The notes beneath the pieces are model-generated. The model was not told the DNA's origin. It ran no database searches and saw only the letters and a list, made by a program, of their open reading frames with translations. A program made the position numbers and the translations under genes. From Nitrospirota bacterium (GTDB taxonomy: Bacteria; Nitrospirota; Thermodesulfovibrionia; Thermodesulfovibrionales; UBA6898): a stretch of DNA of 33,771 bases. Location: contig JAKAGF010000002.1 of NCBI GenBank assembly GCA_021825805.1, positions 1-33,771 of the forward strand, given 5' to 3'. This document shows, one piece after another, positions 1 to 33,771 of the stretch (the stretch's first letter is position 1; each line of letters starts with the position of its first letter).

Positions 1-22
1 CCGTTTGTGTCATCATTATTTC

Positions 23-88
23 ACCTCGTTGGTGATATGTTTTTGCGTCTATTCAACCTTAAACTTATCACATTAACGAGGTTTTTTT
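23..88 (+). terminator. Intrinsic terminator-like hairpin of a gene left of the window
   Basis: ACCTCGTT (23-30) pairs with AACGAGGT (75-82), and the inner GTGATA (32-37) pairs with TATCAC (66-71). A run of T residues follows at 82-88. This is the expected shape of a Rho-independent terminator reading rightward, although the loop is long. It would separate the upstream gene from the ArsR-type gene. Confidence 0.55.
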
Positions 89-136
89 ATCATCTCTTTT
101 TTTCTAATCGCGGATTTAGGGACGGCAAAGTTTCCC

Positions 137-166
137 TTGACCTTTTCTCTGCCGACTACATAGAAT
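137..166 (+). promoter_or_regulatory. Sigma70-type promoter of the ArsR-type gene
   Basis: TTGACC (137-142) is separated by 18 bp from TAGAAT (161-166). Only seven bases (agataca) lie between the -10 box and the ATG at 174, and no Shine-Dalgarno sequence precedes that ATG, so the transcript may be leaderless. Inferred from sequence only. Confidence 0.5.
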
Positions 167-173
167 AGATACA

Positions 174-506
174 ATGAAACAGAACAGGACGCTTTTCGAG
201 CTGCAGTCCGAGGTGTGCAAGACCCTCGCCAGCGCCAAACGGCTCGAAATCATCAATGCCCTCAAAGAAGGCGAAAAGACGGTGGGCGAACTGGTTGAAA
301 TCCTCGGGGTCCCCAAGGCGAACGTCTCCCAGCACTTGGCGGTGATGAGGCATAAGGGGATCCTCTTTGCGCGGCGTGACGGCGTCAACATCTATTACCG
401 TATCGCAAACGTAAAGGTCATCCAGGCCTGCACGCTGATGCGGGAAGTCCTGACCGAACAGATGAAGGAGAGTTCGAAGCTCATCGATATTGTCTCAGGA
501 ACCTGA
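174..506 (+). CDS. ArsR/SmtB-family winged-helix transcriptional regulator
   Basis: A 110-residue protein with the ArsR-type layout: an N-terminal helix with one Cys (EVCKTLASAKRLEIINAL), then a helix-turn-helix (VGELVEILGVPKANVSQHLAVMR, residues about 41-63) and a winged hairpin (GILFARRDGVNIYYRI). Family members are cytosolic dimeric repressors responding to metals, metalloids or thiol chemistry. The usual CxC metal motif is absent and only two Cys are seen (EVCK and QAC), so the ligand is unclear. It lies 45 bp upstream of selD on the same strand, probably as an operon, which hints at a sulfur or selenium signal. The start at 174 has no ribosome binding site; see the promoter entry. Confidence 0.88.
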   Translation: MKQNRTLFELQSEVCKTLASAKRLEIINALKEGEKTVGELVEILGVPKANVSQHLAVMRHKGILFARRDGVNIYYRIANVKVIQACTLMREVLTEQMKESSKLIDIVSGT

Positions 507-551
507 TTTTTCCCGCTGTTCCGCCTATCCCGCCGAGCAAGGAGGTAATCG

Positions 552-1598
552 ATGGACATCAAACTGACCAGTCTCTCAAGTTGCGCCGGCTGAGCGGCAA
601 AATTCAGTCCTTCGGACCTGTCCCACGTGCTGGGGCAGCTGCCCCCCATAACTGATCCCAATGTCCTCGTCGGATATTCCAATTCGGACGATGCGGGCGT
701 CTATCGGCTGACGGACGAGCTCGCGGTCGTATTGACAGCCGACTTCTTCACCCCCATTGTCGACGACCCCTACTGGTTCGGCGCCATCGCAGCAGCCAAC
801 TCTCTTTCAGACATCTACGCCATGGGGGCAAAACCCATGACAGCCCTCAATATCGCCCTGTTCCCCAGCCAGCCCGAGTTTTTCCCTGTTCTCAAACGCA
901 TCATGCAGGGCGGCATCGACAAGATGACCGAGGCGGGCGTCCCGATCATCGGCGGCCATACGATCAGGGACAAAGAGCCTAAATTCGGCTTCTCCGTCAT
1001 GGGGACCGTCCATCCCGGCCGGATACTCGACAACACGAAAGCGCAGCCCGGCGACTCTATCATCCTTACCAAGAAGATCGGCACCGGCATCATCTCGACC
1101 GGGATCAAGGCGGGCATGTGCAGCGATGCGGTGATAGATGAGTTCACCCGGTCCATGGCCGCCCTGAACCGGCGGGCGAGCGAGATCATGCTGGAGAAGG
1201 GCGTCAGCACGGCTACGGACGTCACGGGCTTCGGCCTCCTCGGCCACCTCGGCGAGGTCCTCGCCGCCAGCGGGAGGCTTGCGCGGGTTTATGCCGGACG
1301 AGTGCCCCTTTTTGACGAGGCGGTCCGTCTGGCCGAACTCAACAGGGTCCCCGGCGGCACTATCGCCAACTTAAAGAGCTTCAATCCGCAGATACGATGG
1401 GCTGCTGGCATCACCGACGCCGCGAGGCTCCTGCTCAACGACGCGCAGACCTCGGGCGGACTGCTCATCTTCGTGCCCGACGACAAGAGGGCGTCGCTCA
1501 TCGCCGGTCTTGAAAAAGAGGGTCTGCTTGCCTCATACATAGGGGATGTCCTCGATGACGGCGCGCGGGACGGGATCAGGATATTCGTCGAAAAGTAG
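552..1598 (+). CDS. selD: Selenide, water dikinase (selenophosphate synthetase), itself a selenoprotein
   Basis: SelD makes selenophosphate from selenide and ATP, the selenium donor for selenocysteine tRNA. The ORF track starts at GTG 627, but a better start is ATG 552, behind GGAGG (541-545). From there the frame reads MDIKLTSLSSCAG, an in-frame TGA at 591-593, then AAK, aligning with the SelD active-site loop (G-C/U-xx-K), so TGA most likely encodes Sec14. Total length would be 348 residues, normal for the family. The Gly-rich, Asp-rich nucleotide-binding segments (ITDPNVLVGYSNSDDAGVY, VTADFFTPIVDDPYWFG) and TDVTGFGLLGHL are intact. GTCC/GGAC around a TTC loop (607-617) is a possible SECIS apical stem. 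Confidence 0.95.
591..617 (+). promoter_or_regulatory. UGA(Sec) codon and candidate bacterial SECIS hairpin in selD
   Basis: The in-frame TGA at 591-593 is followed by GTCC-TTC-GGAC at 607-617. The loop begins about 17 nt after the codon, within the range usual for bacterial SECIS elements. The stem is short and its lower part is weak, so the Sec assignment rests mainly on alignment of the flanking residues with the SelD active site. Confidence 0.6.
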
Positions 1599-1734
1599 CT
1601 CGCCTCATCTTCGTTCGCGCCGCGGCGTCCCCGCCACACCGCGGGCAGTGTTCTCCGGCACGGCCTATTTCCCTTTCCTTTTGCGGGGCAAGCATTTATA
1701 ATATTTTTTAGCTCTTTCGGAGCGTTACAGACTG

Positions 1735-2130
1735 ATGTTAGTCGGCTATAATACCAATATCCCCTATAAGGGCAAACTCTACCATGTCCAGACAGAGGAC
1801 AACGGCCTCAAGAACCCGGTTGTTATCACCCTTCTCTACTTCAAGGGGACCATCCTCGCTGCCAAGAAAATGAGCTACGCCCACCTCGCCTCAGACGCCG
1901 ACTACAAGCAACAGGTGAGGGAACTCATGAAGGAGCAGCACAAGAGCATGATGAAGGAGCTGATCCAGGGGAAGCATACCGGGCAGGTGGAGGAGGAAAA
2001 GCCCGGGGAACCGCAGGCTGCGGCACAGGAAACAGGCGGACAGGAGCAGGAGGAGACAACCGTCAAGGGCCGGATTTCGAAGAGCCTCGACGACGTCCTC
2101 CTTGACTATATCCTCAAACGGGGCGAATAG
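1735..2130 (+). CDS. Conserved hypothetical protein preceding ftsE
   Basis: A 131-residue soluble protein I cannot name. The N-terminal half (LVGYNTNIPYKGKLYHVQTEDNG...TLLYFKGTILAAKKMSY) looks like a small beta-rich fold. The middle is a Lys/Met-rich helix (residues about 65-85), then a Glu/Gln-rich low-complexity linker, and it ends in a short helix (SLDDVLLDYILKRGE). No signal peptide or membrane segment is visible. It ends 6 bp before ftsE and is probably cotranscribed with it, so a link to division or envelope work is possible but unproven. A GGAG lies about 12 bp before the ATG, and TATAAT at 1697-1702 is a candidate -10 box. Confidence 0.75.
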   Translation: MLVGYNTNIPYKGKLYHVQTEDNGLKNPVVITLLYFKGTILAAKKMSYAHLASDADYKQQVRELMKEQHKSMMKELIQGKHTGQVEEEKPGEPQAAAQETGGQEQEETTVKGRISKSLDDVLLDYILKRGE

Positions 2131-2136
2131 AAGGCC

Positions 2137-2805
2137 ATGGACCTCATACAGTTCCAGAACGTAGGCAAAGACTACGACAACCAGACCGCTCTCAGGGACG
2201 TCACCCTGTCCGTGGGCAAGGGGGAGATGATATTCATCACCGGCCCCTCAGGCTCGGGAAAGACCACTCTTCTGAAACTCGTCTACCTCGCTGAAAAGCC
2301 CGACAGGGGCGCTATATATGTCGGAGACGTGGAGACGGAAACGCTCAGGGAATCCCAGATACCCCTGCTCCGGCGTACCATCGGCGTGGTCTTCCAGGAT
2401 TTCAGGCTCCTTGACAACAGGAACGTCTTCGAGAACATCGCCATAGCGCTGCGGATACGGGGCATCGCCGAAAAGGAGGTGAAGACAAAGGTCTTCGATA
2501 CCCTCAAGATGGTGAACCTCAGGCATAAGGCCGACGCCTATCCTCGGACCCTCTCCGGCGGGGAACAGCAGCGGGTGGTCATAGCGCGGGCGATCGTGGC
2601 CGACCCAACGGTGCTCCTTGCAGACGAGCCGACCGGCAATCTTGACCCAGGCACCGCGGAAGGCGTGATGCGGACCTTCAAGGAGATCAATGCGCGGGGG
2701 ACGACAGTGCTCATCGCCACGCACAACAGGGAACTCTACCGGAATACCGGGAGGCGGGTCTTCACCCTCGACTCCGGCAGTCTGGTCGGGGAGGTGCTCG
2801 GCTGA
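2137..2805 (+). CDS. ftsE: Cell-division ABC transporter ATP-binding protein FtsE
   Basis: A 222-residue ABC ATPase. Walker [10 protein letters not shown] lies at about residue 36, the signature LSGGEQQR at about 140, and Walker [13 protein letters not shown] at about 160, followed by the H-loop ATHN. FtsE pairs with FtsX at the septum to drive activation of murein amidases rather than transport. Length matches the FtsE family, and the immediate neighbour is ftsX, whose ATG (2805) overlaps the ftsE stop by one base, implying translational coupling. Confidence 0.95.
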
Positions 2806-3680
2806 TGTCCCTTCCCTACAGCGTGACCCTTGCCCTGCAGAGCCTGACAAGGGAAAAGTGGATAAACCTGATCTCGGTCCTGACGATAGCCTCGGCCCTG
2901 CTTATCATCAGCATCGCCGCGTTTGTAGTCTATAACATCGACGCGGCGACACGGAGCCTGCCGGAACGGTTCTCCATGGTCCTGTATCTTGACGACGATA
3001 TCCAGAAAGACCGGATCGACGGCGTCATCACTGCGCTGCGCAGGAACAGCGCGGTGCGTTCGCTTCGATACATACCCAAAGAAGAGGCGCTCAGGGAACT
3101 CAAGTCCGTCCTGAAGAACTCCACCTATGTCTTCGAAGGCCTTGACGAAAACCCTCTCCCCGATACCCTTGAACTGAAGCTCAGGAAAGAGGCGATCGGG
3201 CCTGAGGCTGTCAGGAGGCTTTCGGACGAGGCGCTGAAGATCAAGGGTGTCAGGGAGGTGGACTACGGAGAAAAATTCCTCGCCGCCCTGCACAGCCTCA
3301 GGGCAGGGACCAAGACCGTCGGGATAGCGCTCATCGTCATCCTCTCCACGGGGATCATCTTCGTCTGTTACAGCACGGTGAAGATACTCTTTTACCGGAG
3401 GAAGGAGGAGATCGAGACCTTCAAGCTGCTCGGCGCGACCAGGGCGTTCATACGCGCGCCCTTTCTCATCGAAGGCGGCGCCATAGGCCTGGCTGGAGGC
3501 CTGATCAGCCTGTTCGGTATCTTTGCGTTCTATTATGCGATACTTCTCCGGCTGAGCGTCACCATGCCGGTCTTCAAGGCCGTGCTCTTTCCCTCCGGAC
3601 CCTTTCTCCTTCTGCCGGGGGTGGGTATTTTTCTCGGGGTCGCCGGCGCTGCCATCGCCCTGGGAAGGTTACGCTACTGA
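2805..3680 (+). CDS. ftsX: Cell-division membrane protein FtsX
   Basis: A 291-residue protein with a short cytoplasmic N-terminus and a first membrane helix (LISVLTIASALLIISIAAFVVY). A periplasmic loop of about 130 residues (RSLPERFSMVLYLDDDIQ onward) precedes three C-terminal membrane helices (TVGIALIVILSTGIIFVCY, GGAIGLAGGLISLFGIFAFYYAILL, LLLPGVGIFLGVAGAAIALG). This is the FtsX arrangement; the periplasmic loop binds the EnvC-type coiled-coil activator. Stop and next ATG overlap (TGATG at 3678-3682), coupling it to the EnvC-like gene. Confidence 0.93.
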   Translation: MSLPYSVTLALQSLTREKWINLISVLTIASALLIISIAAFVVYNIDAATRSLPERFSMVLYLDDDIQKDRIDGVITALRRNSAVRSLRYIPKEEALRELKSVLKNSTYVFEGLDENPLPDTLELKLRKEAIGPEAVRRLSDEALKIKGVREVDYGEKFLAALHSLRAGTKTVGIALIVILSTGIIFVCYSTVKILFYRRKEEIETFKLLGATRAFIRAPFLIEGGAIGLAGGLISLFGIFAFYYAILLRLSVTMPVFKAVLFPSGPFLLLPGVGIFLGVAGAAIALGRLRY

Positions 3681-4810
3681 TGTTCGTTGCCGTTGCCTTT
3701 CTTCTGCTCTTCATACTGCCTGTCGCCGCACCCGCCGCCGGACCTGAGGAGGAATACAAGAGGCTTCAGGAACGTCTGCATGAGCACTCGCGGAAGCTGA
3801 GTGAGGCGCAGCGCCAGGAGTCCTCGATCCTCGGGGAGCTTGAGGACGTCAACAGGAAGATGGGAAAAATGGAGGCTGACCTCAGGAAACACCGCAAGAG
3901 TCTCTCACAGACCGAGGCGGAGATCGCCGCTCTCAACGCCGACATGACGGCGACCAAATTGTCGATCCAAAAACGGAAAGAATGGATGAAGCGCAAGCTG
4001 CGGGCGATGCACAGGTTCGGCTTTTCAGGGGACACGGTCATTCTGCTGCTGAGCGCGGCTGATATGTCACAGATGATGCGTGTATGGAAATACCTCGAAA
4101 GCATCTCTGTCTATGAACACGGCGTCCTGACAACCTACAACAACAATCTCCGGATGCTTCATGAAAAGGATGAAAAACTGAAGGTCCTGTTCGCACAGTT
4201 GAAAACAACAGCTGAAAAGATCAAGGACAAGGAGAACGAACTCGGCCGCCAGAGGAAGTCGAAAGAGACGCTCCTCTCCTCTGTCAGGACCGAGAAGGCA
4301 TCGCATCAGAAGATGATCAGCGAATTGCGGGAGGCCTCGCGAAGACTCCTCGACATCATCAGGGAGTCCTCAAAGACGGACACCTATGCAGGGACCGGCT
4401 TCCCCCGCCTCAAGGGAAGGCTCCTCTGGCCGGTTGACGGGAGGATCGCCGTCCCGTATGGCGCCCAGAAGGACCAGCAGTTTGAGACCCCGGTGTTCAG
4501 AAACGGCGTGCACATACAAACCTCCTCCAACTCCGACGCCCGCTCGGTCTATGAGGGCAGGGTGATCTTTGCCGAATGGTTCAAGGGGTTCGGACAGCTG
4601 ATCATCATCAACCACGGCGACGGCTATCATACCCTGTACGGAAATCTTTCCGAGATTTTTTCCCGGGTCGGGGATATAATAAAAGAAAACCAGGTGATCG
4701 GGAGGGTCGGCACGTCCGGCGTGCTCAGCGGGCCGGGGCTGTACTTCGAAGTGCGTTACAAAGGCAAACCACTCGATCCCACGCAGTGGCTGCGCCACAA
4801 ACGGAAATGA
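3680..4810 (+). CDS. envC: EnvC-like murein hydrolase activator (coiled coil plus degenerate LytM/M23 domain)
   Basis: A 376-residue periplasmic protein. It has a signal peptide (MFVAVAFLLLFILPVAAPAAG), a long heptad-rich coiled coil (residues about 25-230) and a C-terminal M23-like domain (about 250-370). The zinc ligands of active M23 peptidases are missing: the H-G-x-D site reads NGVHI, the GYxTxYxHL site reads GYHTLYGNL, and the HxH site reads GLYFEV. It is therefore probably a non-catalytic activator of N-acetylmuramoyl-L-alanine amidases, as in EnvC, controlled by FtsEX just upstream. The symbol is given by analogy of architecture and context. Confidence 0.88.
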   Translation: MFVAVAFLLLFILPVAAPAAGPEEEYKRLQERLHEHSRKLSEAQRQESSILGELEDVNRKMGKMEADLRKHRKSLSQTEAEIAALNADMTATKLSIQKRKEWMKRKLRAMHRFGFSGDTVILLLSAADMSQMMRVWKYLESISVYEHGVLTTYNNNLRMLHEKDEKLKVLFAQLKTTAEKIKDKENELGRQRKSKETLLSSVRTEKASHQKMISELREASRRLLDIIRESSKTDTYAGTGFPRLKGRLLWPVDGRIAVPYGAQKDQQFETPVFRNGVHIQTSSNSDARSVYEGRVIFAEWFKGFGQLIIINHGDGYHTLYGNLSEIFSRVGDIIKENQVIGRVGTSGVLSGPGLYFEVRYKGKPLDPTQWLRHKRK

Positions 4811-4828
4811 TGCAGGAGGTTTTTCCAG

Positions 4829-6118
4829 ATGAGAAGTAAGAAAGCGGCGTTGATCTTCGCGCTCGTTGTTGCGGTGGCTGCAATCGGCATCTCCATAGGG
4901 AGACTGTCCATTACCAGCGTCAGCGCTGCGGGGGAAGGGTATGAAGAGCTCAAGACCTTCACCGAGGTGCTCTCGATGGTCAGGAAGCACTATGTTGAGG
5001 AGGTCAAGCCCAAGGACCTGATCTACGGCGCCATCAAGGGCATGCTGAGCTCCCTTGACCCGCATTCAGCCTTTATGCCGCCCGAGGCGTACAAGGAAAT
5101 GCAGGTCGAGACAAAGGGCGAATTCGGCGGCCTCGGCATCCAGATAGGGATGAAGGACAAGGCGATCACCGTCATAGCTCCGATTGAGGACACGCCGGCG
5201 TACCGGGCGGGGATCAAGGCGGGCGACAAAATCATCAAGATAAACAAGGAATCCACCCAGGACATGACCCTGCAGGATGCTGTCTCCAAGATGAGGGGCG
5301 CACCCAAGACCCCGGTGACGATCAGCATCATGCGCGAGGGACTGGATGCCCCCCGGGACTTTACGATCGTCAGGGACATCATCAAGATCAAGAGCGTCAA
5401 GTCCAGGGTCCTTGACAACAAGATCGGCTATGTAAAGATCAGCCAGTTCCAGGAGATGACCTCGTCCGACCTTTCGGCTGCCATGAAAAAGCTCGAGGCC
5501 GAGAAGATCGGCTCGCTCATCCTCGATCTCAGGAACAACCCCGGCGGCCTGCTCAACAGCGCGATCGACGTATCCAGCCAGTTCCTGCCGAAGGGCAAGC
5601 TGGTCGTCTACACCAAGACGAGGTCAGGAGACAAGTCCGAGTTCTTCACCGAGGGAGACCACGCCTTCACCTTGCCCATGATCGTGCTGGTGAACCAGGG
5701 ATCGGCAAGCGCGTCGGAGATCGTTGCCGGGGCTCTCAAGGACTGGAACCGTGCCGTTATCCTCGGGGTGCAGACCTTCGGCAAGGGGTCCGTCCAGACG
5801 GTAATACCCCTTTCGGACGGCGCGGGCCTGAGGCTGACAACCGCGAAATACTATACACCCAAGGGCACATCCATACAAAACACGGGCATCACTCCGGACA
5901 TCGTGCTGAAGCTCGAGGCCAAAAACGGCGCAAAGGAGCATCCTGTATTGAGGGAGAAAGACCTCCAGCGCCACCTGCAGAACGAGCAGAACGAGCCAAA
6001 GCCCGAGGAAATGGAGACAGCTCCCCTCGAAGTGGATGAGAAGGATGATATACAGCTCCAGCGGGCGGTTGACATCCTCAAGACCTGGAATGTCTTCAAG
6101 GAAATTCCCAAGTCATGA
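4829..6118 (+). CDS. ctpA: C-terminal processing protease, S41 family (CtpA-like)
   Basis: A 429-residue periplasmic serine protease anchored or exported by an N-terminal hydrophobic segment (AALIFALVVAVAAIGISIG). A PDZ domain follows (GGLGIQIGMKDKAITVIAPIEDTP..AGIKAGDKI, residues about 100-190), then the S41 core. The catalytic Ser lies in NQGSASASEIVAGAL and the general-base Lys in FGKGSVQT; both are present. AGGAGG at 4814-4819 fixes the start. Its position right after the EnvC-like gene is common and suggests a role in peptidoglycan hydrolase turnover. The acidic C-terminal tail after the core is of unknown role. Confidence 0.94.
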   Translation: MRSKKAALIFALVVAVAAIGISIGRLSITSVSAAGEGYEELKTFTEVLSMVRKHYVEEVKPKDLIYGAIKGMLSSLDPHSAFMPPEAYKEMQVETKGEFGGLGIQIGMKDKAITVIAPIEDTPAYRAGIKAGDKIIKINKESTQDMTLQDAVSKMRGAPKTPVTISIMREGLDAPRDFTIVRDIIKIKSVKSRVLDNKIGYVKISQFQEMTSSDLSAAMKKLEAEKIGSLILDLRNNPGGLLNSAIDVSSQFLPKGKLVVYTKTRSGDKSEFFTEGDHAFTLPMIVLVNQGSASASEIVAGALKDWNRAVILGVQTFGKGSVQTVIPLSDGAGLRLTTAKYYTPKGTSIQNTGITPDIVLKLEAKNGAKEHPVLREKDLQRHLQNEQNEPKPEEMETAPLEVDEKDDIQLQRAVDILKTWNVFKEIPKS

Positions 6119-6173
6119 GTCATCCTGTTTGCGCATTGCGCATCGCCTGTTACGCGCTGCCTCCATCCGCCCG

Positions 6174-6851
6174 ATGTCGCGGGTAGTCTTTGATATAGAG
6201 ACAGCGGGGAAGGACTTCGATTCCCTTGATCCGGCTGTGCGGGAATATCTCCTCCGCTGGGCCGGATCCGACGACGAGAAGACAGAGGTGAAGGAAAGCC
6301 TGTCTTTCTATCCCCTCACCGCCGAGGTGATCACTATCGGCATGCTCAACCCTGACACCGGAAAGGGGGTCGTCTATTTCCAGAACAACGGCGACCCGGT
6401 ACTGCCGTTTGAGGACGAGGGGCTCACTTATGAGAGCGGGACGGAAAAGGAGATTATCTCGAAGTTCTGGGAGAAGGTCAGGGCCTACGACCAGTTTGTC
6501 ACCTTCAACGGCAGAGGCTTCGATTGTCCCTTCATTCTCGTCCGGTCGGCGGTGCACCGCCTGAAGCCGTCACGGGAACTCATGCCGAACCGTTACGGAG
6601 ACGCGCATATCGACCTGTTTGACCAGCTCACCTTCTTCGGCGCCTCAAGGAGAAAGTTCAGCCTCGATATGTGGTGCCGGACCTTCGGGATCAAGAGCCC
6701 CAAGGCGGAGGGCATCACCGGGCACGAGGTGAAGGACCTCTACAGGGCAGGGAGACACCTTGATATCGCGCGGTACTGCGCCGGCGACCTCAGGGCAACG
6801 GCGGAACTGCTGTCTGTCTGGGAGAAACACATGAAGGTCTCTCACCGGTAG
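6174..6851 (+). CDS. Predicted 3'-5' exonuclease, DnaQ-like fold related to PolB exonuclease
   Basis: The ORF track begins at 6036 inside ctpA. The likely start is ATG 6174 (MSRVVFDIETAGKD), which puts the first exonuclease motif near the N-terminus and gives 225 residues. Exo I (FDIETAG), Exo II (TFNGRGFDCPFI) and Exo III (YCAGDLRATAELL) carry the Asp/Glu metal ligands. The family is a stand-alone PolB-type proofreading exonuclease domain of uncertain biological role, probably nucleic acid repair or processing. No strong ribosome binding site is visible at 6174. It is convergent with the kinase-like gene, 19 bp apart. Confidence 0.85.
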   Translation: MSRVVFDIETAGKDFDSLDPAVREYLLRWAGSDDEKTEVKESLSFYPLTAEVITIGMLNPDTGKGVVYFQNNGDPVLPFEDEGLTYESGTEKEIISKFWEKVRAYDQFVTFNGRGFDCPFILVRSAVHRLKPSRELMPNRYGDAHIDLFDQLTFFGASRRKFSLDMWCRTFGIKSPKAEGITGHEVKDLYRAGRHLDIARYCAGDLRATAELLSVWEKHMKVSHR

Positions 6852-6870
6852 CGCGGCGGCAGTCCCGCGG

Positions 6871-7920
6871 TCAGGGCCCCCTCAGATAGTCGTTCACCAG
6901 TTCCACATCAAACCGTTCAGCCAGAAGAACGCTGCGTGCAAAGTTGAAGATCATGCCCCGGCCGGCGGCAGAAAAGTCCGGATAGAAGAGAGGGTTCGCC
7001 ACCACCGCTGCCCTGAAGGCAAAAAAGGGAGCGAGCACGGAGAGCAGTTCTTTATCCCCGGACAGCCTTATATACTCATCAAAGAAGAGCCTCAGGCCGG
7101 AGAGGTAGGCGCCCCTGACATCCCCGTGGTGTCTCACCGAAAAAAATATGTAATTGATGGCGAGGGCGACGACATCATCGGCAGGCTCTCCCCAGGGCCC
7201 CCGTGACCGGTCGAGAAGGATGAAATCATCGTCACCGGTGAACCAGATATTGCCAGGGTGAAAATCTCCGTGGATCTGGGCGAGGCGGTGGGTCTTCCGT
7301 TTCAGCCGCGCGCGCCAGTCGATGCAGAGCTTCTCGATATCAGCCATCGCCTCGTAGGACAGCGCGCCGTCGGGATACGTATCAAAGACGCCCATCAGAC
7401 ATTCGCCGTGGCCTATGGTATCACGCACCTTGCGCCAGTAGAGCGGCCGGGATTCTTTCTTTTCGGCGTGAATTTCGGCGAGGTACGACGCCATGGTCCT
7501 GATCCTGGTTATGTCTGAAGGACCGGGACTCTCCTTTCCGGAGAATTCCTCCAGGTCGTGGAAGTAGTCCCTGCCCTTCCCCCGTTCCATGAGAAGGTAA
7601 TACTCCCTGCCGCCGCCGATGGACCTGATCGTCCCGTTATCCATTTCAGCGAGAACGTCGATCGCCCTGACGTGGCGGGGAAGGTTTTTGTATTCATCGA
7701 GGTCCAGGAGAAAAACGGCGGCCCTGTCAGAGGAGTAGTCATGGCCCAGCCCTTCAGGGAAGAGCCCCTTCACCACGTATGCCGCAACGCCGGCAGGCGT
7801 CTTCACCTCCACGAGAAACCCGGCGCCCTGGACCCCTTCGCCGAGCTTTCTGATATCAACCGTCTGGGCGTCCCTGAACTTTTCCCTCAGATAGGCCTTC
7901 AGCGCCTTTTCATTGATCAT
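6871..7920 (-). CDS. Aminoglycoside-phosphotransferase/choline-kinase-fold protein
   Basis: A small-molecule kinase of the APH fold: the catalytic loop IHGDFHPGNIWF (HGDxxxxN) is followed by the metal-binding FILLDRSRGPWGEP. The track starts at 7977, but MINEKALKAYLREKF at 7920 is the more natural N-terminus (349 residues), since the extra 19 residues look untypical; neither start has a clear ribosome binding site. The nucleotide-binding N-lobe (LGEGVQGAGFLVEV...YVVKGL) is intact. Substrate unknown; these proteins phosphorylate sugars, amino alcohols, antibiotics or proteins. It is monocistronic and convergent with the exonuclease gene. Confidence 0.8.
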   Translation of the reverse strand: MINEKALKAYLREKFRDAQTVDIRKLGEGVQGAGFLVEVKTPAGVAAYVVKGLFPEGLGHDYSSDRAAVFLLDLDEYKNLPRHVRAIDVLAEMDNGTIRSIGGGREYYLLMERGKGRDYFHDLEEFSGKESPGPSDITRIRTMASYLAEIHAEKKESRPLYWRKVRDTIGHGECLMGVFDTYPDGALSYEAMADIEKLCIDWRARLKRKTHRLAQIHGDFHPGNIWFTGDDDFILLDRSRGPWGEPADDVVALAINYIFFSVRHHGDVRGAYLSGLRLFFDEYIRLSGDKELLSVLAPFFAFRAAVVANPLFYPDFSAAGRGMIFNFARSVLLAERFDVELVNDYLRGP

Positions 7921-8132
7921 GACTACTACATATACCAAAAAATTCGCCCCATGACAAGGTATAGCCCTGCCGCTCACAGAGATGAAACGAATTTAATTAT
8001 AACGGCAGGCAGTTCGAATACCCTGATACCCGCCCTCCGGAAAAAAAAGGGCAAAAGACAGAGCGTCTTGACACAGGGACCAACTGGTGCTTTGCTATTA
8101 GAAAGACTCTAATATCATACTCGGAGGCATGG

Positions 8133-8312
8133 ATGAAGATCGAACTTGAAGGGACGCTTATCACGATGACGCCTGAGAACGACCGTGAGCGGCAGGAGTT
8201 GAATCAGCTCTGGACGATCATAATCGGCTGCGTTAATGAAGGGAAAAAACTGGCCCCGGTGGGACAGTACCTTCCCGGGATCAAGGAAACAGCGACATTC
8301 AACATAGAATAG
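8133..8312 (+). CDS. Small uncharacterised 59-residue protein
   Basis: Below the length cutoff of the ORF track. ATG 8133 follows GGAGG (8123-8127) at 5 bp and reads MKIELEGTLITMTPEND to IKETATFNIE, stop at 8310-8312. It is soluble, mixed alpha/beta, with one Cys (IIIGCVNEGKK), and has no recognised domain. A TTGACA at 8068-8073 upstream and a strong terminator just downstream (8329-8356) suggest a real monocistronic gene. Function unknown. Confidence 0.7.
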   Translation: MKIELEGTLITMTPENDRERQELNQLWTIIIGCVNEGKKLAPVGQYLPGIKETATFNIE

Positions 8313-8328
8313 GGGAAAGTAACGCCAG

Positions 8329-8356
8329 GGCCCGGCGCCATCCGGGCCTTTTGTTT
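8329..8356 (+). terminator. Rho-independent terminator after the 59-residue gene
   Basis: GGCCCGG (8329-8335), a 6-nt loop, CCGGGCC (8342-8348), then TTTTGTTT. It lies between convergent genes, so it ends the small plus-strand gene; the phoH-like gene stops close by on the other strand. Confidence 0.85.
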
Positions 8357-8373
8357 ATAAACCGCTCCTCAAT

Positions 8374-9642
8374 CTATAGAAGCTCCGCGGCTCTCTCCGC
8401 CAGGGCCGAACGGGCGCCCTTTTTCAGATTCAGATAGCAGAAGTTCTCCTCCTGTATAAACTTGTTGATGAGGTAGGCGAGGCCGTTGGAGGCTGCATCC
8501 AGGAAGGGAGAATCGATCTGCTCCAGGTCCCCGGTGAATACCACCTTTGTCCCTTCGCCGCACCTGGTGATGATCGTCTTGACGTCAAGAGGCCGGAGGT
8601 TCTGAGCCTCGTCGATGATGAGATACCGCCGGGGGAGGCTCCTGCCCCTGATATAGGTAAGGGGCTCGATATGCACGATACCCGATTCGATAAGATATTC
8701 TGAACTCTTGTAATGTCCGTTCTTGTCATCCCCTGTTTCAGTCGGCGTTCCGACGATGACGTCGAGATTGTCATAGATGGGCTGCATCCAGGGGAGCAGC
8801 TTCTCCCGGATATCGCCGGGGAGATAGCCCAGGTCATTGCCGAGAGGGACCACGGGACGGCCCACCACAACCTGGTCATAACGCCGTACTGTCTCGGGCA
8901 CGACCCGGTGGTTTGCCTTGGAGCATAGATAGAGACCGGCGGCTATCGCAAGAAGCGTCTTGCCGGTGCCTGCCCGGCCGGTAAGCGCGACTACATCCAC
9001 CTGGTCGGCGAGGAGCGCGTCGATAGCGCACTCCTGCTCCACGTTCTTCGGGCCGATGCCGAGGATAAAACGCTGCCGCCTGATGAGCTGCATGCGGTCG
9101 TCTCCATAGACGCGGAAAATCTTGTCGCCTGTTTTCAGATACCGCACCGACCGTATCCCGTTGGGCGACTCCTCGCCCTCTGATACGTTCCCGTATTTTC
9201 TGAAGACCGTTGTCTTGTCCGTAAGATAGTCCTGCGTCGGAAGCCCAAGCGCGTCCGCCTTGATCCGCACGGAGGTATCCTTTGAGACAAGGATCACCGG
9301 CTTGACGGCCCTGCCCCCGTTTCGGGCCAGGGTTATGGCTGCAGAGATGATCCTGTTGTCATTCGACTCTTTCAGGAGTTTCACCTCCTGGTCCATCATG
9401 ACCTTCAGTGCCCCGCCGCTCGGCAGGGAGACCCCTGCGGAGAGGTTGCCGGCCTCCCTGAAGGAATCGATCAGGCGCAGCGCGTGGCGGGCGGAAAACG
9501 GGATCTCCCCGTTGCCCTTCTTGAGATTGTCCAATTCCTCGATCACGGTAATGGGAAGGACAATATCGTTATCCTGAAAATGGAGGACCGCCTCGGGGTC
9601 GTGGATGAGAACATTGGTATCAAGCACAAAGGTCTTTTTCAT
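8374..9642 (-). CDS. PIN domain plus PhoH-type ATPase
   Basis: A 422-residue protein starting at ATG 9642 (MKKTFVLDTNVLIHDP), preceded by GAGG at about 6 bp; the track start at 9711 adds an unlikely N-terminus. The N-terminal PIN domain (residues 1-140) has the acidic nuclease residues (LDTNVLIHD, VIEELDNLK). The C-terminal PhoH ATPase has Walker A LTGRAGTGKTLLAIAAG and Walker B YLIIDEAQNL. Such PIN-PhoH proteins (PhoH2/YlaK type) are RNA helicase/RNases implicated in RNA turnover. It is divergent from the TlpA-like gene. Confidence 0.93.
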   Translation of the reverse strand: MKKTFVLDTNVLIHDPEAVLHFQDNDIVLPITVIEELDNLKKGNGEIPFSARHALRLIDSFREAGNLSAGVSLPSGGALKVMMDQEVKLLKESNDNRIISAAITLARNGGRAVKPVILVSKDTSVRIKADALGLPTQDYLTDKTTVFRKYGNVSEGEESPNGIRSVRYLKTGDKIFRVYGDDRMQLIRRQRFILGIGPKNVEQECAIDALLADQVDVVALTGRAGTGKTLLAIAAGLYLCSKANHRVVPETVRRYDQVVVGRPVVPLGNDLGYLPGDIREKLLPWMQPIYDNLDVIVGTPTETGDDKNGHYKSSEYLIESGIVHIEPLTYIRGRSLPRRYLIIDEAQNLRPLDVKTIITRCGEGTKVVFTGDLEQIDSPFLDAASNGLAYLINKFIQEENFCYLNLKKGARSALAERAAELL

Positions 9643-9731
9643 CTGGCGCCTCACGGATGGATTTTGGTTATTATAGCAAAAACGCATCTTCTCCCTGTTC
9701 CTTACAATCAAAATGTCTTTTGAAATGTTTC

Positions 9732-9766
9732 ACATACATATCAGCGAAGGCGCTGAAAATGTATGT
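9732..9766. repeat. Imperfect palindrome between phoH-like and tlpA-like genes
   Basis: ACATACAT (9732-9739) pairs with ATGTATGT (9759-9766), and inner CAGCG (9742-9746) pairs with CGCTG (9751-9755) around AAGG. No T-run follows in either direction, so it is not an intrinsic terminator. It sits in the divergent control region and may be an operator or RNA structure. Confidence 0.5.
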
Positions 9767-9844
9767 CATGAAGGCACGGTGACCGACCTCCCGGAGACTT
9801 GCAGATTTTTGATTATAGTTTAGGATATACTTAATCAATAACCT

Positions 9845-10363
9845 ATGAAGCTTTACGGTATCCTCACTGTCATATTTTGCCTCTCGCTTCTCTGCGGCGC
9901 GGGAAATGCGCCAGGCACGGAGACAGGACCTGAGGCAGGGAAGATCGCGCCTTCTTTTACGCTCAAGGATGTCGGCGGCAAGGATGTCTCCCTCTCCTTC
10001 TACAGGGGAAAGGTCGTGCTGCTGAATTTCTGGGCAACGTGGTGCCCGTCCTGCAAGGACGAAATGGTCCCCTTTAATAATATGTATGCAGCCCTAAAGG
10101 ACAAAGGGTTTGTTGTCCTGGCGGTCTCGGTCGATCCTTCGCTTCGTCCGCTGAAGTCTTTTGCCTCTGAAAAGGGGCTTGCCTTTCCGGTCCTGTGGGA
10201 CAAGGACAAGGAGGTCTATTTCGACCTCTACGCGGTCCTCGGCCTTCCGATCACCTTTCTCATCGACCGAAACGGCGTCATAACGGAGAAGATCATCGGA
10301 GACCGGGACTGGTCTTCTCCTGAAATGAAGAACAAGATACAATCCCTCATCAACAGGAAGTGA
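9845..10363 (+). CDS. TlpA/ResA-like periplasmic thioredoxin-fold protein
   Basis: A 172-residue exported protein with a signal sequence (MKLYGILTVIFCLSLLCGAGNA) followed by an AhpC/TSA-thioredoxin domain. The active site is WATWCPSCKDEM (CxxC), and the cis-Pro region reads GLPITFLIDRNG. Members reduce disulfides in the envelope, for example during cytochrome c maturation or oxidative protection. The small lipoprotein gene starts 3 bp after its stop, so they are likely cotranscribed and may share a Cys-containing substrate. Confidence 0.9.
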   Translation: MKLYGILTVIFCLSLLCGAGNAPGTETGPEAGKIAPSFTLKDVGGKDVSLSFYRGKVVLLNFWATWCPSCKDEMVPFNNMYAALKDKGFVVLAVSVDPSLRPLKSFASEKGLAFPVLWDKDKEVYFDLYAVLGLPITFLIDRNGVITEKIIGDRDWSSPEMKNKIQSLINRK

Positions 10364-10366
10364 TAC

Positions 10367-10705
10367 ATGAATAGGTTTATCGGCTTTGCGGTCGTCGCGG
10401 CGCTTGCCGCCGTTGGATGCTCTTCCACGTTCCTCGTGAGCAAGAACGGGCAGGCGTATTTCCTGGGAAGCGATGCGGCTGCGGCCCGCAGGCTCCTCTG
10501 CGACTCAGGGGATTTGAAAAAGATATTGGCCGAGACCAGCCTGCCCGAGCAGACAAAGGGCGATCTCCTTCGCTACTCCTGCTCCGGCGATGGTTCACGG
10601 GAAAAGGTAAAGCAGGTATTCGCGGCCATGACACCCGAACAGCGGAAGGACCTCAGGACCGCGTTCAAGAACAATGACTACGATATAAACTATGTCCACT
10701 GCTGA
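10367..10705 (+). CDS. Small putative lipoprotein
   Basis: A 112-residue protein with a lipoprotein signal (MNRFIGFAVVAALAAVGCSS; lipobox AVGC, Cys18). The mature part is mostly helical with further Cys (LLCDSG, YSCSG, YVHC at the C-terminus). I do not recognise the family. The additional cysteines and the adjacent TlpA-like gene suggest a disulfide-containing envelope protein. It ends TGC-TGA; the TGA is probably the real stop. Confidence 0.75.
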   Translation: MNRFIGFAVVAALAAVGCSSTFLVSKNGQAYFLGSDAAAARRLLCDSGDLKKILAETSLPEQTKGDLLRYSCSGDGSREKVKQVFAAMTPEQRKDLRTAFKNNDYDINYVHC

Positions 10706-11084
10706 GACCCTGTAAACACCTCAGCCGGTCGGCTGTAGAAGAAAAAAAACAAGGCCTTCATCACAGTGGTGAGCGCGTTCATCTCGTCCTTCTTCCTCCC
10801 TGTTGTCATCTGTCCGGTTGTCAGTCTCCATGATACTGTTCCACTGTCTTGCCGAATTGATATCCCGGACAACGCTTTAATATCTCTGAGAAAATCGTGT
10901 ATACTCTGTTCATGGTCTAATAGGTTTTCCCGACTTCTATTATCAAATAAATATAAAAAACAGGCCATATGTCTAAATATTTTTACCGGACACTATTGGG
11001 TTTAATTATATCGTAAAAACAATGTGGTCACCCTTAAAGGCAGGGAAGAGATAGTGTGTTATAATAAAAGACTTATTTCAGCCG
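10706..11084. other. Intergenic stretch with no convincing gene
   Basis: About 380 bp. The ORFs in the track here (for example 10690-10968 minus) begin inside the lipoprotein gene or lack a good start and look like chance frames. There is a CAGCCG-GT-CGGCTG hairpin near 10724-10737, followed by an A-rich run. A TATAAT at 11060-11065 is a plausible -10 box for the gene cluster that follows, without a good -35. Confidence 0.6.
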
Positions 11085-11216
11085 ATGCGCTTGATCGTTA
11101 TTCCGGTGATCGCGCTGGTTGTTTTTGGCGCAGGCATCGGAAAAAGCATCAGGGGGTTCAAAAAGTCCCTGCCCGAGGAGAGCAAACCTGTGCCGGAAAC
11201 TGACAGGCAATACTGA
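11085..11216 (+). CDS. TatA-like membrane microprotein (43 residues)
   Basis: Too short for the track. ATG 11085 reads MRLIVIPVIALVVFGAGIGKSIRGFKKSLPEE and stops at 11214-11216. The hydrophobic helix ending VVFG and the amphipathic GKSIRGFKKSL match TatA/TatE, but the segment between them (normally about 8-10 residues with KLPE) is missing, as is the long acidic tail. It is either a compact TatA paralog, a remnant or a chance resemblance. The stop lies 2 bp before the HAD phosphatase ATG. No Shine-Dalgarno sequence is evident. Confidence 0.5.
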   Translation: MRLIVIPVIALVVFGAGIGKSIRGFKKSLPEESKPVPETDRQY

Positions 11217-11218
11217 CG

Positions 11219-11971
11219 ATGGAACAAAAAAAACCGAGCAGCGTTATACAGAAGCGCCTGAAGGGGGAATTTTTCGTATCCATTGATTTTGACGGGACCG
11301 TAACCGACGCTGATATTACCGATGCGCTCATAAAGGAATTTGCCGGGCCCGGCTGGGAAGAAGCTGAGAGGTTATGGGAGGCCGGCATCATAGGTTCCAG
11401 GGAATGCCTTTTTCGCCAGATGTCGCTCATAGATGCTCCGATGGAAAGGATTATGGAGCATCTGAAAAATTTTTCAGCGAACAAGACCTTCGCGGATTTT
11501 GTCAGATTATTGAGACGGCTCGGCGTGCCCTTCTGTATCATCAGTGACGGTTTCAAGGTCATTATAGACAGACTGTTGTCTGATGCCGGATTGTGTGGAG
11601 TGCCGGTCTGTGCAAACGAGTTGATCGCTGATGAAAACGGACTTAAAGCTGTTTTTCCACATGCGGTCGGGCATTGCACTTCAGGTCTTTGCAAATGCGG
11701 GATTGCGAGTGAGAAAAGCAACGGACTTCCTGTCATACATATTGGCGACGGCAGGAGCGATTTCTGTCTTGCGGAAAAGGCGGCGTATGTTTTTTCAAAG
11801 GGCAGGCTGACCGATTTCTGTAACAGCAGGGGCATATGCCATACCCCTTTCGATGATTTCACTGTAATCGGCCAAAACCTGATGGCCCTGAGGATGATGA
11901 AGGAACCCCTTATCGCAGCCGGCACAAAAGACCCTCAAAAGGCATATAGCGATTTGAGATTGGAAATATGA
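11219..11971 (+). CDS. HAD-superfamily phosphatase, MtnX/phosphoserine-phosphatase-like
   Basis: A 250-residue cytosolic phosphatase. Motif I is SIDFDGTVTDADI (nucleophile and acid/base Asp), motif II ISDGF, and motif III/IV HIGDGRSDFCLAEKA. The helical cap between residues 30 and 85 resembles MtnX and SerB-type HAD-IB enzymes. The substrate is probably a small phosphorylated metabolite. Its stop overlaps the aminotransferase start (ATGA at 11968), so the two likely act in one pathway, e.g. dephosphorylating an intermediate that is then aminated or after amination. Not a true serB by context. Confidence 0.82.
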   Translation: MEQKKPSSVIQKRLKGEFFVSIDFDGTVTDADITDALIKEFAGPGWEEAERLWEAGIIGSRECLFRQMSLIDAPMERIMEHLKNFSANKTFADFVRLLRRLGVPFCIISDGFKVIIDRLLSDAGLCGVPVCANELIADENGLKAVFPHAVGHCTSGLCKCGIASEKSNGLPVIHIGDGRSDFCLAEKAAYVFSKGRLTDFCNSRGICHTPFDDFTVIGQNLMALRMMKEPLIAAGTKDPQKAYSDLRLEI

Positions 11972-13350
11972 AATCCAAAGAATTAACAGCAGAAGACCTT
12001 TTAAAGCTGGAGGCAAAATACTGCTCTTACGGAGATACAGTCCATTACCTGGACGAGCAGATCATTTTTGACAGGTGTGAGGGTCCGTGGCTGTTCGATA
12101 TGCAGGGCAACAAATTTCTGGATATGCAGATGTGGTATTCAGCGGTCAACTTCGGCTACAGGAATAAGGATATAGAGGAAGCCCATAACAGACAGATGGC
12201 CTCTCTTCCGCAGGTCGCCTCCCAGTACCTGCATAAAGGGAAAATACTCCTTGCCTCGACAATCGCGAAGGAGACTGAGAAGAGACTTGGAATGAAAGGG
12301 AGGGTCCATTTCAATGTCGGCGGCGCCCAGGCGATTGAAGACAGCCTGAAACTTGTTCGCAATTTCAAAAAAGGCAAGACACTGATGTTCGCTTTTATGG
12401 GCGGTTATCACGGTCGCACCCTTGCAGCTTCCGAGATAACCAGCAGTTTCAGGTACAGGAAGAGATTCGGCCATTTTTCGAACAGGGCCGCCTTCATCCC
12501 TTATCCATACTGTTTCAGGTGCTTTTACGGTCTGGACCCCAAAAAATGCGGTTATGAATGCGTGAAGCAGTTTGAAAAACTCTTTGAGACTGAATATTAC
12601 GGGGTGATTGACTCAAAGGACAAGGAGGTTGAATACGCTGCTTTTTATGTCGAGCCTGTTCAGGCAACAGGCGGCTACATAACCCCTCCTCCCGAATATT
12701 TTCAAAGGCTCTCGGAAATACTCAGCAGGTACGGCGTCCTGCTTGTGGATGACGAAATTCAGATGGGTTTTTACAGGACAGGCAAACTCTGGGCCATGGA
12801 GCATTATAATGTGAAGCCCGACATAATCGCCTTTGCAAAAGCCCTCACAAACGGTTTAAACCCGTTATCAGGCCTCTGGGCCAAAGAAGAGCTTATCAAT
12901 CCGAAGACATTCCCTCCAGGCTCCACGCATTCCACCTTCTCCAGCAATCCCCTCGGCACTGCAGCGGGGCTCGCTGTTATGGAATTCATAGGGAAAAACA
13001 ACCTTGAAAAGAGCGTGCCTGAGAAAGGCGCATATCTTTTGTCCAGGCTGAAAAAATTGCAAAAGAAACATAAGGTGATCGGAGATGTGGACGGGCTCGG
13101 CCTTGCGCTTAGGGTTGAGATGACGAAGTCCGACGGGTTTACGCCTGACAGGACGCTCACAGACAGGATCTTCCAGGAAGGAATGAAAGGCGGCATAGAT
13201 GTCGGCGGCAGGAAATACGGCCTTGTGCTTGATGTCGGCGGCTACTATAAAAATATCTTCACGCTTGCTCCAGCGTTGACTATAACGCTCAAAGAAATTG
13301 ACCTGTTCGCGGAGCTTTTTGAAAAACTGCTGAAAAGGTGCGCGGTGTGA
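11968..13350 (+). CDS. Class III PLP-dependent aminotransferase
   Basis: A 460-residue aminotransferase of the ornithine/4-aminobutyrate type. Visible motifs are NVGGAQAIEDSLKLVR (phosphate contact), FMGGYHGRTLAASE, VDDEIQMGFYRTGKLWA (Asp for the PLP ring nitrogen) and IIAFAKALTNG with the PLP Lys at about residue 291. The Cys-rich YCFRCFYGLDPKKCGYEC insert is common in this class. It transfers an amino group to an aldehyde or ketone, substrate unknown. Co-directional and overlapping with the HAD phosphatase gene. Confidence 0.9.
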   Translation: MKSKELTAEDLLKLEAKYCSYGDTVHYLDEQIIFDRCEGPWLFDMQGNKFLDMQMWYSAVNFGYRNKDIEEAHNRQMASLPQVASQYLHKGKILLASTIAKETEKRLGMKGRVHFNVGGAQAIEDSLKLVRNFKKGKTLMFAFMGGYHGRTLAASEITSSFRYRKRFGHFSNRAAFIPYPYCFRCFYGLDPKKCGYECVKQFEKLFETEYYGVIDSKDKEVEYAAFYVEPVQATGGYITPPPEYFQRLSEILSRYGVLLVDDEIQMGFYRTGKLWAMEHYNVKPDIIAFAKALTNGLNPLSGLWAKEELINPKTFPPGSTHSTFSSNPLGTAAGLAVMEFIGKNNLEKSVPEKGAYLLSRLKKLQKKHKVIGDVDGLGLALRVEMTKSDGFTPDRTLTDRIFQEGMKGGIDVGGRKYGLVLDVGGYYKNIFTLAPALTITLKEIDLFAELFEKLLKRCAV

Positions 13351-13370
13351 TGTCATGCGTGGGATAATAT

Positions 13371-13733
13371 ATGTCGCTCATTAAATGGGCTCCGCTCTTT
13401 ATACTTGGCGCGTCCATGGAAAGTGTCGCGCAGATCTGCCTGAAAAAGGGCGCTGTCGCCCACCAGGAGATCAGCGGCCCGGCATACTATTTCAAGCTTT
13501 TAAAGAACAAGTGGGTCATAACGGGGATACTTTCATATTTTGTAGAGATGGTCATATGGATTGTTCTGCTCTCTTATATTCCCCTCTCGGTTGCATTTCC
13601 GCTTACAGGCATTCAAAAAATAATAATAATACTTTTCTCAGTATTTGTTCTCAAGGAACATGTCAGCAATACAGAGTGGCTCGGCGTCGGAATAACAGCG
13701 CTGGGGATTGCAGTGATAGTCCAGGCCGGGTGA
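13371..13733 (+). CDS. Small four-helix DMT-superfamily transporter (SMR/EamA/ArnE-like)
   Basis: A 120-residue integral membrane protein with four predicted helices (APLFILGASMESVAQICL, WVITGILSYFVEMVIWIVLLSYI, SVAFPLTGIQKIIIILFSVFVL, WLGVGITALGIAVIV). The Glu in the first helix and the PLT motif are typical of the small multidrug/ArnE-type group. In this cluster it more plausibly exports or flips the pathway product than confers drug resistance, but this is inferred. Follows the aminotransferase by 20 bp. Confidence 0.8.
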   Translation: MSLIKWAPLFILGASMESVAQICLKKGAVAHQEISGPAYYFKLLKNKWVITGILSYFVEMVIWIVLLSYIPLSVAFPLTGIQKIIIILFSVFVLKEHVSNTEWLGVGITALGIAVIVQAG

Positions 13734-13747
13734 CCTCAACACGTTAC

Positions 13748-13777
13748 ATGGTCAACTGATAAATGGTCAACTGATAA
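13748..13777. repeat. Perfect 15-bp tandem duplication
   Basis: ATGGTCAACTGATAA occurs twice back to back. Each unit reads Met-Val-Asn-stop-stop. It lies in the gap between the transporter and ACP genes. Probably replication slippage. Confidence 0.8.
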
Positions 13778-13826
13778 AATAATGATATTAAGGGTCTCAT
13801 AATAGAATGCACATCATATGACCGTC

Positions 13827-13889
13827 ATTCCCGCGGTTCGTATAAGCGGGAATCCAGTCTCTGGATGCCCGACTGAAGTCCTCGGGCAT
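13827..13889. repeat. REP-like paired palindromes
   Basis: ATTCCCGC (13827-13834) pairs with GCGGGAAT (13846-13853), and ATGCCCGA (13865-13872) with TCGGGCAT (13882-13889), embedded in GTCATTCCCGC...GCGGGAATCCAG wording. Such elements occur as dispersed extragenic repeats in many bacterial genomes. It may stabilise or partly terminate the upstream mRNA. The rest of the gap (13734-13930) holds nothing else recognisable. Confidence 0.65.
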
Positions 13890-13940
13890 GACAGACTTTT
13901 GAAAATACTATTTTGAGACTGTTAATAAGTGGAGAGGAAT

Positions 13941-14183
13941 ATGTCTACTTCGGACAGATTAAAGAAGCTTTTTGTTGAAAACCTTGAACTCAGGGAAGAC
14001 GCGCTTTCCCCGGAGGTTACACTTGAAAGCCTCGGTCTCGATTCCCTTGATAAAATAGAATTCATGTTCGCTATCGAAGATGAGTTCAAGATAAAGGTCC
14101 CGGAGAGAGACGTAAAAATAAACACCATCCAGGATTTGATTGATATAATCGACAAATTTGTTTCGGAGAAGAAACAGGGGTAG
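13941..14183 (+). CDS. Acyl carrier protein
   Basis: An 80-residue acidic helical protein with the phosphopantetheine site LGLDSLDKIEFMFAIEDEF (Ser in DSL). The start at ATG 13941 is supported by GGAGAGG (13931-13937); the track start 13929 is a GTG inside that site. It carries acyl or other thioester intermediates. It lies 18 bp upstream of a ketosynthase gene, so it is probably a dedicated ACP for this cluster rather than the main fatty-acid ACP. Confidence 0.93.
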   Translation: MSTSDRLKKLFVENLELREDALSPEVTLESLGLDSLDKIEFMFAIEDEFKIKVPERDVKINTIQDLIDIIDKFVSEKKQG

Positions 14184-14201
14184 ATTGTCAGGAGTTGATA
14201 A

Positions 14202-15431
14202 TTGAAAAAAGTGGCGGTGACAGGGCTGGGGATAATCTCACCCCTTGGAAACAGTCCCGAGGTCTTTTATGACAACCTGATTGCAGGCAGATCAGGGGTC
14301 AGGAGAACCTCTTCGGAAAATTCGCCTCAAGGCTCAACATACCTGGCTGCGCCGGCTGATTTTAATACATCTGACCATTTTTCAAAAAAGCAGGCTGGGA
14401 TTCTTGACAGGACAAGTCAGCTTGCGCTTGCTGCCGCGTCGCAGGCATGGAGCGATTCAGGGACATTTCTTGACGGGGCTGAAAAAGAGCGCGCCGGGGT
14501 TTACTTCGGCACAGGCATGGGCGGGGCCAGTTCTTTGGACGAAGCCTTTTTCCAGCTCTACAAAAAAGAGGTCTCAAGGGTAAGCCCGCTTTCTATCATA
14601 AAGATAATGAGCAACGCTCCCGCGTCCCACATCTCTATTAAGTACGGTCTTTCAGGTCCGTGCCTGACCTTTTCGACTGCCTGCTCATCTTCAGCCGTAG
14701 CCATAGGCGAGGCCTTCCGCCGGATCAAGGCGGGCTGCTGCGATGTCATGCTTGCAGGCGGCTCTGAGTGCCTTCTTACATATGTCTCTTTCAAGTGCTG
14801 GGAATCCTTAGGCGTATTGGCTGTAGAGGACCCGGAAGACCCGTCGTCTTCATGCAGACCCTTCTCAAAGGACAGGACCGGCTTTGTCCTCGGGGAAGGG
14901 GCGGCAGTCGTAGTGCTTGAGGAAATGGAGAGGGCAAGGAGACGCGGCGCAAAGATTTACGGCGAGCTTGCAGGATACGGGGCTGCCTGCGATGCATATC
15001 ATATAACCGCCCCCTCGGTTACAGGCCAGTCAAGGACCATGAGGCTGGCGATGGAAGAGGCCGGGGCTGGGATTGACGATATAGACTACATCAATGCGCA
15101 TGGAACAGCCACTGTGCTTAATGACTCGGTCGAAACCCAGGCCATTAAAACGGTGTTCGGCGAAAGGGCCTATAAAATACCGGTAAGTTCTACAAAATCC
15201 ATGCACGGGCACTTGATGGGCGCGGGCGGCGCAATCGAGTTTGTCACTTCTTTGCTTGCGATAAAAAACAGGAGCATACCGCCTACCGCAAATCTAAGGG
15301 TCCCTGACCCGGAATGCGACCTCGATTATGTCCCGAATATTGGAAGAACAGGGCTGGAAATCAAAACTGTGATGTCAAACTCTTTTGCCTTCGGCGGAAC
15401 CAACTCGGTACTTATTGCCAGAGAAGCATGA
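14202..15431 (+). CDS. Beta-ketoacyl-ACP synthase, FabF/KAS II-like
   Basis: A 409-residue condensing enzyme starting at TTG 14202, supported by AGGAG about 8 bp upstream and a standard KKVAVTGLGIISPLG N-terminus. The Cys-His-His triad is complete: STACSSS (Cys161), NAHGTATVLND and STKSMHGHLMGAGG, with the C-terminal FGGTNS loop. It extends an ACP-bound acyl chain by decarboxylative condensation. The single KAS with its own ACP and no reductase or dehydratase nearby suggests one specialised condensation, with other steps borrowed from primary metabolism. Confidence 0.93.
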   Translation: MKKVAVTGLGIISPLGNSPEVFYDNLIAGRSGVRRTSSENSPQGSTYLAAPADFNTSDHFSKKQAGILDRTSQLALAAASQAWSDSGTFLDGAEKERAGVYFGTGMGGASSLDEAFFQLYKKEVSRVSPLSIIKIMSNAPASHISIKYGLSGPCLTFSTACSSSAVAIGEAFRRIKAGCCDVMLAGGSECLLTYVSFKCWESLGVLAVEDPEDPSSSCRPFSKDRTGFVLGEGAAVVVLEEMERARRRGAKIYGELAGYGAACDAYHITAPSVTGQSRTMRLAMEEAGAGIDDIDYINAHGTATVLNDSVETQAIKTVFGERAYKIPVSSTKSMHGHLMGAGGAIEFVTSLLAIKNRSIPPTANLRVPDPECDLDYVPNIGRTGLEIKTVMSNSFAFGGTNSVLIAREA

Positions 15432-16222
15432 CCGACTACAAGATAGACCTCAACGGAGGCGACCACGCGGTACTGCTTATCCACGGCCTGACAGGCAGCC
15501 CCTTTGAACTCAAGCCCCTCGCCAAGAAACTCAACAAGGCCGGTTTTAGTGTGAAAGGCCCGTGTCTGGCAGGGCATTGCAGGACACTGGATGAACTCAA
15601 GGGCACGAGCTGGCAGGACTGGTATGGCACGGTTCATGCGACCTTCAAGGAATTAAAACGCAACTACAGGAATGTATCGGTTTCCGGGCTGTGCATGGGT
15701 TCGCTCTTCGCCTTGTACCTTGCGGCTGAGGTCCAGGAGGAGGTCTCATCAATAGCGCTCCTGTCCACGACCCTTTTTTATGACGGCTGGAGCCTGCCCT
15801 GGTACAAGTTTCTGCTGCCCCTGTCATACTATCCTCCGTTCAAATATTTTTATTCTTATGCGGAGCGCGAGCCTTACGGGATAAAAGACGAACGCATGAG
15901 GAAGCAGATAGCTCTTGCCCTGCGGGAAGGGTCAATAGCGCATCCGGAATTCCCGGCGCAATGCATACGCGAATTATTCATGCTCATAAAAGAAGTCAGG
16001 AAGATCCTTCCAAAGGTGGAGGCCCCGGCGCTGATCCTTCATGCGCTCGAAGATGACCTTGCAAGCATAAAAAATGCCGATTATGTTGAGTCTCATATAG
16101 GTTCGTCAGATGTGCGCAAGGTGTACATCGAGGACTCTTATCATATGCTGACACTGGACCACCAGAAAAACCTCGTGGCTGAAGAGGTCATAAATTTTTT
16201 CAGGAACCATTCCCGAAAATAA
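15428..16222 (+). CDS. Alpha/beta-hydrolase with cysteine nucleophile
   Basis: A 264-residue protein whose real start is ATG 15428, overlapping the KAS stop (ATGA); the track ORF starts upstream inside KAS. The oxyanion segment LLIHGLTGSPFELKPLA and the fold match Est30/monoacylglycerol-lipase-like enzymes. The nucleophile elbow reads SGLCMGS, with Cys89 where most have Ser. Asp (HALEDDLASIKNADYV) and His (DSYHMLTLDHQ) of the triad are present. Cys-nucleophile relatives include dienelactone hydrolase and PHA synthases, so it may hydrolyse or transfer an acyl thioester from the cluster ACP. Confidence 0.88.
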   Translation: MTDYKIDLNGGDHAVLLIHGLTGSPFELKPLAKKLNKAGFSVKGPCLAGHCRTLDELKGTSWQDWYGTVHATFKELKRNYRNVSVSGLCMGSLFALYLAAEVQEEVSSIALLSTTLFYDGWSLPWYKFLLPLSYYPPFKYFYSYAEREPYGIKDERMRKQIALALREGSIAHPEFPAQCIRELFMLIKEVRKILPKVEAPALILHALEDDLASIKNADYVESHIGSSDVRKVYIEDSYHMLTLDHQKNLVAEEVINFFRNHSRK

Positions 16223-16230
16223 GCGGGTAT

Positions 16231-17454
16231 ATGTCAATTTTCAGGGAAATACCTCCGACTGCCGGATTCAGGCTTTCCCGCGGGGACGTTGCCTCGATGT
16301 TTTCGGGCAGCGGTGCGCAAAGCCTCCGTGATGATTTCAGGCAGTATCTGGGAATTGATTATGTGCGTGTCACATATTCCGGCACAGCCGCTTTTTATCT
16401 GCTCCTTGAAAGCCTGAAAAAAGTCTCCTCTAAAAAAACCGTTATCATTCCTTCCTGCATATGTCCACTCATACCTTTGGCGATCAGCAGGGCCGGACTG
16501 CGGGTCGAGGTCTGCGACATCAGCGGTTCTGACTTTAATTTCGATCCGCTCCGGCTTGAGAAATTATGCCGTGGAAAAGACGTGCTGGCTATTCTCGCTG
16601 TTCATCTTGCGGGTATGCCTGTTGATTTTGACGCGATAAAAACCATAGCAAAGGAATACGATGCCTTTACAATAGAGGACTGCGCACAATCGCTGGGGGC
16701 TGTTTATAAGGGCAAAAAAACCGGCGCCCTTGGAGACTTCTCCTTTTTCAGCCTTTGCCGCGGCAAAGGGCTGACGACTTACGAGGGAGGCATCATCGCC
16801 TCAAACAGGCAGGAATTGAACGCGGTCATAGACACCATGATAAAGGATATGGTTAAGCCCGGCCGCTTGTCCGAAGCCTCGTTGATTATGCTGCTCATGG
16901 GATACTGGATATTTTACAGGCCTCTTTTTTTCTGGTTCGTATTCAGGCTGCCCGAAATTTTCTGGACCTGGAGGGGGGATGAAGTAAAGGCCGCCATGGA
17001 GGACTTTGAGATTGATTTTCCGATTCATAAGGTTTCGGCAGTCAGACAAGCAATAGGCCACAGCCAGTTTGCCCGCATTGAAAAAGAGATAGAGAGCCAA
17101 AGGCAGAAGGCCGCGATCTATATCAACCGCCTTAAAAACATCAAGGGGATTAAGGTGATAGAAGAGTCTCCTGACAGCAGGGCCACTTACCCTTTTATGA
17201 CGATTATATTTGAGACACGCGAAAAAAGGGAAAAGGCGAAGAAGGCATTTGAAGGCAGCGGACTCGGCGTCTCAATCGTGTATGCAAGGGCCATTGCGGA
17301 TTATGATTATCTGAAGGATATAGTCCCTGACAGGAATTGCCCGAATGGACGCATTATGTCTGAGAGGTCTCTGACCCTCTCAACAAGTCTCTTTCTTGAA
17401 ACAGGTGATATTGAGACTATCGTGAAGAAACTTGAGGATATCTGTTCAGCATGA
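16231..17454 (+). CDS. DegT/DnrJ/EryC1/StrS-type PLP aminotransferase
   Basis: A 407-residue sugar-aminotransferase-like protein. Motifs: YSGTAAFYLLLESL, ILAVHLAGMPVDFDAI, IEDCAQSLGAVYKGKKTGALGD and GKGLTTYEGG, with the PLP Lys at about residue 179. Classic members aminate keto-sugars on nucleotide carriers, but no nucleotide-sugar enzyme is in this window. The C-terminal half has a hydrophobic stretch (LIMLLMGYWIFYRPLFFWFVF) that is unusual and suggests membrane association or a lipid-like substrate. Overlaps the next gene by 4 bp. Confidence 0.87.
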   Translation: MSIFREIPPTAGFRLSRGDVASMFSGSGAQSLRDDFRQYLGIDYVRVTYSGTAAFYLLLESLKKVSSKKTVIIPSCICPLIPLAISRAGLRVEVCDISGSDFNFDPLRLEKLCRGKDVLAILAVHLAGMPVDFDAIKTIAKEYDAFTIEDCAQSLGAVYKGKKTGALGDFSFFSLCRGKGLTTYEGGIIASNRQELNAVIDTMIKDMVKPGRLSEASLIMLLMGYWIFYRPLFFWFVFRLPEIFWTWRGDEVKAAMEDFEIDFPIHKVSAVRQAIGHSQFARIEKEIESQRQKAAIYINRLKNIKGIKVIEESPDSRATYPFMTIIFETREKREKAKKAFEGSGLGVSIVYARAIADYDYLKDIVPDRNCPNGRIMSERSLTLSTSLFLETGDIETIVKKLEDICSA

Positions 17455-18542
17455 AAATAAACAGCGACCATTTGCTGAACATACTTGAACCCGAAGGTCT
17501 GGTAAGCGCTTTTATGGACCATCCTCCAGAGGGCTTCGGGCCTCTGATTCTGGAGGTAGACAAAAAGAAAGTCCCGGGGTTTTCCGCAAATCTCGATTTG
17601 TTCACTACTGCTGAGCCGAAGGTCAGGAGGTTTTTCAAGAAGTATGCTGACTTGTTGCCTGCCTCTATACAGAGGCTCCTGAAGCCGAGGATGATTTTTA
17701 TAGGCACAACGGTATCCGAATACGCCCTGATACCTGATGGAATTGAGCCTCAGGCACTGAAGGAATCAGCCGTCGTCCTGCTCAGAGAATCCGGACTGCA
17801 ATTTCTTATAGTAAAGGACATACCGTCTTCATCCCCGCTGCTTTCGGATGAGGAAAAGGCCTTTGGCGGGAGACTGATCTCATACCTCAGGGAAAACGGT
17901 TTCTACATTCTTTACGGCCAGGCCCTCGCCTATTTGCCGATAAACTTCGATTCTACGGACGAGTATCTCATGAGGCTGTCACACGCAAGGAGAAAGGACA
18001 TAAAGCGAAAACTCCGCTCTTCATCCGCCCTGTCGGTCGAGCGGATAAAAACAGGAGACGACTTTTTTTCGGATCCCAACATAGACCTTTTGTACGGGCT
18101 TTATCTGAATGTTTACGAAATGAGCGAAATACACTTCGACAAATTGACGAAGGCCTTTTTCAAAAGGGTGCTGCTGGATGAAAAAAACCAGGGGATACTG
18201 TTCCTGTACCGGGCCGGAGAAAAGATAATAGGATTTAATCTCTGTTTTATTGTAAAAGATTGTCTTGTTGATAAATACGTGGGCTTTCTCTATCCTGATT
18301 CCAGGGCTTTCAATCTGTATTTCTTGAGCTGGTTTTACAACCTTGAATTCTGCATCAGCAACAATCTCAAGACATTTGTGGCAGGCTGGACTGACCCCGA
18401 AATCAAGGCGTATCTCGGCGCTGAATTTACATATACCTTCCATGCCGTGTATCTGAAGAACCCTGTGCTGAGGTTTATCCTGGGCAGGTTTAAATCATTA
18501 TTCGAATCGGATAGAAGCGTGCTTGAGGCAAAGGGGATATAA
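17451..18542 (+). CDS. GNAT/FemAB-like acyltransferase
   Basis: A 363-residue protein. The middle segment YLMRLSHARRKDIKRKLR followed by a C-terminal GNAT-like fold (GILFLYRAGEKIIGFNLCFIVKDCLVDKYVGF..) resembles the BioF2-like/peptidoglycan-biosynthesis acetyltransferase group related to FemAB. These transfer acyl or aminoacyl groups to amines. The first about 120 residues are less familiar. As the last gene of the cluster, with two aminotransferases and an ACP, N-acylation of the amine product is a plausible final step, but this is inference. Confidence 0.78.
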   Translation: MKINSDHLLNILEPEGLVSAFMDHPPEGFGPLILEVDKKKVPGFSANLDLFTTAEPKVRRFFKKYADLLPASIQRLLKPRMIFIGTTVSEYALIPDGIEPQALKESAVVLLRESGLQFLIVKDIPSSSPLLSDEEKAFGGRLISYLRENGFYILYGQALAYLPINFDSTDEYLMRLSHARRKDIKRKLRSSSALSVERIKTGDDFFSDPNIDLLYGLYLNVYEMSEIHFDKLTKAFFKRVLLDEKNQGILFLYRAGEKIIGFNLCFIVKDCLVDKYVGFLYPDSRAFNLYFLSWFYNLEFCISNNLKTFVAGWTDPEIKAYLGAEFTYTFHAVYLKNPVLRFILGRFKSLFESDRSVLEAKGI

Positions 18543-18619
18543 AAGATCAGATAGTTTTTACATTAAACTCTGATACCTGTTGGATACGCCCCGAAGTCTG
18601 TGGGGCTCTCAGGTCTCGC

Positions 18620-19561
18620 TTACGTTTCTATAGTAGCCGTCTGTCGCAAATTCGTGACGTCGCGTAACGGCGAATTGCCAAACAGACGGCTGTACTCCCG
18701 GCTGAATTGGGAGGGGCTCTCATAGCCGACCTGAAACGCCGCGGTTGTCGCATCCTGATTTTCGGCGAGCATCAATCGCCGCGCTTCGTTCAAACGCAGC
18801 CATTTCCGGTACTGCAGCGGGCTCATGGCCGTCAGCGCCCGGAAGTGATGATGGAAGGTCGAGGTGCTCATATTGACTTGCGCTGCGAGGTTATCGATAT
18901 GCAACGGCTGTGTGAAGTTACCCTTCAACCAATAGATCGCCCGCGCTATCTGATGACTCTGACTTCCCGCCGACGCCATCTGTCGCAGACGAGCGCCTTG
19001 ATCGCCCACAAGCAAACGGTAAAAAATTTCCCGCTGGATGATCGGCGCAAGGATCGGGATGTCTTTTGGCTCATCAAGCAAGTCGATCAACCGTTGAAAG
19101 GCGGTGAGCAGCGGCAATGTGACTTCGCCGGTCGCCATTCCACGGCTCGATTGCTGCGGACGCGGCGGGGGCAGATTGCTGTCCACCATCAGTTGTGAAA
19201 TCTCGCGCTGATCAAGTTTCAATATGAGCCCCAGGTAAGGCTTCTCCCGGCTCGCATTGATAACCTGCACAACCGTGGGCAGATCCACAGACGTGATTAA
19301 AAAATGCCGGGGGTCATACACATACGTATCGTCTCCGAGCAGCACGCGTTTGGCCCCTTGCGCGATCATGCAAATACGGGGTTCGTACATGATGCTCGTC
19401 GGCCGGCTCGGTTCGTCCCGGCGATAAAGTGACAAGCCCGGGACCGCGGTCATGCGCTGGTCGTCTTTATCGGTCCATCGGGCAATGCTCTTTCCCAACG
19501 TTTCGAGCGCAACTTCCACTGCATTATTTTCAAACGCCTGCTTGACAGCCTGCTTACCCAT
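18620..19561 (-). CDS. AraC-family regulator with AraC_N ligand domain
   Basis: A 313-residue regulator starting at ATG 19561, preceded by AGGAG at about 7 bp; the track start 19612 is longer. The N-terminal domain (residues 1-190) has the SLYRRDEPSRPTSIMYEPRICMIAQGAKRVLLG wording of AraC_N proteins. The C-terminal double helix-turn-helix includes IDNLAAQVNMSTSTFHHHFRAL and AAFQVGYESPSQFSREYSRLFG. Relatives such as YqhC control aldehyde reductase genes. It is divergent from the aldo/keto reductase gene, with a shared promoter element in between. Confidence 0.93.
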   Translation of the reverse strand: MGKQAVKQAFENNAVEVALETLGKSIARWTDKDDQRMTAVPGLSLYRRDEPSRPTSIMYEPRICMIAQGAKRVLLGDDTYVYDPRHFLITSVDLPTVVQVINASREKPYLGLILKLDQREISQLMVDSNLPPPRPQQSSRGMATGEVTLPLLTAFQRLIDLLDEPKDIPILAPIIQREIFYRLLVGDQGARLRQMASAGSQSHQIARAIYWLKGNFTQPLHIDNLAAQVNMSTSTFHHHFRALTAMSPLQYRKWLRLNEARRLMLAENQDATTAAFQVGYESPSQFSREYSRLFGNSPLRDVTNLRQTATIET

Positions 19562-19630
19562 AAATAACTCCTGTTTGATATTACCAGATCCCGCTTCGCC
19601 GTAACAGCCCAATTATCAAAGATGTTGGAT

Positions 19631-19694
19631 GATTAGGCAAGAAATGAACAGGATTGGTCTACCTGCCTTTGTTCTTTCAGAAGTACAATATAAT
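19631..19694 (+). promoter_or_regulatory. AraC-type operator and promoter of the aldo/keto reductase gene
   Basis: GATTAGGCAAGAAATGAACA...GGATTGGTCTACCTGC (19631-19666) is repeated with about 88% identity (44 of 50) at 27081-27130. TATAAT at 19689-19694 sits at the same offset as TATGAT at 27139-27144. Conservation in front of two aldehyde/alcohol enzymes points to the binding site of the adjacent AraC protein. Confidence 0.75.
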
Positions 19695-19758
19695 TATCAA
19701 CAGGGCGGCAAATAAATGTGAGCAACCTCTGCGAAACAGTTCGACCCTTAATAGATGA

Positions 19759-20751
<993 letters not shown>

Positions 20752-20895
20752 GCGCCGCCTTGTTAAGAAAGCGGCCTGAATTAGGGTTCTGTGGCAACTT
20801 TCGATTTTGAGTGCCTACTCCTGAATTCAGCCGGAAAACACGCTGAGAACCAACCCCGTCAAATGCCTTCCTGACTGCTTTTCCACACAAACTGC

Positions 20896-20931
20896 TTGAC
20901 AATTGTCACGCGTCACGTTACAATTGTCACG
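20896..20931 (+). promoter_or_regulatory. higBA promoter with two overlapping palindromic operators
   Basis: TTGACA (20896-20901), 17 bp, TACAAT (20919-20924) is a near-perfect sigma70 promoter. ACAATTGTCACG occurs twice (20899-20910, 20920-20931), 21 bp apart, about two helical turns; its ACAATTGT core is a perfect palindrome. The copies overlap the -35 and the -10, as expected for autorepression by HigA or HigBA. Confidence 0.85.
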
Positions 20932-21212
20932 TGATAAAGACGTTTGCCGACAAACACACCTATGGCTTCTATGCCACCGGCAAGTCCAGGCGTTTGCCGG
21001 CTGACCTGTTGAAACGCGCCATGCGGCGGCTGGAATATATAGACCTGGCATCAAGACTGGAGGATTTAAAGGTCCCTCCCGGCAACCGGCTCCACGCTTT
21101 GAAAGACGACCGGGAGGGCCGGTACTCCATTTCAATTAACGACCAATGGCGTATCTGCTTTCGCTTTAAAGACGGCGATGCATATGACGTCGAAATAACC
21201 GACTATCATTAA
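20931..21212 (+). CDS. higB: HigB-like toxin (RelE/ParE superfamily mRNA interferase)
   Basis: A 93-residue basic protein, MIKTFADKHTYGFYATGKSRRLP to CFRFKDGDAYDVEITDYH, the usual HigB/RelE-fold layout that cleaves mRNA at the ribosome. The GTG start at 20931 gives the canonical MIK-F beginning. It lies about 7 bp after the -10 box with no Shine-Dalgarno sequence, suggesting leaderless translation. The toxin precedes the antitoxin, as is normal for HigBA. Confidence 0.92.
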   Translation: MIKTFADKHTYGFYATGKSRRLPADLLKRAMRRLEYIDLASRLEDLKVPPGNRLHALKDDREGRYSISINDQWRICFRFKDGDAYDVEITDYH

Positions 21213-21222
21213 GAGGTGTACG

Positions 21223-21537
21223 ATGGCTATTGCAAACAAAGAGGTGCGAACGGTGAAACCTACCCATCCGGGAGAAATGCTTCGCGAGGATTTTCTCCCC
21301 GATTACGAGCTTAGTGCGGCGAGCCTCGCCGATGCCCTTGGCGTTTCCCGTCAAACTGTCAACGAGATACTGCGCGAACGCCGGGCGGTTTCACCTGCCA
21401 TGGCATTGCTGTTATCGCGCCTGTTCGGCAATTCGCCCGAGTTCTGGCTGAATGCCCAGCGTGCAGTCGATCTTTGGGAAGCGAAAAAGCGCCAGGACAA
21501 GAAGCTCAAACGAATACAGCCTTTGAATGCCGCTTAG
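21223..21537 (+). CDS. higA: HigA-like antitoxin (XRE family)
   Basis: A 104-residue XRE-type DNA-binding protein beginning with the HigA hallmark KPTHPGEMLREDFLPDYELSAASLADALGVSRQTVNEIL. It continues VSPAMALLLSRLFGNSPEFWLNAQRAVDLWEA. It neutralises HigB and represses the operon, probably at the ACAATTGT palindromes. AGAGG precedes the ATG; it lies 10 bp after higB. Confidence 0.94.
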   Translation: MAIANKEVRTVKPTHPGEMLREDFLPDYELSAASLADALGVSRQTVNEILRERRAVSPAMALLLSRLFGNSPEFWLNAQRAVDLWEAKKRQDKKLKRIQPLNAA

Positions 21538-21659
21538 GTTGACTGGCATGGTTGGAGCGAGCTGCTTAAACATCCGTGCAGACTTTCCTTAGAAGCTGTA
21601 TCGTGCTCAAACGGTCGAAGCTTCATGTAAAAAAAGACGTACGATGAGAGGAGTTAAAA

Positions 21660-23780
21660 ATGCCGGACATCATTAAGAATATAGCGTCGCAGCTGCCGCA
21701 GCCGTCTTTGCCTCAGCCAGAGCACGAAGCTGGCGAGATACTACGCAGTCTGGTTGATGAGGCCGCCTATGTTGGGGAGGTTGTGTCTCTCGGCTACAGT
21801 GAGGCCATACTTCAGATCCACGATTTTCATCGACAACGAGTCGGGGGTATCCCGGCACTCTGTTTCCTGCTCGGTTCGCGTGTGAATCCACAAGTTACGC
21901 CAGACCCAAGAGCTGAAGACTCATCAGTTATCCTGATGCGCGTTATGGATCATGCCGATCTACCAAACGCTGAAGAAGCCAAGCGTGTCCGCGTGGAAAA
22001 TGCACAAAAAGTGAGTGGCGAGGTAGGAGTGAATTGGGATGACCGCACAGTAATGGACGCGACAACACATCATCTTTTGAGTTATGCCGGTGTACGATGC
22101 CGCGTGATTGGTACTTTCTATATGGCTAATCTTGGTGATGATGCTGCACCGAACTGGCAATTGTGTTTCGGCTCGGACATCAGTAACTATTATCCAAACC
22201 GCGGCTTGAAAGTATTTAAACCTCGCGGAGACGTTTTGGAACGCATTGTAAATTACCGCGATCCGATGATATTTTCAGGATTACGAATACCAATGGTACA
22301 TACGGGCCATGTGCGTTATGCTTCCACTAATCGCCGATTTCAGCAGGTGGCCAATGTGCCAGTATCAGTAACACCTACAGATTTATTGGGTCAGAAGACC
22401 GCTTTGTTCGGGATGACGCGTACTGGTAAATCCAATACTACGAAAATTGTTTTGAAAGCTATTTTTGAATTACGTTGGGCAGCCACTGACGCCTTGAAGA
22501 TCGGGCAACTTATATTCGATCCAAATGGTGAATATGCAAATGAAAACACACAAGACGCGAGCACAGGCAGTGACAATCCAAATGCAATTAAGAACGTCTG
22601 GAAATGCGCGCCCCCTAACGTGCAAGCAGGTTTTCGAAAAGATGTCATTACTTATGGGATTACGAAACACCCGAACGATCCAGAGCGAATTCTGATGTTG
22701 CTTAATTTCTATCAAGATCAGAATTTACAGACCGGCAAAGAAATTATTAACGCCGCCCTAACTGAACGAGCTATTGGTCGCATTTATATTTCTAATTTCA
22801 TAGACGTTAACTTCCAATTGCCCGAAGACGCTGATAATGGTGACAAAGTGCGATATCGGCGACGGGTGATGTTCTATCGCGCATTACTACATGAGGCCGG
22901 CTTCGGAAAACCACCTCTAAAAGAAGCAAGATTGGAAGGCTTATTTAATAAAGATTTGAGAAAAGCGTTGAACTCAAGTAAATCAAAAGAGGCGCAAAAA
23001 TATCAGGCATGTGCAGCAATATTTGAAAAAGAGATGGCGTCTTGGACTGAAGTCGCACAAGCAGGAAAGATTCTACATGAATTTATTGAAGATAAAACGT
23101 CTGGCTATCAGGAATTTGAAGCTGAATATGTCAAACAGAGTTCGTCAGGATTTTGGGCTGATGATGCTTTGAAGAAAACTCTTGGCATTTGGGGGTACCC
23201 GAATGGCCCCAAGTTGATTAGTGCTGTTAAAGAGCAACATACCAGCGACACACACACAGACTATGCTGATGATATTTATGCACATTTGCAGGCTGGTCGG
23301 CTTGTTATCGTTGATCAGTCGAGTGGTAATGCGGAAATCAACAAAGCGGCAGCAGATAGAATTATTCTGAAAATATTTGAGAGAAATAAAGCGCTGTTCC
23401 GTCAGGGCGATAGAAGGCCGGAAATCCTGGTCTATATTGAAGAAGCTCATAACACCTTACCACCAGCAAAGGAAGACGATCTTACAGATATTTGGGTGCG
23501 TACGGCAAAAGAAGGTGCAAAATACAATATCGGATTGGTTTATGCGACTCAGGAAGTATCTTCAATTCAAAAGAATATTCTTCGGAACACTGCCAATTGG
23601 TTCATTGGTCATCTGAACAACACTGATGAGACGAGGGAGCTTCGAAAATTCTATGACTTCGCTGATTTCGAAAACAGCATTCTACGTGCACAGGACCGCG
23701 GATTCATCAGAATGAAGACACTGTCAAATCCCTATATTGTTCCGATCCAAGTTGATCGCTTCAACATTCAAGAGGGCTGA
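21660..23780 (+). CDS. herA: HerA-like hexameric helicase/translocase (FtsK-HerA ATPase)
   Basis: A 706-residue ATPase. The N-terminal about 240 residues include a HAS-barrel-like region; Walker [11 protein letters not shown] lies at 251-260, Walker [15 protein letters not shown] near 590, then [22 protein letters not shown] (sensor/Arg-finger region). HerA forms a DNA-translocating ring with NurA nuclease, whose gene follows 5 bp later. The gene is AT-richer than the flanking core genes. It is the first gene of a cassette HerA-NurA-methyltransferase-DUF488; GAGAGGAG precedes the ATG. Confidence 0.9.
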
Positions 23781-23785
23781 GAACT

Positions 23786-25129
23786 ATGCCATACGAGGGA
23801 GAATACGCTCATTACCAACCGCTGAAACGCATTGTCGAGTCCGAGCGTGTCCAGCAATTACTCCGCAGATCCCGTGTGCTTGATCCGGCAACGCTGACGC
23901 ATCACGCGACGCCCAAAACGCCACCCGTTGCCGATAAAACGTTACCATCTCTCGTGTTGGCGATTGACGGGAGCAACGCAGAAGTAGATGTTCGTAATGG
24001 ATATCCGGGAGCAAAGGTCGGGTACTGTTCAGTGGCTTCTGTTGTCCTAAATCTCGATGAAGTTGAACGGCTTGATGAAAACCGGCCCGTGAACCCGATA
24101 GAATTTCGTCGCACAGAAGACTTGTCGTCTGATGCCTGTGCTCTTCCGGGTTGTAATGTTATTACTCGAGACCATGTTGCGGCAAAGGATTCTTTTCGAG
24201 AGGCAGTCTTCGACCTACTTCATGACGCAATTGTTGATGAAGAAGACAACACGCGGTTGCTTGCGACGTATCAAGCGCTTCTCAGGTATAAACCGGAAGG
24301 GACAATTAGCTGCCCTTACACGCATCTCGGTTGTGAGCGTCAGGTATCCATTATGGAACATCTTAGCACGTGCACATGTGGGAGAAAAAAACCTCTGTTT
24401 CCAACAGATGCGTTACGCATTCACGAGCGATTCAATGACGAATCGGGAAGCAATGGAGAAGCCTTTGGCTATGTGCGCGGCGTTTGGGAACACCTTCTGC
24501 TGATTCACTTATTGAGATGTTTCGAGCAACGCAATTGGTTTGATCGTCTCGGGTCCATTGCCTTTTTCCTCGACGGACCCTTGGCTGTATTCGGGCCGCC
24601 CGCTTGGATGAGTGCTGCTATGAAGAAGGAATTACAGCGTTTGAATGCGGTTGTTCGAGAGAAAACTGGCAATGACATGATTATTGTAGGTATTGAAAAG
24701 TCTGGTAACTTTGTCGCACATTTCGCGGATATTGACAAACGGGATGATGGCGGCCAGAACTTTCAACCTGAGTCATATTTCCTTCCGACAGATGCTTACA
24801 TCAAACAGCGAATTATTTTTTCAGACAGCGATAAACAATATGGTAAGGATACTTACTTTGGCAGAAAGTTATTCTATAAGACGAAGAGTGGGGCGCAAAT
24901 CGTAGCCAACATTCCATTTCTGTCATCTGAACAGGATACGCTTGATAGCGATGATCCTTCGCTTTATCCTCGTTTTGGAACAATCTGTGCGCTGCTTGAC
25001 AAGCTGGTAACTTCACGTTTTCCGAATGCGCTTGGTCCAATTGTCAGCGCACATGCGCAAGCCTCTATCCCGCTGCATCTAGGCCAGAAAGTGCTGAAAC
25101 AACTGGCTCAGGCGTTAATGCGAAAATGA
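23786..25129 (+). CDS. nurA: NurA-domain nuclease with zinc-finger-like insert
   Basis: A 447-residue protein. The NurA hallmark VLAIDGSNAEVDVRNGYPGAKVGYCSVASVV lies near residues 52-80 and IIVGIEKSGNFVAHF near 295; these carry the acidic and Lys/Ser residues of the catalytic site. NurA is a 5'-3' exo- and ssDNA endonuclease working with HerA. An insert at 176-198 (CPYTHLGC...HLSTCTC, C-x6-C-x8-H-x3-C) resembles a TRAF-type zinc finger and is not a usual NurA element as far as I recall. Its stop overlaps the methyltransferase start (ATGA). Confidence 0.85.
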   Translation: MPYEGEYAHYQPLKRIVESERVQQLLRRSRVLDPATLTHHATPKTPPVADKTLPSLVLAIDGSNAEVDVRNGYPGAKVGYCSVASVVLNLDEVERLDENRPVNPIEFRRTEDLSSDACALPGCNVITRDHVAAKDSFREAVFDLLHDAIVDEEDNTRLLATYQALLRYKPEGTISCPYTHLGCERQVSIMEHLSTCTCGRKKPLFPTDALRIHERFNDESGSNGEAFGYVRGVWEHLLLIHLLRCFEQRNWFDRLGSIAFFLDGPLAVFGPPAWMSAAMKKELQRLNAVVREKTGNDMIIVGIEKSGNFVAHFADIDKRDDGGQNFQPESYFLPTDAYIKQRIIFSDSDKQYGKDTYFGRKLFYKTKSGAQIVANIPFLSSEQDTLDSDDPSLYPRFGTICALLDKLVTSRFPNALGPIVSAHAQASIPLHLGQKVLKQLAQALMRK

Positions 25130-26232
25130 TTAAAACTGAGATCACCATATCACGCTATGGAACTGCTGCAAGCCGATGGGCAGGCGTCGGCCCATACTAT
25201 GCCATGTTCCCAGTAAATTTTGCGACTGCGGCCGTGAGGGAATACACCAAGCCCGGCGATGGCGTCTTTGATCCGTTTGCCGGACGCGCTACTTCTCTAT
25301 TCGCAGCTGCTTCCGAGGGGCGTATTGGATTGGGAATTGAAATTAATCCTGTTGGATGGGTTTATGGCAAGGCAAAGTTGCAGACGGCAGCGCGAGCAGA
25401 TGTTGAACAGCGCATCGAATGGCTGGGCAAAAGGGCGAAGAATTACCGAGCCGCTGCAAAAGGATTGCCTGAGTTCTTTACGTACTGCTACTGTTCTAAG
25501 GTCCGGGAATTTCTTTTGGCGGCTCGCGATTTACTATGCTGGCGTCGTGCAAAAACTGATTGGACAACAATGGCGTTACTTCTTATCGATTTACATGGAA
25601 AGAGAGAAAGTGCCTTATCGAATCAGATGCGACAAACAAAAGCAATGTCGCCTCAATATGCGATTGGCTGGTGGAAGGAGAATAAACTGGAGCCGCCAGA
25701 GCGTAATCCCGTTGAGTTCATGCTTAAGAAAGTGGCGTGGCGATACGCAAGGGGACGTTTAGAGGCCAGCGAGGGGCGCGTTTATTTGGGAGATTCACAA
25801 CTCATTCTTGCAAGATGGGAAAACAATGCGCCAAAACAAAGGGCGACCCTTCTGCTCACGTCTCCACCTTATCATGGAGTTACAAATTACTTTTATGACC
25901 AATGGCTGCGGTTATGGTTGCTCGGTGGGTCGGAAAAGTTCTATAGCACTGGTGAACCTTGTAAACGAAAATTTGATAATAAGAAACACTACATTGCCAT
26001 GCTATGCCGAGTGTTCACGAAGTCAAAGCCTCTACTGAAGCGTAACGCAGTTGTGTATGTGCGCACTGACGCACGCCAATTTACCAGAGAAGCAACAATT
26101 GAAGCTCTTGAGACTGCTTTTCCTCAAAAGAGGTTGCGTGACGAGCGGTTCTCGTTGCCAGCATTCTCTCAAACCGCCTTGTTTGATTCAGCTCGGGAAC
26201 CGAAAGGTGAAATTGATTTCGTAATGTGGTAA
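25126..26232 (+). CDS. DNA methyltransferase (N6-adenine/N4-cytosine type)
   Basis: A 368-residue SAM-dependent enzyme. SAM-binding motif I is VFDPFAGRATSLFAAASEG (residues 48-66), with IGLGIEINP next. The catalytic motif IV is LLLTSPPYHGVTNYF (about 243-257), the (D/N/S)PP(Y/W) box of amino-methyltransferases. Motif I precedes motif IV with about 190 residues between, which may hold the target recognition region. Overlap with the NurA-like gene implies a shared operon and points to a restriction-modification-like or defence role. Confidence 0.85.
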   Translation: MIKTEITISRYGTAASRWAGVGPYYAMFPVNFATAAVREYTKPGDGVFDPFAGRATSLFAAASEGRIGLGIEINPVGWVYGKAKLQTAARADVEQRIEWLGKRAKNYRAAAKGLPEFFTYCYCSKVREFLLAARDLLCWRRAKTDWTTMALLLIDLHGKRESALSNQMRQTKAMSPQYAIGWWKENKLEPPERNPVEFMLKKVAWRYARGRLEASEGRVYLGDSQLILARWENNAPKQRATLLLTSPPYHGVTNYFYDQWLRLWLLGGSEKFYSTGEPCKRKFDNKKHYIAMLCRVFTKSKPLLKRNAVVYVRTDARQFTREATIEALETAFPQKRLRDERFSLPAFSQTALFDSAREPKGEIDFVMW

Positions 26233-26271
26233 TAGAACCAAAGCGACATGCCAAAACTGTCCTCAAGACAA

Positions 26272-26899
26272 ATGACCAACACTCTCTATACCATCGGCTA
26301 TGCAACTCGTTCCCTCGACGATTTCATTGTTCTTCAGCCGCAATCCGCAATTCAACCGCGAACTGCTCAAACAGTCGCTGAAATCTCATAATATCGAGTA
26401 TGTATTTCTTGGCGAGGAACTTGGCGCACGGCCAAAAGACCTGTCATGCTATGTCGAAGGGAAGGCAATCTATGAAAAGATTGCTGCTACGCCGTTGTTT
26501 AAAAACGGGATAGAACGCGTTAAGCTCGGAATTAAGAAAGGTTACACTCTTGCTCTTATGTGCGCAGAGAAGGACCCGATGACGTGTCATCGAACGATAT
26601 TAATATGCAGAAATCTACGAGGACAGGGCATTGATATCCGGCATATCGTCGATCTGAAAACCATGGAGACGCAAACGGAACTGGAGAAGCGATTGATCGC
26701 TCAATTGAAGCTTCACCCCGATATATTCAAAGACACGGAACCGGATGCTCTCATCGAACGCGCTTATGAAGTGCAGGGCGACAAAATAGCTTTCGTAGAG
26801 AAAAGCAAACGGGAACCGGATAAAATAACGGCGGATACGGTGAAAGAAGAGCATGAGCATACGTCCCCTGAATTCATGACGAAAGTAAGAACGTATTGA
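26272..26899 (+). pseudogene. DUF488 protein gene, broken by frameshift and internal deletion
   Basis: ATG 26272 reads MTNTLYTIGYATRSLDDFIVL, the start of a DUF488 protein, but the frame runs into a stop. The rest, FFSRNPQFNRELLKQSLKSHNIEYVFLGEELGARP, is in the +1 frame (track ORF 26300-26899). The roughly 20 residues that normally connect them, including the V-D-V-R-S strand, are missing. The conserved CAEKDPMTCHR motif downstream is intact. The internal ATG of the track ORF is not a natural start. Last gene of the HerA-NurA-methyltransferase cassette. A sequencing error alone would not explain the missing segment. Confidence 0.8.
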
Positions 26900-26923
26900 A
26901 AGGCGGCATCGCCGCTGTCGTCG

Positions 26924-27015
26924 CGGTCATTTGGGCAATGCTCTTTCCCATAGCTTCAAGCGCACTTTCCATGCTGGGATTTTAAAATGCCCGCTTTTAC
27001 AGCCGGCATACCCAT
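26924..27015 (-). pseudogene. Truncated, frameshifted AraC-family regulator remnant
   Basis: Reading leftward from an ATG at 27015: MGMPAVKAG, then after a frameshift ESALEAMGKSIAQMT. This matches the first about 30 residues of the intact AraC protein at 18620-19561 (MGKQAVKQAF...VEVALETLGKSIARWT). Homology stops near 26924, about 25 bp from the end of the DUF488 gene, so the remainder was lost, perhaps when the island was inserted or rearranged. Divergent from the alcohol dehydrogenase gene, mirroring the araC/aldo-keto reductase pair. Confidence 0.8.
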
Positions 27016-27080
27016 TTAAATCTCCTCCCGTATTTTGCCACCTCACTTTGCAGAACACTCCATTAATCGAATAATCGGAC

Positions 27081-27144
27081 GATTAGGCAAAAAATGAGCA
27101 GGATTAGTCTACCTGCTATTGTCCTTTCAGGGGTAGGATATGAT
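27081..27144 (+). promoter_or_regulatory. Second copy of the AraC-type operator/promoter
   Basis: Aligns without gaps to 19631-19694 at a constant offset of 7450 bp. The shared core is GATTAGGCAA and GTCTACCTGC, and TATGAT at 27139-27144 corresponds to TATAAT. It precedes the alcohol dehydrogenase gene. The regulator copy next to it is destroyed, so the intact AraC protein at 18620-19561 may act in trans. Confidence 0.75.
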
Positions 27145-27205
27145 CATCCAACGAGGGTGATTTTGGTCCCCGGGCAAAATCTGTTTAACAACGGAGGAAA
27201 AAACA

Positions 27206-28270
27206 ATGACAATGAATGTACTTGGTTACGCAGCACAGTCCGCAAAGGACACCCTGGCCCCATTTCGCTTTGAACGCCGCGATCAGCGGCCTGACGACGT
27301 GGCTATCGAGATACTCTACTGTGGCGTATGTCATTCTGACCTGCATACCGTCCGCAATGACTGGGCCAGTTGGTTTCCCACGACGTACCCAGTCGTGCCC
27401 GGCCATGAAATTATTGGCCGCGTGACAAGCGTCGGAAAGGATGTCAAACGCTTCAAACCGGGAGATCATGTCGGTGTCGGCTGCATGGTCGATTCCTGCC
27501 GGAAGTGCACAGCCTGCGAACAGGGACATGAACAGTATTGCTCGGAGATCGCGACATTCACCTACAACCATCTTGACCGCCGTGACAAGATGCCGACCTA
27601 TGGCGGGTATTCAGAAAAAATCGTGGTATCGGATAAGTTTGTCCTGAAGATCCCCGATGGGCTGGACCTGAAAGGGGCAGCGCCTCTCCTGTGCGCAGGC
27701 ATCACCACATGGTCGCCGCTTCGCCACTGGAAGGTGGAAAAGGGCAGCAAGGTGGCGGTTGTCGGCCTCGGCGGACTGGGTCACATGGCGCTGAAGCTTG
27801 CGAATGCGCTGGGCGCCGATGTCACGCTGTTCACCCGTTCAGCGGGCAAAGAGAAGGACGCGCGCCGTCTGGGCGCCCACAATGTCGTGCTCTCTACCGA
27901 CAAAGGCCAGATGGCATCCGTGCAGGGACGTTTCGATCTGATCATCGATACCGTGCCCTATGTCCATGACCTCAACCACTATCTGCCGACGCTGACGATC
28001 AACGGCACGCTGGTGCTTCTCGGGTACGTGGGCGATCTGGAGTCGATGCTGAGCACTGTTCCCTTGGTGATGGGGCGGAGATCGGTCGCAGGGTCCGTCA
28101 TCGGAGGCATTGCCGAGACCCAGGAGATGCTCGACTTCTGCGGCAAGCATGGCATCACGTCCGATATTGAAGTGATCAATATCCAGGATATCAATCAAGC
28201 GTATGAACGCATGCTGAAAAGCGATGTGAAATACCGCTTTGTGATCGATATGGCATCGCTGAAGGCGTGA
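27206..28270 (+). CDS. Zinc-dependent alcohol dehydrogenase, YahK/cinnamyl-alcohol-dehydrogenase type
   Basis: A 354-residue medium-chain dehydrogenase. Catalytic zinc ligands lie in CGVCHSDLH, GHEIIG and the LLCAGITTW region; the structural zinc site is CMVDSCRKCTACEQGHEQYC, and the Rossmann motif VVGLGGLGHMA binds NAD(P). It interconverts aldehydes and alcohols. GGAGG precedes the ATG. The promoter copy shared with the aldo/keto reductase suggests joint induction by reactive aldehydes. Confidence 0.94.
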   Translation: MTMNVLGYAAQSAKDTLAPFRFERRDQRPDDVAIEILYCGVCHSDLHTVRNDWASWFPTTYPVVPGHEIIGRVTSVGKDVKRFKPGDHVGVGCMVDSCRKCTACEQGHEQYCSEIATFTYNHLDRRDKMPTYGGYSEKIVVSDKFVLKIPDGLDLKGAAPLLCAGITTWSPLRHWKVEKGSKVAVVGLGGLGHMALKLANALGADVTLFTRSAGKEKDARRLGAHNVVLSTDKGQMASVQGRFDLIIDTVPYVHDLNHYLPTLTINGTLVLLGYVGDLESMLSTVPLVMGRRSVAGSVIGGIAETQEMLDFCGKHGITSDIEVINIQDINQAYERMLKSDVKYRFVIDMASLKA

Positions 28271-28298
28271 TAGACTTGATAGAGAAGGAGAAAATACA

Positions 28299-28456
28299 AT
28301 AGAGATAAAACGAAGCGGCTCACAACCATCCGGCAAAGGACCGGCAGAGTATCTCACCGGAACGGTGCGTGTTGATCCGCTGTTCAACCCGCCCGATCCC
28401 GTCCGCCCTCGCCGGGCTCCTTGGGAAAAAGCGGAACTCAAAGCGTGTGGCACAAG
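28299..28456 (+). pseudogene. Decayed cupin-domain protein remnant
   Basis: After AGGAG, the frame from 28299 reads (ATA)EIKRSGSQPSGKGPAEYLTGTVRVDPLFNPPDP, the characteristic N-terminus of small cupins often found with aldehyde/alcohol dehydrogenases. The start codon is ATA instead of ATG. After the PDP motif the frame is lost, and traces such as GTQSVWH continue in another frame before similarity ends. The rest of the gap up to 28507 holds nothing recognisable. Function lost. Confidence 0.65.
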
Positions 28457-28507
28457 CTGCTCGAAAACTCAAAGGCAATTCCGAAAGACGCAACAATGAA
28501 AAAATGC

Positions 28508-28539
28508 TTGACTCTGGACTTTACTCCAAGGTTTATAAT
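28508..28539 (+). promoter_or_regulatory. MerR-type promoter/operator of the mer operon
   Basis: TTGACT (28508-28513) and TATAAT (28534-28539) are 20 bp apart, the over-long spacer typical of MerR-activated promoters. The spacer region carries the dyad ACTCTGGA (28511-28518) / TCCAAGGT (28525-28532), matching 6 of 8 positions as an inverted repeat. It lies just upstream of merR and reads into the whole operon. Confidence 0.85.
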
Positions 28540-28556
28540 TAAAGCAGAGGAAGAGA

Positions 28557-29033
28557 ATGAAATACCTCTCAATAGGACAACTGGCAAAACAGGCGGAAGT
28601 CAATATCGACACGATCCGCTACTATGAGCGAAGAGGGCTGCTTTCCCCTCCCCGGCGAAAGGAATCCGGGTACCGGCAATATCTTGACGATGCCATCGTC
28701 CGCATCCGCTTTATCAAACATGCTAAGGAGCTCGGCTTTTCCCTTGATGAGATAGCCGAACTTCTCTCCTTAAAGCTCAATCCTAAGACGAAGTGCGGGG
28801 ACGTCAAGAATAGGGCACAGGAAAAGATCAGCGAGATCGAGGGTAAAATTCAGATGCTTGAGAGGATGCGGCTGACCCTTGTTCGGCTGACGAAGATGTG
28901 CGAAGAGGGGAAGCAAGTGAGCGAATGTCCGATACTGGACGCGTTAAACCAGAACGTGGGGAAGGAAATTGAAATGACTCTAAAATCGGGGATGATAACT
29001 ATTCGTCCCCTCTTAGAAAGGAGCAAGCGATGA
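28557..29033 (+). CDS. merR: MerR-family mercury-responsive regulator
   Basis: A 158-residue MerR protein: winged helix-turn-helix (IGQLAKQAEVNIDTIRYYERRGLL), dimerisation helix and metal loop. Cys80, Cys115 and Cys124 keep exactly the spacing of the three Hg(II) ligands of MerR (Cys82/117/126, with C-x8-C at the second pair). It represses, and with Hg(II) activates, the promoter at 28508-28539. Here it is the first gene of the operon rather than divergent. Its stop overlaps the next ATG (ATGA). Confidence 0.94.
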   Translation: MKYLSIGQLAKQAEVNIDTIRYYERRGLLSPPRRKESGYRQYLDDAIVRIRFIKHAKELGFSLDEIAELLSLKLNPKTKCGDVKNRAQEKISEIEGKIQMLERMRLTLVRLTKMCEEGKQVSECPILDALNQNVGKEIEMTLKSGMITIRPLLERSKR

Positions 29034-29296
29034 CGAAACGCAAAATTGAAGTCTTCAGCGCCGGATGCCCTGTGTGTGAGGACGCGATAACGCTGGTTAA
29101 GGGAATGGCCTGCCCCTCATGTGACGTTCAGGTCCTCGACATGAAGAATCCGGAGGTGACGGAAAGGGCCAAGAATCTCGGAATCCGTTCCGTGCCCGCT
29201 GTTGTCATCGACGGCAGGATCGCGGATTGCTGTGCAGGACGGGGCATTGATGAGAACACGCTGAGAGCGGCAGGGGTCGGTAGCCCGCTAAAATGA
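29030..29296 (+). CDS. Glutaredoxin/thioredoxin-like small protein in the mer operon
   Basis: An 88-residue thioredoxin-fold protein: KIEVFSAGCPVCEDAI with a CxxC, a second pair ACPSCDVQ, the cis-Pro segment VRSVPAVVIDG-type sequence (IRSVPAVVIDG), and a DCC motif. Seven cysteines in total make it a candidate Hg(II) or thiol carrier in the cytosol, handing metal to MerA or recycling thiols. Starts by overlap with merR. Confidence 0.85.
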   Translation: MTKRKIEVFSAGCPVCEDAITLVKGMACPSCDVQVLDMKNPEVTERAKNLGIRSVPAVVIDGRIADCCAGRGIDENTLRAAGVGSPLK

Positions 29297-29345
29297 GAGC
29301 ACGTGGACAAACGACCGCAGTCCACACAGGCGGAGGAACACTTTT

Positions 29346-29681
29346 ATGAAGAAAGAAAACATATCAAGCATAGGAACCGTGATCGCATCGTTGCTTGCGA
29401 CATCATGCTGCATCGGTCCGGCTATCTTCGTAATCTTCGGAACCTCGATAGGGTTTCTCTCGAAACTGGCGTTCCTGACTGCCCTGAGGCCGTATCTTCT
29501 GGGGGGCGCATTTCTCATGCTCTCGTATTCTTTCTGGAAACTCTATCTCAAGAAGCCGCATTGCGCCTGCGCTGAGGACATACGTACGCGAAAGATTGCC
29601 CGCGTGATCTTCTGGATAGGCTTTGCCGGATTAGTCTTTGCCTCTTCATTCCAGAAGGTCATTGTCTGGATTTATGGATAG
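29346..29681 (+). CDS. merT: Mercuric ion transport protein MerT
   Basis: A 111-residue inner-membrane protein with three helices. The first carries the adjacent cysteines (LLATSCCIGPAIFVIFG) that take up Hg(II) from the periplasm. The cytoplasmic loop has a second pair, HCACAED, as in MerT. It passes Hg(II) inward to MerA. It lies 10 bp upstream of merP. Confidence 0.93.
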   Translation: MKKENISSIGTVIASLLATSCCIGPAIFVIFGTSIGFLSKLAFLTALRPYLLGGAFLMLSYSFWKLYLKKPHCACAEDIRTRKIARVIFWIGFAGLVFASSFQKVIVWIYG

Positions 29682-29690
29682 GAGGTTGCT

Positions 29691-30017
29691 ATGATGGAAA
29701 AGAGGATGGGAAGATGGATAGTGAATATTATTACGGTGTCACTGTTGTCCTTGTTGCTTATCACGGCATACGTTGAAGCAGCCGAACGGCAGGTAGTCAT
29801 AGAGATCGAGGGAATGACCTGCGAGTTATGCCCCGTTGCGATCAAAAAATCCATGGAAGGGATTAAGGGTGTCAAAACGGTTAAGGTGTCTTTCGAGGAT
29901 AAAAAGGCGTGGGTGACAGCGGAAGAAACGATCACTGACGATATGCTTTTGACCGCTGTTCAAAAGACAGGACCGTATACAGGCAAAGTAATAGAAAGGA
30001 AGCCTGCTGACAGATAA
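29691..30017 (+). CDS. merP: MerP-like periplasmic mercury-binding protein
   Basis: A 108-residue protein with an N-terminal export signal (IVNIITVSLLSLLLITAYVEAAE) and a heavy-metal-associated domain. The site is EGMTCELCPVAIKKS (GMTCxxC), followed by GVKTVKVSFEDKKAWVTA. It scavenges Hg(II) in the periplasm and hands it to MerT. Two possible starts (ATG ATG at 29691 and 29694) are adjacent. Confidence 0.93.
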   Translation: MMEKRMGRWIVNIITVSLLSLLLITAYVEAAERQVVIEIEGMTCELCPVAIKKSMEGIKGVKTVKVSFEDKKAWVTAEETITDDMLLTAVQKTGPYTGKVIERKPADR

Positions 30018-30038
30018 ACTTTTGATGAGGAACATGCA

Positions 30039-30269
30039 ATGAAGAAAGAACAAACTCCACCAAGGTCTAGACTATACGTCACGATTGCAGGGACAATACT
30101 CGTGGCAGTATGCTGCTTCGCAACGATCATGGCCGTTACCTTCGGTGCAACAGGGCTGAGCGCTCTTACGCCCTATTTTTATTATGTCCTTTTTCCGGCC
30201 TTAGCCGCGCTCGTAATTTTTATTTATCTTCCTTACAGGAAATGGAAAGATATCCGGAAGCGACAATAA
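30039..30269 (+). CDS. MerF-like small membrane protein
   Basis: A 76-residue protein with two helices: RLYVTIAGTILVAVCCFATIMAVTFGATGLSAL and TPYFYYVLFPALAALVIFIYL. The VCCF pair in helix 1 and the GLSALT..YYVLFPALA wording closely match MerF. The second C-terminal Cys pair found in MerF is missing, since the protein ends PYRKWKDIRKRQ. Probably a second Hg(II) uptake protein. Followed by merA. Confidence 0.85.
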   Translation: MKKEQTPPRSRLYVTIAGTILVAVCCFATIMAVTFGATGLSALTPYFYYVLFPALAALVIFIYLPYRKWKDIRKRQ

Positions 30270-30292
30270 TCGAAGCTTAATGGAGGTGGAGT

Positions 30293-31699
30293 ATGAAAAC
30301 TACGTTTGATCTGATCATTATCGGCGGCGGGGCGGGCGCCTTTGGCGCGGCTATCCGGGCCAATGAGCTCCATGCAGATACAGCAGTCATCAACGGCGGG
30401 CTGCCTCTCGGCGGCACTTGCGTGAATGTCGGTTGTGTCCCATCAAAGACGCTCCTTTACGCAGGCGAGATATTGCATCTTGCAAGGCATCACGGCATTC
30501 CGGGAATCGATATTGAGATAAAAAACTTCGATTTCCAGAAGGTTGTTCAGGATGAACTTGCCTTAGTAGAAATGCTGCGCAAAGAAAAATACGACAAGGT
30601 GTTCAATAGTCTCAAGCATGCAACGTTCTTTGAAGGGAAAGCTCAGTTCATCTCTAAAAATGAGGTGGACGTAAACGGCCGGATACTCAAAGGAGACAAA
30701 TTCATCATCGCTACCGGATCAACAACATCAGTACCGCCGATTGAAGGCATCCACGACGTAGGTTTCTTGACCCATATCGAGGCATTGAAGCTGGAGAAGC
30801 AACCAAAGGAACTGATTGTGATCGGCGCAGGACCCCTTGGACTCGAATTCGGACAGATGTATGCCCGCTTCGGCACAAAGGTAACGATTCTTGAACGTCT
30901 GAATACCGTCTTCCCTCCCTCCGAAAAGGAATTGGTGGACCGCCTTGCTCAAGTCATCATCCGGGAAGGCATAACAGTCAGGACAGGAGTTACCGTCAAG
31001 ATGGCATGGAAGCAAAACGGAAAGAAGATACTTTCATATGTGGCTGACGGTAAAGAGGAAGAGGTCTCGGGTGATGAGATATTGCTGGCGACAGGTAAAA
31101 CTTCCAATACCCAGGGACTCGGACTTAAAAATGCCGGGGTCGAAATCGACAAAAGACAAGTAATTATTGTGAACCGATTCATGCAAACATCTCAGCCGCA
31201 CATTTTTGCGGCCGGCGACGTGATTAACCTTCCTTTGCGCCTTGAGATAACCGCCGGGCATGAGGGGACGCTTGCCGCTGAAAATGCCCTGAGTGATGCG
31301 CAAAAGGGCATCGATTATGACACCGTGCCTTACACCATTTTTACCGATCCCCAGCTTGCCGGGGTCGGCTTCACGGAAGAGGAGCAGATGAGGAAAATTG
31401 GTGTATGTGAGTGTCGCACTGTCTCGTTTGCCGATGTGCCGAAGGCGATAATCACGAAACGAACAGAAGGACTGATCAAAATGGCTATTCATCCTGAAAC
31501 GCGACAGATCATGGGCGTCCATATTCTTGCACCTTACGCAGGCGAATTGATTGCCGAAGCGATGATGCTGGTGAGGAATAAGAATACTGTTGACGATGTT
31601 GTAGATTCGCTCCCCATGTTTCCGACGCTTTCGGAGTCGATAAAACTTGCGGCTCTTTCCTTTACCAAGGACATTTCAAAATTGAGTTGTTGTGTATAG
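30293..31699 (+). CDS. merA: Mercuric reductase MerA, without N-terminal metal-binding domain
   Basis: A 468-residue flavoprotein of the pyridine nucleotide-disulfide family that reduces Hg(II) to Hg(0) with NADPH. FAD motif IIIGGGAGAFGAAI, redox pair GGTCVNVGCVPSK (Cys43/Cys48), NAD motif VIGAGPLGLEFGQMYARFG and the C-terminal vicinal LSCCV that delivers Hg(II). The NmerA HMA domain of longer MerA proteins is absent, which is common in deeper-branching lineages. GGAGG lies before the ATG. Confidence 0.96.
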   Translation: MKTTFDLIIIGGGAGAFGAAIRANELHADTAVINGGLPLGGTCVNVGCVPSKTLLYAGEILHLARHHGIPGIDIEIKNFDFQKVVQDELALVEMLRKEKYDKVFNSLKHATFFEGKAQFISKNEVDVNGRILKGDKFIIATGSTTSVPPIEGIHDVGFLTHIEALKLEKQPKELIVIGAGPLGLEFGQMYARFGTKVTILERLNTVFPPSEKELVDRLAQVIIREGITVRTGVTVKMAWKQNGKKILSYVADGKEEEVSGDEILLATGKTSNTQGLGLKNAGVEIDKRQVIIVNRFMQTSQPHIFAAGDVINLPLRLEITAGHEGTLAAENALSDAQKGIDYDTVPYTIFTDPQLAGVGFTEEEQMRKIGVCECRTVSFADVPKAIITKRTEGLIKMAIHPETRQIMGVHILAPYAGELIAEAMMLVRNKNTVDDVVDSLPMFPTLSESIKLAALSFTKDISKLSCCV

Positions 31700-31713
31700 G
31701 CACAGGAGGAATC

Positions 31714-32106
31714 ATGAGAATCGACTGCTATATATCACAGGGATGCGGCTCCGAGGAGGCGTTAAAAGAGAACATCGCGCGTGCCCTGGAGGCTGAAAAG
31801 ATTCATGCCGAGGTAAATATTCACCGGATCAGCGATGCAAAGGCGACTGAATTAAATCTCAGCGGATCGCCCTCGATATTTATTGACGGGAAGGAATTGC
31901 AGCCATCGGGCATTGCCGGATTCTCTTGAAGGATGTTCGCTGACGAGTCAGGAAGGCTCGTGAATGTGCCGTCAGTGGAGACGTTGCGAAAGGCGATGAA
32001 AGATAATGACTGCGAAAGAAGGGATGCATTTGGCAAGGAGCAGCCTCCGAAAAGTCCCATAGATCAGAGCGGCGAAACGGTTAGGGGCAGACCGGGGGAA
32101 TTTTGA
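31714..32106 (+). CDS. Thioredoxin-like protein of the mer operon, probable selenoprotein with in-frame UGA
   Basis: AGGAGG precedes ATG 31714, which reads MRIDCYISQGCGSEEALKEN. The track stops it at TGA 31927-31929 after ...LQPSGIAGFS, but the same frame continues RMFADESGRLVNVPSVETLRKAMKDN to a TGA at 32104-32106, giving 130 residues. Small thioredoxin-like proteins of this type, as I recall them, read S-C-R-(L/M)-(Y/F) followed by a P-S-V-E-x-L/I helix, so residue 72 (TGA) stands where Cys is expected. A 7-bp hairpin (31943-31961) lies 13 nt downstream. The track start 31687 overlaps merA and is less likely. Function unknown, possibly Hg(II) or organomercury handling by a selenolate. Confidence 0.75.
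31927..31961 (+). promoter_or_regulatory. UGA(Sec) codon with SECIS-like hairpin
   Basis: TGA 31927-31929; stem ACGAGTC (31943-31949), loop AGGAA (31950-31954), stem GGCTCGT (31955-31961) with one G-T pair. The stem starts 13 nt and the loop 20 nt after the codon, and a G is among the first two loop bases. This fits the general description of bacterial SECIS elements. Confidence 0.65.
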
Positions 32107-32155
32107 TTTTGAAAGGCGTTCACAATCCCTGTAATGTATCTACACATTGATAGGG

Positions 32156-33001
32156 TTAAGCATTAAGCATCGAGAGCAGCTTTATATTCAGGTCCGCGTG
32201 TCTGAGTTGTTCCTCTTTGGTCACGCCGGATGTTTCCTCTCCGTCCAGTCTGCGGACAAACCTCTTTAAAAGGCTGCGATAGTTGTAAATAGAAAGGTCC
32301 CCGACAATATCCGCTCCAATAATATTTTTTGAAAGCGCCCTGATACATTTCAATAATTCAGATTGCTTCATTAAGCCCTGGTCCCATGTTGTTACAATCT
32401 CATCCTGGGCGAGCACATCTTTGTCCACTGAGAGGTAAACCGGCCTGCCTTCATCAACTATGTCTTCGAGAATCCGCACGGCGCTGTTAACTGACGGATC
32501 TATATGTTTGATCCCGTTGTTGCTCAGCATGGAGGCTGTTTTTGATACAGGGCAAAGGCAATAATATTTCACCTTGCCTGACCGCAGGGCCGAGAACCGG
32601 TTTTGCAACAGACTCAGACCGCGCATATCTCCGGAGGTAATACCGACTACAGTGATATTTGAGACATTCGGCAGTTTGCTCGCATGATAAACCCATGAAC
32701 CGCAATGGATGGCAGCTGGAAAATACATATTGTCCGGATGGTTGTCTAATACAACCACATGGAGATTTTGATAAGGAAGCAGTTGCAACAAAAGATAACT
32801 GATATGGTGGAAATCTCCACTACCGCAGAAAAAGGTGCGATAGCGCGGGACGACATCTTCGATATCCGACTTCAGTTTTTCAATATCACCGAATCGGGCA
32901 TAGTAACGGACCCGTTCCTCGTACGATCGCAGATCCAGCCGTTCAGCAGTTTCCGGCAGCAAGATCGATCCGTCAAAATCCAGAATCAGCGCTTTCGGCA
33001 T
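32156..33001 (-). CDS. Arginase/ureohydrolase-fold protein
   Basis: A 281-residue protein whose motifs match the arginase-deacetylase superfamily metal sites: VVLDNHPDNM corresponds to the DAHxD motif, and YLSVDKDVLAQDE to SxDxDxxDP. The first segment LILDFDGSILLP is a beta strand; an upstream FFCGSGDFHHISYLLLQ resembles the G-G-x-H-H region. Substrate cannot be predicted; members hydrolyse guanidino or formamide groups. Divergent from a small DMT-type transporter gene, 109 bp apart. Confidence 0.75.
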   Translation of the reverse strand: MPKALILDFDGSILLPETAERLDLRSYEERVRYYARFGDIEKLKSDIEDVVPRYRTFFCGSGDFHHISYLLLQLLPYQNLHVVVLDNHPDNMYFPAAIHCGSWVYHASKLPNVSNITVVGITSGDMRGLSLLQNRFSALRSGKVKYYCLCPVSKTASMLSNNGIKHIDPSVNSAVRILEDIVDEGRPVYLSVDKDVLAQDEIVTTWDQGLMKQSELLKCIRALSKNIIGADIVGDLSIYNYRSLLKRFVRRLDGEETSGVTKEEQLRHADLNIKLLSMLNA

Positions 33002-33110
33002 TATTGTTATAATAATGGATCAGACTGGATTGTTCAAAGAATAGTGATAGTTATATAATAAATCCTCTTCGGCGACATCAGGGTAAAAACTCTTAAAGAT
33101 TGGGAGATGA

Positions 33111-33494
33111 ATGGCTGAATATAGGACGCTGAAAGCTGCTTTCTTCTGGTCTCTCCTGGTGACGTCCGACACAGCAGCACAGTTACTGGTCAAGCTGGGC
33201 GCCACTCAAAAAACTCCCGCGAAATGGCCCGCGCATCCCCTTATTTTCATCGGATACAGCTTCTATATCCTCTCTTTCATCGCATGGATGCAGATACTAA
33301 AGCACACGCGCCTCTCCATCGCCCTCTCCGCAGCTTCAGTGCTCTATGTGACCGTTGCCTTCTGTTCCTACTTTTTCCTTGGAGAGGCAATCACCATCAA
33401 TATAGTGATCGGCACTATTCTGATCTCCATCGGCATCTTCATCCTCAGCTGGAACGAGAGTAAAAAACAGACAACGCCTGACCACTATCGATAA
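33111..33494 (+). CDS. Small four-helix DMT-superfamily transporter
   Basis: A 127-residue integral membrane protein with four helices (AAFFWSLLVTSDTAAQLLVKLG, LIFIGYSFYILSFIAWMQIL, LSIALSAASVLYVTVAFCSYFFL, INIVIGTILISIGIFIL). Similar in class to the one at 13371-13733 but not a close copy. GGGAG precedes the ATG. TTGTTC (33030-33035) and TATAAT (33054-33059) are a possible promoter. Substrate unknown. Confidence 0.8.
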   Translation: MAEYRTLKAAFFWSLLVTSDTAAQLLVKLGATQKTPAKWPAHPLIFIGYSFYILSFIAWMQILKHTRLSIALSAASVLYVTVAFCSYFFLGEAITINIVIGTILISIGIFILSWNESKKQTTPDHYR

Positions 33495-33539
33495 AACCCT
33501 TTATCCCTGCCTTTTACGGGGGTTTCCTTAAAGCAGCAA

Positions 33540-33568
33540 GGCGGGGCGGGTACAGCACCCACCCCGCC
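33540..33568. terminator. GC-rich hairpin between convergent genes
   Basis: GGCGGGGCGGGT (33540-33551) pairs with ACCCACCCCGCC (33557-33568) around ACAGC, with one mismatch. It is located between the transporter gene and the converging pstS-like gene. The T-run is poor on both sides, so termination strength is uncertain. Confidence 0.6.
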
Positions 33569-33577
33569 GTTTGCAGG

Positions 33578-33771
33578 TTATTGCAGCCCGTTGGCCTTCC
33601 AGTAAGCCCTGATCTTGTCCTTCAGCGACTTGGGAAGGGGGACGTACACAAGTTCTTTAGCCTTCGTGTCGCCGTTCTTGAATGCCCAGTCAAAGAACTT
33701 CATGACATGCTTGTTGCTCTCGGTCTTTTCCTTTGCCAGGAGAATGAAGGTCGCCCCTGCGATCGGCCATG
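33578..33771 (-). CDS. PstS-like phosphate-binding protein, C-terminal part only
   Basis: Reading leftward from the window edge: WPIAGATFILLAKEKTESNKHVMKFFDWAFKNGD, ending IRAYWKANGLQ with a stop at 33578-33580. This is the C-terminal end of a periplasmic phosphate ABC-transporter binding protein. About 63 residues are present; the rest lies outside the window. Confidence 0.82.
   Translation of the reverse strand, partial: WPIAGATFILLAKEKTESNKHVMKFFDWAFKNGDTKAKELVYVPLPKSLKDKIRAYWKANGLQ

Follow-up and report, generated by a model that had tools for sequence, protein, structure and literature searches.

A Nitrospirota HigBA operon with a predicted leaderless toxin gene and a Shine-Dalgarno-led antitoxin gene, a layout shared among HigB relatives

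The 33,771-nucleotide stretch of DNA analysed here (the window) carries a pair of genes in which the toxin gene precedes the antitoxin gene, with 10 nt between the higB stop codon and the higA ATG. The first product matches the HigB-like RelE-fold toxin domain PF05015 over the full profile (5.1e-20, 72 bits, cut-off 27), and the second matches the HTH-containing HigA family TIGR02607 (6e-31, 106 bits, cut-off 47.7). Among known structures, HigB is closest to GraT of Pseudomonas putida (6f8s, 1e-20) and then to the HigB of Rts1 (4mct), whereas the best match of HigA is GraA (2e-21). The LHxLK, WRI and C-terminal DYH motifs of HigB, which have a catalytic role, align with Rts1 HigB, and the toxin is putatively a ribosome-dependent mRNase that HigA neutralises. 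From these sequence matches, we assign the locus to the type II toxin-antitoxin operons of the HigBA (GraTA-like) kind, on the chromosome of a Nitrospirota bacterium, with the following features.

20896–20901, + strand: TTGACA, the −35 element of the promoter of higBA, invariant or almost so in relatives
20897–20908, no strand: perfect palindrome TGACAATTGTCA over the −35 element, overlapping the first ACAATTGTCACG copy
20904–20915, no strand: operator-like site 1, TGTCACGCGTCA, PWM score 12.0, at the place equivalent to the family operator
20911–20922, no strand: operator-like site 2, CGTCACGTTACA, PWM score 17.3, overlapping the −10 element
20915–20932, no strand: near-perfect palindrome ACGTTACAATTGTCACGT over the −10 element and the start, containing the second ACAATTGTCACG copy
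20919–20924, + strand: −10 element TACAAT after a 17-nt spacer, with TAC(A)nT conserved in relatives
20925–20930, + strand: discriminator, 6 nt from the −10 element to the start codon, of fixed length and free sequence in relatives
20925–20936, no strand: operator-like site 3, TGTCACGTGATA, PWM score 17.3, overlapping the GTG start codon
20931, + strand: transcription start predicted from the −10 position, the first base of the GTG
20931–21212, + strand: higB, HigB/GraT-type RelE-superfamily toxin, 93 aa, GTG start, no Shine-Dalgarno (SD) sequence, PF05015
21213–21218, + strand: SD sequence GAGGTG of higA, 4 nt 5′ of its ATG
21223–21537, + strand: higA, HigA/GraA-type HTH antitoxin, 104 aa, ATG start, TIGR02607

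The initial annotation had placed a TTGACA-N17-TACAAT promoter directly before higB, with the GTG 6 nt further on, transcription beginning at about position 20931, and HigB starting as MIK-F at that codon. The letters and coordinates of this description are all correct, with the +1 position standing as a prediction. The two hexamers match the consensus at 11 of 12 positions, and the GTG (20931–20933) is the sole possible start, because the higB frame upstream of it contains no ATG, GTG or TTG; in relatives, too, the MIK-S/T-F start sits on the start codon. A scan of positions 20700 to 21700 finds this promoter as the only sigma-70-like site on the + strand, with one weak divergent promoter (9/12) on the minus strand and no extra promoter for higA predicted inside higB. 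There is no SD sequence before higB, and the longest SD-like match upstream of the gene is at most 3 nt at 78 of 80 closely related loci. Among the relatives compared, SD-like matches 5′ of higB do not exceed 4 nt and those of most higA genes span 4–8 nt. No 16S gene for a check of the anti-SD sequence was found in the assembly.

The argument for a leaderless toxin gene is carried by comparison with 80 close relatives (protein identity 66–84%), which come from Desulfobacterota, Nitrospirota, Chloroflexota, Actinomycetota, Gammaproteobacteria and other groups. The end of the −10 element lies 5–8 nt from the ATG or GTG in 77 of these 80, and the gap is 6 nt in 44 and 7 nt in 29, so that 73 relatives have one of these two lengths. 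A promoter-like site at the same distance occurs in only 1 of 333 control ORFs from the same loci, under a stricter score that 56 of 79 higB genes pass. Among the close relatives, pairwise identity is 27% upstream of the −35 element, 93% within it, 70% in the spacer, 73% in the −10 element and 31% in the discriminator, the last being below the 38% seen at third codon positions. Given that the discriminator is free in sequence but fixed at 6–7 nt, it is the spacing that is conserved, and selection seems to act on the distance between the −10 element and the start codon. Taken together, these comparisons strongly support the proposal that a leaderless higB is followed by an SD-led higA, although some relatives may carry a leader of 1–2 nt, and they indicate that the leaderless layout is a family trait of HigB relatives across many phyla. 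One close relative, from Latescibacteria (L057, upstream of 3001), is the only one without a trace of a TTGACA/TGTCACGTGAC promoter; its HigB and HigA are intact.

The exact 5′ end can be considered from the base that precedes the start codon. A pyrimidine stands at this position in 59 of 67 genes with a 6-nt gap, 24 of 40 with a 7-nt gap and 4 of 13 with an 8-nt gap. The excess in the 6-nt class is significant relative to SD-led control genes (80/129, p = 1e-4), and the pool of all gap classes does not differ significantly from the same control (p = 0.08), and some family members may thus have leaders of 1–2 nt. The pattern fits initiation on a purine 7–8 nt past the −10 element. In the 6-nt class, to which the window belongs, it also fits a predicted +1 at the start-codon purine, with transcripts of the other classes sometimes beginning 1–2 nt earlier. 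No mapped 5′ end for a close relative was found in the papers searched.

Operators covering the −35 and −10 elements had also been proposed, in the form of two copies of a 12-mer placed 21 bp apart. Both exact ACAATTGTCACG copies are present (20899–20910 and 20920–20931), and they overlap the promoter elements as described. They form halves of two AATTGT-centred near-palindromes over the −35 and −10 elements, which explains two further ACAATTGTCACG matches on the minus strand. The 12-mer is not rare, with five matches in the window at up to two mismatches against a mean of 2.3 in shuffled sequences. By itself it would be weak, and the significance of the locus comes instead from the comparison with relatives (77/80 against 1/333). 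As a candidate family operator the ACAATTGTCACG pair was rejected, because relatives share TGTCACGTGACA in the spacer instead. Thus, the outline of an operator laid over the promoter was right, but the element was wrong: the conserved operator-like palindrome lies in the spacer, and three sites span 20904–20936 in the window. With a PWM built from relatives, these three operator-like sites have the best scores in the whole 33.8-kb window. The element common to the relatives, TGTCACGTGACA between the −35 and −10 elements, forms a half-site series together with TGACA in the −35 element and TTACA in the −10 element. Exact GTCACGTGAC occurs in the spacer of 43 of 76 relatives, and TCACGTGA, conserved in the spacers of relatives, is found at 20927–20934 in the window. 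The third site, over the GTG, is seen elsewhere only in the nearest relative (L001).

Beyond the close relatives, the same layout is present in 40 of 52 diverse or divergent Nitrospirota HigBs. The source genome has two paralogues, one (L082) with TATTAT, 6 nt and GTG when judged by eye, although the automatic score chose another site, and one (L083) with TTGTAA-N17-TACAAT followed by 11 nt and ATG. In the order to which Marinobacter belongs, 16–17 of roughly 28 GraT-like HigBs are leaderless and 4 are leadered, the others being weak. On a tree of 174 HigBs, in which many forks are unresolved, 132 are leaderless and 15 leadered, with at least 13 changes, and leaderless members occur in all main branches, including both deep ones. 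The leadered minority includes L071, L083 and the Rts1-type plasmid loci L143, L144 and L157, the last three (L143 being Rts1-type and L144 and L157 from enterobacterial plasmids) having 29–30 nt between the −10 element and the start. The leader of L143, L144 and L157 repeats operator letters, and these loci provide a natural contrast set to leaderless higB.

As a genome background, we used 20 contigs together with the window and tested all starts within the first 30 codons, and 8 of 191 genes are leaderless-like. Leaderless genes may be present in the source genome at a few percent. A promoter abutting a start codon is seen elsewhere in the genome, for example at G000:C1:8457 on the + strand, and one example reads TTATAATTTGAC-GTG.

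The same test was applied to other toxin-antitoxin families of Nitrospirota. Leaderless genes were scored in 20 of 29 HigB operons and 14 of 30 of the likewise toxin-first BrnT operons, compared with 0 of 30 operons of the antitoxin-first Phd/YefM type (Fisher test against Phd: p = 4e-9 for HigB and p = 2e-5 for BrnT), in which 28 of 30 antitoxin genes have an SD sequence. The SD counts for second genes (28/30 and 28/29) are inflated, since the choice of start favoured candidates with an SD sequence. A third toxin-first family, HicA, yielded 3 leaderless genes among 29 and is uninformative, as many of the hicA genes sampled may occupy a later place in their operon. From the HigB and BrnT counts set against those of Phd, the gene without an SD sequence is the toxin when the toxin comes first, a pattern that suggests a rule valid for toxin-first operons in general. 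Individual BrnT loci from Nitrospirota (L228, L234, L235, L238 and L241) have a TTGACA-type promoter, TACAAT ending exactly 6 nt before the ATG and no SD sequence; brnTA may be leaderless too.

We consider it highly probable that higBA in the window is a leaderless operon with one promoter, that HigA represses it through the palindromes, and that an SD-led higA likely yields antitoxin in excess. A single sigma-70-type promoter would drive both genes, and the transcript would begin at the HigB start codon or no more than 1–2 nt away from it. HigA dimers would repress by filling the spacer between the −35 and −10 elements through TCACGTGA-type palindromes, thereby occupying the promoter core, and in the window copy the predicted HigA sites extend over the −10 element and the start codon. 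A fall in HigA level would release a transcript beginning at GUG, from which higB would be translated as a leaderless mRNA by recognition of its start codon, and higA from an internal SD-led site. It is likely that higA would recruit ribosomes better than higB does, so that antitoxin would be in excess despite the toxin-first order.

Toxin synthesis would also be confined to transcripts from the repressible promoter of the operon itself. The 5′ neighbours of higBA are genes for an aldo/keto reductase (19771–20751, + strand) and an AraC-family regulator (18620–19612, minus strand). No + strand terminator is predicted between the reductase gene and higB, and read-through into higBA is therefore possible. 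Read-through RNA from the window could form a 10-bp hairpin before the GUG (20897–20906 paired with 20920–20929, z −4.3), which, combined with the lack of an SD sequence for higB, would, as a hypothesis, block toxin synthesis while antitoxin is still made. This hairpin was rejected as a family trait, because the mean z across relatives is −1.1 and the structure is strong only in the window.

It is plausible that leaderlessness holds the toxin below the antitoxin, but the size of this effect would depend on the host. Leaderless mRNAs are translated well in mycobacteria. A leaderless reporter in E. coli gives about 10-fold less product (PMC8485053), and leaderless GUG starts perform poorly in E. 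coli and Caulobacter and well in actinobacteria (PMC9031893). Because leaderless mRNAs, including those with GUG, are translated well in some bacteria, a low toxin yield in Nitrospirota is not assured.

Given these considerations, it seems appropriate to weigh other explanations for the arrangement. A conventional leader, with the true promoter further upstream and TTGACA-N17-TACAAT being merely operator sequence, might be entertained because palindromic operators may mimic promoter hexamers by chance and Rts1-type relatives have about 25–30 nt between the −10 element and the start. We judge it very improbable: there is no other promoter-like site on the + strand between 20700 and 20930, relatives keep the −35 element, the 17-nt spacer and the −10 element while sequence upstream of the −35 element is unrelated (27% identity), and such a leader would hold no SD sequence either. 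A rather different concern is that the start codon abuts the −10 element as a by-product of the HigA operator having been packed tightly over the promoter, without any translational or stoichiometric effect. Promoter hexamers aside, no noncoding element is better conserved than the spacer operator, and HigBA loci are compact mobile modules, some of them apparently integron cassettes. This reading nevertheless appears somewhat unlikely, since an operator upstream of the −10 element does not force the start codon against it, the gap is fixed in length though the discriminator is free in sequence, and in the same phylum toxin-first BrnT has the same gap and antitoxin-first Phd has an SD sequence.

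The remaining alternative accepts the leaderless transcript and gives it another purpose, in that leaderless higB might be favoured when stress impairs canonical initiation, rather than being kept low. In E. coli and M. tuberculosis, translation of leaderless mRNAs continues or increases when cells are stressed or their ribosomes are altered, and toxin-antitoxin transcripts of Methylosinus and M. tuberculosis are often leaderless. The specialised-ribosome model for MazF is disputed (PMC7167474), and we regard conditional expression of higB as unlikely. Our preferred reading remains that the leaderless higB and SD-led higA serve stoichiometry: because the same layout occurs in most HigB relatives across many phyla, it probably helps to keep toxin production below antitoxin production.

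HigBA systems are well known, and the closest counterpart is GraTA of P. putida (HigBA family; 6f8s, 6f8h and 6fix), which is toxin-first and the best structural match for both proteins. In GraTA the antitoxin alone represses, and in the window repression by HigA is predicted from the operator-like palindromes. Two GraA dimers bind a palindrome centred on CG (PMC6393540), and both systems have such an 8-bp palindrome with flanking half-sites, TAACGTTA in GraTA and TCACGTGA in the window. In an operator of the GraTA type, the two HTH dimers sit on opposite faces of the DNA. GraTA differs in its operator letters, and the window has a series of three overlapping sites that extends to the start codon; moreover, its authors speak of a native SD sequence before graT, and the GraTA text searched reports no leaderless graT transcript. 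The HigBA of Rts1 from Proteus vulgaris (4mct) likewise has homologous proteins, a toxin-first order and an operator overlapping the promoter, but it is leadered, with about 30 nt from the −10 element to the ATG and a second palindrome in the leader (L143). In V. cholerae HigBA2, the operator also covers the promoter core, with the HigA2 footprint running from just after the −35 element over the −10 element (PMC11006873); its palindrome is a different one, TGTACGC-N5-GCGTACA.

Leaderless toxin-antitoxin transcripts are known in M. tuberculosis (PMC3898074), whose phylum has pervasive leaderless transcription and for which the text singles out no combination of leaderless toxin and SD-led antitoxin. 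They are also known in Methylosinus (PMC12403871). In the autoregulated HTH gene paaR2 of another toxin-antitoxin operon, 5′ RACE mapped the transcription start to the start codon (PMC8630535). The leaderless gene is a regulator in PaaR2 and lambda cI, whereas it is the toxin in the window. No description of a leaderless higB or graT was found in the papers searched, with many subscription papers being out of reach, and the family-wide layout of a leaderless toxin first and an SD-led antitoxin second is apparently undescribed. The toxin:antitoxin ratio in reverse operons, HigBA included, has been called an open question (PMC5906591), and reviews appeal to additional promoters for the antitoxin gene (PMC7167474). 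The pairing of a leaderless toxin with an SD-led antitoxin, which is conserved in most HigB relatives and has a parallel in BrnT, offers a concrete and testable answer to how antitoxin excess might be achieved. A practical consequence is that cloning higB behind an artificial SD sequence alters a naturally conserved feature.

More tentatively, a leaderless toxin gene abutting the −10 element and an SD-led antitoxin gene might be a design shared by toxin-first operons (HigBA/GraTA and many BrnTA), setting antitoxin excess at the level of translation and making the toxin unreadable from outside promoters; we see this extension as possible rather than probable. If true, toxin-first modules could change place, for instance in the form of integron cassettes, and promoters near the new site would not switch them on.

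Of 77 close relatives, 15 have boxes 5′ of higB that resemble the R′ box of attC sites (GTTA[GT]GC), compared with 36 of 3089 control tiles (1.2%). These boxes lie 53–82 nt upstream of higB in L015, L021, L027, L033, L035, L038, L050, L060, L066 and others, and the HigBA pairs that have them look like integron cassettes. The region upstream of higB in the window has no match to the pattern.

Directly 3′ of higBA, the interval 21660–25129 encodes a HerA-like DUF87 ATPase (706 aa, for which the best PADLOC matches are HerA) and, next to it, a NurA-domain protein (447 aa). The next gene (25126–26232) encodes a protein that matches N6_N4_Mtase in part. The HerA-like ATPase and NurA-domain genes are a possible HerA-NurA defence or repair module.
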